From contig OV696605.1 of assembly GCA_927797885.1 (NCBI GenBank), positions 2,765,157-2,829,156 of the forward strand: a stretch of 64,000 nt of DNA, given 5' to 3'. The notes beneath the pieces are model-generated. The model was not told where the DNA came from. It was given only the letters and a program-made list of their open reading frames with translations, and did no database searches. Of the stretch, positions 1-64,000 are shown piece by piece. The stretch is from Gloeomargaritales cyanobacterium VI4D9. GTDB lineage: Bacteria > Cyanobacteriota > Cyanobacteriia > Gloeomargaritales > Gloeomargaritaceae. The stretch's first letter is position 1, and each line of letters begins with the position of its first letter. A program made the translations under genes and the position numbers.

Positions 1-245
1 GTGAGCAGGATAAAAAATGTCGTCGCCAACTCCGAGGACTGGCGCAGCCGTTGACACACCTCCAAGCCCGTCATCCCCGGCATCATCCAATCACAGATCA
101 CCAACGCTGGCTGTAACTCCTGGGCGAAGTGCCAGCCCTGTACCCCATCCGCCGCCACCGTCACCTCATGCCCCTGCATCTTGAGATTGCGTTGCAACAC
201 CAAGCGCATCGTGGGGTCGTCATCAATCACTAAGACTTTTGCCAT
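1..245 (-). CDS. Response regulator receiver protein (3' end beyond window)
   Basis: Reading down from the ATG at 245-243, the 81 visible codons form the first two thirds of a CheY-like receiver domain. The acidic pair is at residues 8-10, the phospho-acceptor aspartate is D52 in the motif CDWMMPG, and a hydrophobic strand follows. The C-terminal lysine and any output domain lie outside the window. Such proteins take a phosphoryl group from a histidine kinase. The gene is divergent from the RsbW-like ATPase at 284, with only 38 bp between the two starts, so the promoters must overlap. The two may belong to one signalling module of the receiver/partner-switch type, but that is inference from adjacency alone. 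Confidence 0.9.
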   Translation of the reverse strand, partial: MAKVLVIDDDPTMRLVLQRNLKMQGHEVTVAADGVQGWHFAQELQPALVICDWMMPGMTGLEVCQRLRQSSELATTFFILL

Positions 246-283
246 ATAATCTACAATAATGGAAATTTCCGCTACCACTTGAT

Positions 284-748
284 GTGCCTCCTGGGAAACT
301 TGTGACTCCTGCCCTGAGTACCAGCCGGATTGTGGTCAACTCGGACATAGACGCCTTAGCCCAGGTGCTAGATTGGTTTGCCCAGTTCAATGTCCCTCCC
401 TTGACCTACGAAGTGTGGTGGTTTTGCCAGTTGGTTTTGGACGAAGGATTTACCAATGCGGTACGCCATGCCCATCGGAATTTGCCCCCCACCACGCCCA
501 TCACCGTCGAAGTCCAGGTATTTACGGACAGGATTGAAATGCGGATTTGGGATCAGGGTGGGGAGTTTGACCTCAACCGCAAATTGCAGGAACTCGACCA
601 AACGCCCCAAGACCTGGAACCAGAGGGAGGTATGGGGCTGATATTTTTACAAAAATTTGCGGATGTGGTGGACTACCGACACCATCCAGAACGACAGCAA
701 AACTGCCTCTTTTTGCGTAAAAATCTCGTTGCCGTTGCCAGTGCCTAG
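284..748 (+). CDS. RsbW-like anti-sigma factor serine kinase (HATPase_c_2)
   Basis: 154 residues of a GHKL-type ATPase of the RsbW/SpoIIAB class, which phosphorylates anti-sigma-factor antagonists or sequesters sigma factors. The N box is visible as LDEGFTNAVRHAH (about residues 52-64), the G1 box as WDQGGEFD, and the G2 box as EGGMGLIFLQ near residue 115. The length suits a stand-alone RsbW kinase. The start is a GTG at 284; the ATG at 259 is out of frame and a second GTG at 302 is an alternative. No antagonist (STAS) or sigma gene is visible nearby. It is divergent from a response regulator, so the pair may act in one stress or light signalling pathway (inference). Confidence 0.85.
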   Translation: MPPGKLVTPALSTSRIVVNSDIDALAQVLDWFAQFNVPPLTYEVWWFCQLVLDEGFTNAVRHAHRNLPPTTPITVEVQVFTDRIEMRIWDQGGEFDLNRKLQELDQTPQDLEPEGGMGLIFLQKFADVVDYRHHPERQQNCLFLRKNLVAVASA

Positions 749-834
749 CCCGGGAAATCTCCTCAAAAATCCTGCATCTTTGCCACTCAATCTAAACAAC
801 CATTCAACAGTCACACTTGAATGATGAGTAAAAT

Positions 835-947
835 TACAGTAAGTTCAAAAAAGTTTGCAACATTCGTCTTTGCCTACAATCCCTGTCCTAGAAGGGTATA
901 GAGCGATTATAAATAACTAAAAAGTGTCGCAAATCGAAATGACCATA
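835..947. repeat. Inverted-repeat element, family G (copy 1)
   Basis: Family G is a roughly 115-bp MITE-like element with ends of the type TATAGTCATTTC / GAATGACTATA and a core containing GTTTGCAACATTCG and AAAAAGTGTCGCA. This copy has partly decayed ends (left TACAGTAAGTTC, right GAAATGACCATA). Intact copies are at 38032 and 33590. Confidence 0.65.
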
Positions 948-958
948 CATTCTTTTAA

Positions 959-1079
959 GGACACCTCTATTAATTCATGGCTATTAAGAATGACCCCCGC
1001 GTTATTGATAATTGCCGACGAAAGAATGGGACTTCCAAGCCTGCCGTGTAAGTACAAAAATCAATAGACAGAAGTGCCT
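959..1079. repeat. Inverted-repeat element, family B (copy 1)
   Basis: Family B is a roughly 120-bp element with ends of the type GGGCACCTCTATTAATT / AATAGAGGTGCCC and an inner conserved block that includes ATTGATAATTGCC and GCCTGCCGTGTAAGTA. It has no coding capacity, so it is probably a non-autonomous element. Other copies are at 14109, 14845, 30799, 33546, 37942 and 43659. Confidence 0.75.
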
Positions 1080-1282
1080 GATGTTGTACTGCGATAAACG
1101 CTGAAAAATTCTGTTACAGCGAGAGATTTGCTAAAATTATGTCCCAGGCCATCATCAGTAAATTGCAACTCTCGAAAAGGGTAACTGTAGGTGTCACCTG
1201 AACAATTACACCGTTAGCATTCGATTGTGTCTGCAACCCACAAATACATAGGGCTTTACTCAATTTGTAATATGGTTTCCCC

Positions 1283-2390
1283 CAGAAGTGTTGAAAGGTA
1301 GGTAAAGGCAGAAAAAGAGGGGTCAAAATATGGTATTCTAATTCATATAAACCAAAACATGAAACAACTATGAAATTCAATTCTTTTCCCGGGATTGTCA
1401 AATTTTTACTCAAAGACCTGCCAACTAATGATTATCCAGTTCTAAATTCTCGCTTATTTTGTTCAATCTGGTTTGCTGGCATTTTAGACAAAGGAATCAA
1501 CAGTTTACGGGACTTATTTTACCAATTAAATCATGCGGGCATTAAGGTTGACTTATCCACGTTTTCTAAGGCGAACAAGACAAGAGACCCACAAATTTTT
1601 ATGCATCTTTATCATAAATTATTGCATTATATTGAGGAAGCTCATCCTGAAAAGAGGTTGGTTTTATGTCCTTTTGATGCTACCGTAATACCGCTGATGA
1701 GTAAGTTATTTTGGCTCCAAGGCTATCGCCAAGTAAAGTTAATAACCACTTTGAATCAAGATACGAAATCTACTGGTCATTTAATTGTTAGTCCTGGACA
1801 GGCACATGAGATTAATTTTGGTGAAGATATTGTGAAAATGCTACCGGAAAATGGAGTCGCAGTCGGGGATAGAGGGTTTTGCAGTCACAAAGTATTTGAA
1901 CAATTTATCGAAAATGATGCCCTTTTTATTATCCGTATTAAGTCGAATTGGAAATGGGATGAAAACTATCATATCACCACAGAACGAGGTAAGGCGAGAG
2001 TAGTTTGTTTTGGCAATGTTCAACAGAAAGTAGACTATTATTTAGCTACCAATATTCCTGAGGATGTAATGAGTAATGAAGAGATAGGGGAAGCCTATAG
2101 ACAACGCTGGGCGATAGAGGTACTATGGAAATTTCTAAAGATGAACTTAAAGCTCGATAAAATGATGAGTAAAAATTTGAATGGAATTACCATTCAAATT
2201 TATGTAATTTTAATAGTTTACTTGATATTGCAACTGTTAAAAGTTCCACGGATGTACGGAAGTAAATTGGCAGATAAGTTCCGATATATACAAATCTTAA
2301 TACGGCAGGAGTGGAATTTTGTCCATTGGCTCAATCGGGTCGTCCCACGCCTAAATATGTAAAGTTTTATTGCAGGATTCAACACTTGTG
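1283..2390 (+). mobile_element. IS4-family insertion sequence, copy 1 (1108 bp)
   Basis: Bounded by imperfect 13-bp terminal inverted repeats, CAGAAGTGTTGAA at the left and the complement of CACAAGTGTTGAA at the right. The boundaries come from comparison with the second copy at 58946-60053, which has the same length and the same encoded protein. The flanks of this copy (GGTTTCCCC and GTGTTGAAT) do not match, so no target duplication remains. The right flank runs straight into another IS-end-like sequence (see 2391-2560). Confidence 0.9.
1370..2362 (+). CDS. IS4-family transposase (copy 1)
   Basis: 330-residue DDE transposase. Landmarks are DATVIPL (first aspartate) near residue 105, VGDRGFCS (second aspartate) near residue 166, and the IS4-type Y-R-E-K signature in YRQRWAIEVLWKFLK near residue 243. 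It cuts and joins the ends of its own insertion sequence. The ATG at 1370 lies 87 bp inside the left inverted repeat and the stop lies 28 bp before the right end, which is normal spacing for a compact IS. The protein is identical to the copy at 58974-59966, so transposition or homogenisation was recent and the gene is probably intact. Its base composition is more A+T-rich than the neighbouring housekeeping genes. Confidence 0.95.
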   Translation: MKFNSFPGIVKFLLKDLPTNDYPVLNSRLFCSIWFAGILDKGINSLRDLFYQLNHAGIKVDLSTFSKANKTRDPQIFMHLYHKLLHYIEEAHPEKRLVLCPFDATVIPLMSKLFWLQGYRQVKLITTLNQDTKSTGHLIVSPGQAHEINFGEDIVKMLPENGVAVGDRGFCSHKVFEQFIENDALFIIRIKSNWKWDENYHITTERGKARVVCFGNVQQKVDYYLATNIPEDVMSNEEIGEAYRQRWAIEVLWKFLKMNLKLDKMMSKNLNGITIQIYVILIVYLILQLLKVPRMYGSKLADKFRYIQILIRQEWNFVHWLNRVVPRLNM

Positions 2391-2560
2391 GTGTTGAATC
2401 TTAAGATTTTGAGGGTTTGTGCCAAAATGTGCATCTAACCTGATGATACAAAACATTGTCATTTAGGAGCTAAATTCTCATTTATAACGAAAAATTTTCT
2501 CATTAAGTGTTTTGCCTGACTCGAATTTATGAACTTTTGTTGCGGGGTTCAACACTACTG
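2391..2560. repeat. Non-autonomous remnant with IS4-like ends
   Basis: Directly abutting IS copy 1. The left edge reads GTGTTGAATC and the right edge TTCAACACTACTG (2548-2560), matching the IS terminal repeat with one mismatch. The interior has no reading frame and does not resemble the transposase. The junction with IS copy 1 forms a perfect 10-bp inverted repeat, GATTCAACAC (2377-2386) and GTGTTGAATC (2391-2400), separated by four bases. Confidence 0.55.
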
Positions 2561-2716
2561 TAGAGATGCCCTTAAATTAATAGGTTGTCATGGTGAAATT
2601 CTTTTGACTACCCAACAAGTATTGGCAGTAGTCTACTAATCCAAAGCTGGGTGATTCCTGTGCCATTACTACACCTTAACTCTTCGTTTATTCTACTCCT
2701 ATGATCATGAGTCCTG

Positions 2717-5149
2717 TTAGTAAATATCCTTGCGTTTTTGTACCCAAAGTGTGATGACCAAATAAACCATCGTATGCAGGAGCAACACTGCCCAATTCAA
2801 CCCTAGATTCGGCAAGGTCGCCGTGAACATCGCCATCTCTTGAATGGGAATACTGTCCGGGTCCGTACCCGCCGGTACTCCTGGCACCAAAGAATTGACA
2901 TCCGCCAACGCTCCCAACGCCCCCACCGCCCACCGGCTGAGCATCAACCAGGAAACAAATCGCCCCTGATTGCCTAGGTCAAATAAAATTCCGGCAAAGA
3001 TAATTTGGGGGAGCAAAAGGAGGGGTAACGCACTATTCGCCTGCGCTGAATTTCGCACCATTGCGGATACCATTAATCCCAGAGAAACCGAGGTTAAAAT
3101 GGTTAAGAAAATGGTAATCAATACCCCTAAAGGCCAGGGGAAATAGTTGGGAAAACACAGGGCATCGGCACCACACAATCCCGGCGGCCAGCTAAACCCA
3201 ATCAGGATCACAGCGGTAATCAGGACACTCTGTAAAATTGCCAAGCCCCCTAGAGTCATCACCTTAGAACCCAAATAGGCAAACAATCCCAAATTCACCA
3301 ATCGTTCCCGTAGATAAATCGCCGATTCCTTGACAATTTCCTGCAACGAACTGGCAAAACCTGCCCACAATGCGGCACAGACAATCACAAAAATGACCCG
3401 CCGCGCCAAGGAAGCCAACACATAATCCGGTGCCCCGACAAAGGGATTTTGAGTTTGCACCGCCAAGCGAATTAACACAATTCCCAAGGGTGCAGTTGCC
3501 AAAGATAAAAATAGATAAACTGGGTCTCTTTTCAGGAGTTGACCATACCGCCCCACCAACACCCACAACTGCCGCCAAAAGGAAGCCTGCACTTTTTCCG
3601 GCTGAAAAGGCTGTTCATTCACCTGTCCAATCAAGCGTTCTTGGATAAATTTTTGGTAGGTTTCCGACTGGCGAAATCGCTCTGCTTCCTGCGCTACCGC
3701 CTCTCGGGTTTCTAATTTGATATAAATATCGGCAAAATCCTGATCTTCTAGGCCAAAAAATGATGCCGCTTCCTGGGGTGAGCCAAAGTAACATAAATTC
3801 CCCCCCAAACCCATAAACACCAAACGGTCGCATAACGTTACATTGGTAGTTGCGTGGGTTACCAGAATAATTGTGCGCCCTTGATCTGCTAACTTGCGTA
3901 ATAATTGCATGATTTTTTTATCCAAACCGGGGTCGAGTCCCGAGGTAGGTTCATCGAGGAAGAATAATTTGGGATCGGATAACAATTCCACCCCAATACT
4001 CACCCGTTTTAATTGACCCCCACTTAAACTTCGCACCAAGGTATCCTGCCGCTCCGTTAATTCCACTTGCCGCATCACCTGTTCAATGATCTCGTTGATA
4101 TTCACATCCTTAGGCAACCGCAGTTTTGCCGCATAATAAAGTACCTCTTTGACTGTTAGATTAGTGTGAACAATATCACTTTGCGGTACATAGCCAATAA
4201 TACTCCGATAGATATTAAAATACTTCCGTAAATCATCCCCATTCAAATACACCGAACCCTGGCTGACTGCTTCAATTCCCAATAGGCTTTTCATTAAGGT
4301 TGATTTGCCCGCCCCACTCCCCCCCACTAAAGCCACAAATTGTCCTGGCTCAATCACTAGAGAAATATCATTCAGAATGCGAATTTTTTGACCTTTTTTC
4401 CCAGTAACAACCTTCGCTAAATCCTTGGCATCCAAACGAATCCGATCCCCCTGGTCGGACAATACTAACATATCTCCTTGCAATACCAAACGGTAGGGTC
4501 CAATGGTAATCACATCCCCAACATTTAACGGAGCAGTAGTGACTACTTTTTTACCGTTGACAAAAACCCCATTCACACTGCAATCCCGGATCGTGTAGTG
4601 CCCTTGATTATCCTGAAAAATCACCGCATGGGAACGAGAAACGGTTGGGCCATCCAGTTTTAAATCTGCTTCCTGTCCCCGCCCTAAAATCACTGACGAA
4701 CGCCCTTTCAAGGATAGGGAACGTTTCTTGGGTGCAACGGGTTTGACCTGGGCAGAGGGGTGATGATAAGTAATCGTAATCGCTGTTTTGGGGTCTGTAC
4801 CAATGGTAATTTCATCCCCAGGATGCAAGAGATGTCCCTGCGCTGGCGTAATAATAGCATGGTTAATAAATAACCGATTCATACTCGAGGTTTGCCCATC
4901 TCCATCATGAATGGTGTAATGCTCGCCCGTCCGTCGAAACGTCGCCTGCACCCGACTAATATGCACCCACTGGTCGGGGATAATTAAACCTTCGGGCGGA
5001 GATTTACGGGGGGCGCGCCCCAAAACATGGTGTGGTTCTGTCAATTGAAAACGGATAATTTGTCCCTGATTATTGACCTCGATTTCTGGGTGCAATTTGA
5101 CAATTGTATCGGAAGCAATTATCGTTTTATCCGCCATGATTTCCCCCAA
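2717..5149 (-). CDS. ABC-2 type exporter with tandem FHA domains
   Basis: An 810-residue single-chain half-transporter. Two FHA (phosphothreonine-binding) domains come first, at about residues 35-125 and 150-225; the second has the typical LGRG and SRSHA motifs. An ABCG-like ATPase domain follows with Walker A GGSGAGKST (276-284), signature LSGGQ (375-379) and Walker B with LFFLDEP (395-401). An ABC-2 membrane domain with about six helices fills residues 560-800. It should export a substrate, perhaps lipid-like, from the cytoplasm under phospho-dependent control. It is the last gene of a five-gene minus-strand cluster and its start overlaps the HemN-like gene by 23 bp; the in-frame ATG at 5137 is an alternative. 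The substrate is unknown. The cluster suggests a product of the radical SAM enzymes (inference). Confidence 0.9.
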   Translation of the reverse strand: MGEIMADKTIIASDTIVKLHPEIEVNNQGQIIRFQLTEPHHVLGRAPRKSPPEGLIIPDQWVHISRVQATFRRTGEHYTIHDGDGQTSSMNRLFINHAIITPAQGHLLHPGDEITIGTDPKTAITITYHHPSAQVKPVAPKKRSLSLKGRSSVILGRGQEADLKLDGPTVSRSHAVIFQDNQGHYTIRDCSVNGVFVNGKKVVTTAPLNVGDVITIGPYRLVLQGDMLVLSDQGDRIRLDAKDLAKVVTGKKGQKIRILNDISLVIEPGQFVALVGGSGAGKSTLMKSLLGIEAVSQGSVYLNGDDLRKYFNIYRSIIGYVPQSDIVHTNLTVKEVLYYAAKLRLPKDVNINEIIEQVMRQVELTERQDTLVRSLSGGQLKRVSIGVELLSDPKLFFLDEPTSGLDPGLDKKIMQLLRKLADQGRTIILVTHATTNVTLCDRLVFMGLGGNLCYFGSPQEAASFFGLEDQDFADIYIKLETREAVAQEAERFRQSETYQKFIQERLIGQVNEQPFQPEKVQASFWRQLWVLVGRYGQLLKRDPVYLFLSLATAPLGIVLIRLAVQTQNPFVGAPDYVLASLARRVIFVIVCAALWAGFASSLQEIVKESAIYLRERLVNLGLFAYLGSKVMTLGGLAILQSVLITAVILIGFSWPPGLCGADALCFPNYFPWPLGVLITIFLTILTSVSLGLMVSAMVRNSAQANSALPLLLLPQIIFAGILFDLGNQGRFVSWLMLSRWAVGALGALADVNSLVPGVPAGTDPDSIPIQEMAMFTATLPNLGLNWAVLLLHTMVYLVITLWVQKRKDIY

Positions 5150-6578
5150 AGATTTCCTGGTGATGATAGGGATTCAAATCTCCATTGGCATAATCTGAAC
5201 GTGGGAAAGGAATATGGTCTGGATGATGAAATTGTTGTGCCACTTCGTCAGCAAAAAATGCTCCCAGAGGTGTCAATTCAATTTTTTCTTCATCCTCAGT
5301 CAGTAAACCGTGTTTTTTCAGGGCGTTAATTTTCAGGCGAAATACCTCATTTAATGAGTAATTGGTTACTTGATGGAAGTAACTTTTCCACACCCGCCGG
5401 TTCTTCAAAGGTAAGACAATTGCCCAGCGAATTTGTTGCTCTCTACTGCGAATTAATCCCCGATTCAAGGGCAAACGACGCTCAGCGATCATTCGATAGT
5501 ACTCATCAAAGTTTTGGGTATTCAGGCCGAACCGATCCCGTAAACTGCTAAACGCCGTTAACCCAAACCCCAATTGATCCAATAAACCACAGCATTGATT
5601 GTCCGCATAGTGGGAATAATATTCAGGCTTTTTAGAAAACACCCGCCGCAGGTTTTCCCGATAGCCATGAGCGTTGAGAATATTAATTGCCGCCTGCTTC
5701 ATAGCAAGAGTTTCCTGCACTGTAGGCACCGCTTCGGGATGGCGTTCCCGTTGATATTTAACCGAGCCTTGATAATCTCCATAGGCTTCAAATTTCAAAC
5801 GATATAATTGAATTTCATGCACTCCCAAACCTACCGCCTGTTCGATCACCGCCATCCAATTTTCTAAGGTCTGCCCTAGATAACCAAAAATAAATTCAAT
5901 ATTCACCTGAAAGCCAAATTTCAGAGCATCACTAATGGCCTCTAATGCCTGCTCTGGCCCATGATGCCGGTTCATCAATTTCAGAGTCGCCGGATTCAAG
6001 GATTGTACTCCAATGGTGAGGCGGTCAACCCCATAATCCCGCATCATTTTCAAGCGTTCATTGCCCTCTTTGCCAATTAAGGTCACTGGGTCAACATCGT
6101 AATTGTATTGGGTACATTCCCTACGATCAAGGCGGCGGTCTAATATCTGTAAAAATCGCTCTAATTGGTCTAATGCGAGATAAGTTGGCGTACCGCCCCC
6201 CACCAAAATTGAACGGGCTTTGAGACGGGTATAACCCAGCCGTTCCATGTAAATATCCATCTCCTGGGCAAACGCCGATAGATACTGGTCTTTTTCTGAA
6301 CGACGCTCTCCCAATTGCACTGGATAATGGCAAAACAGACACCGTTGCCGACAAAAAGGCACATGGGCATAAATGTCAAATTTGCCATCCGCTGGCGGTG
6401 TATAAGTCGCTAATAATTCCTCCGGGGTGAACGGCGGATACATGGTAATCGGTGGATAATGCACAGAAGGGAAAAAATCCCCTGAGCGCATGATTAAACC
6501 TAACGATTGTAACTTCTCGTACTGCGCCAGCCGTTCGTTAATATGCTCTGTGTATGGGGATGACTCCAAAACCAACAT
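5127..6578 (-). CDS. HemN-like radical SAM protein
   Basis: 483 residues, close in length to HemN. The [4Fe-4S]-binding motif is C76-x3-C80-x2-C83 within CRQRCLFC, followed by HY rather than the D-F/Y usual in HemN/HemW. The SAM-binding GGGTP is at 127-131, and a HemN_C-like tail follows. HemN relatives include anaerobic coproporphyrinogen dehydrogenase, HemW haem chaperones, HutW/ChuW haem-degrading enzymes and class C radical SAM methyltransferases. The context (second radical SAM gene, methyltransferase, exporter, no haem genes) fits a class C-type modifying enzyme at least as well as haem synthesis. That is inference. It overlaps the downstream ABC gene and lies 109 bp after the methyltransferase gene. 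Confidence 0.8.
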   Translation of the reverse strand: MLVLESSPYTEHINERLAQYEKLQSLGLIMRSGDFFPSVHYPPITMYPPFTPEELLATYTPPADGKFDIYAHVPFCRQRCLFCHYPVQLGERRSEKDQYLSAFAQEMDIYMERLGYTRLKARSILVGGGTPTYLALDQLERFLQILDRRLDRRECTQYNYDVDPVTLIGKEGNERLKMMRDYGVDRLTIGVQSLNPATLKLMNRHHGPEQALEAISDALKFGFQVNIEFIFGYLGQTLENWMAVIEQAVGLGVHEIQLYRLKFEAYGDYQGSVKYQRERHPEAVPTVQETLAMKQAAINILNAHGYRENLRRVFSKKPEYYSHYADNQCCGLLDQLGFGLTAFSSLRDRFGLNTQNFDEYYRMIAERRLPLNRGLIRSREQQIRWAIVLPLKNRRVWKSYFHQVTNYSLNEVFRLKINALKKHGLLTEDEEKIELTPLGAFFADEVAQQFHHPDHIPFPRSDYANGDLNPYHHQEIFGGNHGG

Positions 6579-6687
6579 CGTATTACCCCCTCAAAATTAC
6601 CAACAGGAAAAAAGATACTGATGTTAGATATATCATGTAATGCCTAAGCTCCAGGGGATTTCGCAGAAAAATTTCAGATTTGGGGAG

Positions 6688-7764
6688 TTAAACCGCTTCA
6701 AAAATTAACATATAGCGTTGCGGGATAAAGGCATATTCCCGTTTGAGCTTAAAGCCATAAAAGCGCAACTGATGGATGATTAGTTCTTTAGCGACATAGG
6801 GACCGTGATACGGTAATTGCCCCGGTTCTACCAGTCCATTGTCCACCAATACCAAAGTGCCACCGGGTTTCAACGCCGCTTTAATACTTTGCACAAAACT
6901 GTCCCGGTCGGGTGCCGTACTCATGCCATAGATATTGTGATACAAAGAACACATAAAAGCCACATCCACCTGTTTCCCCTGTAAGCCGATGGTGGTGCCA
7001 GGATAACTATTAATCGTCGTGATATTTGTAATATTCTGCCGTTGGATATAGCGATTGATATAATCCAAATGTTGTTGTACTATATCGACACTATAAACGT
7101 GACCTGTTGAGCCTACTTTCTCGCTAAAACGAACGCTGTAATAACCTGGCCCACTGCCAACATCGGCAATGGTCTGACCAGGGGAAAGGGGTATCACAGA
7201 AAGAACCTTACTGGTTTGTTCCCATTCCTCACGAGCCGGGTTGTTAAATAAGATAAAATCCTCTAAAAAGGCGGCTCGATTGCGACCCGTTTCCGTGAGT
7301 TGGTCTGGGTATTGTTGCAGGAGATATTTACGTTGAACGTATTCTTTGAGATTGGCAAAATTATTTTCTGCAAAAAAGTCATAAAAACTAGCCACAAAGG
7401 GGTCTTGCAAGGCTTTCTGTTTTTCCGGTTCAGACATCAAAAATAATTGGGCGAACCAACGTAATGCACTATATTCCCCCCCATAATTTTCCCTAGGAAT
7501 GATTTGGTCATAAATTTCAATGGCTTTTTGAGCCGCCTCCCGACTACCGCTGACTAACATTTCCAAGATATAACGTCCAGCTTTGATACCGTCCGGGGTA
7601 ATGGCAAACGAATCATTAGTCCCCACATGAATCAGGGACATGGGTGACGTAATGGCTACCCGGGGCGTTAATAACTGGGGTATAGCAAAGGTATAGGCAA
7701 CCCAGACGATAACGCCAGTCATGAAACTAACAATAAGCCAATGCACTGAACGAGATAGTTTCAT
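6688..7764 (-). CDS. Membrane-anchored SAM-dependent methyltransferase
   Basis: 358 residues. An N-terminal hydrophobic segment (about 9-29) is an anchor or uncleaved signal and places the rest on the membrane, possibly outside the cytoplasm. A helical region of unknown role spans about 55-170. A class I Rossmann methyltransferase domain follows, with motif I DVGSGPG at 201-207, the acidic residue of motif II near VDIV and a post-motif LKPGGTLVLVDN. It would transfer a methyl group from S-adenosylmethionine to an unknown acceptor. Only 15 bp separate it from the upstream HydE-like gene. If the orientation were N-in it could use cytoplasmic SAM. An export-type signal would make a SAM enzyme puzzling, so an anchor is more likely. 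Confidence 0.85.
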   Translation of the reverse strand: MKLSRSVHWLIVSFMTGVIVWVAYTFAIPQLLTPRVAITSPMSLIHVGTNDSFAITPDGIKAGRYILEMLVSGSREAAQKAIEIYDQIIPRENYGGEYSALRWFAQLFLMSEPEKQKALQDPFVASFYDFFAENNFANLKEYVQRKYLLQQYPDQLTETGRNRAAFLEDFILFNNPAREEWEQTSKVLSVIPLSPGQTIADVGSGPGYYSVRFSEKVGSTGHVYSVDIVQQHLDYINRYIQRQNITNITTINSYPGTTIGLQGKQVDVAFMCSLYHNIYGMSTAPDRDSFVQSIKAALKPGGTLVLVDNGLVEPGQLPYHGPYVAKELIIHQLRFYGFKLKREYAFIPQRYMLIFEAV

Positions 7765-7779
7765 CCCTAGTTTTACTCC

Positions 7780-8769
7780 CTAAATTGCCACTGGGCGCAC
7801 GGTCATACCCGCTTGTTGAATAATCGTTCTGGCATGGTCTAAACTCACCACAAAACGCCGTTGCGAGTAAATCACATATTTTGTGCGACATTGGGGCGGC
7901 GTGAAGTTAATCGTAATCACATTTGCCCCGGCATTTAACCCCGCCAATTGACCGCCAGGTTCTAACTTTTCCAAGGCACTCACCGTAGGAATTAACGCCT
8001 GGGGTAAAAGCATCCGAAAAATCGCCATGATGTTTAGCGTCCGCCTGAGACTCCCGGATTTGTGTTCCGAAAAGGGGGTATTTTCATTGGCAATAAACGG
8101 GGAAGCGCTGGCAAAATCCGGTTGAATTTCTTGGGTCAATAATACATCTCGCACCAAGGTATCGAGGGTTTGTCCGGGTAGCCCGACGATATTCCCCGTT
8201 CCCACTTGAAAACCCAATTCCTGAAGCCAGCGAATACACTGCAAACGCCGGGTCAATGAGGTGTAAGCAATTTGGCGATACCCTGCCGGTTCTGAGGTTT
8301 CAAATTTGAGAATATAAGAATCGGCTCCCAACGCCCGCCACCGCTCATAGCTCGCCCGGGGATATTCCCCCAAACAGAGCAAAATATGCAAACCAAATTG
8401 CCGTTTGGCGGTGGGGATCACCTCCTGTAAAATGGCATCGCATTCCGGATCCTGACCAGCCTGTAAAAATAAGGTGCCAATGCCCAAACGATGAATCTGT
8501 GCAGCAATATCTAAAATTTCCGCCGCCGATAAACGATAGCGGTCTAGCTTTTGATTGGCCGCCCGCATGGCGCAGTAATTGCAATTTTTTTGGCAGAAAT
8601 TGGAAATTTCAATCACACCCCGTAAATGGACTTGATCCATTTGATACTGTTGCCGCACCCAACGAGCCTGGGCAAAGAGTTCCTGCTGTAATTCCCCTTC
8701 GGCATCAATTAATTCCCCCAAAGAGTAACCTAGAATTCTCTCGGTAGGTTCAGCGACTAAGGCGTACAT
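7780..8769 (-). CDS. HydE/PylB/BioB-like radical SAM protein
   Basis: 329 residues. The cluster motif is C59-x3-C63-x2-C66 in the context ISNFCQKNCNYC, and the following RYRLS and LFLQAGQD segments are typical of the HydE/PylB branch of the biotin-synthase superfamily, rather than of true BioB. Known members make the dithiolate ligand of [FeFe] hydrogenase (HydE) or methylornithine (PylB). No hydF, hydG or pylCD gene is in the window, so neither role is supported. It is the second gene of the cluster, 51 bp after the LTXXQ lipoprotein and 15 bp before the methyltransferase. It may build or rearrange a small molecule or ligand that the next enzymes modify (inference). Confidence 0.82.
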   Translation of the reverse strand: MYALVAEPTERILGYSLGELIDAEGELQQELFAQARWVRQQYQMDQVHLRGVIEISNFCQKNCNYCAMRAANQKLDRYRLSAAEILDIAAQIHRLGIGTLFLQAGQDPECDAILQEVIPTAKRQFGLHILLCLGEYPRASYERWRALGADSYILKFETSEPAGYRQIAYTSLTRRLQCIRWLQELGFQVGTGNIVGLPGQTLDTLVRDVLLTQEIQPDFASASPFIANENTPFSEHKSGSLRRTLNIMAIFRMLLPQALIPTVSALEKLEPGGQLAGLNAGANVITINFTPPQCRTKYVIYSQRRFVVSLDHARTIIQQAGMTVRPVAI

Positions 8770-8820
8770 TCTTACTCCTAAAGCAGATGGTATTGAGCAA
8801 TGGGCGGCTGTAATATTTCA

Positions 8821-9591
8821 TCAACCAGGTTGGGGGGGTGTAAATTGAAACTTTTGACCCTGGAGCGTTTCCACCAATTTCTTTTGCTCTGGAGTTAATA
8901 TGGCAAGGGCTTTAGCGTTACTTTCCTGAAGAATTTGATCCATGCGTTTGCGGTTGGTGGCAATGATCTGTTTGTTGTCGGCTCCCTTTTCAGGAACTTT
9001 CAAATTGATCCGCATACTCGCCCAGGTATCATCCCGCAATTTCTTGAGTTTGGCTTGTTGCTCCGGGGTGAGTTTCAACTCTTCGATAAAATGCTCGTAG
9101 GAGAGGATGCCAAACCCATAAATTTGTAGGGTAATTTCTTTGAAACGTTTGAGTTGCGCTGGGGTGAGGACTTTCCCCACTTCATCCCGGGCGATGCCCA
9201 CTTCTTTTTCCAGTTCATCTTTGATTTGATCTAATTTTTTTTCCCGCTCCGCCGGTTCCATTTGCCCCAGGTTTAAGCCGGAAACCAAAGCGCGCGCCCG
9301 TTGCCGAAATTGATCCCCGATGGCTTTGATTTTGGCCGATTGCTCGTCGGTAATATTAAGTTCTTTTTTAATTTGCGGATTTTGGAATAACTCCAGGGGA
9401 TCCGTGCCACTCCGTTCCGTCCCTTGGGTACCTATGGTAATGGGATTATCGCCCTCGGCGCTAGATATTGGACTGGGAGATTCTGTAGGAGCTGGGGTGT
9501 CGGGTTCAGTTGGACTGAATAGGTTACACCCGGAGACGAAAAACAGACTCAGAAATAGAGCCAGTGGTGTGATTCTAGCAACTGTTTTCAT
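8821..9591 (-). CDS. LTXXQ (Spy/CpxP-like) lipoprotein
   Basis: 256 residues with a signal peptide ending in the lipobox VSGC at about residue 22, so it is probably lipidated and periplasmic. A Pro/Ser/Thr-rich linker follows. The rest is helical with repeated LTPxQ motifs (LTPAQ near 142, LTPEQ near 174 and 229), the signature of Spy/CpxP-type proteins that chaperone envelope proteins or sense envelope stress. Two LTXXQ units appear to be present. It is the first gene of the cluster that runs to 2717, so the promoter should lie in 9592-9790. Its role may be to hold an exported product or envelope component in solution (inference). Confidence 0.82.
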   Translation of the reverse strand: MKTVARITPLALFLSLFFVSGCNLFSPTEPDTPAPTESPSPISSAEGDNPITIGTQGTERSGTDPLELFQNPQIKKELNITDEQSAKIKAIGDQFRQRARALVSGLNLGQMEPAEREKKLDQIKDELEKEVGIARDEVGKVLTPAQLKRFKEITLQIYGFGILSYEHFIEELKLTPEQQAKLKKLRDDTWASMRINLKVPEKGADNKQIIATNRKRMDQILQESNAKALAILTPEQKKLVETLQGQKFQFTPPQPG

Positions 9592-9793
9592 CGCTATTAA
9601 CGCCCCTCGATACAGTGAATCTTCAAGATTGAATTATAACTGCGGATGTCAACGATATTGATATTGTTAAGGTTTGTAATTTTTTGTCGGCCATTTTCTT
9701 AATAAAAAATTAAAAATAGGGTACATCTTTGAATGATATGGCATCCTACTCGTTGGCCTGCGTTTGGAAGGCATTTAACAAACGGAAATTCTC

Positions 9794-9898
9794 TATAGCT
9801 AAACACGCAAAGGTTGACATAGATATGGGTCGCAGGGCGTAGCTACGCACTGGTTCTCCAGAATTTTTGAGGCGACAACCTAACCGTACTTAGCTATA
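9794..9898. repeat. Inverted-repeat element, family E (copy 1)
   Basis: 105 bp with ends TATAGCTAAACACGCAAAGG and CTTAGCTATA; inside lie GGTTGACAT and its near-complement GCGACAACC. The other copy (38253-38377) is inserted inside an A element. Confidence 0.7.
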
Positions 9899-10052
9899 GA
9901 AGCAAGGACGGGACAGTGCCCTGCAACCCTTGATGTTCTGGTGTTGCTAAATCTGTGTATGATTCCTGAGAATCTGAGTTTGGAAAAGCCGACAGATATA
10001 AGAGGTTTCGGTCGCCCTTAAGATGAATTTCATACCACCAATCAGTCATGTT

Positions 10053-10146
10053 TATAGCAATCCCACTTGATTAATCAACAGAAATTTCCCAGGATTAAGG
10101 ACGGGGGAGTGCCCCGCCGATATTTCCATTGGTAATCGTTAAGATT
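10053..10146. repeat. Family A element, decayed right end
   Basis: Family A is a 100-140 bp element with perfect ends TATAGCAATCCTA / TAGGATTGCTATA and a GC-rich centre containing ACGGGGGCGGTGCCCCTGCG. This copy keeps the left end and centre but not the right end. Confidence 0.6.
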
Positions 10147-10182
10147 CCTTGCTGATGATGGGAGCGTAAACCCCCGGGTAAG

Positions 10183-10293
10183 TTACAGTTATTATAGGAT
10201 ACAGCTAAAACTCTACTTGTCATAGGTCAATCAGCTTGAGTTTTTAGAATAATCAAGACTTTTTGTATCCCTTAATTTATAAATAGACTGTAA
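10183..10293. repeat. Inverted-repeat element, family C (copy 1)
   Basis: Family C is about 118 bp with ends TTACAGTC / GACTGTAA and inner inverted segments GGATAC and GTATCC. This is the most diverged of four copies (30640, 33787, 61728). Confidence 0.6.
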
Positions 10294-10465
10294 GGAATTT
10301 TTTATGATTTGCCCCGGTATCCCCCCAGGAGCGAGCCATAAACTGGATGGAAACGGCGGTGCGGTGGCGGCACGGGACGTGGATGCTGTTTGTTGGCGGT
10401 GTTTGGGGTGATCAGTTTGTTGAGGTTGCCCTTGGCACTGCAACCAGGGGGAAACCGCCCGGAAA

Positions 10466-11386
10466 TTACCTAAACCTGTTCCTAAGCCGAAAACGGGCTT
10501 TCCGCAATCCTGTCTCCCACAGGTAAAAATGTCGCCAACGAGGGGATAAGAACCTTTTCATTAACCATTTACTACCCCCCAAACAATGAATACCCCAGAA
10601 ACGAATATATTCTTGTGTGACTTGATTGTAACCATAGGGAATCCCATCCCTAAAGGTTAATTGCTTGAGACCAAACCGTTGGACATATTCATTATCCAGA
10701 TAATTTCCAGCAAGGGAAATGCCGTGGTCAAACGTAGCACCATTGAGTACTGAGCTAAAATTAGCCACATCAGTTCTGTTTTGACTCCAAGCATAAATTA
10801 ATGTCATATCACAAATACCGCCGCCAATCCGTTGAGAAGCCATCTCTTGATAGGTCGTTTTGAGTAAATTTAGCCATTCGTCTTCCCGATAAGCACGGAT
10901 GCAAAAATCTGTTAGTTCAGCCGCCGCTTCAGGTGTCCAAAACGAGAAATGTGGTGATGACATCCACAAGGGGTGACCCGGGTTCTTCGGTGTCATAAAA
11001 CCGGCTTGATATTCATTCTTTATCAGTGGGTAAACCTCTTGAGTATAGTCAGCAAAAGTTACCACATCACTATCAATTAAAAAAGCACCATTGACTGCTG
11101 CAGTTTGTAGCCAATAGTCCATCACGAATAATCGAAATAAAATTGCCTTTTCGTAGTGTTCTGGATAGTTAGATAGTTTAATGTAACTATTTTCAAATTC
11201 CACCCATTTAGGTATTGTTACGCCACTGATACTCCAATGATTTGCCCAGGCGTTTTTGTTGCCATCATCCCCAATAAAGATCACGTCTTGGTTCCATCGC
11301 GCCGCCGCTTCCAGGGCATATTTCAAATACTCTGGTTGGTTACCAAAATGGGCAATTACCACAGGGATGTTGGTTGTCTGTACCAT
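10466..11386 (-). CDS. Putative glycosyltransferase (GT-A-like), function unknown
   Basis: 306 residues. The N-terminal part reads like a nucleotide-sugar transferase: a strand (IPVVIAHFG), a second strand followed by an acidic turn (VIFIGDDG) and the metal-binding-type motif DSD within AFLIDSDVV near residue 105. Later acidic and aromatic motifs (GGGICDMTLIYAW) fit an acceptor region, and the C-terminal tail is rich in Arg and aromatic residues. No membrane segment is seen, so it is probably cytosolic or peripheral. Sugar donor and acceptor are unknown. It lies 8 bp after the 195-residue gene and is the last gene of a three-gene minus-strand set. I do not recognise the exact family. Confidence 0.6.
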   Translation of the reverse strand: MVQTTNIPVVIAHFGNQPEYLKYALEAAARWNQDVIFIGDDGNKNAWANHWSISGVTIPKWVEFENSYIKLSNYPEHYEKAILFRLFVMDYWLQTAAVNGAFLIDSDVVTFADYTQEVYPLIKNEYQAGFMTPKNPGHPLWMSSPHFSFWTPEAAAELTDFCIRAYREDEWLNLLKTTYQEMASQRIGGGICDMTLIYAWSQNRTDVANFSSVLNGATFDHGISLAGNYLDNEYVQRFGLKQLTFRDGIPYGYNQVTQEYIRFWGIHCLGGSKWLMKRFLSPRWRHFYLWETGLRKARFRLRNRFR

Positions 11387-11394
11387 GTTTCTCC

Positions 11395-11982
11395 CTAAAC
11401 TTTAATCGCCTGGGGTAACGCCTGAGCCGCCACCACCCGGTCGCACCCGGAAGCGGGTCGTGCCCACTGGTAACGGTACTCCTTCGGGTCGCCCCAACAC
11501 AACCCCAAGTATAGTTCCGTGCGGGTGGCATCCAGTTCCAACCATTCCGCCTGGGTAAGGGCTTGGGTCAATTCCGCTACCGTGACTGGCCGGGTATGCG
11601 GATGCACCCACCAGTAATCTAACCCCTGGGTGTAACGCCACCAGAAATCCAGCACCGCTTCCTTGGCGGCCATTAACCGCTCCTTGTCCCCCTCGATGGC
11701 ACATAACTGCCCATGCACCTCCGGCACCGCCAATTCTGCCCCCCGAAACCGACAGGTACGCCAGATGATCCCGGAGACCCCCTGGGTGCGCTGGTATTCA
11801 TGCACCTGTGCCCGGAAATCCTCAAACGCAAACACCATACTCAGCCGCTCCGGGGGAATCGCCAGGGCAATCACCGCATGACCCACCCGCTCCCGCACCG
11901 AAGGAAGCCAGCGTTGCCCCTGCCAATTGGCCTGCAATTCCTGCTCCAGAATCTGGATCAACTCGCGGGTGGTGTACGGCAT
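11395..11982 (-). CDS. Conserved hypothetical protein, cyanobacterial
   Basis: 195 residues, no signal peptide or membrane segment, rich in Trp and Arg. The start MPYTTRELIQILEQEL looks like a small helical N-terminal module of about 30 residues. The central part has alternating hydrophobic stretches and a motif VIALAIPPERLSMVFAFEDFR. It resembles hypothetical proteins widespread in cyanobacteria but I cannot name a domain with certainty. It sits between the 56-residue small gene (32 bp upstream) and the putative glycosyltransferase (8 bp downstream), so the three are probably co-transcribed. Function unknown. Confidence 0.7.
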   Translation of the reverse strand: MPYTTRELIQILEQELQANWQGQRWLPSVRERVGHAVIALAIPPERLSMVFAFEDFRAQVHEYQRTQGVSGIIWRTCRFRGAELAVPEVHGQLCAIEGDKERLMAAKEAVLDFWWRYTQGLDYWWVHPHTRPVTVAELTQALTQAEWLELDATRTELYLGLCWGDPKEYRYQWARPASGCDRVVAAQALPQAIKV

Positions 11983-12014
11983 GAACCGACCATGAGGGAT
12001 AATGACCGACCGTG

Positions 12015-12185
12015 TTAGTCCAAATAGCCCATCAAATCAGCCACCGGCGGATCGACCTGGTTGGGTGCTACCGGTCGCCCCATCACGACTTTCGTTGGTT
12101 TCACCAATGCCCCCGCTGGTTCCGGAGCCGCAGGCAGGGTGCCCACGGGCTGGGAGGCAGGACCGACTGGTTTTGGCTGAGCCAT
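12015..12185 (-). CDS. Small conserved protein, 56 residues
   Basis: The ATG at 12185 is preceded by CTGGAG about ten bases upstream, and the longer frame starting at 12302 has no such site, so the short form is preferred. The product is rich in Pro, Val and Ala, with no predicted helices or membrane segment, and ends in the acidic tail PPVADLMGYLD. The ordered C-terminal tail after a disordered Pro-rich body looks like a short linear interaction motif (inference). It is the first gene of the minus-strand set that continues to 10466. I cannot name a family. Confidence 0.65.
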   Translation of the reverse strand: MAQPKPVGPASQPVGTLPAAPEPAGALVKPTKVVMGRPVAPNQVDPPVADLMGYLD

Positions 12186-12553
12186 GATACTGTACTCCAG
12201 AATATCTTTATAATTCCATCTTAGGCGGACTTTTGCCCCAATGACCGTCTGACCTCTCCCCACCCCCCCAGGTTTAACTATCATGAACCATCCCGCAATC
12301 ACGGTTGAATTGTGAGTAAAAATTTTATCCTTAGTAACGTTACGGGTCGCAGGGCACCGCCCCGCCCCGGTTCTAATCGCCTTGTTACTCGCATCCCCCG
12401 TCTAAAATGGCTATAAAATAAAGTTGAAGAAAGTATTAAAAATTCAAAACACTGTGAACAAGCGGTAATTTTAACGACGGGGGCTTCACAAAACCTAGTC
12501 AATCTGGGGATTGCCCCTGAGAATAAAAATAATCTTCATTGCATACCTACCCC
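12186..12553. other. Divergent intergenic region with repeat F1
   Basis: It separates the small minus-strand gene from the plus-strand membrane protein gene. It holds F1 (12294-12425). No strong promoter match was found by eye. Confidence 0.5.
12294..12425. repeat. Dispersed repeat, family F (copy 1)
   Basis: Shares with 46985-47172 the left block AATCAC..TTGAATTGTGAGTAAAA, the centre GCAGGGCACCGCCCCG (partly) and the right block AAATAAAGTT. A left-block fragment is at 58846. Confidence 0.55.
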
Positions 12554-13054
12554 ATGACTCCACGATTGTTTACTCCTACCAACTACTGGCCGCTGGTGGT
12601 GAGTTTGACTTTGATGTTTTGGCTGGGAGCGACTTTGGTGCTGGATGTGCTGGTGATGCCGGGGCTATATTGGGGCGGCATGATGCACCAGAGCGGGTTT
12701 GCCAGTTTTGGGTATCTCCTATTTAGCTGGTTCAACCATGCGGAACTGCTCTGTGCGGCTTTGGTGATGACCAGTGTGTTGGCGCAAACCCTCGGGCAAC
12801 CCCAGCGCTATTGGCCGGGTCTGGCTCTCGCCGGGATTTTGGTGGGGATTGTTCTGCTCTATACCTATATTTTGACCCCCTGGATGGGGGAAACCGGTTT
12901 ATCCCTGGACTGGCTGGATCAAGATACGCAGGAAATGGCCGTGCCCGCCACCATGAACCTGTTACACGGCGGTTACTTTGGCTTGGAATTGCTCAAGGTG
13001 ACGGTGGCCGGGGGATTGCTCTGGTGGCAGTGGCGTTTCCTGCCCGCTGATTAG
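12554..13054 (+). CDS. Integral membrane protein, unknown function
   Basis: 166 residues from the ATG at 12554; a TTG five codons earlier (12539) is possible but less likely. Four hydrophobic segments are visible: about 14-36 (LVVSLTLMFWLGATLVLDVL), 50-75, 85-105 and 140-160. The conserved-looking polar residues GFASFGY and HAELLC lie between helices 1 and 2. It resembles the DUF4149/TMEM205-type small membrane proteins but the match is not firm. It converges with dgkA, and the two stop codons overlap (13051-13054). No operon partner is seen. Confidence 0.75.
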   Translation: MTPRLFTPTNYWPLVVSLTLMFWLGATLVLDVLVMPGLYWGGMMHQSGFASFGYLLFSWFNHAELLCAALVMTSVLAQTLGQPQRYWPGLALAGILVGIVLLYTYILTPWMGETGLSLDWLDQDTQEMAVPATMNLLHGGYFGLELLKVTVAGGLLWWQWRFLPAD

Positions 13055-13470
13055 GCTAGGGACGCGGGCACCAGCAACAACCCTGCAATAACCAGGGCGG
13101 CCAGGGCAGTGACCAGAACGGCGGCGGCGGCACAGTCTTTGGCAATGCGGGCGAGTTCATGGTACGTTTGGCCCACGGTCAAATCCACCACCGCTTCCAG
13201 CGCCGTATTCACCAGTTCCAAGGCCAACACCAAGCCAATCGTCAGGACAATGATGGCGGTTTGGGGCAAAGGTAAATGCACCCCCGCCGCCCAGAGCAAC
13301 GCCACCGTGCCGATCCCCAGGTGGATGCGGAAATTCCGTTGCGTACTCACGGCGTAGTGTAAGCCCTGTCCCGCATAGAAAAAGCTCTGCGCTAAATTGC
13401 TTCGATGGGTAGGGCTTGGTACAGGGGGAGTGCTAGTTACAACCGATGACATCATAAGTGCTATCCTCAC
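13051..13470 (-). CDS. dgkA: Diacylglycerol/undecaprenol kinase, DgkA family
   Basis: 139 residues with a 30-residue polar N-terminus and three membrane helices. The family signature is clear: ELVNTALEAVVDL (about residues 85-97) and the ARIAKDCAAAAV segment near 108. DgkA enzymes phosphorylate diacylglycerol or undecaprenol at the inner membrane using ATP, recycling lipid for phospholipid or cell-wall synthesis. Gram-positive-type and cyanobacterial members tend to be undecaprenol kinases; which substrate applies here cannot be read from sequence. The start may be one of the internal ATGs (residues 6 or 7). The gene converges with the membrane protein gene, sharing four bases at the stops. 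Confidence 0.9.
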   Translation of the reverse strand: MRIALMMSSVVTSTPPVPSPTHRSNLAQSFFYAGQGLHYAVSTQRNFRIHLGIGTVALLWAAGVHLPLPQTAIIVLTIGLVLALELVNTALEAVVDLTVGQTYHELARIAKDCAAAAVLVTALAALVIAGLLLVPASLA

Positions 13471-13507
13471 ACTCGGTTAGCCTATAGTTTAGCAAGCCAT
13501 TTCCCCA

Positions 13508-14011
13508 ATGCCCTGGCAAGACCTGCTTCGTCCCCGCCTAACGCACCCAGGCCCGGTCACTGATTTGGATGTAGGGTTCCTCCGCTCCCAGGCGGTGCAG
13601 GGGATTGTGTTGGACGTGGACGATACCCTGGTGCCCGCCCACGTGCAGGTGATTCCGCCCGGGGTGGTGGACTGGATGGCTCAACTCAAAACCCTCGGTC
13701 CGGTCTGGTTGGTGAGCAATAATGTCCTGGTGTCACGGATTGGGGACATTGCTGAGCAATTGAATTGTCCCTACATCTGTGGGGCTGGGAAACCCTCCCG
13801 CCGCAAACTCCGCCAAGCCCTGCAGGGGATGAATTTGCCCCCGGAGCGAACCGCCATGATTGGGGACCGCCGCTTGACCGACATCCTGGCGGGCAATCGC
13901 CTGGGGATGTACACTGTTTTGGTGGAACCGATTGCCGCCCCCCGCTGGCAACAACTCCGTAACTTAGAAGATTGGTTAGTCAATATATTGCTATATGGCA
14001 ATCCCACTTGA
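13508..14011 (+). CDS. YqeG family HAD-type phosphatase, tail altered by a repeat
   Basis: 167 residues. HAD motif I is DVDDTL (about 36-41), motif II is VSNN near residue 70, a lysine follows in GAGKPS, and motif IV is IGDRRLTDI near 117. This is the HAD-IIIA/YqeG phosphatase family, close to plant and cyanobacterial phosphatidylglycerophosphatase-like enzymes that dephosphorylate PG-phosphate at membranes; the exact substrate is inferred. The family core ends around the PRWQQLR segment. The last six or so residues, LLYGNPT, and the stop codon are read from a family A repeat (13990-14092). The 3' end of the gene is also the left junction of the 736-bp tandem duplication. Confidence 0.88.
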   Translation: MPWQDLLRPRLTHPGPVTDLDVGFLRSQAVQGIVLDVDDTLVPAHVQVIPPGVVDWMAQLKTLGPVWLVSNNVLVSRIGDIAEQLNCPYICGAGKPSRRKLRQALQGMNLPPERTAMIGDRRLTDILAGNRLGMYTVLVEPIAAPRWQQLRNLEDWLVNILLYGNPT

Positions 14012-14092
14012 TTAATGAACACCAATTTCCTAGAACCATACACCGCAGGTGTTTCTTTGACGGGGGTGGTGCCCCTGCGCCCTATTTTTGGA
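13990..14092. repeat. Family A element, decayed (unit 1)
   Basis: Left end TATGGCAATCC, centre ACGGGGGTGGTGCCCCTGCG; no right terminal repeat. It provides the stop codon of the YqeG gene. Confidence 0.65.
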
Positions 14093-14108
14093 AGCGTCCT
14101 AGTCTTAT

Positions 14109-14229
14109 GGGAACCTCTATTTATTGATTTTTGTACTTACACGGCAGGCTCGGTAGCCCGATTCTTTCGTTGACAATTATCAATAATCCAGGGTTCATTC
14201 TCAATAGTCGTGAATTAATCGAGGTGCCC
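14109..14229. repeat. Family B element (unit 1)
   Basis: Reverse orientation; ends GGGAACCTCTATTTATT and GAATTAATCGAGGTGCCC. Confidence 0.75.
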
Positions 14230-14251
14230 ATCATGATTTACTTGAGACTTG

Positions 14252-14690
14252 CTAATTCCGCACTGATCCGTCAGGCAAACGGGTGTCTTTGTAAATCACT
14301 TCAGCAATAAAAGCCTGATTCAGGATCGCTCCGCTGAGGTTGGCACGGGTCAAATTGGTATTCACTAATACGGCGCCCGTGAGATTGGCTCCTTGGGCGT
14401 TTGCACCGGTTAAATTGGCTCCCACCAGACTCACCCCCGTCAGATTCGCGCCTGTGAGATTCGCACCCGTTAAGTTCGTGCCGTACAAACTGGCATTACT
14501 CAAATCTGCCCCGCTCAAATTCGCCCCACTCAAATTGGCTCGACTCAAGGCAGTGCGGTTCAAATCCATGTCCCCCGCCCCCAGCTTTGCCCCGCTCAGA
14601 TTGGCACCACTCAGATTGACCCCCAGCAGGTTCAGTCCTCGCAAGTCCGCTCCCTGCAAATTACAGTTCACGCATTCCCGGGTGTTTTTT
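14252..14690 (-). pseudogene. Duplicated pentapeptide-repeat gene lacking its 5' end
   Basis: Identical to the body of the intact gene at 14988-15509 but without the signal peptide, because the tandem-duplication junction lies at 14693. A frame stays open across the junction up to 14779, where it reads the antisense of the duplicated YqeG tail and could in theory start there. The resulting 175-residue chimera has no signal peptide and no ribosome-binding site that I can see. It is more likely a dead by-product of the duplication than a working gene, although it has no stop codon or frameshift yet, which suggests a young event. Confidence 0.8.
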
Positions 14691-14725
14691 AGCCGTAACT
14701 TAGAAGATTGGTTAGTCAATATATT

Positions 14726-14828
14726 GCTATATGGCAATCCCACTTGATTAATGAACACCAATTTCCTAGAACCATACACCGCAGGTGTTTCTTTGACGGG
14801 GGTGGTGCCCCTGCGCCCTATTTTTGGA
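14726..14828. repeat. Family A element, decayed (unit 2)
   Basis: Same as 13990-14092, offset by 736 bp. Confidence 0.65.
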
Positions 14829-14844
14829 AGCGTCCTAGTCTTAT

Positions 14845-14965
14845 GGGAACCTCTATTTATTGATTTTTGTACTTACACGGCAGGCTCGGTAGCCCGATTC
14901 TTTCGTTGACAATTATCAATAATCCAGGGTTCATTCTCAATAGTCGTGAATTAATCGAGGTGCCC
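14845..14965. repeat. Family B element (unit 2)
   Basis: Same as 14109-14229, offset by 736 bp. Confidence 0.75.
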
Positions 14966-14987
14966 ATCATGATTTACTTGAGACTTG

Positions 14988-15509
14988 CTAATTCCGCACT
15001 GATCCGTCAGGCAAACGGGTGTCTTTGTAAATCACTTCAGCAATAAAAGCCTGATTCAGGATCGCTCCGCTGAGGTTGGCACGGGTCAAATTGGTATTCA
15101 CTAATACGGCGCCCGTGAGATTGGCTCCTTGGGCGTTTGCACCGGTTAAATTGGCTCCCACCAGACTCACCCCCGTCAGATTCGCGCCTGTGAGATTCGC
15201 ACCCGTTAAGTTCGTGCCGTACAAACTGGCATTACTCAAATCTGCCCCGCTCAAATTCGCCCCACTCAAATTGGCTCGACTCAAGGCAGTGCGGTTCAAA
15301 TCCATGTCCCCCGCCCCCAGCTTTGCCCCGCTCAGATTGGCACCACTCAGATTGACCCCCAGCAGGTTCAGTCCTCGCAAGTCCGCTCCCTGCAAATTAC
15401 AGTTCACGCATTCCCGGGTGTTTTTTAGCCGTTGTACCGCCTCCGGTTGCGCCTGTACGGGCAGAGCCACCAAGCCGAGTCCCACCATAACCCAACCGAG
15501 CATTCTCAT
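14988..15509 (-). CDS. Secreted pentapeptide-repeat protein
   Basis: 173 residues from the ATG at 15509, which has GGAGG nine bases upstream; a longer frame from 15548 is not supported. Residues 1-20 are a signal peptide ending in VQAQ. A short Cys-containing segment (TRECVNCN) follows, then about 20 consecutive A(D/N)LxG pentapeptides, which fold as a right-handed quadrilateral beta helix. A short non-repeat tail (FIAEVIYKDTRLPDGS) closes it. Such proteins are abundant in cyanobacterial periplasm and thylakoid lumen; most have no known activity. The two cysteines before the first repeat may form a cap or bind something (inference). The truncated second copy lies just downstream. Confidence 0.9.
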   Translation of the reverse strand: MRMLGWVMVGLGLVALPVQAQPEAVQRLKNTRECVNCNLQGADLRGLNLLGVNLSGANLSGAKLGAGDMDLNRTALSRANLSGANLSGADLSNASLYGTNLTGANLTGANLTGVSLVGANLTGANAQGANLTGAVLVNTNLTRANLSGAILNQAFIAEVIYKDTRLPDGSVRN

Positions 15510-15537
15510 GGAACAACCTCCCCAGTCCTTTTGGTTT

Positions 15538-16083
15538 TCAGGGTACACCTTCCGCTGGTTTTTTTAATAGGAGAATCTGATCCCGCTGGTCGGTTTCCGT
15601 CAAACACACCCGCACCGCCTCCTCTCGCGACGTAGGCACCACCTTGCCGGTGAAATCGGGATGGATGGGCAATTCCCGATGCCCCCGATCCACCAACACC
15701 GCTAACCGCACCACCCGAGGTCGCCCGTGATCCTTAATCGCCTCCAACGCCGCCCGCACCGTCCGTCCGCTGTAAATCACGTCATCCACCAACACCACCA
15801 CCCGTCCGGTAATGTCAAAGGGAACCTGGGTAGAAGCAGGGGTGCGCGCCCCAATCCGGTCTAAATCATCCCGATAAAAGGTAATATCTAAGGCTCCCAC
15901 CGGCACCCGTACCGTTTCCCACTGCTGAATGTTGTGCGCCAGCCGTTCGGCGAGGGGTACGCCCCGGGTGTGGATGCCCAGCAAACACAAATCAGCCAAC
16001 TGGGGGGTGGCTTCCACCACTTGCGAAGTCAGCCGGTTCAGGGTACGCCGCAATTCTTCCGCCGAAAATAATTCAATCTCCAC
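15538..16083 (-). CDS. pyrR: Bifunctional pyrimidine operon regulator / uracil phosphoribosyltransferase
   Basis: 181 residues from the GTG at 16083, the normal PyrR length. The start fits the family ([18 protein letters not shown]), while the longer frame from 16224 would read through the SRP RNA gene and is rejected. The PRPP-binding loop is [13 protein letters not shown] (about 94-106) and the N-terminal region carries the SQVVE helix. In many bacteria PyrR binds pyr mRNA to control attenuation and also makes UMP from uracil and PRPP. In cyanobacteria the regulatory role is less established. It lies 38 bp downstream of the SRP RNA on the same strand, so read-through is possible, and 28 bp before the pentapeptide gene start. 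Confidence 0.92.
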
Positions 16084-16121
16084 AGCGTACTTAGATGTCA
16101 GGGAGTGAATTGTAGGTAAAC

Positions 16122-16221
16122 TTGGGAAGACCCGGAGGCCACGCCTGTCGCAAGCATCCCTTAGTGCTGCTTCCTTCCGGTTCTGACACGGTTCAGGCGT
16201 TGAAACCGCATGGTTCCAGGT
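16122..16221 (-). ncRNA. ffs: Signal recognition particle RNA (4.5S-type)
   Basis: The minus strand carries the universally conserved apical motif CCGGAAGGAAGCAGC (GGAA tetraloop with the asymmetric loop that Ffh binds), preceded by GTGTCAGAA and flanked by arms that pair: CGCCTG with CAGGCG, and outer GGAA with TTCC. Size (about 100 nt) fits bacterial small SRP RNA. A TATGAT box lies at 16235-16230, the right distance before the proposed 5' end. Ends are estimated to within about five bases. It works with Ffh in co-translational membrane targeting. Confidence 0.88.
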
Positions 16222-16229
16222 CACATCTG

Positions 16230-16235
16230 ATCATA
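16230..16235 (-). promoter_or_regulatory. Probable -10 box of the SRP RNA promoter
   Basis: TATGAT on the minus strand, ending eight or nine bases before the inferred RNA 5' end. No good TTGACA-like -35 box is seen 17 bases upstream. Confidence 0.5.
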
Positions 16236-16315
16236 GCGTTTTTCCCCGTATTTGGGGGAGGTTTGTGCTAGGTTAGGTAAAAGATGTATCACTTGGGGTA
16301 AACCCTACGGAGCCT

Positions 16316-16522
16316 ATGCTGTTCAACGAGTTAAGCCCCCTGGTGCAGGAATTTCTCCAGCAACCGACCGCCTTTTTGGGTGGGTTTGTTTCCGGGTTAC
16401 TGGGGTTGGATTTGCAAGAAGACCCCTTAAAATCTTGGTTAGAACGGCAAACTTCCACCCAAAGCACTCCGCCACCCCCTGCGCCCCCGACCTCAGGACC
16501 GCAACGAATTGCCATCGACTAG
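16316..16522 (+). CDS. Small conserved cyanobacterial protein, 68 residues
   Basis: The ATG at 16316 has GGAG six bases upstream. The first 45 residues are conserved-looking and amphipathic to hydrophobic (FLQQPTAFLGGFVSGLLGLD followed by EDPLKSWLERQ), then a disordered Pro/Ser/Thr tail. I recall near-identical N-terminal segments in hypothetical proteins of many cyanobacteria, but no function. The hydrophobic stretch is too short and Gly-rich to be certain of membrane insertion. Its last 30 bp overlap the 3' end of the convergent GT2 gene. It is divergent from the SRP RNA, about 80 bp away. Confidence 0.75.
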   Translation: MLFNELSPLVQEFLQQPTAFLGGFVSGLLGLDLQEDPLKSWLERQTSTQSTPPPPAPPTSGPQRIAID

Positions 16523-17476
16523 CACGGGCGGTTCCCCCCCCACCACCTCCCGTACCCGGTAAATGGGTCGCCCCTGGGATTCGTGGTAAGTACGCATCAG
16601 CAATTCCGCCAGCAGACCAAAACAAAACAATTGCAATCCCGCAGTTACCGCCAACCCCGCCAAGAACAACAGGGGGCGTTGCCCGATACTTTGACCCAAA
16701 CCGATTTTGAGAAACAGCAGATACATTCCCAAGCCCAGCCCCAACCCCAAGAAGCTCAAACCCAACAGTCCAAAAACGTGCATCGGGCGGGTGAGAAACC
16801 TTTTCATAAAAGCAATCGTGAGCAAATCCATCAGCACCCGGAAGGTTCGCCCCAAACCGTACTTACTCGCCCCAAACCGGCGGGGGTGATGGCGCACCGG
16901 CAATTCCGCAATCCTCGCCCCTTCAATGTACGCCAAAGCAGGGAGAAAGCGATGCAATTCCCCGTACAGATGCAAATCCTGCAATAATTCCCGCCGGTAG
17001 GCTTTGAGGGTACAGCCGTAGTCATGCAATTTCACCCCCGTCACCCGGCCAATCAACCAATTCGCCACCCGAGAGGGAAGCAGACGGGTCAGCCCATGAT
17101 CCTGCCGGGTTTGCCGCCAACCGCTGACCAAATCAAAGCCTTCGTCCAACTTCGCCAGCAACCGGGGAATATCCTGCGGGTCGTTTTGCAAATCCCCATC
17201 CAACGTTACCACCACCGCTCCCGTGGCCTGGTCGAAGCCCGCCGCCATGGCCGCCGTTTGCCCATAATTGCGCCGCAAAATCACCACCTTCAGGTCATAG
17301 CGTTCCTGAGCCAAATGGCGCAGTTGCTCGGCAGAACCATCCTGGGAACCATCATCCACGCAAATCAATTCATAATCCAAACCCGCTTCAGCCAATACCC
17401 CCGCCACCGCAGGCACCAGATGGGGAATATTCTCCACCTCGTTATAAATCGGCACCACGACGGAAACCTGTCGCAT
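16493..17476 (-). CDS. Family 2 glycosyltransferase with two C-terminal membrane helices
   Basis: 327 residues from the ATG at 17476 (a longer form from 17497 adds seven residues). The GT-A domain has VVPIYNE (5-11), DDGSQDGS near 42 and the DXD-type DGDL near 93. The QxxRW-like region is replaced by the dolichol-phosphate-mannose-synthase type helix. Two or three hydrophobic segments lie at 225-300. This is the GtrB/DPM1-like subfamily that loads a sugar onto a polyprenyl phosphate at the membrane for later transfer to cell-wall polymers. Donor (glucose, mannose or aminoarabinose type) cannot be told. It overlaps the convergent small gene at 16316-16522 by 30 bp. Confidence 0.9.
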   Translation of the reverse strand: MRQVSVVVPIYNEVENIPHLVPAVAGVLAEAGLDYELICVDDGSQDGSAEQLRHLAQERYDLKVVILRRNYGQTAAMAAGFDQATGAVVVTLDGDLQNDPQDIPRLLAKLDEGFDLVSGWRQTRQDHGLTRLLPSRVANWLIGRVTGVKLHDYGCTLKAYRRELLQDLHLYGELHRFLPALAYIEGARIAELPVRHHPRRFGASKYGLGRTFRVLMDLLTIAFMKRFLTRPMHVFGLLGLSFLGLGLGLGMYLLFLKIGLGQSIGQRPLLFLAGLAVTAGLQLFCFGLLAELLMRTYHESQGRPIYRVREVVGGEPPVLVDGNSLRS

Positions 17477-17529
17477 CCCCTGTCCTGAAACCGCCAAAAT
17501 TATTGTATAGTAATCCCAGAAGATTTATA

Positions 17530-17667
17530 GGCACCTGTATTTATTTGAACCAACCGACAGCCTGTGTGGCGCAACCATCAATCTCATCGTTGGAATACCC
17601 ATATTATCCAGAACCAAGGGCGGGGATACCCCCTGCGACCGCCAACTTTGAATTTATAGAAGTGCCC
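17530..17667. repeat. Inverted-repeat element, family D (copy 1)
   Basis: Family D has B-like ends (GGGCATCTCTATTTATTTG / AATTTATAGAGGTGCCC) but a different core, with TCTCATCGTTGG and ACCAAGGGCGGGG. The better copy is 62014-62132. Confidence 0.65.
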
Positions 17668-17676
17668 TTATGTGGA

Positions 17677-17795
17677 TATAGTAATTAGGACATGATTTAC
17701 GCTAGCCTGCGTGCCGTAGGCATACAGAAAGTCCACAGAACCAGAAGGGCGATGACCCTGCCACCTCTGTTTTAATTTCAATTAGGATTGCTATA
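17677..17795. repeat. Family A element
   Basis: Ends TATAGTAATTAGGA and AATTAGGATTGCTATA; includes the insert GCGTGCCGTAGGCATAC also present in the 22981 and 33407 copies. Confidence 0.7.
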
Positions 17796-17893
17796 GCAAG
17801 GTTACTCACCACTAAAGATAGGGCGATCCCCTGCGACCCTTAAATTTTTGTAAGTATCACTTTTTTCGCTCACGACCCAAGTGCGATTGCTAT
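17792..17893. repeat. Family A-like element sharing its TATA with the previous copy
   Basis: Starts TATAGCAAGG in the last bases of the preceding element and ends GTGCGATTGCTAT. The two elements share four bases, as if one inserted exactly at the other's terminus. Confidence 0.5.
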
Positions 17894-17953
17894 CATTTTG
17901 AATTAATAAAAAATCCCCAGATGGGTCTATCCAAAAGAGGAAAAAGTATGTTT

Positions 17954-19072
17954 TTAAGCCGTGTCGATAATTCCTAAATTATCCCGATGGATGACGGTTT
18001 CTGGTCCGGCGTAACCCAACCGTTCCCCAATGACTTCCGAGTGACAGCCCCGGATTTGCTGGAGTTCCTCACTGCTGTAATTGACTAAGCCCCGGGCGAT
18101 TTCCTGTCCCGACTCATCCATTACCTGCACCGCTGACTGGGCGGGAAATTCCCCATCAATCGCCACAATTCCAGCGGCTAGGAGGGATTTTCCTTGGGTA
18201 CGGATAGCCTGTGCCGCCCCCGCATCCACCACCACCCGCCCCACCGGCACCAAACCATGTACCAGCCAGCGTTTCCGGGCACGCACCGGTGGTTCCTGGG
18301 GTAAAAAATGGGTGCCAATCAATTCCCCCGCCAGGATTTTACTGAGGTTCTGGGGTTGTCGTCCCTCGGTGATCACCGTCCGTACCCCCGCCGCCGTGGC
18401 GATCCGTGCCGCCGTAATTTTGGTGACCATGCCGCCGGTGCCCCAACCGGAACCCGCAGTCCCCACCTGCACCCCCAAAGAGGCTAAATCCGCCACCCGA
18501 TTCACCAGGGCAATGGGTTGGGCATTAGGGTCGTGGCGGGGGTCACTGGCGTACAGGCGGTCCACATCCGTGAGCAAAATCAACCAATCGGCTCCCAACA
18601 AACTCGCCAGGAGAGCCGACAGGGTATCGTTGTCCCCAAAGCGCAATTCTTCCACCGCTACCGTGTCGTTTTCATTCACAATCGGGATGATCCCCAGGTT
18701 GAGCAGTTCGGTCAAGGTATTGAGAATGTTGCGATAGCGGTGCCGCTCGCTCAAGTCTTCCCGGGTCAGGAGTACCTGGGCAATCGGTTGCCCCAGCACG
18801 GAAAAGAGGTCATCGTACAAACGCATCAACCGCCCTTGTCCCACCGCCGCCACCGCCTGCCGAGTTGCTAATTGTTGCGGACGTTGGCTCCACCCCAAGC
18901 GTTGACAGCCCACCCCCACCGCCCCGGAGGACACCAACACCAGCCGGTATCCCTGTTGCCGCAGACTTGCCAGGGTTTCCACCAGACTACTCAAGGTGGC
19001 GAGGGCAAGCTTCCCCGTGCTGCCCTGGGTAAGGCTGGAGGTGCCAATTTTGACAACAACGGTTTGGCTCAC
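17954..19072 (-). CDS. proB: Glutamate 5-kinase
   Basis: 372 residues, the usual length for the kinase plus PUA form. The amino-acid kinase domain starts [11 protein letters not shown] (5-15) and carries [12 protein letters not shown] near 44, [17 protein letters not shown] near 133 and [12 protein letters not shown] near 210. The PUA domain (about 268-355) begins [10 protein letters not shown]. It phosphorylates glutamate with ATP to start proline synthesis and is usually feedback-inhibited by proline. proA is not in the window. The gene stands alone, with 41 bp to the alcohol dehydrogenase gene upstream on the same strand, so the two could be co-transcribed. Confidence 0.96.
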
Positions 19073-19113
19073 TGGTGTAGCAATGACAATTAAATTACAA
19101 AATTCAGAATAAA

Positions 19114-20139
19114 TTAATGATGCAGAACCAAGCGATAACGGGCTTTGCCAGCACTCAGATGCGCCATCGCTTCATTCACCTGTGCAAACGCAAACAGTTC
19201 AGTGACCGGAGCGATCCCATGCCGGGCGGCAAACTCCAGCATCTTGCCAATCGTCGCGGGACTACCCAGGGGACTGCCGGAGAGGGACTTTTGCCCCGCA
19301 ATCAAAGGAAACGCAAAAGCACTGATGGCACTGGGCACCACCCCGACAAAATGCAACCGTCCCTTGGGGCGCAGGGCTTGGATGTAAATTCCCCAATCTA
19401 AATCCGCATTCACCGTGGAGAGAATAAAATCAAAGGAATTTGCCACCTTTTGTAGGGCGTGCGGGTCACGGGAATGGACAAAATGAGCCGCTCCCAAGGC
19501 TCTAGCTTCTCCCTCCTTGTCCGGGTTGGTGGAAAAGGCGGTCACATCGCAACCCCAGGCGTGGAGAAACTGCAACGCCAAATGCCCCAAACCCCCAATG
19601 CCCACCACCCCCACCCGATCCGTGGGTTTAATATCAAACTGAATGATTGGATTAAATACGGTAATGCCGCCACAAAATAGGGGTCCTGCCTGGGCGGGAT
19701 CAAGGGTTTCGGGCAAAGGTACCAACCATTCGGGGTGGGCACGCACCCGGTCGGCAAAACCACCATACCGTCCCACAATGGTCTGTTCAGCGGTGGGGCA
19801 AAGATTATGTTCCCCGCTCATACACCATTCGCAGTGCATACAGGAATGGGAAAACCACCCCAACCCCACCCGTTGCCCCACCTGTAGGGTCGTCACCTGG
19901 GCACCCACTGCCGCCACTACGCCTACCACCTCATGCCCCGGCACCAGGGGATATTGGCTGATCCCCCACTCATTGTTCACCATACTCAGGTCGCTGTGGC
20001 AAATCCCGCAGTATTCCACCTGGACTTCCACCGCTTGTTCCGGCAGGGCACCGGGGTCATAATCGAGGGGTTCGAGGGCACCGCCGGGGGTGTGCGCCGC
20101 ATAGGCATGGATCATTGCTTTGCCACAAATAGGGAACAT
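19114..20139 (-). CDS. Zinc-dependent NAD(P) alcohol dehydrogenase
   Basis: 341 residues of the medium-chain dehydrogenase family, cinnamyl-alcohol/YahK-like branch. Catalytic zinc ligands are in CGICHSD (about 44-50) and GHEVVG (69-74). The structural zinc site is [15 protein letters not shown] (about 100-114). The Rossmann motif [11 protein letters not shown] lies near 180. Such enzymes reduce aldehydes or oxidise primary alcohols, often with NADPH in cyanobacteria. Both the ATG at 20139 and the one at 20115 are possible; the second gives the typical N-terminus. It lies upstream of proB on the same strand. Confidence 0.92.
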
Positions 20140-20154
20140 TTTGGATTTTAGCTT

Positions 20155-20286
20155 ATGACTTCTCCTGATCCATTTATCAATTTAAGATTGCTACAGTCGA
20201 ATCAATTAGACATCTCCGAGAATAATCACTATAATTTCCGCCGTTATGCGTTTTGGGAGCGGCAGTCTCTGGCCGATAATCTGTAA
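20155..20286 (+). CDS. Possible small gene of 43 residues
   Basis: An ATG-started frame divergent from the alcohol dehydrogenase. The product is polar, with aromatic and basic residues in the second half (NFRRYAFWERQSLADNL), which looks more protein-like than random sequence. There is no ribosome-binding site and I recognise no family. It may be a short real gene or the remains of a longer one. Confidence 0.25.
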   Translation: MTSPDPFINLRLLQSNQLDISENNHYNFRRYAFWERQSLADNL

Positions 20287-20764
20287 GTTTTGACCCCATA
20301 CTAAGTCTCTTTTCAATCATATCTACAGCAATCTATAAAACCCAGTCATCTTAGTACAAAAAAGTACTGAGCAATGCTCTGTTGTTCTTGTGTTTCGTTC
20401 TCATGTTTTGAATAAATATATAGCAATCCTACTTGATTTACAAACAAGAATTTTCCAGAACCAAGGACGGGGGCGGTGCCCCTGCGACCCCTATTCTATT
20501 TTCATTTAGGATTGCTATAGAGGATGAAGCCATATTTGATGATGTTTTCATGTCCACAATTGAAGGCAAGCTTTTGGCCTTGGAGGTAATCCATGTTTAG
20601 TACGATATTATAACATTATAAAGTTGAAACTCTCATCTCAAATACCAGGGTAAGGGAGTGTGGCTGGATGAAACTCAAATTTTCGAGGTCGCCAACGCCC
20701 CAGACCGATAGTATGATTAAGGATAATTTGTAAACTATTTTTAGTAAATCGTTGGCACTCACTC
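20287..20764. other. Intergenic region with an A element and a coding vestige
   Basis: It contains a perfect A element (20419-20519). A 27-codon open stretch at 20631-20711, ending at TAG, reads KGVWLDETQIFEV and may be the tail of a lost gene. Nothing else is supported. Confidence 0.45.
20419..20519. repeat. Family A element, short form, intact ends
   Basis: 101 bp between perfect 13-bp ends TATAGCAATCCTA / TAGGATTGCTATA (allowing one base). Same short form as 23183-23283. Confidence 0.85.
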
Positions 20765-21502
20765 ATGGCTGATGACCTACGTAGGGTATTGGAACTGGCG
20801 ACGGTGGAAGAGTTAGAGGATTTGACCCGGATTTTGTTCGGTCGCCGCTTGAACCCCCTGGATTACCTGTGTACCCCCTCTCCTGCTGTGGTGCAGGCGC
20901 AGGAGCGACAGGATTGGTTGAATACTCTGGAGGCTCGCTTACGGTTTTTGGCCGCCGATGGCATGACTGTATTACAGGGACGGGCGGGGCAGATGAGCTA
21001 TCAGCAAATCCTCTGGCAGGTGTGCCGTTATCTTAAACTCCCCTGCACGGAGGATTTAAGCGTCCTGGACCTGGAATCAGAAATTTTTCTCCATGTCCTG
21101 CAACGCTCTTGGGAAAAACTCCCCGCCCACCAACAGCGGGAATTGCAAGCCCATCTGGCGCAGGAGTTGGCCGGGCCGTGGCAACGGGAAGCACTGCAAA
21201 TGTTGTTACGAAAGGGGAGCGTAGTGGCGGTCGGTTCCGTTCTGCGGGCGGTGCTGATCCGCAAATTAGCCGGTTATACAACGGCGGTACATTTGACCCG
21301 GACGGCATTGGTGCAAGGGGCACGGTTAGCGGCGGTACGGGGGGCAACAGCATTGCTGGGGCCGGTGTTGTGGGGATGGTTTTTGGCGGAATTGGGTTGG
21401 AGTACCATTGCCACCAACTATGCCCGGGTGATCCCGGCGGTGTTGACGCTGGCGCAAATTCGCTTACTACGGGATGAATCCCTGACTTGGGCACCCGCAT
21501 AG
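20765..21502 (+). CDS. YaaW-like (UPF0174) protein
   Basis: 245 residues. The N-terminal region (MADDLRRVLELATVEELEDLTRILFG) is the helical start typical of YaaW-family proteins, followed by Trp-rich helices and a Gly/Ala-rich segment near 150-200 (VVAVGSVLRAVLIRKLAG; RGATALLGPVLWGWFLAEL) that may associate with membranes. The family's function is unknown. The gene overlaps the next one, which starts 16 bases before this stop, so they are probably translated together. No signal peptide is present. Confidence 0.75.
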   Translation: MADDLRRVLELATVEELEDLTRILFGRRLNPLDYLCTPSPAVVQAQERQDWLNTLEARLRFLAADGMTVLQGRAGQMSYQQILWQVCRYLKLPCTEDLSVLDLESEIFLHVLQRSWEKLPAHQQRELQAHLAQELAGPWQREALQMLLRKGSVVAVGSVLRAVLIRKLAGYTTAVHLTRTALVQGARLAAVRGATALLGPVLWGWFLAELGWSTIATNYARVIPAVLTLAQIRLLRDESLTWAPA

Positions 21503-22650
21503 GCTGGTTGGGGGTAGGGCTGGGGATTTTGCCCTTCTGGTCGGGACTGGGGTTGGCGGTCTGGGCGGTCGGCTTGATTTCCCTATGGGTGCGTCGGGGC
21601 AAGGTTTTGCTCCAGCAACGGGAAACTTGGCTGTGGCTTAGCCTGACGGGTTTGATGGTATTCAGTGCCCTGCAATCCCCTGACCCTGGGGGTGCCCTGC
21701 TGGGGCTAGGGAATTTTATCCCGTTTTTTGCGTTTTTCCTGGCAGTGCGTCCCCAGGTTACTTCGGCGAGGCGGGAGCAGTGGGCAATCATTATGGGGGT
21801 AGCGGCGGTGCTGGTCGCTGGCATCGGGGTGGCGCAGGCATGGGGCGGGCAGGGCACCCTGTCAGTATTTGGGGTAGAACTGAATTGGCATCCCCGCATC
21901 CCTGGGCGGATTGATTCCGTATTTAGTGATGCGAATGTCATGGCTTCTTACTGCGTGATGACCCTGCCAGTGCAATTGGGCTTGACCCTGAAGGCACCGC
22001 CGAGTTCTTGGCAACGGTGGGGCTGGGCGGGGGCAATGGGTTTAACCCTGCTGGCTTTGCTGTTGACCCGCTCTTTGAATGGGCTGTGGGTGACTTGGCT
22101 GTTGGGAATGGGGGTAAGTTTCCTGCACCGGCGTTACCTGCTGGGGACGCTCCTGTTCCTGCTCGGCATCGGCATTCTGGGGGCGGGGTTCGATTGGCTG
22201 GGCTGGCGGGCAGTGATTCCTGAATTGCTGTGGGGTCGCTTGCCAAAATATCTTTCCGGGCAGGCAGAGGATTTACGCACAGTGCAGTGGCAATTAGCCT
22301 GGGATTGGTTTAATCAACAACCGTGGTGGGGTTGGGGACTCCGTTATTTCCCAACATTATACCAACAAAGTACTAATAGCTGGGTGGGGCATCCCCACAA
22401 TTTTTGGGTAATGTTGCTGGTGGAAACCGGGTTGTGGGTGACTGGGTTATTGACCGTTTTGGTGGGGCGGGTGGTGGTGCGGGGGTGGTGGCACTGGCGC
22501 AAGACGCAGGATTGGTTATATGGGGGGATGTGGTTGGGATTTTTGGGGGTCACCTGCTTTCATTGCCTGGATGTGACCCTTTTTGATGGTCGGGTGAATG
22601 GGCTGGCTTGGCTATTGCTGACTGGATTGGCAGAGGATTGCCATCGCTAG
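21487..22650 (+). CDS. O-antigen ligase / IctB-like membrane protein
   Basis: 387 residues with about ten membrane helices and the Wzy_C (O-antigen ligase) region around 180-320. The large loop carries DLRTVQWQLAWDWFNQQPWWGWGLRYF and GHPHNFWVMLLVETG, the patterns that mark WaaL/IctB-type proteins. These either ligate polysaccharide to lipid carriers or, in the case of cyanobacterial IctB, were linked to inorganic carbon accumulation; the exact role here is open. The start is a TTG at 21487 overlapping the YaaW-like gene by 16 bp, chosen because no better start precedes the first helix. Confidence 0.85.
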   Translation: MGTRIGWLGVGLGILPFWSGLGLAVWAVGLISLWVRRGKVLLQQRETWLWLSLTGLMVFSALQSPDPGGALLGLGNFIPFFAFFLAVRPQVTSARREQWAIIMGVAAVLVAGIGVAQAWGGQGTLSVFGVELNWHPRIPGRIDSVFSDANVMASYCVMTLPVQLGLTLKAPPSSWQRWGWAGAMGLTLLALLLTRSLNGLWVTWLLGMGVSFLHRRYLLGTLLFLLGIGILGAGFDWLGWRAVIPELLWGRLPKYLSGQAEDLRTVQWQLAWDWFNQQPWWGWGLRYFPTLYQQSTNSWVGHPHNFWVMLLVETGLWVTGLLTVLVGRVVVRGWWHWRKTQDWLYGGMWLGFLGVTCFHCLDVTLFDGRVNGLAWLLLTGLAEDCHR

Positions 22651-22720
22651 ACCTCTTGGCGTGAGCCGTGCCGTTAGGCATATGGCTACGCCACGCAAGC
22701 TATAGAACCCATTTGAGATT

Positions 22721-22921
22721 TCAAGGGGGAGAGGCGAGACGCTTCAACATAAGGCGAATAAAGCATAGGTTGATTTTGGTGACGGCATGGGTCAGAGTTC
22801 GTTCAAAGTTCTTGACCAGACTCTTGCACCGCTCCATCCAAGCAGGCGACCGCTCAATCACCCACCTAGCTGTCACAGGCACAAAGCCTGATTTCTTTTG
22901 ACGGCTTCGTTGATAATTCAA
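22721..22921 (-). pseudogene. IS5-family transposase, C-terminal fragment
   Basis: 66 codons that match the C-terminal end of IS5-type transposases: the segment VTARWVIERSPAWMERCKSL corresponds to the family's RWVVERTFAWL...C..L motif containing the catalytic glutamate, followed by the LMLKRLA tail. The N-terminal two thirds, including both catalytic aspartates, are missing. No inverted repeats are recognisable. Confidence 0.8.
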
Positions 22922-22980
22922 AGCGGATTTTGATCAGAATTTGTGGATAAATCTGCTCCAATTTTTGATTAAAAAGTTAA

Positions 22981-23116
22981 TATAGCAATCCTACTTGATT
23001 TGCATTAGCTTGCGTGCCGTAGGCATACAAAAATTTTTCAGAACCATACAGGTGCTTCTTTTACGGGGGCGGTGCCCCTGCGACCCCTTGTTTCATTCTC
23101 ATTTAGGATTGCTATA
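22981..23116. repeat. Family A element, long form
   Basis: 136 bp, ends TATAGCAATCCTA / TAGGATTGCTATA. Relative to the short form it contains the extra segment GCATTAGCTTGCGTGCCG and following bases. Confidence 0.85.
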
Positions 23117-23182
23117 CCTCAATATACTGCTCATAACATCTCAGTTAGAATCATCATTCTTACTACTTCACCATAGTTAAAC

Positions 23183-23283
23183 TATAGCAATCCTATTTGA
23201 TTAACCAACAAAAATTTCCCAGAACCAAGGACGGGGGCGGTGCCCCTGCGACCCCTGTTCTATTCTCATTTAGGATTGCTATA
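23183..23283. repeat. Family A element, short form
   Basis: 101 bp with near-perfect ends; nearly the same as 20419-20519. Confidence 0.85.
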
Positions 23284-23308
23284 TTTTCCAGAGATGTCTA
23301 ATCAGTGA

Positions 23309-23452
23309 GAGGGGCAGGGGATTGACGCAATTTATGGAGCCGTAACTACTGGCGAAATCTGGAAATTCCTCAAACTTGTGGATACAACAGCTTCCATTGA
23401 CCTAACTGACTACTACATCTCGCCCCACCTCAACAAAATCTCGGCATTTTGA
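23309..23452 (+). pseudogene. C-terminal fragment of a common cyanobacterial hypothetical protein
   Basis: 47 codons after an in-frame TGA read IYGAVTTGEIWKFLKL then IDLTDYYIS and end in a stop. This matches the C-terminus of a protein family that I know from many cyanobacterial genomes (GVVTTG..W.FLKL...IDL.EYYI). There is no start codon and the N-terminal part is absent, probably replaced by the adjacent A element. Confidence 0.65.
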
Positions 23453-23525
23453 TCCACGGATTAGGATTGCCCGTTCCTACGTTCTGGCTCCCTGCTATAT
23501 TCTGAACCCATAGAGATACTCTGGA

Positions 23526-24878
23526 GTGATTGCGTTGTTTTTACCTATCATTGCTCAAGCCCCAACAGTACAGGAATTATTCCGTCCCCAGGAAGTACGC
23601 CCATTACCTGGACGATTGAATCGAGTGCCTTTGTTTAATAGCAATAGCCCAGAACTAGTATTCACCGAAGGCATTTTATTATCCACGTTTCCACCGAAAG
23701 GGATGAAAAATCCCCAGGCGCATTTGAACTATCAATTTCATGGGGAATTTGATGTTTTTTTGCACCATTTGGCTGATTCCATCGGTGCCAAAGATGACCG
23801 CACGTTTTATTTAGGTTTTATCATTGGCAATCCCGGAAGCCGCCCCGCCACCGTATTGGTGCGCCAAGCCGCTAGTTTTTTGACCCGCCCCGATGCCGGA
23901 TTTATCACCCTCCCCGACCTGGTGCCCAATCCCCTGGGTTGGGTGTATAGTGGCCCCGGTAGCCGTTTGACGGATTTTTTACTCCGAGGCGGGCGGCAAG
24001 ATTTGGGGCTGACCTCCCTGACCATTCCCCCCGGCACCGAACGGGTACTGCTCAACCAACCCATTCCCACCCAAAAAGTAGGGGTAACCCGCAACGCCCG
24101 CTCTGTTGTCCTGCGTTTGTATGCGGATCAACCCGTCTATGCCGCTAGTTTAGGCTTGTTCGCCACCCTTGCGCCGGATGGAACCGAGACACCCCCTAGT
24201 TTACAACGTTGGCAGAATATACTGCGGCAAGGCAATTGGGCTGGTCCTCGGGATTTGGCTCCGACTCCCCTCAATGTCCCACCGCAACAGTTCCGCTACG
24301 GGCGAGTGAGTGGGGTAGCATTGGGCACCCGTTGGCAGGCGACCTTGACCGACCCTGGGCACCACACCCTGGCAATTCCGGCAGCGGGCAGGGCAATTTC
24401 CTACGGGATCAGCTTGCTAGTACGGGGACGTATGGGCACAGGACAAGACCAAACTGCTCCCATGCTGGTGCGCTATCCCGATACCGCCTACCGCAGTTAT
24501 GGTAATTACATTGTACATTATAGTTTAACCTTGCCGCTGGTGAATCACCAGTCAGAAACCCGGCGGGTTGTAGTGGGGTTGGAATCCCCCCTGAAAACGG
24601 ATGCCAACGAGGGTGGGTTACGGTTTTGGCAACCACCGGCTCGCCAGATTTTCTTTCGAGGCACAGTACGAGTGCGTTACATTGACGATACAGGACTGCC
24701 ACGAGTACAGGATAGTCACTTGGTTTTACGGCGAGGGCAAAAGGCGGAACCTTTGGTAACCATGAATATCGCTCCGGGGCAGAGACGTTTGGTGCAGGTG
24801 AGTTTGCTCTATCCCCCCGATGCCACGCCGCCGCAAATGTTGACCATTTTAACCGAGCCAAATTCAGGGAATGAGTAA
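23526..24878 (+). CDS. DUF3370 family exported protein
   Basis: 450 residues. The start is a GTG at 23526; an in-frame TAG a few codons upstream rules out anything longer. The N-terminus is a short hydrophobic stretch ending PIIAQA, so a signal peptide is likely but lacks the usual basic residues. The body is rich in Pro, Gly and beta-strand-like segments, with no catalytic motif seen. DUF3370 proteins occur in cyanobacteria and are thought to be cell-surface or periplasmic; function unknown. The last 15 bp overlap the 3' end of the convergent alpha-mannosidase gene. Confidence 0.8.
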   Translation: MIALFLPIIAQAPTVQELFRPQEVRPLPGRLNRVPLFNSNSPELVFTEGILLSTFPPKGMKNPQAHLNYQFHGEFDVFLHHLADSIGAKDDRTFYLGFIIGNPGSRPATVLVRQAASFLTRPDAGFITLPDLVPNPLGWVYSGPGSRLTDFLLRGGRQDLGLTSLTIPPGTERVLLNQPIPTQKVGVTRNARSVVLRLYADQPVYAASLGLFATLAPDGTETPPSLQRWQNILRQGNWAGPRDLAPTPLNVPPQQFRYGRVSGVALGTRWQATLTDPGHHTLAIPAAGRAISYGISLLVRGRMGTGQDQTAPMLVRYPDTAYRSYGNYIVHYSLTLPLVNHQSETRRVVVGLESPLKTDANEGGLRFWQPPARQIFFRGTVRVRYIDDTGLPRVQDSHLVLRRGQKAEPLVTMNIAPGQRRLVQVSLLYPPDATPPQMLTILTEPNSGNE

Positions 24879-27800
24879 TAATGTTTTGAGCATAAATGGT
24901 GTGAAATTTACTGTAAATAATTCAGGATTTGGTAGTAAATTCAAACGATTTTCGAGCAGGTCACATTCCCAAACTGCTTGTACAGGAAATTGGGGTTGAA
25001 TTTCAGCACAAACCGGCTGTCCATAGGCTTCGTAAATACGAATAATAATACCATCACAATCCATCGCTTTTTTCACACATCCAACTACTAGATTAGGGGC
25101 ATTAAAGCGAATGATTTGGGGAATACTTTGCTGTAAACTACCTGGAAAGACCAGGGGTGGATAGAGAAATTCTTGAGCTTTATGTACCGTCTGAGCGGTG
25201 TTAATAGAGTCAGGATGGGGGTACAAACGGAAACAAAACTGATGAATGCCGACATCGGTAATCTTTGAATCAGTTAAATGCCAAGGTTCAATGGGATGGG
25301 GATAATGGGCGACTCTCATCAACGTTAATCCCAGGGTATTTGGGGTAACATTAAACCCGTATTTATCACGACTTAATAAACTCACGCCCCAGTCATCGGT
25401 GGACAAATCCGCCCAAGTGAGTGCAGGAACTTCAAATTGGACGGGGTTACTGGTCAAGCGTTGAATCAGTCCAAAGGGAATATCAAACCTAGCTTGTTCA
25501 CAGTTTAATGCTAATGGAAATAAAATTTTCATCACCAATGGAGCGTACTGATTATTCGTTAAATCTACATCAATAAAAAATTCCACAAATGGGGAATCTT
25601 GATATAAATAAATGGATTTTCTAATCTGGCATGATAAACCCATCTCATCTTGAACTGTGTAATTAAACTCAATACCACAACGTAATATACCCTTTTCGAT
25701 AATTTGAGCGGAAATTAACTCTAAATCAGGGGATGGATAGGTGGCGTAATCCGCATCAATATCCCAAGCTTCCCACTGCTTCGGTCGGTCAAGAAATATC
25801 TTTAATTCCCCACCTTTTTGGTCTGGAGATAAAAGGTTTTTTCCTAAACGCTTATCCCATAGTTCGGTTAAATTACCTTGTGAGTCTAATACTAATTTTA
25901 GGTGATTATTTTCTAGCTCATTCGGTTGAATCTTTAATTCCCTCTGATTAACGTTTAATTGGTTGGTAACTTCAAGTTTAATTTCTGCAAAGCTAAACGC
26001 CTCTAATCTAGATAGGCAACATAGTATATTTTTCGCTTCCTTAGCCTTTGGATATAAGCTGGGGATTGGGCTAGACTCATCTAAGAGTTGATGGGGGATG
26101 ATCTGCCCATCTGTCTTGAATGAAATTTGGTCAACGGTAGATGCTAAATCTGATTGGGGTAAAGTTAAAATCACATAAACATTTTCTTGGGTATGAATGG
26201 GATTAAAAACTGTCCATGTATTGGACTGGGATGGGTAAATCTGTAAACGCTCCCAAACCCTTTTACGAATAGATAATAAATTCTGAAAAATCTGCTCAAA
26301 ATCCCGGAGAATTTGCGGATAGGCATCTGGGATAAATGTACCAGGTAAAATATCATGGAACTGTTGCAGGAGTAATAATTTCCAGGTCTGTTCAAGCAAT
26401 TCATTAGGATATGGATCGCCACTCAACCAGCCTAACGTTGCCAATAATTCGGTTAGGTATAGCTCCCGTTCAGCCTGCCGGTGCAGTTGCTTAATGCGAC
26501 TATGAGTAGTATAAGTACCCCGATGTTTTTCTAAGTATAGTTCTCCTTGCCAAATTGGCAAATGCTCCCCATATTGTTCTAATTCCTGGAAAAATTCGGT
26601 TGGGTGAGAAATACGATGGGGAAAGGGTAGATTTAAGGGTTGAGTTAATTCATAAATTTGCAGATGTTTGCGGGTGACACCACCACCGCCATCCCCATAG
26701 CCAAAGGTTTGTAGAACTACCGGAGTGATGTTCCTTTGTTGATATTGCCGACCCGTTTTATCCAAATCCTTGATACTCAATAGTCCCTCTAATCCTACGG
26801 GCGGCTGATGCGCTAACACCCGCGTACCATCAATACCTTCCCACCAAAAAGAATCCAAGGGAAATTCACCCGTATCATTCCAATTCAGTTTGGTCGTAAA
26901 AAAATAATTGACTCCTGCGAGCTTGAGCAATTGAGGTAAATTACCCTGATAGCCAAAGGTATCGGGCAACCAGAGAATTTGGCACTTGGTATTAAATTCC
27001 TGCTGAAAAAATCTTTTACCGTAGATCAGTTGCCTTACCCAGGATTCACCATTGATTAAATTACCATCTGGTTCGACCCATACGGCTCCTTCAATATGCC
27101 ATTTTTTTAATCTTACCTGGCTTTCAATGCGTTGATAAAGCTCAGGATAGTCCTGCTGTAAATAAACATATAATTGCGCTTGCCCTTGCATGAAATTAAA
27201 ATCAGGGAACTCCTGGATCAGATGCAATGCAGTTGTGAAGGTGCGAGCAAGTTTGCGGCGGGTTTCTTTGAGTGTCCACAACCAAATAATATCAATATGG
27301 GAATGTCCTATTAAATGAATTTGCGGTGCGGCTTCCGATTCTAAATTGATGCGTAAGTTATGGAATAATTGGGCATTTAATTCTGAGAAATTCAATTCCT
27401 TGCCAGAGCTATGATTGGCTAAATTTGCTAAACTTTTCGCCACCCAGGCATAATCGTCACTCATGGCAAGTAAATGTTCTAACCAAGCGTAAACTTTTTC
27501 TGCTTCTGGATAGACTTTAACTAATTCACTAAACTGGCATAGATTTGGCTCCTGTTTACGACCGCTATAGGCTTGAATCTGGATGGTAAATTCCGGGAAA
27601 ATCTCTGCGGGTAAAATAATTTCTGGATGATTGGTATCAATCCCATGATACGCTTGATTATTGATAAATACTAAACCTTCCGGTATATCCATACGGAGTG
27701 CGATTTTTTGATTCGTCCAGGTTGGCGGCAAGGTTACTTTTTTATACCACCAAATGGTTTGATCATAGCCGCCCCAAGCTGTGGGTATCTTTATATCTTG

Positions 27801-27917
27801 CAAATTATCTGGTTCTTCTTCAGGGGCGATTTGCCAGGTATTTAACTCATATCGTTCTGGGTATTGCAAACGACTGATTTCTGTAAGTAAAGCCTGAATT
27901 TTTTCCTGCCCATTCAT
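24864..27917 (-). CDS. Glycoside hydrolase family 38 alpha-mannosidase
   Basis: 1017 residues. An N-terminal jelly-roll-like part spans about 1-195. The GH38 catalytic domain begins with the metal-site motif GHSHIDIIWLW (204-214; H205 and D209 are the expected zinc ligands). The nucleophile is D319 in LWLPDTFGY. The C-terminal beta domains have the GH38C pattern with DWGVSLL near 845. It hydrolyses alpha-mannosides; family members act on free oligosaccharides or glycoprotein fragments. No signal peptide is seen, so it is probably cytosolic. The start overlaps the cbiT stop by four bases (ATGA), an odd partner for a cobalamin gene. A+T content is higher than in its neighbours, which hints at transfer. 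Confidence 0.93.
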   Translation of the reverse strand: MNGQEKIQALLTEISRLQYPERYELNTWQIAPEEEPDNLQDIKIPTAWGGYDQTIWWYKKVTLPPTWTNQKIALRMDIPEGLVFINNQAYHGIDTNHPEIILPAEIFPEFTIQIQAYSGRKQEPNLCQFSELVKVYPEAEKVYAWLEHLLAMSDDYAWVAKSLANLANHSSGKELNFSELNAQLFHNLRINLESEAAPQIHLIGHSHIDIIWLWTLKETRRKLARTFTTALHLIQEFPDFNFMQGQAQLYVYLQQDYPELYQRIESQVRLKKWHIEGAVWVEPDGNLINGESWVRQLIYGKRFFQQEFNTKCQILWLPDTFGYQGNLPQLLKLAGVNYFFTTKLNWNDTGEFPLDSFWWEGIDGTRVLAHQPPVGLEGLLSIKDLDKTGRQYQQRNITPVVLQTFGYGDGGGGVTRKHLQIYELTQPLNLPFPHRISHPTEFFQELEQYGEHLPIWQGELYLEKHRGTYTTHSRIKQLHRQAERELYLTELLATLGWLSGDPYPNELLEQTWKLLLLQQFHDILPGTFIPDAYPQILRDFEQIFQNLLSIRKRVWERLQIYPSQSNTWTVFNPIHTQENVYVILTLPQSDLASTVDQISFKTDGQIIPHQLLDESSPIPSLYPKAKEAKNILCCLSRLEAFSFAEIKLEVTNQLNVNQRELKIQPNELENNHLKLVLDSQGNLTELWDKRLGKNLLSPDQKGGELKIFLDRPKQWEAWDIDADYATYPSPDLELISAQIIEKGILRCGIEFNYTVQDEMGLSCQIRKSIYLYQDSPFVEFFIDVDLTNNQYAPLVMKILFPLALNCEQARFDIPFGLIQRLTSNPVQFEVPALTWADLSTDDWGVSLLSRDKYGFNVTPNTLGLTLMRVAHYPHPIEPWHLTDSKITDVGIHQFCFRLYPHPDSINTAQTVHKAQEFLYPPLVFPGSLQQSIPQIIRFNAPNLVVGCVKKAMDCDGIIIRIYEAYGQPVCAEIQPQFPVQAVWECDLLENRLNLLPNPELFTVNFTPFMLKTLLLIP

Positions 27918-28504
27918 GGTTTTTCACCACTGAGGATAAAAATCGGGTCAAGTGCTACCAAAACCTGTTGCATCCCGCGGGTTTCTAACCGGTTGACCGC
28001 CGATTGAATCACCTCAATTTTGCGCGCTTGCAGTGCCCCTAAGGTTTGGATCATTCCATAAAAATTTTCCAAACTATTGGTCGCCGTCACCAACCGACCC
28101 CCATCCTGAAGGCAATCCCAGGCGGTTCGCAGTACCACCTCCACCGGTCGCCCCCCCTCCAAAAAAATCCGATCCGGGCGGGGCACAATCCCTGGCAAAC
28201 AGTCCGGCGCATGACCGGCAATAATAGACATATTTTTTACCGCAAATCGCTCGCCATTGCGCTGAATTAAGCCCACCACCTCCTCATCCCGCTCGATGGC
28301 AATGACTTGACCTTCTGTACAAAATAATGCAGATTCCACCGCCACCGTGCCCGTACCCGCCCCAATGTCCCAGAGAATCGAGTTCTTTTTCAGACAAAGT
28401 TGGGACAAAATCAGGACACGGGACTCCCGTTTGCTCATGGGAATGCCTGGGAGTCGCTCGAAGGCATCATCAGGAATCCCAGGGGTAACGTAAGCCCACG
28501 TCAT
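27914..28504 (-). CDS. cbiT: Precorrin-6B C15-methyltransferase (CbiT-like)
   Basis: 196 residues from the ATG at 28504, which gives the family N-terminus (TPGIPDDAFERLPGIPMSKRE); the longer frame from 28693 is a chance extension over the upstream gene. The methyltransferase motif I is DIGAGTGTVAVESA near 47 and GGRPVEVV follows near 115. CbiT methylates and decarboxylates the corrin ring during cobalamin synthesis; in many cyanobacteria it is separate from CbiE, as here. It begins five bases after the DUF3288 stop and its stop overlaps the mannosidase start. No other cobalamin gene is in the window. Confidence 0.9.
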   Translation of the reverse strand: MTWAYVTPGIPDDAFERLPGIPMSKRESRVLILSQLCLKKNSILWDIGAGTGTVAVESALFCTEGQVIAIERDEEVVGLIQRNGERFAVKNMSIIAGHAPDCLPGIVPRPDRIFLEGGRPVEVVLRTAWDCLQDGGRLVTATNSLENFYGMIQTLGALQARKIEVIQSAVNRLETRGMQQVLVALDPIFILSGEKP

Positions 28505-28509
28505 AGGAT

Positions 28510-28794
28510 CTAATTCCAGTCCTCTTGGCTGACGGCGCGACTGCGATAGACCTTGCCCTGGCGGTGGATGGCACGGGTACGTTGAAATACTTCCTCCTGA
28601 GAGAGTCCCCACCGCGCCAAGGTGGCGGTCAAATCCCGTTGGATGTCCCGGGCACCGGGGAAATGTTGGTAACGAATTTGCAGGCGTGCCCACTCAGCGA
28701 GGGCGTGGTCGCTGGGTTCACTGGTCAACAATTGATCCACTACCTGGCGATCCGTATGGTAGAGCGGATGACTTTGGTCTTTCCCCGCATTCAT
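28510..28794 (-). CDS. DUF3288 family protein
   Basis: 94 residues from the ATG at 28794. The family pattern is clear: KDQSHPLYHTDRQVVDQLL, then LAEWARLQIRYQHFPGARDIQ and a C-terminal RAIHRQGKVYRSR. DUF3288 is a small soluble protein of cyanobacteria and plastid-bearing relatives with no known activity. It is second in the minus-strand operon, overlapping the SipA-like gene by four bases (ATGA) and ending five bases before cbiT, so the genes are translationally coupled. Confidence 0.88.
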   Translation of the reverse strand: MNAGKDQSHPLYHTDRQVVDQLLTSEPSDHALAEWARLQIRYQHFPGARDIQRDLTATLARWGLSQEEVFQRTRAIHRQGKVYRSRAVSQEDWN

Positions 28795-29009
28795 GGTTCT
28801 ACCGCCTCCAGGTAGGTTTCTGCGAGCAGGAAGGCACCCCGCTGACACCGCACACTCCAATCCCCACCGGGGTTGTACGCCAAAATCACCCCCTCCTCGC
28901 CCAACTCAATCACGCTGGGGGGGCGCAACATGGGCATAGGTTCTGCCGTTTTCACATAGGCGGGCAAACGCACGATCCGCACCCGTTGACCCGTCCGAAA
29001 CGTCGCCAT
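28791..29009 (-). CDS. SipA-like DUF3148 protein
   Basis: 72 residues forming a small SH3-like beta barrel: FRTGQRVRIVRLP, YVKTAEPMPMLRPP and the tail GAFLLAETYLEAVE. This is the DUF3148/SipA family. SipA in Synechococcus binds the sensor kinase NblS and influences high-light and nutrient responses; relatives are also annotated as NDH-assembly proteins, so the label SipA-like is used. It starts the operon sipA-DUF3288-cbiT-mannosidase, is divergent from rpsN 120 bp away, and shares four bases with the DUF3288 gene. Confidence 0.8.
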   Translation of the reverse strand: MATFRTGQRVRIVRLPAYVKTAEPMPMLRPPSVIELGEEGVILAYNPGGDWSVRCQRGAFLLAETYLEAVEP

Positions 29010-29130
29010 GAATCAGGTTGCTCCACTTTCTCTCTAGGGTACAACCATTGTTGCCGCAATGAGGCTCTTGACGACGAGTCATTGATTCATATAAAATTGC
29101 AAACTGCGATTTTACTAAAACGGTTAGGTT

Positions 29131-29433
29131 ATGGCAAAAAAAAGCATGGTCGAGCGGGAAAAGCGGCGGCAAAAATTAGTGGATAAGTACCGGGAGCGGC
29201 GGGAACAGCTAAAGTTTGAGTTTACCGTAGCGGAAACCTGGGAAGAGCGGCTAGAACTGCACCGCCAACTGCAACGCCTGCCCCGCAACAGTGCCCCCAA
29301 CCGTCTGCGGAATCGCTGTTGGGCAACCGGTCGTCCCCGGGGCTACTTCCGGGATTTTGGGCTGTGCCGGAATGCCCTGCGGGAAATGGCGCATCAGGGG
29401 TTGCTCCCCGGCATCACTAAGTCTAGTTGGTAG
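29131..29433 (+). CDS. rpsN: 30S ribosomal protein S14
   Basis: 100 residues, the long zinc-free form of S14: only single cysteines occur ([25 protein letters not shown]) rather than two CxxC pairs. The C-terminal motif [17 protein letters not shown] is diagnostic. It binds the 3' domain of 16S rRNA in the head of the small subunit. The gene stands alone, as is usual in cyanobacteria, where rpsN is outside the main ribosomal operon. Confidence 0.97.
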
Positions 29434-29732
29434 GATTATTATCACAACTTGCGATAGTAATTCTGTAGGGGCATGAGGCACGGGTTTGTTGCTGTTTATC
29501 AATTCATGGGCGATCCCAGGCGCGCAATTGCAAAATTTAGTTTTTCTAAATCTTTGTTCGCTTAATCGTTTCGCCAGCAGTAGCATTGAAAGCGATTGTT
29601 ATAGGATAAACTGGATCATGATACTACAGGGCATCTCTATTCATTGAATAGGAGATTGTAGGATTTTAGCCTTCGTCTCTGGTTCTGAACAAAGAGAGCT
29701 GTCCTGAAGGTAATCTGGTCAATGCTGTTCCC

Positions 29733-30587
29733 ATGCCAATTATTAGCATTCGAGGGGTGCCTCATCGGTATGATTTAGTGGGTGAGGGTACGGCTTTGGT
29801 GTTTCTACACGGCTGGCTTTTGAGTCGTCATTATTGGCAACCCTTGATTGATTTATTAAAGACAGATTTTACTTGTTTAAGCTATGATTTGCGGGGCTTT
29901 GGCGCATCCCAACCAACGGTCAAAACCGCTGAATTTACCCTAGATAGTTATGTGGAAGATTTGGCAGAATTGCTGACCCGTTTGGGCATTGCTAACTGTT
30001 GGTTAGTGGGGCATTCCTTGGGGGGAAGTTTGGCTTTGTTGGCGGCGGCGCAATTGCCAGAGCGGGTGGCAGGGGTGATTGGGGTGAATGCAGGCGGGGG
30101 CATTTATCTTCAGCAGGAATTTGACCGTTTTCGCCAGGTGGGGATACAATTGGTGCGGTTGCGTCCCCACTGGTTGCAATTCTTGCCTTTTTGGGGCTGG
30201 TTATTTGCCCGCAGTAGTGTGGTTAAACCCTTGGATATAAAGTGGGGTAAACAACGGTTAAAGGATTGGTTAAACGCCTGTCCCCGGGCGGCTCAGGGCA
30301 CCCTGCTCACCTCGACCACGGAGGCAGAAGTGCATCGTTTGCCGCAAATTGTCAGTAATTTGTCCCAACCTTTGTACTTAGTGGGAGGGCAACGGGATGA
30401 GATTATGCCCTGTTTGTATGTGCGGCATTTGGCGAGTTTCCATCCTCGGTTTCGCGCTGGGGAGGAGATTGTCTGGGAATTGCCCGATTGCGGTCATTTT
30501 GCCATGTTGGAGTACCCGGAACTGTTGGCGCAACGGGTGCGGCTGTGGGTGAACCGAGCGACGGCGACCCCGCAAACTGCGTCCTGA
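29733..30587 (+). CDS. Alpha/beta-fold hydrolase
   Basis: 284 residues with the full hydrolase landmarks: oxyanion strand LVFLHGWL (22-29), nucleophile elbow GHSLGG (about 93-98, Ser95), acid in VGGQRDEIMP near 215 and the histidine in CGHFAMLEYPE near 253. A cap region with Trp-rich helices lies at 125-180. The substrate (ester, lactone or similar) cannot be read. No signal peptide, so cytosolic. It stands alone between rpsN and a repeat cluster. The 299 bp between rpsN and this gene hold only a B/D-type end GGGCATCTCTATTCATT near 29628. Confidence 0.9.
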   Translation: MPIISIRGVPHRYDLVGEGTALVFLHGWLLSRHYWQPLIDLLKTDFTCLSYDLRGFGASQPTVKTAEFTLDSYVEDLAELLTRLGIANCWLVGHSLGGSLALLAAAQLPERVAGVIGVNAGGGIYLQQEFDRFRQVGIQLVRLRPHWLQFLPFWGWLFARSSVVKPLDIKWGKQRLKDWLNACPRAAQGTLLTSTTEAEVHRLPQIVSNLSQPLYLVGGQRDEIMPCLYVRHLASFHPRFRAGEEIVWELPDCGHFAMLEYPELLAQRVRLWVNRATATPQTAS

Positions 30588-30639
30588 ACTGAGATGTTTG
30601 CCAGGAATCCTGACCCAATAGACATCTCCGGAAAGTAGT

Positions 30640-30757
30640 TTATAGTCTTTTGAGTGGTTATGGGATACAATTGAACCCCACTTGCCGTAGCTCAATCGCG
30701 GTAAGCCTCTAGGATAATCGAGGCTCTTTGTATCCTTTAATTGATGAATAGATTGTA
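30640..30757. repeat. Inverted-repeat element, family C (copy 2)
   Basis: Left end TATAGTCTTTTGAGTGG, inner GGGATACAATTGAACCCC, right GTATCCTTTAATTGATG and GATTGTA. Confidence 0.75.
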
Positions 30758-30798
30758 CCTGTGATAAAGTGATGCAACAGTTTCAAGTAAATAATGAT

Positions 30799-30929
30799 GG
30801 GCACCTCTACATAATTCATGACCATTGAGAATGACCCCTGCGTTATTGATGATTGCCGACGCAAGAATGGGGCTTCTGAGCCTGCCGTGTAAGTAGTGTA
30901 AGTATAAAAATCAATAAGTAGAGATGCCC
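30799..30929. repeat. Family B element (copy 3)
   Basis: Ends GGGCACCTCTACATAATTC and AGTAGAGATGCCC, with a small internal duplication (GTAAGTAGTGTAAGTA). Confidence 0.75.
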
Positions 30930-31023
30930 GATGTTGTACTGCAATAAACACTCAGAATCCTGTCACAGAAAGGGGTTTGTCAAAATCATGCCCCATGCCA
31001 TCATCAGCAAATTGAAACTCTCT

Positions 31024-31050
31024 TAAATCATGCGGGCACTAAGGTTGACT
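31024..31050 (+). mobile_element. Internal fragment of the IS4-type element
   Basis: About 27 bp (AAATCATGCGGGCACTAAGG and following bases) match 1527-1553 of the IS with one difference. It is too short to code; probably a scar of an older insertion or a recombination. Confidence 0.55.
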
Positions 31051-31179
31051 GGCTCTCCTAGATTTGTGGTGGGAATTGTATAGAACGATACGCTTTTCTG
31101 TCGCTAGGGGGGCTGAAACCCTTGTCAGGCTTAAGTATAAACTCTGCTTATCACTAAATACTCAGGAGAACCGAAAGCT

Positions 31180-32358
31180 TTAAGATTTAGGAGCATGTGT
31201 AACTCCAATTTGACCTCGTCGTCGTTGCCGATACTGTTGCATTTGTGAGACAAACTGGGCAAAGAAATAATCCGCATCGTGGGGGCCGGGGCTGGCCTCC
31301 GGGTGATATTGCACCGAAAAAATCGGCAATTCCTGATGGCGCATACCGGCGACTGTCTGGTCATTTAGATTCCAATCGGTAATCTGTAATTCCGGTGCCA
31401 GGGTATCTTTGTCCAGGGCGAAGCCGTGATTTTGACTACTGATGGCGACCTGATTCCCCAAGCCCGCCGGGTGGTTTAGCCCGTGATGCCCAAACTTGAG
31501 TTTGAAGGTCTGGCTCCCCATCGCCAATCCCAGGATTTGATGCCCCAGACAAATGCCAAATAGGGGTCGCCCGGTTTTTAGCAGGGCTTGTGCCGTGGCA
31601 ATCCCCTCCTTAACGGCGGCGGGGTCTCCTGGCCCGTTGGACAGAAAAATGCCGTCCGGGTCGTAGGCGAGAATCTCCGTGGCCGGGGTCGTCGCTGGCA
31701 CCACCACTACCCGGCAACCGTAACTGGCCAGCCTGCGTAGGATGTTGTGCTTAATGCCAAAGTCAATAGCCACCACCCGCAAAGGTTCCGGCGGAGGGGA
31801 CACGGGGGCAAATTCCCACATAGCCGCTGTGGGGGTATGCCACTCGTAAACCTGGGGGGTACTCACCCGGGGCACCAGATTTAACCCCTCCATGTTGGGG
31901 GCTTGCGCCACTACTTCCAGGAGTTCCTGGGGGTCGAGGATTTCCGTGGAAATTGCCCCATTCATCGCTCCCTGCTCCCGCAGACGGCGGGTCAACAACC
32001 GGGTATCCACCCCGCTAATCCCCACCACTCGCCACCGTTCTAGGTAGTCCACCAGGGATGCCTGCGCCCGCCAACTGCTGGGTTGGGAACAGCCATGCCG
32101 GACGATCAGCCCCTGCACCTGCACCCGTTCCGATTCCACATCCTCGGCATTCACCCCCGTATTCCCCAACTCCGGGTAGGTGAACAGGACAATTTGCCCA
32201 CAATAACTGGGGTCGGTGAGGACTTCTTGATAGCCGGTCATCCCCGTATTGAAAACCACTTCCCCCACGGTGGTGCCCTTCGCCCCATAGCGATACCCCC
32301 GCAGAGCCGTTCCATCCGCTAAAACCAGTAGAGCCGGGGCAACCGTTTGCAAACCCAT
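31180..32358 (-). CDS. carA: Carbamoyl-phosphate synthase small subunit
   Basis: 392 residues. The CPSase small-chain N-domain spans about 8-140 ([18 protein letters not shown]). The class I glutamine amidotransferase domain follows, with catalytic C270 in GICLGHQ and the His/Glu pair in YHPEASPGP near 357. It releases ammonia from glutamine for the large subunit (carB, not in the window), which makes carbamoyl phosphate for arginine and pyrimidines. The gene stands alone on the minus strand, divergent from ccdA 120 bp away. Confidence 0.96.
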
Positions 32359-32478
32359 GTTGCTTCTCAGGGGGATTTCAGGTAAATCATACCATTGGCA
32401 ATGATGTTCACGCAGAAGTGCTGGGATGGAACCCGCTGGCTTCCCTGGGGAGATTAGTTGTTACAATTTATGTAGATT

Positions 32479-33198
32479 ATGAACATTTTTACCGTGATCA
32501 ACGTTGCCGACACGCTTTATTTTTGGGAGCAATGGGCAAACCAGTGGGTGACCCAGGAGTTACAACACCTGACCCCGGTGAGTTTGGGGCTGGTACTGGG
32601 AGCGGGTGTGGTGACGAGCTTGAATCCCTGTGTCCTGTCCCTTTTACCCGTGACCGTGGCCTGTTTGGGGGCGGAGCAGGGGTGCGGCTGGCGGCGAGCC
32701 AGTTGGTTTACCCTGGGGCTGGCGACCACGTTGACGGCTTTGGGAATGGGGGCGGCACTCCTGGGGCGGGTTTATGGGCAATGGGGGAATGGTTTGCCCC
32801 TATTCGTGGCGGGAATGGCGATTTGGATGGGGTTGGTACTGCTGGAGGTTCTGCCCTTGCCGGTGTGGGCGGCACCGAGTGGAACTGCCTGGGGTCGGGG
32901 GGGCTGGCGTTCCTATGGCTTGGGGTTGACCTTTGGCCTGGGGGCTTCCCCCTGTAGTACACCGGTTTTGGCGACGTTACTGGCGTGGGTGGCGAGTACA
33001 GGCAATGTCCCACTGGGATTTGGGTTGTTGTTGGCCTACACCTTGGGCTACACTCTGCCGATCTGGGTGGCGGGCACCTTTACGGCGACGGTGAGGCAAT
33101 GGCTACGCCTGCGCCCGATTTCCCGCTGGTTCCCCCTGATCAGTGGGGTAATTTTGTTAGTCTTTGGGGTTTATACCCTGTTGGCGCAAATAATCTGA
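32479..33198 (+). CDS. ccdA: Cytochrome c biogenesis protein CcdA
   Basis: 239 residues with six membrane helices. The two redox cysteines lie in SLNPCVLSLLPVTV (helix 1, about residue 51) and GASPCSTPVLATLLAW (about 159), each followed by proline-rich helix breaks as in the CcdA/DsbD family. CcdA carries reducing power from stromal/cytosolic thioredoxin across the thylakoid or plasma membrane to keep apocytochrome c haem-binding cysteines reduced, as needed for cytochromes f and c6. Its usual partners CcsA, Ccs1 and HCF164-like thioredoxin are not in the window. Confidence 0.92.
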   Translation: MNIFTVINVADTLYFWEQWANQWVTQELQHLTPVSLGLVLGAGVVTSLNPCVLSLLPVTVACLGAEQGCGWRRASWFTLGLATTLTALGMGAALLGRVYGQWGNGLPLFVAGMAIWMGLVLLEVLPLPVWAAPSGTAWGRGGWRSYGLGLTFGLGASPCSTPVLATLLAWVASTGNVPLGFGLLLAYTLGYTLPIWVAGTFTATVRQWLRLRPISRWFPLISGVILLVFGVYTLLAQII

Positions 33199-33259
33199 GT
33201 GCCAACCCGTTGGGATACCGGCAAAGTATCCAATTTTTCAGCATCAAATTCCTCGGCCA

Positions 33260-33345
33260 TATAACAATCCCAATTGACTAGCGAGCGGATATTCACAAGA
33301 ACCAAGGACGGGGCTACGCCCTGCGACCACCGTTTTTCAGAACAA
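33260..33345. repeat. Family A element, decayed
   Basis: Left end TATAACAATCCCAATTGA and centre ACCAAGGACGGGGCTACGCC; right end lost. Confidence 0.5.
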
Positions 33346-33406
33346 ATCAAAAATACGCTCCATCACACCTACTCTTTGGTACCTGTGTCTATTTCTTGGG
33401 TACCTC

Positions 33407-33545
33407 TATAGCAATCCTACTTGATTTGCATTAGCTTGCGTGCCGGAGGCATACACAAATTTTTCAGAACCATACACCGCAGGTGCTTCTTTGACGGGGG
33501 CTATGCCCCTGCGACCCTTGTTCCATTCTCATTTAGGATGCTATA
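33407..33545. repeat. Family A element, long form
   Basis: Ends TATAGCAATCCTA and TTTAGGATGCTATA (one base missing). It abuts and seems to have replaced the left end of the B element at 33546. Confidence 0.8.
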
Positions 33546-33771
33546 TGTATTAATCTTTGTACTTACACGGCAGGTTCGGAAGCCCCACTTATAGTTGTTC
33601 TGTTTTAGAATGCGACACTTTTCAGGTATTTGCAATCGCTCTATCCCTTTCCGGGAGAGGGTTTGCAGGTGAAGGCGAATGTTGCATACTTGTTTGAAAC
33701 TACTATATTCGTCGGCAATTATCAATAACGCAGGGGTCATTCTCAATAGCCGTGAATTAATAGAGGTGCCC
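33546..33771. repeat. Family B element interrupted by a G element
   Basis: Outer B halves are 33546-33589 and 33708-33771; right end GAATTAATAGAGGTGCCC intact, left terminal repeat missing. Confidence 0.75.
33590..33707. repeat. Family G element nested in B
   Basis: 118 bp, ends TATAGTTGTTCTG and GAAACTACTATA; core in reverse orientation relative to 38032. Confidence 0.8.
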
Positions 33772-33786
33772 TCAATATTTTGGGAG

Positions 33787-33905
33787 TTATAGTCTGTTTA
33801 TCAATTAAAGGATACAAAAAGCCTCGATTATCCTGAAGGCTTACCGCGATTGGCCTACGGCAAGTGGGGTTCAACTGTATCCCATAACCACTCAAAAGAC
33901 TGTAA
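33787..33905. repeat. Family C element (copy 3), overlaps a gene end
   Basis: Ends TTATAGTC and GACTGTAA. Its right end encodes the last codons and stop of the gene at 33892-34680. Confidence 0.8.
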
Positions 33906-34680
33906 GAGTAACACCAGCAGTAGCCAAGCGGGGCGGAAGAATAAACTGCCGCTCGTTGATAATGGCCTGAGCCTGGTGGGCCAAATCTGCCAGGGAACGG
34001 CACTCGACCGTCAACTGGGGGGTCAAACGTGCCTTGACTAAGGGATTGACCAACAGCCATTTCTGCCGTAAGTGGGTTCCCAACACCTGGAACCCCGCCA
34101 ACAGCACCCGTTCGTACAAATACTGGGGAATCGCCAGATCACAGCAAAACGGCACCGGTTTCCCCCCCCCCTGCCGCCCTAGGGGTTGCTGGATATGCAT
34201 AACCAACGCCGCCTGCAAAGGGTCATAAATCCGCAGGGACAACTCCTGACCGCCGGTGACCCAGCCCTTCACCCGCAGGGTTTGGTGCCAAGGAAACCGG
34301 CAACGGTATTGCCATTGTAATGCGGCAATTTGCGGCGGTTCCGGGGTGGGGGTGATGTGTAATACTAGCCCATCACTCCAGGATTCCCAGGTGCGGCTCG
34401 GTTGCTCCCGCCGACACCGGACTTCCCAAGCTCCCGCTTCCCACCGGCTCCAGGGCATGAGTAGCACCAATCCCTGCCGGTTGAGGGACACCTCCTGCTG
34501 ACGGTACCGTTGTCGCCCAGAACCCGTTGGACAACCCCATTCCACCAGGGCGGTTTTGCTTTCAAGCTCTGTCGTCCGTCCCCACAGCCGATAGACCCCC
34601 GGCACCAGGGGCTTTTCTCCTTGGAGCCAGCAATAGCTCCGGGGAGCATCCTGCCGTTGGAGCAAAAACTGCCATGCCAT
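33892..34680 (-). CDS. Hypothetical protein with a repeat-derived C-terminus
   Basis: 262 residues from the ATG at 34680, whose A is the last base of the upstream TGA (TGATG), so it is coupled to the DHH gene. The N-terminal part (FLLQRQDAPRSYCWLQGEKP and LVPGVYRLWGRT) and the later beta-rich segments suggest two small beta domains; I recognise no family. The last codons (TVF and stop) lie inside family C element copy 3, so the native end may have been cut or replaced when the element inserted. No signal peptide or membrane helix. Role unknown; coupling to the DHH phosphoesterase suggests a shared function. Confidence 0.72.
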   Translation of the reverse strand: MAWQFLLQRQDAPRSYCWLQGEKPLVPGVYRLWGRTTELESKTALVEWGCPTGSGRQRYRQQEVSLNRQGLVLLMPWSRWEAGAWEVRCRREQPSRTWESWSDGLVLHITPTPEPPQIAALQWQYRCRFPWHQTLRVKGWVTGGQELSLRIYDPLQAALVMHIQQPLGRQGGGKPVPFCCDLAIPQYLYERVLLAGFQVLGTHLRQKWLLVNPLVKARLTPQLTVECRSLADLAHQAQAIINERQFILPPRLATAGVTLTVF

Positions 34681-35966
34681 CAGGTGACCTGCACTTGCTT
34701 TTCCGGGCTGATCAACCGCAGGAGTTTTTGTTTGATTTGGGTGTCGTACACCTCCCATTTCAAATTGGCGTAGTTGGGATTGTCATTCAACCCCGCCAAA
34801 AACCCCATGGGAATCTCAAAGCCCCCCGCCTGGGACCGCCCCCCCCCAAAAAACCGCCCCTGGGGGTCATGCCCAAAAGCCTCTTTCAAAAACTCGTCCG
34901 GGTCCAGGGTCAATTTGGTCGTCCGCAGGGAACCAATCACCAACTCCCGCTCCCGGTCCTTGTCGTAAACAATGCCATACACCACCGCCGTATGCACATT
35001 GTCCTCGGTGACCAAAAAATCAGCCGCCTGGGGAATCGCATCCCGGGCATCGTAGCGCAGATAGCCAACCCCCGCCAGGGAAAAATTATTTTGGATCATG
35101 CGATTTTTCAACGCCCGCTCGATCACATCCATCGCCTGTTTACTGCGATTCACCTGGAGAATGGAGCGCAAGAGCTGAGGGTCATAATAACGGCTCAGGT
35201 ACGCCACCGCCAGCAAATCCTCCTCCTGGGCTTGTAGCAGACCATTGGTGTCCGAGCGGATGCCGTGGATCAAAGCGGTCGCACACTTGATGTGTTCCGC
35301 CACATTCCGGTCTAAAACCAGCAATTCCCCCTGGAGATACTGGGTCAAAATCGTCGCCGTCGCCTTAATATTCGGGCGAATATCCACAAAATCCGCCGCA
35401 ATATCCCCCCCCGCATGGTGGTCAATCACCGCCAGCACCGGCAATTCCAGCTGGTGTACCCACTGGGTCAACTGGCTGGTCGCCCCCTGGTTATCCACAA
35501 ACACACACCCCTGGTAACTCTGCCAATCCCGGTCCTTCAGGGTGGAAGCGGGCCAGTTTTGCACCGGCATCCCGGTCAATTTCACCAGGGCAATATTTTC
35601 CTGATGGCTGATGGTACCGGCATACACCAGGTCACAGCGAATGTCATACTGTTGGGCAATCAACAGGTACGCCCAGCCGCAGGAGAGGGCATCCGGGTCC
35701 GGGAAATCCTGCAAAATCACCAGATGCCGTTCCCCCCCATGTTTGGTCAGCAGGCGGTGCAGTTCATCCAAACGGTGGTCGTTAAAACGCCGGGTCCGTT
35801 CCCCGGTTGGGGTCGCCAAGACCATACTGCCCTGATGATTGCCGTTGAGAGCCAGACCATTCGGCGCAGGGGGGCTGTCTTCCACCGCCGCTGTCACCCC
35901 AGCTTCAGGTGGGGGGTTCGATGCGAGGACGGGCGGGTTATGTGGGTCGGTCGGTTCGTTATTCAT
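34680..35966 (-). CDS. DHH/DHHA1 family phosphoesterase
   Basis: 428 residues. A disordered Pro/Asn-rich N-terminus (about 1-60) is followed by the DHH domain with QDFPDPDALSCGWA near 86, the metal-binding VFVDNQGAT near 152 and the DHH motif in VIDHHAGGD near 180. The DHHA1 domain ends with the substrate-binding GGGRSQAGGFEIP near 385. Relatives include NrnA-type nanoRNases, pAp phosphatases and cyclic dinucleotide phosphodiesterases; no GGDEF or PAS domain is present, so a GdpP role is unlikely. First gene of a coupled pair with 33892-34680. Confidence 0.88.
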   Translation of the reverse strand: MNNEPTDPHNPPVLASNPPPEAGVTAAVEDSPPAPNGLALNGNHQGSMVLATPTGERTRRFNDHRLDELHRLLTKHGGERHLVILQDFPDPDALSCGWAYLLIAQQYDIRCDLVYAGTISHQENIALVKLTGMPVQNWPASTLKDRDWQSYQGCVFVDNQGATSQLTQWVHQLELPVLAVIDHHAGGDIAADFVDIRPNIKATATILTQYLQGELLVLDRNVAEHIKCATALIHGIRSDTNGLLQAQEEDLLAVAYLSRYYDPQLLRSILQVNRSKQAMDVIERALKNRMIQNNFSLAGVGYLRYDARDAIPQAADFLVTEDNVHTAVVYGIVYDKDRERELVIGSLRTTKLTLDPDEFLKEAFGHDPQGRFFGGGRSQAGGFEIPMGFLAGLNDNPNYANLKWEVYDTQIKQKLLRLISPEKQVQVT

Positions 35967-36090
35967 ACCAGACCTAACAGAATCGAGAGGGCAATTAACA
36001 TCACATTAACATCCCCTTTCTTATAGTTTACCCTATCCCCCAACCCATGTTTCCCGATCAGGCTTTAATAGGCAAAAATCATAGACACCC

Positions 36091-36294
36091 CTATTCCCGC
36101 CGGGCTGATCGTACCGCCGCCACAAAACACCCCACCCCCGCCGGGGTACTCAGGAGCAAAATCCCCCAGGTCAACGGTGCCCCCAGTTGGGGATGCCCGT
36201 AGCTCAATTCAAACACACAGCCCACGGCGGCAATCGCCAGCACACAGGCACCCAGGAGAAACACGCCACTCAAGGGGGTCAAGGGACTCATCAT
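36091..36294 (-). CDS. Small membrane protein, 67 residues
   Basis: Two hydrophobic helices (about 9-28 and 40-62) separated by FELSYGHPQLGAP, ending in a basic tail. I recall similar proteins of unknown function in cyanobacteria. The start ATGA overlaps the stop of def by four bases, so it is coupled to peptide deformylase. It probably sits in the plasma or thylakoid membrane. Confidence 0.75.
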   Translation of the reverse strand: MMSPLTPLSGVFLLGACVLAIAAVGCVFELSYGHPQLGAPLTWGILLLSTPAGVGCFVAAVRSARRE

Positions 36295-36860
36295 GACCGC
36301 ACCCGCCGCACATCCGCCAGGGAAAACCGATTTTTGCTCAATGCCTGCGCCAGAGCCAGGGGATTTTCCACCCGGTCCACAAACATCACCCCCTGCAAAT
36401 GGTCCATTTCGTGCAAAATCACCCGTGCCGTCAGCCCCGTAAACTCCCGTCGGTGCAATTTGCCCCCCTCATCCTTAAAACTCACCGTCACCTGCGCCGG
36501 CCGCTTCACCGGTAAAAATACCCCCGGAATGCTCAAACACCCCTCTTCCCCCATCTCACAAGCGTCGCTCTGGGCTTCCAGCACCGGATTGATCACAACC
36601 AAAGGCGGCGTGGCGGGATTCTCCGGGTCAATATCCACTACCAACATCTGTTTCAAAATCCCCACCTGGGGAGCGGCCAACCCAATCCCCTGCTGGCTGT
36701 ACATGGTTTTGAGCATTTGCACCACCAAGTCCCGAAATTCCTGATTAATTTGGGTGACCCGCTTGGCCGCCTGGCGCAACACCTTGCTACCCAAAAGTTC
36801 CACTCGGAGGGGCGGCGTTTTTAATTTGGTTTTGCTCACCGCTAGGGTAGAACTGGTCAT
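36291..36860 (-). CDS. def: Peptide deformylase
   Basis: 189 residues with all three family motifs in order: GIGLAAPQVG (about 58-67), EGCLSIPG (about 105-112) and HEMDHL (about 149-154). The cysteine of motif 2 and the two histidines of motif 3 bind the catalytic metal. It removes the N-formyl group from nascent proteins at the ribosome exit. It is followed by the coupled small membrane protein gene and is divergent from the DUF3467-like gene at 36926. Confidence 0.97.
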   Translation of the reverse strand: MTSSTLAVSKTKLKTPPLRVELLGSKVLRQAAKRVTQINQEFRDLVVQMLKTMYSQQGIGLAAPQVGILKQMLVVDIDPENPATPPLVVINPVLEAQSDACEMGEEGCLSIPGVFLPVKRPAQVTVSFKDEGGKLHRREFTGLTARVILHEMDHLQGVMFVDRVENPLALAQALSKNRFSLADVRRVRS

Positions 36861-36925
36861 GGCACCTGATTCGCAAATCCCTTGTCCTAATGTAGCATGG
36901 GGATATTCCCAGTGGCGGGGTAACC

Positions 36926-37252
36926 ATGGCAGAACCCAAACGCACCGTCCGGTTTCAATTTCCCGTAACCCCGGAACGGATACCTCAGTACATTAACATC
37001 ACTTTGGCGAACCATATCAATGACGATGTGGTGCTGGATTTCGGCTTTCTTGACCCCTTTTGTCTGCCCGCCGCCCTGCCGACCAATGGCGCGGAACCCA
37101 GTGGGGTGCTGGTGCAACCGGTGGTGCGGGTCGCCATGAATGCCCGGGTGGCGGAACAACTCTATCAGCAATTGCACAACGTACTGTCAGAACGCCGCCG
37201 CCAACGCCTGCCTGGCGTGAAACATTACCCCCATCAACCCCCTAGCGTCTAA
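36926..37252 (+). CDS. DUF3467-like conserved protein
   Basis: 108 residues. The core (FPVTPERIPQYINITLANH, then VVLDFGFLDPF and VQPVVRVAMN) resembles the small beta-rich DUF3467 family, whose members have no known activity. No signal peptide. It ends nine bases before the OmpR-type regulator gene, so the two are probably co-transcribed. The assignment is moderate. Confidence 0.65.
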   Translation: MAEPKRTVRFQFPVTPERIPQYINITLANHINDDVVLDFGFLDPFCLPAALPTNGAEPSGVLVQPVVRVAMNARVAEQLYQQLHNVLSERRRQRLPGVKHYPHQPPSV

Positions 37253-37261
37253 GCCCTGGGT

Positions 37262-37936
37262 ATGTCCCTGCTGTTGGTGGAAGATGACCGGGACTTGAGC
37301 GAACCCCTCACTGCACTTCTGACCCAACAGGGGTACCAGGTGGAATGGGTCAATGATGGGCAAGTTGCCTATACATTGGCAATACAAAATAAGTATGAAT
37401 TACTGATTTTGGATTGGATGTTACCGGGTTTGGACGGGTTAACGCTCTGTCAGCGGTTGCGACAGCAGGGTTTGGCGACCCCGGTGTTGTTTTTAACTGC
37501 CCGGGACAGTCTCACCGACCGGGTGCAGGGGTTGGATGCGGGGGCGGATGATTATTTGGTCAAGCCCTTTGCGTTTGCGGAATTGGCGGCACGGGTGCGG
37601 GCGTTACTGCGGCGACCTTTGGCGGGCACCACCCCGACCCGTTTGCAGGTGGGCACCCTGGTTTTGGAGCCAGAGCAACGTTTGGCCTATCGGGGAGCGC
37701 GGCAAATTGTTTTATCGGAAAAAGAGACCCAACTTTTGATGCTGTTGATGCAACATCCAGGGCAAATTTTGTCCCATGCTCAGCTTTTGGCGGGGCTATG
37801 GCCGGGGGAATCCCAGGTGGATCGGAATCTTTTGGCGGCGCAGGTGCGGCTGTTGCGGCGAAAATTGGAGTGCCCCCCGGAACCGCCCTTGATTCAGACG
37901 TTGTACGGACGGGGCTACGGGTTGATTCACTCCTAA
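37262..37936 (+). CDS. OmpR/PhoB-family response regulator
   Basis: 224 residues. The receiver domain has the acidic pair ED(D) at 8-10, phospho-acceptor D52 in LILDWMLPG, T in FLTARD near 80 and the conserved lysine in YLVKPF near 102. A winged-helix DNA-binding domain fills 128-224 and ends with the family tail TLYGRGYGL. It should bind DNA after phosphorylation. It resembles RppA/PhoB-like regulators; no histidine kinase gene follows, because a dense repeat cluster starts 6 bp after the stop. A partner kinase may have been separated by these insertions (inference). Confidence 0.94.
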   Translation: MSLLLVEDDRDLSEPLTALLTQQGYQVEWVNDGQVAYTLAIQNKYELLILDWMLPGLDGLTLCQRLRQQGLATPVLFLTARDSLTDRVQGLDAGADDYLVKPFAFAELAARVRALLRRPLAGTTPTRLQVGTLVLEPEQRLAYRGARQIVLSEKETQLLMLLMQHPGQILSHAQLLAGLWPGESQVDRNLLAAQVRLLRRKLECPPEPPLIQTLYGRGYGLIHS

Positions 37937-37941
37937 ACTAA

Positions 37942-38178
37942 GGGCAACTTGTATTAGTTCATGGCATTGAGAATGACCCCTGCATTATTGATAATTGCCA
38001 ACGAGAGAATGGGGCTTCCGAGCCTGCCGTGTATAGTCATTTCAAATAAGTTTGCAACATTCGCTTTCACTTACAAACCCTCTCCTAGAAAGGAATAGAG
38101 CGATTGCAAATACCTAAAAAGTGTCGCATACTAAAACGGAATGACTATAAGTATAAAAATCAATAAACAGAGGTTCCC
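37942..38178. repeat. Family B element interrupted by a G element
   Basis: Left end GGGCAACTTGTATTAGTTC, right end ATAAACAGAGGTTCCC. Removing the G insert restores GCCTGCCGTG-TAAGTATAAA as in other B copies. Confidence 0.85.
38032..38149. repeat. Family G element nested in B, intact
   Basis: 118 bp, perfect ends TATAGTCATT / AATGACTATA. Inserted at a TA of the B core, so TA flanks both sides. Confidence 0.88.
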
Positions 38179-38213
38179 ATTTTACTGTTTTAATCTTTAA
38201 TAGGATTGCTATA
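38179..38213. repeat. Right-end remnant of a family A element
   Basis: Ends TAATAGGATTGCTATA and shares its TATA with the next A element. Confidence 0.55.
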
Positions 38214-38434
38214 GCAGTCCTATTTGATTAACGAAGAGAAATTCCCCAGAACTATAGCTAAGCATACAAAGGTTGACATGATATGGGTCGCTGGGCGTAG
38301 CCCCACATTGGTTTCCCATAGCGAAGCGTGGCGTAGCCATGAATCTTAAGGTGACAACCTTAACCTACCTAGCTATAAATACGGAGGCAGTGCCCCTGCG
38401 ACCCTCTGTTCCATTCTCATTTAGGATTGCTATA
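38210..38434. repeat. Family A element interrupted by an E element
   Basis: Ends TATAGCAGTCCTATTTG and TTTAGGATTGCTATA. Without the E insert it has the short-form length (about 100 bp). Confidence 0.85.
38253..38377. repeat. Family E element nested in A
   Basis: 125 bp, ends TATAGCTAAGCATAC and CCTAGCTATA; inner GGTTGACAT and GTGACAACC pair. Confidence 0.85.
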
Positions 38435-38849
38435 TTACTCGGGTAAAAAAGCAAACCATACCAGGAAAAGCCAAGTCATTGTTTTACCGAAAGGGAAAGA
38501 TATTGTGGATATAGTGATAGGTAAGCCAGGATCAACCAGCGACAAAAAGATTTTTGATGAACGGCAACCAGAATTTGCCCCCAACCAAACGTTTCAAGGA
38601 GATAAGGCGTATCAAGGCGGGCAATCCATGAGAACTCCCCAGAAAAAGCCAAGGAATAAAGAATTAACTAAGGATGCGCAATTGCAGAATAAAGAATTAG
38701 GTTGCCAGCGGATTTTTGTTGAGCATTTAATTCGTTTATTAAAGATATTTAGAGTCGCTCAGGAACGATTTAGATTAAGTCCAGACAAGTACGACCGGAT
38801 AATTATGACCATTGGCGGTCTGGTTCGATTCCGACTGCTCGTGCTCTGA
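38431..38849 (+). pseudogene. IS5-type (DDE_Tnp_4) transposase, C-terminal half
   Basis: About 139 codons match the C-terminal half of IS5/HARBI1-like transposases: GKKANHTRKSQV, IGKPGSTSDKKIF (second catalytic aspartate region), FQGDKAYQG, TPQKKPRN and RIFVEHLIRLLKIF with the catalytic glutamate. The N-terminal half is gone; the frame opens inside the right terminal repeat of the A element at 38210, whose TTG would be the only start. The gene was therefore truncated at the element's edge. Confidence 0.85.
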
Positions 38850-38911
38850 TTGGATAGGATGGTCTCTTCCCCGAAAACAATTATTCTCGGAGATGTCTAT
38901 TGTTTATCATA

Positions 38912-39502
38912 CTACCCAAACGGGGGTGTCCCCATCCCCAAAAGCATCACTTCCTCCCTCGCCGCATACCGCCGCACCGGCCAAGGCCAAAACCGCACCC
39001 ACGCCCGTCCCAAGATCAGCCGTTCATCCAAAAAGCCCCACACATGGGAATCATTGCTGGCATTGCGGTTATCCCCCAACACAAAGACACAACCGGGCGG
39101 CACCACCGCTGGTCCCCAGGTGTATTCCGCCAGGGTTGCCCCGTAGGGTTCCGCCAAGGGTGCCCCATTCACCCACACCCGCCCCTCTTTCACCTCCACC
39201 GTTTCCCCCGGTAGGGCTACCACCCGTTTAATCAGTACATTGTCCGGATTATATCCCAGGCTCACCAACGCCGGAGGCGGGGCAAACACCACAATATCCC
39301 CCCTCTGCCAGTCCCGCCAGTAGTGGGAAATTTTCTCCACCACCAACCGATCCCCCAGTTGTAGGGTGGGCAGCATGGAGCCAGAGGGAATGTACCGGGG
39401 TTCCGCCACTGCCCAGCGAATGACCGCCGCCAGCACCACCGCCAACAGCAGGGTTTGCAGGGTATTGCCCCACCCTGTCGTCCACCCATGCCCAAACTTC
39501 AT
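38912..39502 (-). CDS. lepB: Signal peptidase I
   Basis: 196 residues, single N-terminal membrane anchor at about 16-34. The catalytic serine is in PSGSMLPTL (about residue 42) and the general-base lysine in LIKRVVALPG (about 91). The family box GDNRNASNDSH lies near 142. It cleaves signal peptides of exported proteins at the plasma and thylakoid membranes. It is the last gene of the purC-bamA-lpxC-DUF2470-lepB operon and its ATG shares one base with the upstream TGA (TGATG). Confidence 0.95.
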   Translation of the reverse strand: MKFGHGWTTGWGNTLQTLLLAVVLAAVIRWAVAEPRYIPSGSMLPTLQLGDRLVVEKISHYWRDWQRGDIVVFAPPPALVSLGYNPDNVLIKRVVALPGETVEVKEGRVWVNGAPLAEPYGATLAEYTWGPAVVPPGCVFVLGDNRNASNDSHVWGFLDERLILGRAWVRFWPWPVRRYAAREEVMLLGMGTPPFG

Positions 39503-39885
39503 CAGGGGGTCAATTGGTGCCGTGCCTGTTGCACCAGGTCAACCAAATGGCGGTGAGCATCCTGCGGACCACCCAGGGGGGACTCAAATTCAATCCGAAT
39601 CGCCGTTTGCTCCTCCCCCGCCCAAACCACCAAATCCATCCCCTCGCAGTCAATCGCTTCCATCTGAGCCGCCGTTGCCGTCTGTAACCCCGCCAAGCCC
39701 TGGGCATAGAGCAACACCGCATCGCTGTGGTCTTGGTTCATGTGACGACAAATGCGGGCACTCACCTCAGCGGGAAAATCTTGCTCCGGGGGCAGTTCTG
39801 TACTTTGATCCGGGGATAAGGCTTTTTCAGGCGAGCTGTCGGTCATGGGGATAGCATTTATAATCACTTTGTTATTAACTATCAT
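39502..39885 (-). CDS. DUF2470 family protein
   Basis: 127 residues. After about 40 disordered residues the DUF2470 fold follows, with RICRHMNQDHSDAVLLYAQ and AIDCEGMDLVVW, as in the C-terminal domain of HugZ-type haem-utilisation proteins and the plastid proteins that bind haem to control glutamyl-tRNA reductase. Haem binding is likely by family but no ligand is certain. The first ATG (39885) overlaps the lpxC stop as ATGA; an internal ATG at 39846 is possible. It is coupled to lepB downstream. Confidence 0.85.
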   Translation of the reverse strand: MIVNNKVIINAIPMTDSSPEKALSPDQSTELPPEQDFPAEVSARICRHMNQDHSDAVLLYAQGLAGLQTATAAQMEAIDCEGMDLVVWAGEEQTAIRIEFESPLGGPQDAHRHLVDLVQQARHQLTP

Positions 39886-40688
39886 ACCGTCCTGCTTGGT
39901 GACAGGGACAACTGCGCCGCCAACTGGGTATGCAGGCGATGCCCCGCTTTATACGCCAAAAAATGCCCCCGGGGTAACGCCCCCAACAGCCCCAAATCCC
40001 CCAAAAAATCCAACAACTTGTGGCGCACCGGTTCATCCGCAAACCGCAAAGGGGGATTCAGCCACCCCCGCTCCCGGTCACACACCAGGGCATTCGCCAA
40101 ACTCCCCCCCCGGATCAACCCCTGGGCTTGTAACTGGGCGACCTGATCCGCCAAGCCAAAGGTACGAGCCGGGGCAATGACCGTGCCAAAATCCTCCCGC
40201 CCCGGCACCCAGGTTAACCACTGGCGACCAATTGCCGGGTAATCCGGGAAATCAATCCCATAGGTGAAGGTCAATTCCTCAGCGGGTAGCGCACAGACAA
40301 AACGTTCCCCCTCCTGCACCACCACCGGCTCGGTAATCGCCCCCTGCACCAACGGTTGCCCCGCCCCCCAGCCCCGCAACAACTCCACCCAGGGCAACGC
40401 CGAACCGTCCAGCAGGGGCACTTCCCCCCCCGTCACATGAATCGCCACATCCGGGATGCCCAACCCCGCCAACGCCGCCAACAAGTGCTCTACTGTATAA
40501 ATTTTACGGTTATTTTGTACCAATAATGTACATAAACTACTCGGTTGGACGTGACTGACCAGGGCAGGAGTGGGCTGATCCTCCACATAAAAAACCCGCC
40601 CCCTCCCCGGTGCCAGCCGTTCCAGGGTAACCGTGGTGGTTTGCCCCGTATGTAGCCCTACACCACTCAGGGTCAGCCGTTCCCCCAT
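39882..40688 (-). CDS. lpxC: UDP-3-O-acyl-N-acetylglucosamine deacetylase
   Basis: 268 residues. The start GERLTLSGVGLHTG is diagnostic. Zinc ligands are the histidine in EHLLAALAG (about 68) and the His/Asp of RHKLLDFLGDLGLLG (about 225-229), with the catalytic histidine in GRGHFLAYKAGH-like RGHFLAYKAGH near 245. It carries out the first committed step of lipid A synthesis in the cytosol. In several cyanobacteria lpxC is followed by fabZ-lpxA; here DUF2470 and lepB follow. The start shares one base with the bamA stop (TAATG). Confidence 0.95.
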   Translation of the reverse strand: MGERLTLSGVGLHTGQTTTVTLERLAPGRGRVFYVEDQPTPALVSHVQPSSLCTLLVQNNRKIYTVEHLLAALAGLGIPDVAIHVTGGEVPLLDGSALPWVELLRGWGAGQPLVQGAITEPVVVQEGERFVCALPAEELTFTYGIDFPDYPAIGRQWLTWVPGREDFGTVIAPARTFGLADQVAQLQAQGLIRGGSLANALVCDRERGWLNPPLRFADEPVRHKLLDFLGDLGLLGALPRGHFLAYKAGHRLHTQLAAQLSLSPSRTV

Positions 40689-42691
40689 TAGAACCGTTCA
40701 CCCACCCCAAAGGTAATCTGATTGCCGCCAATGTCATTCCAGCCAAAATCCACCCGCAAATTGCCCAGCAGGGGGGTGACAATCCGCACTCCTACCCCAT
40801 AGCCCAACCCTTGACCTGGTTTTTCCCGAATCCCCCCCGGATCGCCGGGCACCCGCCCCTGACTGCCCAACGTGGTGCCGTAATCCACAAACAGCGCCCC
40901 CCGCACGATGCTAAAGATGGGGAACCGGTACTCCGCCGTTGCCTGGAAGAAACTGCGACCCGTGCCCACTTCCCCTTCACCCCAGCCCCGCACCGAATCC
41001 GCCCCCCCCAAACTAAACGCTTCGTAGGGAGCCATATTGCCCAAAATTGTCCCCGCCTGCACATTGAACGCAAAGACATCGGGCTTATTGCGTTGGAACC
41101 GCAACAATTTGGCTGGGATGTAATAGCTGTAGCCCACCCGGAACCGGCTCTGGGAAATGTTCCCCGACCCCACCGGCAGAGCCTGACTATACCCCGCCCG
41201 GAACAGCCACCCCCGGGTCGGGTCCGCCGGATTGTCCCGCCGGTCGTTGGCGACCCCCACATTCACCTGCAATAGGTCATCAATCCCCGTCGGGCTGGCG
41301 GCGAGTTGGTTGCCAAATTCATCCACCGGCGAAACCCGGTTGCTCGCATCCAAAATGGACACCCGCTGGTAGCTAATCCCCGCCGTGCCCCGCCAATTCC
41401 CCGGAAAGGGGCGGCTAAAGTCAATGATCGCCCCCAACCGGTTGATCCGGGGCGAATCCCCATTGGGCAAATCCACCTCCCGTTGCCCGCCGCTGAAGAT
41501 ATAGGAAAACGCCAACCGATTGAACACGCTCACGGACAAAGAGGTGCGCCCGGGGTCAAACGCCAGCCAGGGGTCCCGGAAATTCACATCAAACAAAATA
41601 TCCCGTTCCCCCCCCTGGATATTGGCGGTCAGGGTTTGGCGGCGACCCCCCAAATTTCGCTCCGTGTAGCCCACCGTCCCAAAAATGCCTGTTGCGGTGC
41701 TGTACCCCGCCCCAAAGTTGATTGACCCCGTGCGGGCTTCGACAATGGTTAAGACAATCACCGCCTTGCGGGGGTCTTCCGCCGGTTCCAGATTCAGCTT
41801 CACATCCTCAAAAATCCCCAGCCCAAACAGGGTTTGCAAATCCGCCTGCGCTTTTTTCTCGTTGAATACATCCCCGGGTCGCTGTTGCAACTCCCGCAGA
41901 ATGATATAGGGCTTGGTTTTCCCCTTCACCTTCTCATCCTTGGCGTTGAGGTACTCGATTTTAATATCCGCAATCACCCCTTCCGCCACCTCCAGGGTCA
42001 CCACCCCATCGGGACCCACCTTGGGACTCCCCACCACCTGCCCCAGGGGATAGTTATTTTTCTTGTACCATTCGTTGAGCCGCTGAATCCCCTGTTGCAA
42101 ACTGCGGAAATTCAACACCTCCCCGTACAGGGGCGTGAACACCTCATCCGCCACCTCCTGGGGCAGAACCTTAATCCCCACCAAATTCACCTGTTTCAAC
42201 ACCGGGTTGGGTTGCACCACAAAGCGAATCCGCACCCCCAGGGGCGTGTCCTCCGGCGTCGCCTGCACATTCTGGAACCAGCCGGTGGCAAACACCGCAT
42301 CAATATCCCGTTGCAGTTGGCTCCGGGTAGTAGTAAACCCAGGACGGGTGCGAATCGCCCCATAGACCGCATCCAGCAACTGCCCGTCCGCCGCCCCTTC
42401 CACCAAAACCTCCGCCACCAATACCCGGGGTTCCGGCTCCGGGGCTGGAGATTCCGGGGGAGTCGCCTGAGCCACCCGCCCCAAGACCGAGGGTTGCGTC
42501 GGGGGAGCGGTCAAGGCTCGTACCATGTCCACCGCCTCCGGGTGCTGGGAAACCCCCACCGTCCGTTCGGGAACCGGGGATGGCATCACTTCTGCCCAAG
42601 CGGCGGGAGTCTGAACCACCGCCATTGTCAAACCCGCCGTCACAACCCAGGAGCGCATAGTCACACCACACATGGAAGGAGCATGAACCAT
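40688..42691 (-). CDS. bamA: Outer membrane assembly protein BamA/Omp85
   Basis: 667 residues from the ATG at 42691, 10 bp after purC; the frame is open to 42730 but would overlap purC, and an ATG at 42658 is a further option. A signal peptide ends near TPAAWA, then a Pro-rich linker. Three POTRA domains span about 80-370 (the first around VAEVLVEG, the second VKQVNLVGIK, the third with LRELQQRPGDVF), the usual cyanobacterial number. A 16-strand barrel follows, with the end motif FGVGERF. It folds beta-barrel proteins into the outer membrane and is related to plastid Toc75. It is coupled to lpxC. Confidence 0.95.
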   Translation of the reverse strand: MVHAPSMCGVTMRSWVVTAGLTMAVVQTPAAWAEVMPSPVPERTVGVSQHPEAVDMVRALTAPPTQPSVLGRVAQATPPESPAPEPEPRVLVAEVLVEGAADGQLLDAVYGAIRTRPGFTTTRSQLQRDIDAVFATGWFQNVQATPEDTPLGVRIRFVVQPNPVLKQVNLVGIKVLPQEVADEVFTPLYGEVLNFRSLQQGIQRLNEWYKKNNYPLGQVVGSPKVGPDGVVTLEVAEGVIADIKIEYLNAKDEKVKGKTKPYIILRELQQRPGDVFNEKKAQADLQTLFGLGIFEDVKLNLEPAEDPRKAVIVLTIVEARTGSINFGAGYSTATGIFGTVGYTERNLGGRRQTLTANIQGGERDILFDVNFRDPWLAFDPGRTSLSVSVFNRLAFSYIFSGGQREVDLPNGDSPRINRLGAIIDFSRPFPGNWRGTAGISYQRVSILDASNRVSPVDEFGNQLAASPTGIDDLLQVNVGVANDRRDNPADPTRGWLFRAGYSQALPVGSGNISQSRFRVGYSYYIPAKLLRFQRNKPDVFAFNVQAGTILGNMAPYEAFSLGGADSVRGWGEGEVGTGRSFFQATAEYRFPIFSIVRGALFVDYGTTLGSQGRVPGDPGGIREKPGQGLGYGVGVRIVTPLLGNLRVDFGWNDIGGNQITFGVGERF

Positions 42692-42701
42692 CGGGAGGGC
42701 A

Positions 42702-43439
42702 TTACCGCCGCAGTACCCGTTGTAAAACAAGCTGGTAGGCTGATTCTACCCCACCCAGGTCATGGCGAAAGCGATCCTTATCCACCACCCGCCGCACCGG
42801 GTCCGATTCCCCCGCCAACCACAGCCGACAGGTATCGGGGCTGATCTCATCCGCCAGAATCACCTGTCCGTGGTCATTCCAGCCAAACTCCAGCTTGAAG
42901 TCTATCAGCAGGATACCGCATTCCGCAAAAAACCGACACAGATGCCCGTTAATCTGTTGCGCCATGTCCGTCAGGGTTTGCACCTGCTGTGGGGTTGCCA
43001 AATTCAACAAACGCAGGCGGTCGGGGGTAAGCAAGGGGTCGCCCAGGGCATCATTTTTGTAATAAAATTCCACCAGGGGGGGAGCGAGTTCCAGCCCCAG
43101 GGGTAAACCGGTTTCCCGACAAAGACTACCCGCCGCCCGGTTCCGCACCACGACTTCCAGGGCAAACATCTTCAGGGCGTGGACTTCCATCACGTTGGGA
43201 GCCGTTTGCTGGACAAAATGGGTGGCGATGCCCTGATGTTCTAAAAACTGAAACAAATGACTGCTAATGGTGCAGTTGATTTCCCCTTTGCCCCGAATTT
43301 CCCCCCGTTTTTGGGCATTAAAGGCGGTGGCATCATCTTTGAAAAATACCTGCCAAATTCCCGGTGTAGCGCTGGGGGTGAGAATTTTCGCTTTGCCTTC
43401 GTAGGGGGTGCCAGGGGCAATCGGGGAATTGGACATCAT
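42702..43439 (-). CDS. purC: Phosphoribosylaminoimidazole-succinocarboxamide synthase
   Basis: 245 residues from the ATG at 43439, which has AAAGGTGG nine bases upstream; the frame is open to 43508 but without such a site. Family motifs are YEGKAKIL (about 12-19), FFKDDATAFNAQK, EVVVRNRAAGS near 103 and LIDFKLEFGW near 185 followed by DEISPDTCRLW. It joins CAIR and aspartate in purine synthesis. It is the first gene of the envelope operon, a conserved cyanobacterial linkage with bamA. Confidence 0.96.
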   Translation of the reverse strand: MMSNSPIAPGTPYEGKAKILTPSATPGIWQVFFKDDATAFNAQKRGEIRGKGEINCTISSHLFQFLEHQGIATHFVQQTAPNVMEVHALKMFALEVVVRNRAAGSLCRETGLPLGLELAPPLVEFYYKNDALGDPLLTPDRLRLLNLATPQQVQTLTDMAQQINGHLCRFFAECGILLIDFKLEFGWNDHGQVILADEISPDTCRLWLAGESDPVRRVVDKDRFRHDLGGVESAYQLVLQRVLRR

Positions 43440-43472
43440 TTTAACCACCTTTCTCAAAGATACTTCTAAAAA

Positions 43473-43525
43473 TAGGTCGCAGGGGCGTAGCCCTCGCCAA
43501 AGAAGCACCTACGGTGTATAGTTCT
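43473..43525. repeat. Fragment of a reversed family A element
   Basis: Contains AGGTCGCAGGGGCGTAGCCC and AAGAAGCACCTACGGTGTAT, the complement of the A centre and inner segment; neither terminal repeat remains. Confidence 0.55.
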
Positions 43526-43658
43526 CAATAATATAGTCATTCCGGTGAAATAACTTTCCATTGGCGCAAATCAATAGCGGTACCCTTCAATCATTATGGC
43601 TCTGGCATACTCCCATGGCAATTGTATCTGAATTGTGAACAAAAAAATCATACTTACA

Positions 43659-43780
43659 GGGCACCTCTATTAATTTATGGCTATTGAGAACGACTCCCTG
43701 GGTTATTGATAATTGCTAACGAAAGAATGGGGCTTCCGAGCCTGCTGTGTAAGTACAAAAATCAATAAATAGAGGTTCCC
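43659..43780. repeat. Family B element (intact)
   Basis: Ends GGGCACCTCTATTAATTTA and CAATAAATAGAGGTTCCC. Confidence 0.8.
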
Positions 43781-43823
43781 TAAATTTTATGGTTAGGATT
43801 TTATATTTTTATGATTTATATTT

Positions 43824-43853
43824 GGACACCTCTATTAATTCATGGCTATTGAA
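43824..43853. repeat. Left end of a family B element
   Basis: GGACACCTCTATTAATTCAT and the next ten bases, then unrelated sequence. Confidence 0.6.
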
Positions 43854-43904
43854 ATCGAAAGATTGAAACACTAATCCCGCGGGAAGTCTGCTAGAACCTG
43901 ATTT

Positions 43905-43943
43905 CTGTGAGTATCTGTTGCGTAATCATTTAGGATTGCTATA
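43905..43943. repeat. Right end of a family A element
   Basis: Ends CATTTAGGATTGCTATA. Confidence 0.55.
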
Positions 43944-44066
43944 GGGCAGGACGGTTTCCTAAACCCTTTGACTTTTCTAGCATAAATTTCTACTCACAAT
44001 TCAGGTGCGATCACCCTATTAGCCCCAGCAAGGTCAATCTCCCTGGTTCCATGCGGGTCAGATTTA

Positions 44067-44090
44067 ATCCCGACTAAATGAGTCGGATAT
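44067..44090. promoter_or_regulatory. Palindromic operator-like site before thrC
   Basis: ATCCCGACT-AAATG-AGTCGGATAT: perfect inner arms CGACT/AGTCG extended to nine or ten bases with one mismatch. It ends four bases before the -35 box. The form (about 24 bp, AT-rich spacer) is like operators of Rrf2-type and other dimeric winged-helix regulators. Confidence 0.6.
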
Positions 44091-44093
44091 GAT

Positions 44094-44122
44094 TTGACGG
44101 GGTTGCGGGGCTTTGTTAGGAT
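44094..44122 (+). promoter_or_regulatory. Sigma-70-type promoter of thrC
   Basis: TTGACG at 44094-44099 and TAGGAT at 44117-44122, spaced by 17 bp, about 36 bp before the thrC ATG. Confidence 0.7.
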
Positions 44123-44158
44123 GGGCTCAATCTCTAAAGTTCCCCCGGAAGGAAGGCG

Positions 44159-45448
44159 ATGGTGGCTACCCCGACCCAGACCGCGACGTTCTCCCATTTG
44201 CAGTGCAAGGAATGTGGGGCGCAGTACCCCTTGCGGGCGATGCACGTCTGTGAATTGTGCTTTGGACCGCTGGAGGTGAAGTACGATATGGGGGCAATTC
44301 GCAGGCAGGTGACCCGGGAGAGCATTGAGCGGGGACCCCATTCCATCTGGCGGTATCGGGCGTTTTTACCCGTAGAAAGCGAGCAACCCATTGATTTGGG
44401 CACGGGCATGACTCCCCTAATTCGGGCGGAACGGTTGGGTCGCCGGTTGGGACTGCGGAATTTGTGGATCAAAAACGATGCGGTGAATATGCCCACCTTG
44501 AGCTTCAAAGACCGGGTGGTGTCGGTGGCGTTGACCCGGGCGAAGGAGTTGGGGTTTACCACCGTGGGGTGTGCCAGCACGGGAAATTTAGCCAATTCCA
44601 CGGCGGCGATTGCAGCCCATGCGGGGTTGGAATGTTGCGTGTTTATCCCGGCGGATTTGGAGGCGGGGAAAATCCTGGGGACGTTGATCTATCGTCCGAC
44701 GGTGATGGCGGTGAAAGGGAACTATGACCAGGTGAACCGCCTCTGTTCGGAGGTCGCCAACAGTCAGGGTTGGGGGTTTGTGAATATCAACCTGCGTCCC
44801 TACTATTCCGAGGGTTCCAAGACCCTGGGGTTTGAGGTGGCGGAGCAGTTGGGCTGGCGACTGCCGGATTGCATCGTGGCACCTTTGGCGAGCGGTTCCC
44901 TCTTCACAAAAATTTACAAAGGGTTTCAGGAATTGGTGCAGGTGGGGTTGGTGGCGGACAAGCCGGTGCAGTGTCACGGTGCCCAAGCCCAGGGGTGTGC
45001 GCCGATTGCCCAGGCGTTTGCGGCGGGGCGGGATTTTATTGCCCCGGTGAAGCCCCATACCATTGCCAAGTCCATTGCCATTGGCAACCCCGCCGATGGG
45101 GTGTATGCCCTGGATTTAGCCCGCCAAACCGGGGGGCACATTGCCGCCGTGAGCGACCCGGAAATTATCGCTGGCATTCAGCTTCTGGCGGAAACGGAAG
45201 GGATTTTCACGGAAACGGCGGGGGGAACCACGGTAGCGGTATTACAAAAACTTGCCGAGGCGGGTCACATTGACCCGGATGCCCTGACGGTGGTGTATAT
45301 CACGGGCAACGGTTTGAAAACCCAGGAGGCGGTGCAGGGGGCGATTGGCGAGCCGTTGACGATTGAGCCGCAGTTGAGCAGTTTTGCCCGGGCGTGGGAG
45401 CGTTCCCAAACCCTGGAGCGGTTGGAGTGGCAGGAAGTCTTGGTCTAG
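44159..45448 (+). CDS. thrC: Threonine synthase
   Basis: 429 residues; ATG preceded by GGAAGGAAGG. A zinc-ribbon-like N-terminus, CKECGAQYPL and CELCFGPLEV (about 16-40), precedes the fold-type II PLP domain with the Schiff-base lysine in LSFKDRVVS (about 116), GCASTGNLANSTA and LASGS near 245. It converts O-phosphohomoserine to threonine. This is the plant/cyanobacterial form with the N-terminal ribbon. The gene has its own promoter and a palindrome (44067-44090). It stands alone; the next gene is convergent. Confidence 0.95.
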   Translation: MVATPTQTATFSHLQCKECGAQYPLRAMHVCELCFGPLEVKYDMGAIRRQVTRESIERGPHSIWRYRAFLPVESEQPIDLGTGMTPLIRAERLGRRLGLRNLWIKNDAVNMPTLSFKDRVVSVALTRAKELGFTTVGCASTGNLANSTAAIAAHAGLECCVFIPADLEAGKILGTLIYRPTVMAVKGNYDQVNRLCSEVANSQGWGFVNINLRPYYSEGSKTLGFEVAEQLGWRLPDCIVAPLASGSLFTKIYKGFQELVQVGLVADKPVQCHGAQAQGCAPIAQAFAAGRDFIAPVKPHTIAKSIAIGNPADGVYALDLARQTGGHIAAVSDPEIIAGIQLLAETEGIFTETAGGTTVAVLQKLAEAGHIDPDALTVVYITGNGLKTQEAVQGAIGEPLTIEPQLSSFARAWERSQTLERLEWQEVLV

Positions 45449-45450
45449 GG

Positions 45451-45576
45451 TCAGGCGTTAACCCCACTGCGGGCGGGGTCAATCTCCATCATGAATGACA
45501 GGTATTGCGCCGGGGTCATGGTTTCCGGGGCAAAGTGGATTTCTCCAGAGTATTTCAGGTAACTTACAACGTATAG
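45451..45576 (-). other. Open stretch of 41 codons, possible gene vestige
   Basis: Reads LKYSGEIHFAPETM then TPAQYLSFMMEIDPARSG before its stop, which looks like real protein, but the only ATG is internal and an in-frame TAG closes the upstream end within the TldD-like gene. It may be the tail of a lost gene or a very short peptide. I recognise no family. Confidence 0.25.
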
Positions 45577-46898
45577 CTAAAATCCTGCACTAGCATCCCC
45601 GGCACCAACACACCGCCCAAGCTCCGATACTCATAGGTATCCGTAGCAGGAATTAATGTTTGGGTTTGGGTTAGCCCCATCAAGCCCTCACCCCAAAAGT
45701 GATAGAGACTTTCATCAAATCGGAGATTTTCAATCGGAGCCACCCATCGCCCCTGTTCCACCCAAAAACAGGCATAGCGGGTCATGCCCGTAATCCGCCC
45801 CGTTGCCTGGTCACTCCAGTTCAAATAATGCAAATTCGAGACATACAACCCTTGGTCAAGGGTGGCTAAAACCCCATCCTCAGCTAAGGTTCCCGGTCGC
45901 ACTTCCGGTGCCCGCAGGTACTCTCCCTGCACCGCCCCATTCGGGGTTAAACCGTATTCTTTCGCCGTGCGGGTGCTGATGAGGGTTTGCCGCAACTCCC
46001 CCGCATGAATAATGTCCAATTCCACCGGAGCCAAATCCCCTTGGTCGTTGAACCGGGGCGCGGGAATCGCCTGGAAATTTTCCCGTAAATGGAAACTGTC
46101 CGCCAACCGCCGTTCCCCCCGTCGGAGCGGTAAAAGGGCACTGGTACCCTGGCGCATGGCCGCCTCACTCACCCCCCCCCAGGACAACATCCCCACCAAT
46201 TCCGCTACCGCCGCTGGCGCAAAATAAGTCCGGTAACGGCCGGGGGGCAAAGATTTGGTGGGTTGGGCAAGGCACTGTAACTGAGCGCTCAACGCCTGAA
46301 TTTGGGCACGAAAAGCGGCTAAATCCCACGTCTGGTCAGCATAATAGCCCTTCACCGCCCGTTGCTGGGCATTAAATAGGGAATAGTCCAAATTAAACGA
46401 TGCAGTCTGGAACCAGTGGGACTGCCCCGCACTGTCCGCATAGGCACGCACCTGTACCCCCCCCGCATACAATCCAGTGAAATCCAGACCCCGCACCGCA
46501 CTGATAATGGCGGGAATCACCTCCGTTACCGGGGGAATCGCCCCCTGCTGATCAACCCGGCTACGTTGCGACCCCTCCGGCAGTACCCAAAAAGGGTCTG
46601 AGGGCAATTGGGGCACCTCCTGGCACAGTTCCGCCACCGCCTGATCCAGTTGCGCCTGATCGATAGCAACCGCCCCCATCAGGGGAAACCGCCGATAGCC
46701 ACTGCGTCCCTCGACCATCAGGGTCAACTGCATCTGGGCATCCTGGACTGTTCCACCTTGACGAATGGCTGCGCCGTTGAACCGTACGAAATCACTGGCC
46801 TCCGCCACCAACTCTGCCCGCCAGGCTGGGGATATATCCGCCAAAGCAGTCACACAGGTCTGCCAACTTTCAGCAATAGCGGCGATAAAATCAGCCAT
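45564..46898 (-). CDS. TldD/PmbA (TldE-like) family protein
   Basis: 444 residues. It has the modulator-of-gyrase fold pattern: an N-terminal alpha/beta region, VRGLDFTGLYAGG near 133 and the C-terminal ELDIIHAGELRQTLISTRTAKEYG near 285 with YVSNLHYLNWSD-type motif near 350. The zinc-binding HExxxH of the TldD protease subunit is not seen, so this is the non-catalytic TldE/PmbA-like type. TldD/E heterodimers degrade unfolded peptides and mature some ribosomal peptides. No TldD partner is in the window. It converges with thrC, leaving 115 bp. Confidence 0.82.
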   Translation of the reverse strand: MADFIAAIAESWQTCVTALADISPAWRAELVAEASDFVRFNGAAIRQGGTVQDAQMQLTLMVEGRSGYRRFPLMGAVAIDQAQLDQAVAELCQEVPQLPSDPFWVLPEGSQRSRVDQQGAIPPVTEVIPAIISAVRGLDFTGLYAGGVQVRAYADSAGQSHWFQTASFNLDYSLFNAQQRAVKGYYADQTWDLAAFRAQIQALSAQLQCLAQPTKSLPPGRYRTYFAPAAVAELVGMLSWGGVSEAAMRQGTSALLPLRRGERRLADSFHLRENFQAIPAPRFNDQGDLAPVELDIIHAGELRQTLISTRTAKEYGLTPNGAVQGEYLRAPEVRPGTLAEDGVLATLDQGLYVSNLHYLNWSDQATGRITGMTRYACFWVEQGRWVAPIENLRFDESLYHFWGEGLMGLTQTQTLIPATDTYEYRSLGGVLVPGMLVQDFSYTL

Positions 46899-47328
46899 AA
46901 AGGTTCCCTCAAATCCTGTTTATTATGGCATTTCAGGAATTGCATCGGGATGACCTGATGGCTGGGTCGTGATGGGGTATGTGGTAATCACATTTGAATT
47001 GTGAGTAAAATTTTATACTTAGAATCTTGTACATGGAAAATTAAGGGTTCCAGGGCACCGCCCCGTTCTGATTCTGATAGCTTTGTTCCGATCATCGTTT
47101 GACATGGCTACGGGAGCCACTCGGGGTGAAGCGTAGTGTTGGACATAGCTCAAATGCCTATGAAATAAAGTTTCCCAGGAATCAACTCCCACCCTATCCA
47201 GAAAATTACCGAGCCTACGGGCTGTAATTGCACCGACTCCATTGGCAGCTCATGATCTTATTTGTAAAAAGAACAAGAATGTACTTTAGGGTCAAGTCCT
47301 GCTACGCTTCTAAGATAGGTTTATTTTC
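46899..47328. other. Divergent intergenic region with repeat F2
   Basis: F2 (46985-47172) occupies its centre. The last 100 bp before the HMA-like gene contain no obvious promoter by eye. Confidence 0.5.
46985..47172. repeat. Dispersed repeat, family F (copy 2)
   Basis: Left AATCACATTTGAATTGTGAG, centre CAGGGCACCGCCCCG, right ATGAAATAAAGTT; longer than copy 1 by an internal segment. Confidence 0.55.
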
Positions 47329-48174
47329 ATGTCCCTGATGGCTCGTCCGTTATTCCAGCCAAAGATTATTCATGGTATCCCTGGTCGCTTGCGGGTGCGC
47401 GTACCCAGTTTGCAGACCAGTCCTGATTTGAAAGCCACGTTAGAAGCCCAGATGAAGGCGACACCGGCGGTGGAAACCGTCCGTATCAGTCATGCTACCG
47501 ATTCGATCATTATCAATTATCGTCCCCAGGCAGAAGGGATGACTCAGACACAAATTTATCAACTGATTACCCAAATTACCCAGGAGTTTTTTGCGCCTAA
47601 CGTTAATCATCAAGACCGAGAGGAAATGGCTGTTTCTGAAACGAATGGCACCTATCAAGAACGAACGGTTGCCCTCGCAGAAGTGGCAAATCCAGGCACC
47701 GATAGCACAACCATTACTCAACCGGAATCCCTGATCCCCGACCCAGAACCAGCAGTAATTGCTACGGAATCAACCGATGTGACATTAGCAGAAGTTACTA
47801 ATGATATTGCTTCTACATCAACCACCGAAATTACTGCACAATCCCTGATCACCGACCCAGAGCCAGCAGTAATTGCTACGGAATTAACTGATGTGAAATT
47901 AGCAGAAGTAACGAATGATATTTCCTCTACATCAACCACCGAAATTACCGCACAATCCCTGATCCCCGACCCAGAACCGGTAGTAATTGCTACGGAATTA
48001 ACCGAATCAACCGATGTGACATTAGCAGAAGTTATTAATGATATTGCTTCTACAACGGCTCCTGAAATCACCCCAGAACGGGTAAATACTCCACCGCCAG
48101 CCAAAACATCCCGCCGTAGCAGTTCCCGCAAGCCCCGCACTCGCAAAAAACCTGAACCGCCCGCCAATGGTTAA
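47329..48174 (+). CDS. HMA-like (CoBaHMA-type) domain protein with internal repeats
   Basis: 281 residues. Residues 10-70 form an HMA-like beta-alpha-beta unit: IIHGIPGRLRVRVPSL (basic first strand), a helix LKATLEAQMKATPAV and the strand pair VRISHA/SIIINYRP. The metal-binding CxxC of classical HMA domains is absent and basic residues occupy the first strand, as in the CoBaHMA branch proposed to bind anionic lipids or substrates and found at the N-terminus of some calcyanins. Residues 134-250 hold three 38-residue acidic repeats (SLIPDPEPAVIATE...ITAQ). The last 25 residues are strongly basic (SRRSSSRKPRTRKK). No membrane helix. Function unknown; its 3' end shares four bases with ftrV. Confidence 0.75.
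   Translation: MSLMARPLFQPKIIHGIPGRLRVRVPSLQTSPDLKATLEAQMKATPAVETVRISHATDSIIINYRPQAEGMTQTQIYQLITQITQEFFAPNVNHQDREEMAVSETNGTYQERTVALAEVANPGTDSTTITQPESLIPDPEPAVIATESTDVTLAEVTNDIASTSTTEITAQSLITDPEPAVIATELTDVKLAEVTNDISSTSTTEITAQSLIPDPEPVVIATELTESTDVTLAEVINDIASTTAPEITPERVNTPPPAKTSRRSSSRKPRTRKKPEPPANG
47728..48078 (+). repeat. Three tandem 114-bp coding repeats
   Basis: Each encodes 38 residues starting SLI(P/T)DPEP and ending EIT(A/P). The third has a four-residue insert (TEST) and a diverged end. Confidence 0.8.
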
Positions 48175-48413
48175 TCTACAGGTTCTAACTCCTCTGCTTC
48201 TAAATGCGCCTTAAATTTAGCATCAAATTTCACCACTACTGGTAAGTTAGCCGTCAGGGGGCGACCCTGCCAAGTCTCAATCACTTCCACCACTTCCCCC
48301 ACCTGACCTGTGAGGTCGTAGGGTTTGCCCTTGTGCTGAGGATGGTGGTACACGATAACATTGGTCTTTACCCGTACTTTTTGCCCAACGGTAAAGGTTA
48401 GTTCCTGACTCAT
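48171..48413 (-). CDS. ftrV: Ferredoxin-thioredoxin reductase, variable chain
   Basis: 80 residues from the ATG at 48413; the longer frame from 48602 overlaps the kinase gene and is rejected. The SH3-like barrel has the family pattern VGQKVRVKTNVIVYHHP (about 8-24), DLTGQVGEVVEV, WQGRPLTANLPVVVKF and the tail FKAHLEAEELEPV. It forms a heterodimer with the [4Fe-4S] catalytic chain (ftrC, not here) that passes electrons from ferredoxin to thioredoxin in the light. It lies 49 bp after the Ser/Thr kinase gene on the same strand. Confidence 0.94.
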   Translation of the reverse strand: MSQELTFTVGQKVRVKTNVIVYHHPQHKGKPYDLTGQVGEVVEVIETWQGRPLTANLPVVVKFDAKFKAHLEAEELEPVD

Positions 48414-48462
48414 GATGGATACAATAACTGCTATTTCGATCCTGACACGAAATGGTACCGAA

Positions 48463-49968
48463 TCAACGCCCTGGCAACGGGGGTTCAATCGTATTATCAG
48501 GGACCCGGGCAGGTTCTTCCAATTCTTCTGGCGTGGGAGTAGGGGAGGGTTCCACCCGGCTGACCTGTAAGGACAAACCATACCGCCCCGGCTGTCCACC
48601 AATTACCAAACGATAGGGGGCATCCTCCCGCCGCAGGATTTTAGAACCCCGTTGCGCCGCCGATTCCAACAGGTTGTTATAGGGGTCAAATAATACGGCA
48701 ACGACATTGGGAGTTTCCACCCGCCAGGAGAGCTTGATCTCGGTGAGGTTGCTTAAAATCCGGTAGATATGCCGTTGTTCCCCCCGGATGATATTTTCCG
48801 TACGCCAAGACCCTTGTGTGAACAGTTCATCCGGCACATCGTATTCTTTGTCCCCCACCGGGACAGACGATTCCCTATCCGCTTGCGTATCCGGTGCCGA
48901 TGTGGGCATCGGTCGGACTTGGCTCACCCGTTGATTCAGCACTGATTGCAGGGGAATGGATAAAATCCCCATGATCACCAGGGCAATCACGGTGATAATG
49001 CCGTACTTCCACACCACCCCATCCACGCCGCCACTGGAAACCAGGGTAGTAGTTGGGGCACGGCGGACTTGGGTTTTGGGGGTTGCCGCCACTTTGCTGG
49101 TACTTGCAGTTGCACTCGGTGTCCCCACCGCAGTCGTGCCAATTAAGCTAAAACTCCGCAGGGCGGCTAGGGCTTCCCCCGCATTGGCATAGCGGCGACT
49201 GTACTGATACCGTACCATCCGGTCTAACACGGTGCCCAGGGCGTGACTGACGGTAATTCCCTGCCGCCAGACCAGTTCCCCGGTTTGGGGGTCGCTTTCC
49301 AGTTGGTCGGGTTCTTTACCCGTCAGGGCACAAATGGCGACAATTCCCAGGCTGTAAATATCGCTGGCAAACTGGGGTTTTCCCTGCGCCTGTTCCGCCG
49401 GGGCATAGCCCACCGTGCCAATCGCTACCGTTGCCCCGGTACGTTGCTGGGCGGCTACCTTGGGGTCTTGGATTTCTTTGACCGCCCCAAAATCAATCAA
49501 GACCAATTTGCCGTCACTTTTGCGCCGAATCAGATTATCCGGTTTAATATCCCGGTGAATCACCCCGTTTTGGTGGACAAAATCCAAGGTGCTTAGCACA
49601 TCCGCCAACATCCGCACCACCTTATCCTGGGGCCAGGGGACACCCCGCTTGATTTCTTGGCTGAGGGGATGGCCTTCGATAAATTCCTGGGCGAGGTAAA
49701 ATTGCCCATTTTCCTCAAAATAGGCGAGCAGGGCGGGAATCTGGTCGTGTTTCCCCAGTTTTTCTAGAATTTCTGCTTCGCTCGTGAACAGGCGACGGGC
49801 GGTGGTGAGGACAAATTCATCGTTACTATCGGGTTTCAGGTGCTTCACAACGCAGAGAGGTTGCCCCGGTCGCTGGGTGTCCTGCGCCAAATAGGTCTTG
49901 CCAAAACCACCGGCTCCCAGGGTTTTGACCACCAAATAACGCCCCGCCAATTTGTTGCCCGCTTTCAT
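48463..49968 (-). CDS. Ser/Thr protein kinase with membrane anchor
   Basis: 501 residues. The kinase domain (about 10-270) has the Gly loop LGAGGFGKTYLA, a lysine in VVKHLK, HRDIKPDN (about 140-147), the DFG of LIDFGAVKE and APE in GYAPAEQAQG. A Thr/Ser-rich linker, a single membrane helix (about 325-345) and an extracytoplasmic domain of about 100 residues follow, ending in a Pro/Glu-rich tail. This is the PknB/Spk-type layout in which an outside domain senses a signal. The FHA domains of the exporter at 2717 are possible readers of such phosphorylation (inference). Divergent from aroE with 39 bp between starts. Confidence 0.93.
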   Translation of the reverse strand: MKAGNKLAGRYLVVKTLGAGGFGKTYLAQDTQRPGQPLCVVKHLKPDSNDEFVLTTARRLFTSEAEILEKLGKHDQIPALLAYFEENGQFYLAQEFIEGHPLSQEIKRGVPWPQDKVVRMLADVLSTLDFVHQNGVIHRDIKPDNLIRRKSDGKLVLIDFGAVKEIQDPKVAAQQRTGATVAIGTVGYAPAEQAQGKPQFASDIYSLGIVAICALTGKEPDQLESDPQTGELVWRQGITVSHALGTVLDRMVRYQYSRRYANAGEALAALRSFSLIGTTAVGTPSATASTSKVAATPKTQVRRAPTTTLVSSGGVDGVVWKYGIITVIALVIMGILSIPLQSVLNQRVSQVRPMPTSAPDTQADRESSVPVGDKEYDVPDELFTQGSWRTENIIRGEQRHIYRILSNLTEIKLSWRVETPNVVAVLFDPYNNLLESAAQRGSKILRREDAPYRLVIGGQPGRYGLSLQVSRVEPSPTPTPEELEEPARVPDNTIEPPLPGR

Positions 49969-50007
49969 GTCCCTGCCCCCGTTGCTGGGTCACGGTTACC
50001 TATTATT

Positions 50008-50901
50008 ATGACCCATAGTTCCCGACTTCCCTGCGAAAATGATCATCTGGCATTCCCCCCCCATTCCCTGCTTGCGCCCGTGATCACTGGCCACACCCGT
50101 TTACTGGCGGTTTTGGGCGACCCAGTGCGCCATTCCCTCTCCCCGGTACTGCACAATGCGGCCTTGGCGACGGCGGGTCTGGATGCCTGCTATGTGGCTT
50201 TGCCCGTGCCGGGAACCGAGTTGGGAGCCATTCTGGCGGCTCTGTGGCAGATGGAATTTCTCGGCTTGAATATCACCATTCCCCACAAACAAACGGTGAT
50301 GGCGCATTTAACCGGGATCACCCCGGAAGCTATCACCATTGGTGCGGTGAATACATTGTACCGAGGGGAATCCGGTTGGTGTGGTGCCAATACGGATGGG
50401 CTGGGGTTTATGGAACCCCTGCGGCAGTGGCGGGGCACCCGGGCGGTGGTGTTGGGGTATGGGGGGGCGGCACGGGCGGTGGTGTGGGGCTTAGGGCGGT
50501 TGGGTTGCCGGGAAATTCACATCGTGACCCGCCGTTCACAAAAATTAACGGTTGAGGCTCCTGCGGTGCAGTTCCATGCCTGGTCGGAGGTGGAGCAGTA
50601 TTTACCCCAATGCGAATTACTGGTGAATACCACGCCGGTGGGGATGGCTCCCGACGTGACCGCCAGTCCGTTAACGGCGGAGCAATTACAGTTATTACCC
50701 TCTGGAGCGTGGGTGTATGATTTGATCTACACGCCCCGACCGACCAAGTTATTACAAATGGCGGCGGCTTGGGGTTATGCGACCCAGGATGGGCTGGCGA
50801 TGTTGGTGGCACAGGGGGCGGCGGCTTGGTCCTACTGGTTCCAACGTTCCGCTCCCGTGGAGGTGATGACCCGGAGTTTGGAAGCCTACTGGCAGGGTTA
50901 G
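50008..50901 (+). CDS. aroE: Shikimate dehydrogenase
   Basis: 297 residues from the ATG at 50008; the frame is open to 49840 but that part overlaps the divergent kinase gene. Shikimate-binding motifs are SLSPVLHN (about 42-49) and NITIPHK (about 91-97, catalytic lysine), with NTDG near 130. The NADP-binding loop is GYGGAARAV near 150 and NTTPVGM lies near 210. It reduces 3-dehydroshikimate in aromatic amino acid synthesis. The stop shares four bases with the convergent M16 gene. Confidence 0.95.
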   Translation: MTHSSRLPCENDHLAFPPHSLLAPVITGHTRLLAVLGDPVRHSLSPVLHNAALATAGLDACYVALPVPGTELGAILAALWQMEFLGLNITIPHKQTVMAHLTGITPEAITIGAVNTLYRGESGWCGANTDGLGFMEPLRQWRGTRAVVLGYGGAARAVVWGLGRLGCREIHIVTRRSQKLTVEAPAVQFHAWSEVEQYLPQCELLVNTTPVGMAPDVTASPLTAEQLQLLPSGAWVYDLIYTPRPTKLLQMAAAWGYATQDGLAMLVAQGAAAWSYWFQRSAPVEVMTRSLEAYWQG

Positions 50902-52181
50902 GTAATTTCCGCCAGGGCTGGTTCCGGCCCCACCAGGGATACCCAGGGTTGCCGTAGGTAATGTTGGGCCGCCCGCCACAGGTGTTCCGGGGTCATCTGC
51001 TGGATGAGGCGGGGAAATTCCAAGTCGTAGTCGGCTCCCAACCCCAAGACCTCGTACCATCCCAGGAGTTGGGCGATCTGGGCGTTGGTTTGTTTGCCCA
51101 TCGCATATTGTCCTAGTAATTTACTGCGGGCGGTGAGCAGTTCGGCTTCCGGCAGGGGGGCGGCCAGTAACCGCTGCATCTCGGCGGCCAGTTTGCCCAA
51201 AGCCAGGCGGGTGTTGGTGGCGGCGGTGCCCAGATACACCCCAAAAGGGGCGGACTGCCAGCGGGTGGGGTAAAAGGCGGACACATCGTAAGCCAACCCC
51301 TGTTTCTCCCGCAGTTCCACAAACAGGCGGCTGGACAGGCCATTGCCCAGATAGGTACTCAGGAGCTTCATGGCCGGGTAATCGGCAGAGGTTACCGCTG
51401 GCCCCCGATACCCCAGCATGACCAGACTTTGGTGGGTGGGACGAGCCAGACCCAGGGGGGCCGGGGGGGGCGATGGGGTGGGCAAAACCGGCAGTTTCCA
51501 ATTCGTACAGGGCACCTGCCAATCCCCCAAACAGCGTTCCACCCAGTCCCGTACCCGCTGGGGTTCCACCCGGCCACAGATACTTACCACCGTATGGGCA
51601 GGACAAAAATACCGCTGGTGGTAAGCCTGTAAATCTTCAGCTGTTAGGCTCATCACCGATTCTTGGGTGCCCAAGGTACTGACACTGTAGGGATGATCCG
51701 GGTAGAGGGCCCGCCGCAGTTGGTCGTAGGCCAGGGTAAAGGGCTGTTCCTGTTGCAGGCGTAGCCCCTGAAGCGTTAACTGCTGTTCCAGAGCTACCTC
51801 CGCCGCCGGAAAACTGGGACAACGCCACAACTCGCTCGCCAGGGCAAATAATTCGGCAAAATCCCCCGCCACCGCCTTCAACCCCAGCACAAAATAATCG
51901 GGTGCCGCCTCCGTCCCCAAACTGGCTCCCAAAGATTCCACCGCCAGGGCAATGGCCTGTGCCGAGCGTTGGTGGGTACCCTTGGTCAAGGTCGCCGCCA
52001 CCAGATGATTCAGCCCCCATTGGTGGGGAGCTTCCCCCAACATCCCTGGGCGCAAAAACAACCGCGCCGCCACAATGTCCACCGCCGGATTGTCCACCAC
52101 CAACAGGGTCAACCCGTTGTCCAACCCCCAACGATACCACCGCCCCTGGAGGGAGCCACTCGCCTGCAATTCCAGCGTCAC
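50898..52181 (-). CDS. M16-family peptidase-like protein, inactive subunit
   Basis: 427 residues from the GTG at 52181, which overlaps the upstream stop as GTGA; a longer frame to 52520 is a shadow of the neighbour gene. The position of the HxxEH zinc motif reads HLVAA in GLNHLVAATLTKGT, so the glutamate and second histidine are missing. The C-terminal substrate-side motif SSRLFVELREKQGLAYDVSAFY is well kept. This is the usual makeup of the non-catalytic partner in two-gene M16B peptidases. It probably pairs with the active protein encoded just upstream, forming a processing or peptide-clearing chamber. Confidence 0.9.
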   Translation of the reverse strand: MTLELQASGSLQGRWYRWGLDNGLTLLVVDNPAVDIVAARLFLRPGMLGEAPHQWGLNHLVAATLTKGTHQRSAQAIALAVESLGASLGTEAAPDYFVLGLKAVAGDFAELFALASELWRCPSFPAAEVALEQQLTLQGLRLQQEQPFTLAYDQLRRALYPDHPYSVSTLGTQESVMSLTAEDLQAYHQRYFCPAHTVVSICGRVEPQRVRDWVERCLGDWQVPCTNWKLPVLPTPSPPPAPLGLARPTHQSLVMLGYRGPAVTSADYPAMKLLSTYLGNGLSSRLFVELREKQGLAYDVSAFYPTRWQSAPFGVYLGTAATNTRLALGKLAAEMQRLLAAPLPEAELLTARSKLLGQYAMGKQTNAQIAQLLGWYEVLGLGADYDLEFPRLIQQMTPEHLWRAAQHYLRQPWVSLVGPEPALAEIT

Positions 52182-53443
52182 GCCGACTCCTCTGGGGTCA
52201 GCCACAACCGCACCACCTGCTGGGGGGACAAATACATTTGCGCCAAACGTTGCACCTCCTCGGGACGGAACTGGCGCAACCGCTCCCTGTATCCCAGGCT
52301 TTGCTCCAACCAACCCATCTGATGATAATAACCATAGAGGCGTGCCATCTGTTGGGGGGTTTCCGTGCCAAAGGTATAGGCATGGCACAGTTGCCGTTGG
52401 GCACGGCGCAATTCCTCCCGGGGCACCAATTCTTCCTGGAGAAGCGTCACCTCCTGGTGCAAAACCGCCTCCACCGCCGCCAACCCCTCGGCGTTGCTCA
52501 ACCAAGCGGTGATTTGCCACAGACCCCCCGCCACCTGCTGATGATAATGGCAGTCAATGTCCTGCACCCAGCCCAATTCCTCCCGGAGCCGTTGGGTCAA
52601 GCGCGCCAGCCGCCCCCCACTCAACAGGGTCGCCACCAGGTCTAACCCCCACCCGGTCGTCACCTCCCCAACCCCCGCCACCGGCCACACCCACCACAAC
52701 CGGCCCTGCTCCGCCTGGGGCAGATGGAGTTGGGAACGCCAGGGCGTCACCCTAGGCAGAGGACAAACCAAGGGCGGCACCGTTCCAGCCCCCGCCACCG
52801 TTGGACAGACCTGCTCCAAAACCGCCTCCAAAGACTCCCAGGGGATAGCCCCTACCACCACCACGGTCATATTGCCCGGATGGTAATACTGCCGGTGAAA
52901 TTCCCGCAACACCTCCGGCGTAATCCGAGCCAGACTGTCTGCCGTTCCCAAAATCGGTCGTCCGTAGGGATGGGCACCGTAGCAATGCCGCCACAACACC
53001 TGTTGCCCCACCCAATCCGGGTGATCCTGGGCTTGCCCCAATTCCTCCGCAATCACCGCCCGTTCCTGCTCCCATGCCTCCGCCCCCAAACTAGGCCGCA
53101 GCAAAATATCTGCCAACGCCGTCAGCCCCTCCCGCCAATACTCCAGAGCCGTCAGGATGTAGTAATGGGCATAGTCTTGACTGGTCGCCGCATTCGTCAT
53201 CCCCCCATGCTTTTCAATCAGATGGTCAAACGCCCCAGCCGGAAAGTCTTGACTGCCCCGAAAAACCATGTGCTCCAGGGCATGAGCCAAGCCGTTGTAA
53301 CATTCCGGTTCCGCCGCCGCCCCCGCCCGCACCCAAAAATCAATCGCCACCACCGGTGCCGGGACATACTGATAAACCACCTGCAAACCACTGGATAACG
53401 TTGTGGTGTGAATTGGTGAAGTTGGGCAGAGCAATTGAGACAC
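52178..53443 (-). CDS. M16-family zinc peptidase, active subunit
   Basis: 421 residues from the GTG at 53443, chosen because AAGGAG lies five bases upstream; a GTG at 53467 is possible. The inverted zinc motif is HALEH within GLAHALEHMVFRG (H54, E57, H58), with the third ligand glutamate in VIAEELGQ near 130. The second half has the M16 C-domain pattern SGGRLARLTQRLREELGWV. Such pitrilysin-like enzymes cut peptides and processing intermediates. It is coupled to the inactive partner by a four-base overlap. Confidence 0.92.
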   Translation of the reverse strand: MSQLLCPTSPIHTTTLSSGLQVVYQYVPAPVVAIDFWVRAGAAAEPECYNGLAHALEHMVFRGSQDFPAGAFDHLIEKHGGMTNAATSQDYAHYYILTALEYWREGLTALADILLRPSLGAEAWEQERAVIAEELGQAQDHPDWVGQQVLWRHCYGAHPYGRPILGTADSLARITPEVLREFHRQYYHPGNMTVVVVGAIPWESLEAVLEQVCPTVAGAGTVPPLVCPLPRVTPWRSQLHLPQAEQGRLWWVWPVAGVGEVTTGWGLDLVATLLSGGRLARLTQRLREELGWVQDIDCHYHQQVAGGLWQITAWLSNAEGLAAVEAVLHQEVTLLQEELVPREELRRAQRQLCHAYTFGTETPQQMARLYGYYHQMGWLEQSLGYRERLRQFRPEEVQRLAQMYLSPQQVVRLWLTPEESA

Positions 53444-53556
53444 AGAGACTCCTTCCCCCAGCAACACTTTTGGGGCACTATGTCGCTATTCCTACGCCCA
53501 ACCGGATGACAAGTAATTTTATATTATAGCCTGTTTATGCCATTGCGTTCACGGAT

Positions 53557-53955
53557 TCAGTCCATTTCCCACCCCTTCCTCGTCTCCAACTCCCTGACCT
53601 CCCGTTCCAGGAAATAATTCAAAAATGTGCGAATCAAACTAATTGCCGCCAACCGACCAATCGCATCCCAGGAGGGAGAAACGGCAGTGGCGACAATGTC
53701 AGCCGCCAGGAGTAGTTCCAAAGCTAAAATCAGATACCGCCCCAACTCCAACCGTAACAATCGCTGTACCGTATCAAACTTAGAGCGGCGGGAATGGCGG
53801 ATAAATTTATGCAGAGCCAGCCCAATCGCATAGACAATCAAAAGTACGGCAATCAATTCTAAAAAAACCTTAACGATGCCTGCCAATTCCGCCAGTCCCA
53901 TTTCCAAACGGCGAAATAAGCTATCTTCGGCGATACTAGGTACATTAATCCGCAT
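53557..53955 (-). CDS. DUF1622 family membrane protein
   Basis: 132 residues. Three hydrophobic segments are visible at about 28-50, 70-88 and 95-115. The family pattern LRLELGRYLILALELLLAADIVATAV and LAAISLIRTFLNYFLEREVRELE is clear. DUF1622 proteins are small bacterial membrane proteins of unknown function. The gene stands alone upstream of the M16 pair on the same strand. Confidence 0.88.
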   Translation of the reverse strand: MRINVPSIAEDSLFRRLEMGLAELAGIVKVFLELIAVLLIVYAIGLALHKFIRHSRRSKFDTVQRLLRLELGRYLILALELLLAADIVATAVSPSWDAIGRLAAISLIRTFLNYFLEREVRELETRKGWEMD

Positions 53956-54417
53956 GGCACAAACCCCATATTCAGCCCCGACATGGCATGGATACCGCCC
54001 CCGGAATGTTACTGATTTTCACAAACATTCATAAAAAATGCAACCGTTTGTCTTTCTTCCTCAGGCAACTGTAGAGAGTAATTTTATCCTACCAGATGTG
54101 GTACCAAAACCAACATAGGGAGCCACCTCGATCACCAACAGAGTTATTGTTTATCGGGTAGAGATAAGCAATTCTAAATACCCGTCCAATGATACCTCTA
54201 GTACACCCCTATTAATTGTAATTCAAATCTCCAAAATCCCATCGTTAAAAATGCAGAGATTTTAGAGAATTAAATCAGGGAACCATACCCTTGCGACCCT
54301 ATCTTTTGCATGAATAAAAATATCTTGGATAGCTCGGTTTAGGAATCATCCCTACCCCCAGAAGTTGTCGAAGCAAAAATCCAAATGTTACCCTGAAGGC
54401 GGAGGGAGGGTACTACC
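53956..54417. other. Intergenic region, little structure
   Basis: A weak B-type end ACACCCCTATTAATTG near 54202 and an A-like GGGAACCATACCCTTGCGAC near 54281 suggest decayed elements. The strong ribosome-binding site GGAGGGAGGGT precedes the ABC gene. Confidence 0.4.
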
Positions 54418-56244
54418 ATGCAAGGTCTGTGGCGAATTATCTGCTATTTTCGGGATTACTGGGGACTTGCCCTATTTAGTATTAGTGCATCGAGTGTTTT
54501 TGAACTTTTAGATTTAGTCATTCCCTACCTAATTGGACAAACCTTGAATTTGCTTTCCCAGCAACCCTTGGATGGCGGGATGCAGGGTTTAATTAACTCG
54601 ATTGCCGCTTGGGGTTCCTGGACGGTTAATACCAGTTTTAGCCTAAATATATTACTAGCTTTAATGTTTTTATTGACCGTTGTCCGGGCACCCCTCCAAC
54701 CCTGGTTCAGCGGTTATTTTCACTGGGAAATTACCCTGCGGTCTCGTCATCAACAGACCCAACGGGCGATTGCCAAAATTCTCAGTCTGCCTTTGGATTT
54801 TTATGACACCCATAATCCGGGACGCATCGCAGGCAGGGTGGCTCGGGGTTTATCCAATCACACCTGGACCTATCCTGACATCGCCGGTTTACTCATTCCC
54901 AAAATGGTGCGGGTGCTGGGAATTGTAGTGGTAACCGCTTGGTTAGAATGGCGCATGGCTATTTTTATGTTGTGTTCCTTTATTTTTATTCTCAGTTTTA
55001 GTTTTCGCAAATTAAATTACCTCATTCACAAAGAACAAGCGGTTGATGTGCATCAAGAAAATACCGAAAGTCATACTTCTGAGTTAATTACCAATATCAA
55101 AACCGTGAAAGCCTTTGCCACTGAAGCCTGGGAATTGCAACGGCAAACCGAACGCCTCAATCGAGAATTGAAGTTTATCATTCATCGGATTCATTTGGGT
55201 TATGTGCGGTTAGCCACCTATCAGCGTACCATTGTGCAAAGTTGCCTCTTTTTTATTCTGGGTTTTACCCTCACCGAAACCGTAGCCGGGCGCATTTCTC
55301 TGGGGCATTTTGTCACCCTATACACCATTGCCAGTATGGGGTATGCGGAGATTGAACCCATGAGCAATTTATTAGAGGTTTTGGCTCGCCGTTATGCCTC
55401 TATGGTGCGCTTTCATGAATTTCTTGCCCTGCCCGATGCCCCGGACTCCCAACCATTGATTCTCCCCAACCGTGAAATTAATTTACACTACACCAAATAC
55501 AAATTCACTGGCAAAATTAACCTAGAAAATATAGAGTTTAGCTATTCCCCTGGTCGCCCGGTTTTGTGGGAAATTAATCTTTTAATCGAACCCTATGAAA
55601 CGATTGCTTTGGTGGGGCGTTCCGGGTCAGGTAAATCTACTTTAATTAAACTACTTCTACGCTATTTTACTCCCCAGAAAGGGCGTATTTTAATGGATGG
55701 ATACGACATCCAACATTTAGAAATTACGGGCTACCGTCGTCGTTTGGCAGTGGTGCATCAGGACGTGGATGTATTTAATGGGACGTTACTTAGCAATTTG
55801 ACCTATGGTTATCCCCAGGCAACGATGGCAGAAGTGGAAGCTGCCTGTGCCATTGCCAGGGTGGATGAATTTATTGATTTATTACCCCAAAAATACTACA
55901 CGATTGTGGGGGAACGGGGGGTGCGTTTATCCGGCGGGCAACGGCAAAGAATTGGGATTGCCCGGGCATTATTGATGCAACCGGATGTGCTAATTTTCGA
56001 TGAAGCAACCTCGAGTTTGGATTATGAATCGGAGCGAGCGATTCAACGGGCAATGGCAGAAATTCAAGGGCAAAGAACTACGATTATTATTGCCCATCGT
56101 CTGAGTACGGTGCGGGAAGCGAATCGGATTGTGGTGCTGGATCAAGGACAAATTGTGGAGGTGGGAACCCATCAGCAACTCATTGAGGGTGAGGGAATTT
56201 ATCATCATTTGCATACCCTGCAGGCATCGGGGGATTTACTGTGA
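54418..56244 (+). CDS. ABC exporter (ABCB/MsbA-type half-transporter)
   Basis: 608 residues. A type I exporter membrane domain with six helices spans about 15-310; the coupling-helix region has PLDFYDTHNPGRIAGRV. The nucleotide-binding domain has Walker A GRSGSGKST (about 399-407), Q-loop HQD, signature LSGGQRQR near 503, Walker B VLIFDEATSSLD and the switch histidine in IAHRLSTV. It acts as a homo- or heterodimer to export lipids, peptides or drugs. The ATG has GGAGGGAGGGT about six to ten bases upstream, a very strong site. The stop overlaps rlmD by four bases. Confidence 0.94.
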   Translation: MQGLWRIICYFRDYWGLALFSISASSVFELLDLVIPYLIGQTLNLLSQQPLDGGMQGLINSIAAWGSWTVNTSFSLNILLALMFLLTVVRAPLQPWFSGYFHWEITLRSRHQQTQRAIAKILSLPLDFYDTHNPGRIAGRVARGLSNHTWTYPDIAGLLIPKMVRVLGIVVVTAWLEWRMAIFMLCSFIFILSFSFRKLNYLIHKEQAVDVHQENTESHTSELITNIKTVKAFATEAWELQRQTERLNRELKFIIHRIHLGYVRLATYQRTIVQSCLFFILGFTLTETVAGRISLGHFVTLYTIASMGYAEIEPMSNLLEVLARRYASMVRFHEFLALPDAPDSQPLILPNREINLHYTKYKFTGKINLENIEFSYSPGRPVLWEINLLIEPYETIALVGRSGSGKSTLIKLLLRYFTPQKGRILMDGYDIQHLEITGYRRRLAVVHQDVDVFNGTLLSNLTYGYPQATMAEVEAACAIARVDEFIDLLPQKYYTIVGERGVRLSGGQRQRIGIARALLMQPDVLIFDEATSSLDYESERAIQRAMAEIQGQRTTIIIAHRLSTVREANRIVVLDQGQIVEVGTHQQLIEGEGIYHHLHTLQASGDLL

Positions 56245-57605
56245 ATGCAAGCTGGCAACAGGGACAAATCATTAGCTTAAAAATTACCGACCTCAATGAC
56301 CAGGGCGAGGGGGTAGGACGCTTTGAACAACGGGTGGTTTTTGTCCCCGATACGGTGCCGGGGGATGAGATTAACGTGCGTTTAATTCGAGTCAAATCAA
56401 GTTACGCCTATGGGAAGTTAATGACCATCATTAATCCTTCTCCCCATCGTATCAAACCATCCTGTATTTTGGCGCAAGATTGCGGTGGTTGTCAGTGGCA
56501 ACATATTGATTACAGTTATCAGTTAATCAGCAAAGAAAATCAACTCAAGCAAGCCCTAATCCGGTTAGGGGGATTTGATGAACCACCCATACAAAATATC
56601 TACGCTTCTAATCAATTTCTAGCCTATCGCAATAAAGTCACCTATCCTTTGGGAGTGAGTTCAACCGGGGAAATTAAGATCGGATTTTATGAAAAAAACA
56701 GCCATAAAATTATTAATCTCAACCAATGCCCTGTGCAGGATCAGGGATTTAATCCTTTGTTGCAACAAATCAAAAAAGACCTTAAAACCCAGGGCTGGTC
56801 TATCTATAATGAGCAGACGAAAAAAGGCTATCTACGCTATCTCGGATTTCGCATTGGTCGTCGCACCGGCGAAGTGTTAATTACTTTAGTAACAACCACG
56901 TTGGAATTAACTCATTTAGAACATCAAGCCCGACAATGGCAGGAACAGTATCCTCAGGTTGTGGGGGTTTGTGTCCATGTGAATCCCTACCCTGGTAATG
57001 CGATTTTTACCGGAAAAACCTACTGTATTTGGGGACGGGATTATCTGTGGGAAGAGTTTTGCGGATTACGGTGGCAAATTCGCCCCGATACCTTCTTTCA
57101 AGTGAATACGGAACAGGCAGAACTATTAGTGAATTATCTGCAGAATCATTTATCGTTGCAGGGAAATGAATGTATCCTCGATGCCTACTGCGGTATTGGG
57201 ACGTTGAGCTTACCCCTAACCCATCAGGTGCAAAACATTATTGGTTTAGAAGTTCATCCAAATGCCATCAAACAAGCCCAGTTCAATGCGGAATTTAATG
57301 GGATTAACAATGCGGAATTTTACTGCGGTACGGTGGAGCAATTATTACCCCAATTGGCATTAAAACCGGATGTAATTCTTCTCGACCCACCCCGCAAAGG
57401 CTGTGACCCCAAAGTAATTAATTTTCTTACGACCAACCCGGTAGAACGTTTGGTTTATGTCAGTTGTAACCCTGCTACCTTGGCACGGGATTTACGACAA
57501 TTATGCAACCAAAATACCTATCTTTTGGAAGCGGTCGTGCCATTTGATTTTTTCCCCCAAACCCACCACGTCGAATCCATCAGTTTTCTACGTCGTGGAC
57601 GCTAG
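56241..57605 (+). CDS. rlmD: 23S rRNA (uracil-C5)-methyltransferase, RlmD/RumA family
   Basis: 454 residues starting with a GTG in the GTGA overlap. A TRAM domain (about 5-60) is followed by the [4Fe-4S] cysteines C-x5-C-G-G-C (CILAQDCGGCQW, about 74-85) and C near 163. The methyltransferase domain has motif I DAYCGIGTLSLP near 315, LLDPPRKGC near 378 and the catalytic cysteine in VSCNPATLARD near 410. It methylates a uracil of 23S rRNA at C5; whether U1939 or U747 is not certain. It is co-transcribed with the ABC exporter and its 3' end overlaps the convergent aminotransferase gene by 18 bp. Confidence 0.92.
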   Translation: MNASWQQGQIISLKITDLNDQGEGVGRFEQRVVFVPDTVPGDEINVRLIRVKSSYAYGKLMTIINPSPHRIKPSCILAQDCGGCQWQHIDYSYQLISKENQLKQALIRLGGFDEPPIQNIYASNQFLAYRNKVTYPLGVSSTGEIKIGFYEKNSHKIINLNQCPVQDQGFNPLLQQIKKDLKTQGWSIYNEQTKKGYLRYLGFRIGRRTGEVLITLVTTTLELTHLEHQARQWQEQYPQVVGVCVHVNPYPGNAIFTGKTYCIWGRDYLWEEFCGLRWQIRPDTFFQVNTEQAELLVNYLQNHLSLQGNECILDAYCGIGTLSLPLTHQVQNIIGLEVHPNAIKQAQFNAEFNGINNAEFYCGTVEQLLPQLALKPDVILLDPPRKGCDPKVINFLTTNPVERLVYVSCNPATLARDLRQLCNQNTYLLEAVVPFDFFPQTHHVESISFLRRGR

Positions 57606-58742
57606 AAATTGAATTGCCGCTCCCACCCCACTGCCGGGGGTCAGGGGATGCCCCAGTTCATGCAATACGGATTCCAGGGCGGCAATCACCGTCAACATTT
57701 CCCGCTCCCCGGCAAAGCCCAGATGCCCGATGCGGAAAATTTTACCCTTGAGCTGGTCTTGCCCCCCGGCGATGGCAATGCCAAATTGTTTTTTCAGCAG
57801 GCTCCGCACGTCCTCAGCCGCTACAGTCTTAGGCGCAACCGCCGTCACTGCTGGGCTGGCGGATTCACTAGGACAAAGTAATGGCAAATCCCAAGCCGAC
57901 ATCGCCGCCCGTACCATCCCTGCGGTTCGGTTGTGGCGCGCAAAAATTTGGGGTAATCCTTCTTTTTGCATTAACGCCAAGCTCTGACGCAGGGCGAAAA
58001 AGAGGTTCACTGGCGGCGTAAAGGGGGTGGTGTTTTTCGCCCCATCCTGGCGATACAAACCCAAATCAAAGTAAAACTTGGGTAATTTTGCGGTTTTGTA
58101 GGCTTGCCACGCCCGTTCACTCACCGCCACAAACCCCAACCCCGGCGGGATCATGTACCCTTTTTGGGAACCGGAGGCAACCACATCCAATTGCCATTCA
58201 TCCACCGGCACCGAAGTCGCCCCCAAACTGGTCACCGCATCCACGATAATTAACGCCTGACCGTGGGCTTGCACATGACGATTAATCGCCTCCAAATCGT
58301 TGATCACCCCGGTGGAGGTTTCACTGTGGGTAATAATTACCGCCTTAATGGTTTTATCCTGATCCCCGGCAAGTTTGGCGGCAAAGTCATCGGGATTCAA
58401 GGGTTGCCCCCAGGGGGCAGTGATGGTTTCTACCTGTAGTTGGAAGGCTTTACAAAGTTCTGCCCACCGCTCCCCAAATTTGCCATTACATCCACACAAA
58501 ACCCGGTCGCCAGGGCTGAGGAAATTGATGATCCCCGCTTCCATTGCCCCGGTGCCGGAGGCGGTCAAAATCAGTACATCCCCTGCCGTTTGGTGGAGCC
58601 ATTTTAGCCCGGCGGTTACTTCCCCCATCAGGGTGCTAAATTCCCCGCTCCGATGACCGATGGGATGTTGCGCCATCGCCTGGAGTACGGATTCGGGCAC
58701 GAGGGTCGGTCCAGGGATCAATAGCAAAGAGCGGTCTGCCAT
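57588..58742 (-). CDS. Alanine/serine-glyoxylate aminotransferase (class V)
   Basis: 384 residues from the ATG at 58742, which gives the family N-terminus (LLLIPGPTLVPESV); the frame is open to 58790. Class V PLP motifs are GTGAMEAGIIN near 65, VDAVTSLGA near 173 and the Schiff-base lysine in SGSQKGYMIPPG near 198. The family includes alanine-glyoxylate and serine-glyoxylate aminotransferases and the small subunit of soluble hydrogenases. In cyanobacteria it serves photorespiratory glyoxylate removal. No operon partner. Confidence 0.9.
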   Translation of the reverse strand: MADRSLLLIPGPTLVPESVLQAMAQHPIGHRSGEFSTLMGEVTAGLKWLHQTAGDVLILTASGTGAMEAGIINFLSPGDRVLCGCNGKFGERWAELCKAFQLQVETITAPWGQPLNPDDFAAKLAGDQDKTIKAVIITHSETSTGVINDLEAINRHVQAHGQALIIVDAVTSLGATSVPVDEWQLDVVASGSQKGYMIPPGLGFVAVSERAWQAYKTAKLPKFYFDLGLYRQDGAKNTTPFTPPVNLFFALRQSLALMQKEGLPQIFARHNRTAGMVRAAMSAWDLPLLCPSESASPAVTAVAPKTVAAEDVRSLLKKQFGIAIAGGQDQLKGKIFRIGHLGFAGEREMLTVIAALESVLHELGHPLTPGSGVGAAIQFLASTT

Positions 58743-58845
58743 AGTACAGGTTTTCCCGTTGATGTTTTGTCCCAATTCATCACTGGGCATTGGCTGAGTA
58801 ATCTAGCATACCACGTTCACCCACGCATAGTCATGGATGATATAT

Positions 58846-58885
58846 CGCAATCACGCTTGAATTGTGAGTAAAAGTTTATACTTAA
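58846..58885. repeat. Left block of family F
   Basis: CGCAATCACGCTTGAATTGTG and the following bases match 12294 and 46985; the next 45 bp (58895-58938) resemble 9947-9990. Confidence 0.5.
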
Positions 58886-58945
58886 AAAGCGTTGCCGAAT
58901 CTGTATATGATTTCTAAAAATCCTAATTTAGAAAAGTCCGCCAAC

Positions 58946-60053
58946 CACAAGTGTTGAATCCTGCAATAAAACTTTACATATTTAGGCGTGGGACGACCCG
59001 ATTGAGCCAATGGACAAAATTCCACTCCTGCCGTATTAAGATTTGTATATATCGGAACTTATCTGCCAATTTACTTCCGTACATCCGTGGAACTTTTAAC
59101 AGTTGCAATATCAAGTAAACTATTAAAATTACATAAATTTGAATGGTAATTCCATTCAAATTTTTACTCATCATTTTATCGAGCTTTAAGTTCATCTTTA
59201 GAAATTTCCATAGTACCTCTATCGCCCAGCGTTGTCTATAGGCTTCCCCTATCTCTTCATTACTCATTACATCCTCAGGAATATTGGTAGCTAAATAATA
59301 GTCTACTTTCTGTTGAACATTGCCAAAACAAACTACTCTCGCCTTACCTCGTTCTGTGGTGATATGATAGTTTTCATCCCATTTCCAATTCGACTTAATA
59401 CGGATAATAAAAAGGGCATCATTTTCGATAAATTGTTCAAATACTTTGTGACTGCAAAACCCTCTATCCCCGACTGCGACTCCATTTTCCGGTAGCATTT
59501 TCACAATATCTTCACCAAAATTAATCTCATGTGCCTGTCCAGGACTAACAATTAAATGACCAGTAGATTTCGTATCTTGATTCAAAGTGGTTATTAACTT
59601 TACTTGGCGATAGCCTTGGAGCCAAAATAACTTACTCATCAGCGGTATTACGGTAGCATCAAAAGGACATAAAACCAACCTCTTTTCAGGATGAGCTTCC
59701 TCAATATAATGCAATAATTTATGATAAAGATGCATAAAAATTTGTGGGTCTCTTGTCTTGTTCGCCTTAGAAAACGTGGATAAGTCAACCTTAATGCCCG
59801 CATGATTTAATTGGTAAAATAAGTCCCGTAAACTGTTGATTCCTTTGTCTAAAATGCCAGCAAACCAGATTGAACAAAATAAGCGAGAATTTAGAACTGG
59901 ATAATCATTAGTTGGCAGGTCTTTGAGTAAAAATTTGACAATCCCGGGAAAAGAATTGAATTTCATAGTTGTTTCATGTTTTGGTTTATATGAATTAGAA
60001 TACCATATTTTGACCCCTCTTTTTCTGCCTTTACCTACCTTTCAACACTTCTG
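58946..60053 (-). mobile_element. IS4-family insertion sequence, copy 2 (1108 bp)
   Basis: Same length and ends as copy 1. Flanked by the 9-bp direct repeat TCCGCCAAC (58937-58945 and 60054-60062), a target-site duplication. It landed between the aminotransferase and cysK genes without breaking either. Confidence 0.95.
58974..59966 (-). CDS. IS4-family transposase (copy 2)
   Basis: 330 residues, identical to the copy at 1370-2362: same DATVIPL, VGDRGFCS and YRQRWAIEVLW catalytic landmarks, same start 87 bp inside the IS end. Because the protein is identical and the target duplication is intact, this copy is the more recent insertion and should be functional. Opposite orientation to copy 1, so recombination between the two could invert the 56 kb between them. 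Confidence 0.95.
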   Translation of the reverse strand: MKFNSFPGIVKFLLKDLPTNDYPVLNSRLFCSIWFAGILDKGINSLRDLFYQLNHAGIKVDLSTFSKANKTRDPQIFMHLYHKLLHYIEEAHPEKRLVLCPFDATVIPLMSKLFWLQGYRQVKLITTLNQDTKSTGHLIVSPGQAHEINFGEDIVKMLPENGVAVGDRGFCSHKVFEQFIENDALFIIRIKSNWKWDENYHITTERGKARVVCFGNVQQKVDYYLATNIPEDVMSNEEIGEAYRQRWAIEVLWKFLKMNLKLDKMMSKNLNGITIQIYVILIVYLILQLLKVPRMYGSKLADKFRYIQILIRQEWNFVHWLNRVVPRLNM

Positions 60054-60069
60054 TCCGCCAACATAGGGA

Positions 60070-60164
60070 TATTGGATTGACAAACAAAAATTTCCCAGAA
60101 CCAAGTCCGGGGGCTGTCCATTGGCAACCGCTATTGTCAACTTTTAATTTAATTGAGGTTGCTA
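60070..60164. repeat. Family A element, decayed
   Basis: TTGGATTGACAAAC, centre ACCAAGTCCGGGGGCTG, right AATTGAGGTTGCTA; weak ends. The IS inserted just beside it. Confidence 0.45.
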
Positions 60165-60176
60165 CCAATTGATGAT

Positions 60177-61127
60177 TTAACTCCCCAATAGTTCCGGGTC
60201 TTGGAACAAGGGGGTGCTGAGATACCGTTCCCCAAAACTGGGCTGCACCATTACAACCATTTTCCCAGCATTTTCCGGGCGTTTTGCTACCTGGACCGCC
60301 GCCGCCAAAGCCGCTCCACTAGAAATTCCCGATAGCAGTGCCTCTTCCCGTGCCAGTTTGCGCCCCCACAGGATGGCATCCCCATCACTAATGGGGATCA
60401 CTTCATCAATCAAATCCATTTGCAATACCTCCGGCACAAACCCCGCCCCAATGCCTTGGATTTTGTGCGACCCCGGTGCCCCCCCGGAAAGAACAGGACT
60501 GTTGGCCGGTTCTACGGCAATGGCTTGAAAGCTCGGTTTGCGGGGCTTCAGCGTCCGGGCTACCCCCGTAATGGTGCCGCCAGTGCCCACCCCTGCGACC
60601 AAAATATCAATGCCACCGTCCGTGTCCTGCCACAACTCCTCGGCAGTCGTCAGGGCGTGAATTTCCGGGTTGGCCGGGTTTTGGAACTGTTGCAACATAT
60701 AGGCATTGGGGGTGGTTTCCACCAGCTGTCGGGCAGTACGAATGGCGCCGCCCATCCCTTCCATTCCAGGGGTCAGTACCAATTTGGCACCGTAGGCACG
60801 CAACATCGCCCGCCGCTCCAGGCTCATGGTCTCCGGCATGGTCAAAATCAGGTCATACCCCCGCGCTGCTGCCACCATCGCCAAGGCAATGCCCGTATTA
60901 CCAGAGGTGGGTTCCACCAGCACCGTTTCCCCCGGCCTGATTAAGCCTGCCCGTTCCGCCGCTACGACCATGTGCAGACCAATTCGGTCTTTGACCGAGG
61001 CCGCCGGGTTCATACTCTCTAACTTAACCACAATCTCCGCTACACAACCGTGAGCCGCAGGAATCCGGTTCAGACGCACCAACGGGGTACGCCCAATCAA
61101 TTCAGTGATGCTGTTGGCAATACGCAT
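60177..61127 (-). CDS. cysK: Cysteine synthase A (O-acetylserine sulfhydrylase)
   Basis: 316 residues, fold-type II PLP enzyme. The Schiff-base lysine is in [10 protein letters not shown] (about 46), the substrate loop is PTSGNTGIA (about 73-81), the phosphate cup is [10 protein letters not shown] (about 176-185) and SSG at 267 closes the site. It makes cysteine from O-acetylserine and sulfide. It lies 13 bp after the Rrf2 regulator gene on the same strand, so the two are one operon. In Bacillus, CysK binds CymR (an Rrf2 protein) to control sulfur genes. Confidence 0.95.
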
Positions 61128-61140
61128 AGGGCTAGGTTGG

Positions 61141-61566
61141 TCAAATGTAATACATCAAATCTCGCCGCCGCAGGTTGTCCCGTTGCTGGCACAGGTCCTT
61201 TAGGGTATATCCCTGCCAGATCACCTGGGTTGCCTGCTGGGTTTCCTGCCACACCTGGCGAATCACCATCCGCTCGGGGGTATCCGCTGGGCTAGCGGCG
61301 GGAGCTTCTCCCTCCAAACACTGCCACACCTGGAACAGGTTGATCTGCCAAGGGGAACGAGCCAAAAAATAACCGCCCTTGGCTCCCCGCTGACTCCGCA
61401 CCAGATTAGACCGGCGGAGAACGGCTAGCAGTTGCTCTAAGTAACGGTCGGGAATGGCTTGCTCTTGGGCAATTTGACTAATTTGGACGGGTTCATCCTG
61501 GCCGAAACCATCGGCGAGAGCCATTAGCGCCAGGAGAGCGTACTCAATTTTGCAGGACAATTCCAC
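61141..61566 (-). CDS. Rrf2-family regulator, CymR-like (no Fe-S cysteines)
   Basis: 141 residues. The Rrf2 winged helix is clear: [18 protein letters not shown], then the recognition region [32 protein letters not shown] (about 38-69). Cysteines occur only at residues 5, 83 and about 125, with no C-x5-C-x5-C of IscR, so an Fe-S cluster is unlikely and it is more like CymR. It is the first gene of an operon with cysK. Family knowledge suggests it represses sulfur or cysteine genes and senses sulfur status through CysK (inference). The upstream region 61567-61640 may hold its own operator but no clear palindrome was found. Confidence 0.9.
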
Positions 61567-61727
61567 AGGTCACTCTTACGGCAAAACCACTATTTCTAGT
61601 ATATACCGGTTTTCCACTCGAGTTTTATGGGTTTTATGACTTAATGGCCGTTTTATCTGGGTTTTATTTATACGGAAAAATCGGGTAAAAGGCTCAATGG
61701 AGCGACCCTGTGACCTAATTTTAGGAT

Positions 61728-61845
61728 TTACAGTCTTTTGAGTGGTTATGGGATACAGTTGAACCCCACCTGCCGCAGGTCAATCATGGTAAGCCTTTAG
61801 GATAATCGAGGCTTTTTGTATCCTTTAACTGATAAATAGGCTGTA
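61728..61845. repeat. Family C element (copy 4)
   Basis: Left TTTACAGTCTTTTGAGTGG, right GATAAATAGGCTGTAG; very close to copy 2. Confidence 0.8.
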
Positions 61846-62013
61846 GATCATGACCTGTAGCAACCCTAGATGCGAGATGACTTAAACCAGGCTCAAATAG
61901 CGATTTAATATAGTACCACACATCTTCTAAAATAACCAGACCTCCTGAAGACATCAATCATAGAGTCCTGTTGAGAATATAGTCATTCAAATCAACAAAG
62001 TTTTCTGAATAAA

Positions 62014-62132
62014 GGGCATCTCTATTTATTTGAGCCAACTATAAATCTCATCGTTGGCATCCCCATATTACCCAGAACCAAGGGCGGGGGGTGCCCCCTG
62101 CGACCGCTAACTTTGAATTTATAGAGGTGCCC
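62014..62132. repeat. Family D element (copy 2)
   Basis: 119 bp, ends GGGCATCTCTATTTATTTG and AATTTATAGAGGTGCCC. Confidence 0.8.
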
Positions 62133-62138
62133 AAATAA

Positions 62139-64000
62139 TTAAACCCCGGCGTGAGCATTGAGATAATTTTGCCACATTTGTTCTAACATTTGATCAAATT
62201 CTCGGGCAAATTGCCGCCCATTCCAGAGGGGAGAAGTGCGCCGGGACAAATATAATTTTTGCCGGATATTCTGTCGCAATTTAGCATCAGTTCCCAACCG
62301 AATCCCCCATTCCACATATTCTGCCCCATTCCAAGCAATCCCCTCCGTAATCCCGCAATTGACCAAAAAACTATAACTATTCCGTGCCGCATATTGCTGT
62401 CCCACCCGGGTCACCAAGGGCACCCCCACCCACAAAGCCTCTAGCGTTGTCGTCGCCCCATTGTAAGGATAGGTATCCAGAACCACATCCGCAATGCCCA
62501 TATTTGCCCGGTGGACATACTCATTCACATCCCGGGCTAAGAATTTCAAACGGTCTGGATTCACCCCCATTTCCTGCGCTAAATCACTGAAAAATTCTTG
62601 AATCCCTTGCTGATCCCCAATCCCCTTGAGCAGTAGATAACTGTGGGGAACTTGTTTGAGAATTTCTAATTGTAAACGCACGGTTTCATCATGGCGTTTG
62701 TAACTAGCTTGGGCACTATAAAAAATGGTGGCATCCCCTGGAATTCCCAAGTCTTCTCGGCGCAACGTTGGCACCCCAATTTCAAAGCCATCCACCCCGA
62801 TGTAGCAATGGGGTAACCGCCACAAGGTTTCCTGATAATGGGCTTGGGCATCCGCCGGTAAAACATAGGGGTCAACCACAAAATAATCCATCGTGGGAAT
62901 CCCCATCGTGTCCCAACCCAGCCAACTGACCAGCACTGGTGCCGGTTTTTGCGCCAACACCACCCCAACCACATTCAAAGTGACACTATCTAAATCAATT
63001 AAAATATCTATTTCATCGTTATAAATGTGCTCTGCCATAGCATGCGGGTCACGGTAATAGACACACCCTTGAGATTTGGGCAATAAATACTGGTGGGCAA
63101 ATTGATCCGGTTGATTCACCAGCGCATACATATAAAATTCTAATTTTTCGTGGTTCATATAATTGATGTACCAGCGCATCAACCACCCAACCGAATGCTT
63201 CCGTAGGGTATGGGAAAGGAACCCAATTCTCAATTTATCCCGCCGCCTAGGTTGATGACTAAAAACCCTACTCTTTCTTTGGATGCAGGTGGTGATCAGA
63301 CCAATGAATTTTTGTTTTAGGTATTGATTATTGGCTAAATCGTCCCGCAGGTACGGCAATAAAAATGGCACGTTAAAGGGTGCCCGAATTGTCCGTTTAA
63401 GCATATCATTGATGGTGTCAACATCCTGTTGTACAACCTGCTCTAGGGTTTGAATATAACGCTGACCAACCTCCTGATATTCCTGCTGTTTTTTTCCCCG
63501 AATATGAATCAACCCCTGGAGCATTTTATCAATCGCATCCAGTTGATGTAAAAAAGTGCCATGCTGTTGGGTTAATTCCGTCAATTGACGGGCTAACTCT
63601 AAACCAGTGCGATATTCATTCAGATGGTAAAATACACTCACCAAAAAGTAATGGTAATCGCAGTTATTCGGTTGTTGTTCAATACACCACTCTAGGAGAT
63701 GGCGGGTAAAGAGAGTGTTTTGTTTCTCATGGTGTTGAATTAGCGCACTCATAAAAATGATATTGGGAAAATTATCGATTCGTTCAACCCCTACATCTAA
63801 AAGTTCTTTTTGCCAAGGTTGGATGCTTTGGTCTTTAATTTCTTTGAAGATAATATGTAGGGTATTTTTAAGGGTTGTTAGATTAATTTGCTCCGATGGT
63901 ATTTGCTTAATGTATTGGGGGAGTTCTAGTTCTTGTAAGCGAGTAAAGTTATGATTAATTGCCAACAATTCAGCAAATAACAGTAAATTCTCAGTATTTT
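62139..64000 (-). CDS. Family 41 glycosyltransferase (SPINDLY/OGT-like), 5' end beyond window
   Basis: The reading frame stays open to the window edge; a TTG at 63968 is only an internal possibility, so the N-terminus is missing. The 620 visible codons start with a helical region of about 230 residues without clear TPR consensus, followed by the GT41 catalytic part: KLRIGFLSHTLRKHSVGW near 247, DILIDLD near 322, VSWLGWDTMGIPTMDY near 345 and the nucleotide-sugar site ADVVLDTYPYNGATTTLEALWVGVPLVT near 495. Such enzymes add GlcNAc (or fucose) to Ser/Thr of proteins. Bacterial members often modify surface or S-layer proteins. Element D2 lies just after the stop. Confidence 0.88.
   Translation of the reverse strand, partial: NTENLLLFAELLAINHNFTRLQELELPQYIKQIPSEQINLTTLKNTLHIIFKEIKDQSIQPWQKELLDVGVERIDNFPNIIFMSALIQHHEKQNTLFTRHLLEWCIEQQPNNCDYHYFLVSVFYHLNEYRTGLELARQLTELTQQHGTFLHQLDAIDKMLQGLIHIRGKKQQEYQEVGQRYIQTLEQVVQQDVDTINDMLKRTIRAPFNVPFLLPYLRDDLANNQYLKQKFIGLITTCIQRKSRVFSHQPRRRDKLRIGFLSHTLRKHSVGWLMRWYINYMNHEKLEFYMYALVNQPDQFAHQYLLPKSQGCVYYRDPHAMAEHIYNDEIDILIDLDSVTLNVVGVVLAQKPAPVLVSWLGWDTMGIPTMDYFVVDPYVLPADAQAHYQETLWRLPHCYIGVDGFEIGVPTLRREDLGIPGDATIFYSAQASYKRHDETVRLQLEILKQVPHSYLLLKGIGDQQGIQEFFSDLAQEMGVNPDRLKFLARDVNEYVHRANMGIADVVLDTYPYNGATTTLEALWVGVPLVTRVGQQYAARNSYSFLVNCGITEGIAWNGAEYVEWGIRLGTDAKLRQNIRQKLYLSRRTSPLWNGRQFAREFDQMLEQMWQNYLNAHAGV

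Follow-up and report, generated by a model that had tools for sequence, protein, structure and literature searches.

A mobile gene set linking a HydE-like and a HemN-like radical SAM enzyme to an exported methyltransferase in Gloeomargarita and other bacteria

Which process, if any, unites two radical SAM enzymes, a methyltransferase, an exporter and a periplasmic lipoprotein in a single row of cyanobacterial genes? The question is raised by five genes of a Gloeomargarita relative whose genome comprises 3.16 Mb in a single contig. The sequence-only reading took them for a route of synthesis, methylation and regulated export of a small molecule or envelope lipid. Positions refer to the window, i.e. 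the whole stretch of 64,000 nucleotides that was analysed; genomes and loci used for comparison carry G and L numbers.

Layout and linkage of the gene set

Re-reading of the open reading frames agrees exactly with the initial description of five minus-strand genes. Along this strand, the LTXXQ lipoprotein is followed by the HydE-like enzyme, the methyltransferase (MT) and the HemN-like enzyme at gaps of 51, 15 and 109 bp, and then, with a 23-bp overlap, by the exporter with two FHA domains (FHA-ABC) (Table 1). The domain content is borne out by Pfam: PF07813 is found in the lipoprotein, PF04055 in two proteins, one of which also has HemN_C, methyltransferase domains in MT, and ABC_tran, two FHA stretches and ABC2_membrane in the exporter. 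Order and spacings recur unchanged in G085/L039 and L045, and for MT-HemN-ABC in G354, all of them Gloeomargarita genomes or MAGs.

Table 1. Features of the cluster and their positions in the window
Feature	Position	Strand	Evidence
LTXXQ (Spy/CpxP-type) lipoprotein, 256 aa	8821..9591	-	lipobox VSGC; PF07813, 4.5e-13
HydE-like radical SAM enzyme, 329 aa	7780..8769	-	CxxxCxxC intact; TIGR03956, 258.8 bits
Exported/membrane-anchored class I SAM methyltransferase (MT), 358 aa	6688..7764	-	Pfam Methyltransf_31/25/11
HemN-like radical SAM enzyme, 483 aa	5127..6578	-	PF04055 + PF06969; CxxxCxxC
Tandem-FHA ABC exporter, ABCG/Rv1747-like architecture	2717..5149	-	PF00498 x2, PF00005, PF01061
TATAAT, possible -10 box 5' of the lipoprotein start	9633..9638	-	alignment of four Gloeomargarita sequences

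The surroundings of the cluster are less uniform. Directly past the exporter gene lies an IS4-type transposase (DDE_Tnp_1; window 1370-2362) at the place where G085 has a lepA-like gene, so the region has probably been rearranged near the IS element. On the upstream side, a 306-aa open reading frame (window 10466-11386) has by eye the look of a glycosyltransferase and no Pfam or NCBIfam match. Between this frame and the lipoprotein gene, TATAAT and a AAACCTTAA-type stretch (window 9633-9685) are conserved in four Gloeomargarita sequences; since no TTGACA is present at 17-bp spacing from TATAAT, the -10 box is a tentative reading. An HLR1-like stress-regulator site was considered for the same stretch, which has mismatches to it.

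The sequence-only reading had allowed for local chance, should the genes prove unlinked in relatives, and had proposed a search for co-occurrence and order across cyanobacterial genomes. The families occur in the same few genomes, and linkage is kept in most relatives. Among 390 genomes of the class, MT (searched at 1e-30) and the HemN-like protein (1e-60) were each matched in the same six (G000, G085, G241, G354, G087 and G101); in this search, three other Gloeomargarita congeners and one sister genus had neither. The HydE-like protein was searched in 292 Cyanobacteriota genomes, where two congeners encode versions with 95% and 87% identity, a pair of genomes from another family has 62-63%, and a pair from a third family 44-45% (compare the loop-less relatives below). 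Most other photosynthetic genomes of this sample give weak matches (E 1e-7 to 1e-19), and HydE proper, at ~33-40% identity, occurs in many small genomes that do not belong to the class (family f31, probably Gastranaerophilales). With its motif intact, the HydE-like protein has the same genome set as MT and the HemN-like protein, within its own 292-genome sample.

A scan of GTDB contigs yielded 14 named loci with linked relatives, two of which are genomes already counted (L048 is L041, and L058 is L042). Organism names are record titles, and one MAG labelled Borreliella is evidently mislabelled. The hosts include Cyanothece, Desmonostoc, Crocosphaera, Chlorogloea, Aphanothece and Anabaena, with Nostocales among them, and outside the cyanobacteria two Chromatiaceae MAGs, Ca. 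Thiosymbion and a Methanothrix-labelled MAG, possibly an archaeal carrier of the gene set; strain records with relatives are Anabaena sp. FACHB-1237 and Cyanothece sp. BG0011. Four of the five families are clustered in unrelated cyanobacteria and in gammaproteobacteria. The usual core order elsewhere is LTXXQ-HydE-MT-EamA-HemN, and these five genes are linked in eight independent loci (L041, L042, L046, L047, L049, L052, L054 and L057), the HemN-like gene being divergent in L047 and L049 and first in L054 (Chromatiaceae). The fifth core gene, which encodes the transporter EamA, does not occur in the window; L051 has no MT within the 20 kb examined, and L050 no HemN. G241 carries the genes in two pieces, LTXXQ-HydE-MT at 1.51 Mb and, next to a translation-GTPase gene read as lepA, HemN-ABC at 1.37 Mb; none of the five is lost, and HemN remains coupled to ABC.

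Pairwise distances of the protein families correlate with r 0.84-0.94, as expected if the families moved together; host relatedness contributes to these values. Joint presence and absence, linkage in distant loci and parallel divergence rule out local chance as the origin of the cluster. The gene set is conserved, mobile and functionally coherent, with catalytic motifs and export signals retained. The individual families are known; in open-licence papers, no description was found of clusters that combine HydE-like, HemN and exported methyltransferase genes.

Two radical SAM enzymes

Taken at face value, the HydE-like enzyme would be a true HydE that serves H-cluster maturation of FeFe hydrogenase: it passes the curated HydE model TIGR03956 by 4 bits (258.8 against a cut-off of 254.6), and among solved structures T. 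maritima HydE comes nearest to it. This reading is rejected, and we regard it as practically excluded. Fe-hydrogenase (PF02906) was found in 0/5 cluster-bearing genomes, and those searched contain no HydG or HydF above cut-off; the earlier statement that no hyd gene accompanies the cluster holds genome-wide for these three. In a tree calculated without the outlier L023 (from G111, 28%), the cluster sequences and HydE proper lie on opposite sides of a branch with an SH-aLRT of 100. The two groups are fixed differently at 25 aligned positions, including T134, R155, R159, M224, T268, T269, T273, R279 and M291 (T. maritima numbering, Tm). T134, R155, R159, M224, T268, T269 and M291 are replaced by L, S, K, F, V, S and T, respectively, in 16-17 of the 17 cluster sequences and are kept in 23 of the 24 references (23 sequences 49-59% identical to T. 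maritima HydE plus the 28% outlier L023); several of the changed residues presumably line the HydE substrate cavity. The cysteines and Tm R54, E161, R180 and Y306 are kept, as is Y303 in 15 of 17. As judged from these comparisons of sequence, the HydE-like protein is a separate radical SAM subfamily, distinct from H-cluster HydE: the assignment to HydE-like radical SAM enzymes stands for the domain (PF04055, CxxxCxxC), and that to true HydE falls despite the crossed cut-off. The curated model attaches the label of hydrogenase maturase to a radical SAM subfamily of oxygenic phototrophs that have no hydrogenase partner for it.

Two HydE-like relatives lack the entire CQKNCxYCAMRAxN loop (L043:1595-2521 in G123 and L044:15257-16174 in G111). 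These pseudo-radical-SAM proteins nest among the cyanobacterial members of the cluster clade; neither genome has a close HemN-like gene, and each loop-less gene adjoins a gene of 400-418 aa.

The HemN-like enzyme keeps CxxxCxxC, and a tyrosine replaces the fourth cysteine of HemN (CHY versus CGC in the alignment to E. coli HemN, 1olt); CxxxCxFCHY is found in 13/13 HemN-like relatives. No curated HemN-type model is reached, all NCBIfam scores being far under cut-off: the best match is STM4012 (166.6 bits, cut-off 380), and the model of HemN coproporphyrinogen oxidase, TIGR00538, scores 155.1 bits (cut-off 324.95).

Exported proteins and transporters

According to its AF2 model (pLDDT 86), MT consists of a TM helix (5-32), a linker (34-50), a helical domain (57-173) and a Rossmann domain (178-357). 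A Foldseek search of the PDB matched the Rossmann part (best 3dh0, E 1e-12; the matches include 3ocj, described as a possible exported protein) and gave no identification of the N-terminal helical domain. Neither the SAM loop D-GxGPGYY nor D227 varies across MT orthologues. All bacterial orthologues have a signal peptide or signal anchor, judged by eye and with a hydrophobicity scan, which argues that MT probably works outside the cytoplasm. In Gloeomargarita, the N-terminal anchor is preceded by positive charges, and some Nostocales MTs are also membrane-anchored; MTs of L042, L052, L053, L054 and L055 begin with a classical signal peptide whose cleavage site is of the Ala/Gly type. The original term "membrane-anchored" for this class I enzyme needs correction: MT is an exported enzyme, at several loci with a cleavable signal. 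The Methanothrix-labelled MAG encodes a 734-aa chain that contains two MT domains in tandem and no signal peptide (L056:7604-9808). Near the cluster of Chlorogloea lies a second exported methyltransferase-like gene (L050:2005-2784), 28% identical to MT over 236 aa.

The lipoprotein has a lipobox and scores 50.2 bits with PF07813 (gathering score 24.3), which matches two stretches, i.e. two LTXXQ-type halves in one chain; homologues of 23-91% identity occur in most loci. Its AF2 model is disordered at the N-terminus and then all-helical. A fold search of the PDB with this model gave no match at E<=0.001, the weak best hits including a VirG-like STV protein and CnrX. We consider it a putative periplasmic helper.

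Among the transporters, EamA is encoded directly after MT in 10 loci and scores best, under cut-off, with a carboxylate/amino acid/amine transporter model. It does not occur in the Gloeomargarita clusters, where the nearest protein is a 30% relative encoded elsewhere. EamA proteins carry many solutes, and the DMT superfamily to which they belong also includes Arn flippases. Amino-acid permease genes are present at L053, L054 and L055, and MacB/FtsX-HlyD exporter genes at L047 and L049.

The start of FHA-ABC overlaps the end of the HemN-like gene to the same extent in L039, in L045 and at the relocated site in G241. The gene is upstream and divergent in L041, L046 and L057 and on another contig in G087, and orthologues at 54-57% also occur in genomes without the cluster, for which reason FHA-ABC is rejected as a core member. 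It is an associated gene and a frequent neighbour: of its proposed membership in the cluster, presence and linkage hold in Gloeomargarita, core status does not, and EamA is the transporter conserved elsewhere. Ser/Thr-kinase-like genes are found near the clusters of L040 (4683-6167), L045 (5117-6631) and L046 (14840-16867) and are possible partners of the FHA domains; no Ser/Thr kinase is among the open reading frames read in window 1-14000.

A possible pathway and its relation to known systems

Conserved linkage, joint presence and absence, and parallel divergence support the view of the cluster as a unit for making, methylating and exporting a compound. With a confidence that falls short of even, we favour a dedicated, horizontally mobile pathway in which two radical SAM steps in the cytosol precede export, and methylation follows late, on the periplasmic side. 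It builds on the gene set as observed, linked and jointly present or absent, with both CxxxCxxC motifs, the SAM-binding fold, and export signals on MT and the lipoprotein. The HydE-like enzyme, being of the BioB/PylB/HydE type with a small-molecule substrate, and the HemN-like enzyme would work one after the other in the cytoplasm, starting from a small precursor that may resemble an amino acid. Their intermediate may exit via EamA, or in Gloeomargarita via FHA-ABC, which would be translationally coupled to the HemN-like gene; anchored MT would then carry out a final methylation on the periplasmic side of the inner membrane, where the Spy-like LTXXQ protein may hold or protect the product or the enzyme. 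The recurrence of transporter genes (EamA, amino-acid permeases, MacB/FtsX-HlyD) and the retention of all five genes in the split block of G241 count in favour of this pathway; the signal-less MT of L056, the Gloeomargarita clusters without EamA, the loci short of MT (L051) or HemN (L050) and the absence of a cytosolic precursor-making gene common to all loci count against it. A RiPP precursor peptide was considered and discarded, as the intervals between the genes offer no conserved space for one. The linkage provides a ready gene list for reconstitution.

Other arrangements of the same parts are conceivable. Tailoring of an envelope lipid, with the radical SAM enzymes altering the lipid or its head group, EamA or FHA-ABC flipping it and anchored MT methylating it at the membrane surface, is unlikely but deserves consideration: Gloeomargarita and some Nostocales have a membrane-anchored MT, glycosyltransferase-like genes lie beside several clusters, and the architecture of FHA-ABC is that of Rv1747 (PMC5549992). 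However, enzymes of the HydE/BioB type use small soluble substrates, several loci have a cleavable MT signal peptide instead of an anchor, and no lipid-biosynthesis gene is conserved. Metal or metalloid handling by a metallophore or metal-methylating system, with LTXXQ as a ZraP/CnrX-like metal-binding partner, would accord with the LTXXQ family, the weak structural hits to CnrX and the best, if weak, MT scores being those of ArsM models. We nevertheless hold it to be very unlikely: no metal-resistance genes are common to the loci, the ArsM score is 36.8 bits against a cut-off of 263, and MT has one near-invariant cysteine, missing in L055, but not the conserved cysteines of ArsM. MT as an ArsM-type arsenite methyltransferase is thus unsupported.

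With its exported MT, the mobile gene set raises the question of the methyl donor outside the cytoplasm. EamA might export SAM, or swap SAM for SAH, so that exported MT methylates a target in the envelope; this target or its precursor would come from the radical SAM enzymes. The range of solutes of EamA proteins and the Gloeomargarita clusters that keep MT without EamA render this improbable. In its favour, exported MT keeps an intact SAM site, EamA directly follows MT in the 10 loci mentioned, and the characterised SAM antiporter of Rickettsia is an EamA protein (PMC5615194), which makes EamA a candidate SAM supplier. It is a similarly long shot that the whole forms a self-contained extracytoplasmic system, in which EamA supplies SAM and exported MT finishes the product of a new BioB/HydE-class enzyme and a HemN-like enzyme of new chemistry.

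Several components of the cluster have counterparts among known systems, from which they depart in specific ways. FHA-ABC combines two FHA domains, an ABC ATPase and an ABC-2 membrane domain like Rv1747 of Mycobacterium tuberculosis (PMC5549992, PMC3908365) but is linked to radical SAM genes, with no adjacent kinase gene in the window. The cluster EamA and the Rickettsia SAM antiporter (PMC5615194) are alike at the level of the EamA/DMT superfamily; the EamA gene is, however, missing from the window. With the periplasmic proteins Spy, CpxP and ZraP (PF07813), the lipoprotein has LTXXQ motifs, an all-helical build and export in common, whereas it contains two LTXXQ-type halves and has no significant fold match. 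H-cluster HydE (TIGR03956; T. maritima 3CIW) shares fold, CxxxCxxC, R54, E161, R180 and Y306 with the HydE-like enzyme, which differs by its own clade, its 25 group-specific positions and the lack of HydA, HydF and HydG; every intact HydE-like relative is instead linked to a HemN-like gene, an MT gene or both. HemN and the HemN-like methylases (1OLT; NocN, 9P2U; STM4012) have in common with the HemN-like enzyme the radical SAM domain, a HemN_C-like tail and CxxxCxxC; the cluster enzyme, in contrast, is without the fourth cysteine and has a conserved motif of its own on the N-terminal side, FFPSVHYPPIT. In CC-1065, cyclopropanation is a two-gene affair of C10P and C10Q, a HemN-like enzyme and a class I methyltransferase. 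The cluster likewise pairs enzymes of these two kinds; it differs from the C10P/C10Q system in its exported methyltransferase, the additional HydE-like enzyme and the lack of any conserved NRPS or PKS gene.
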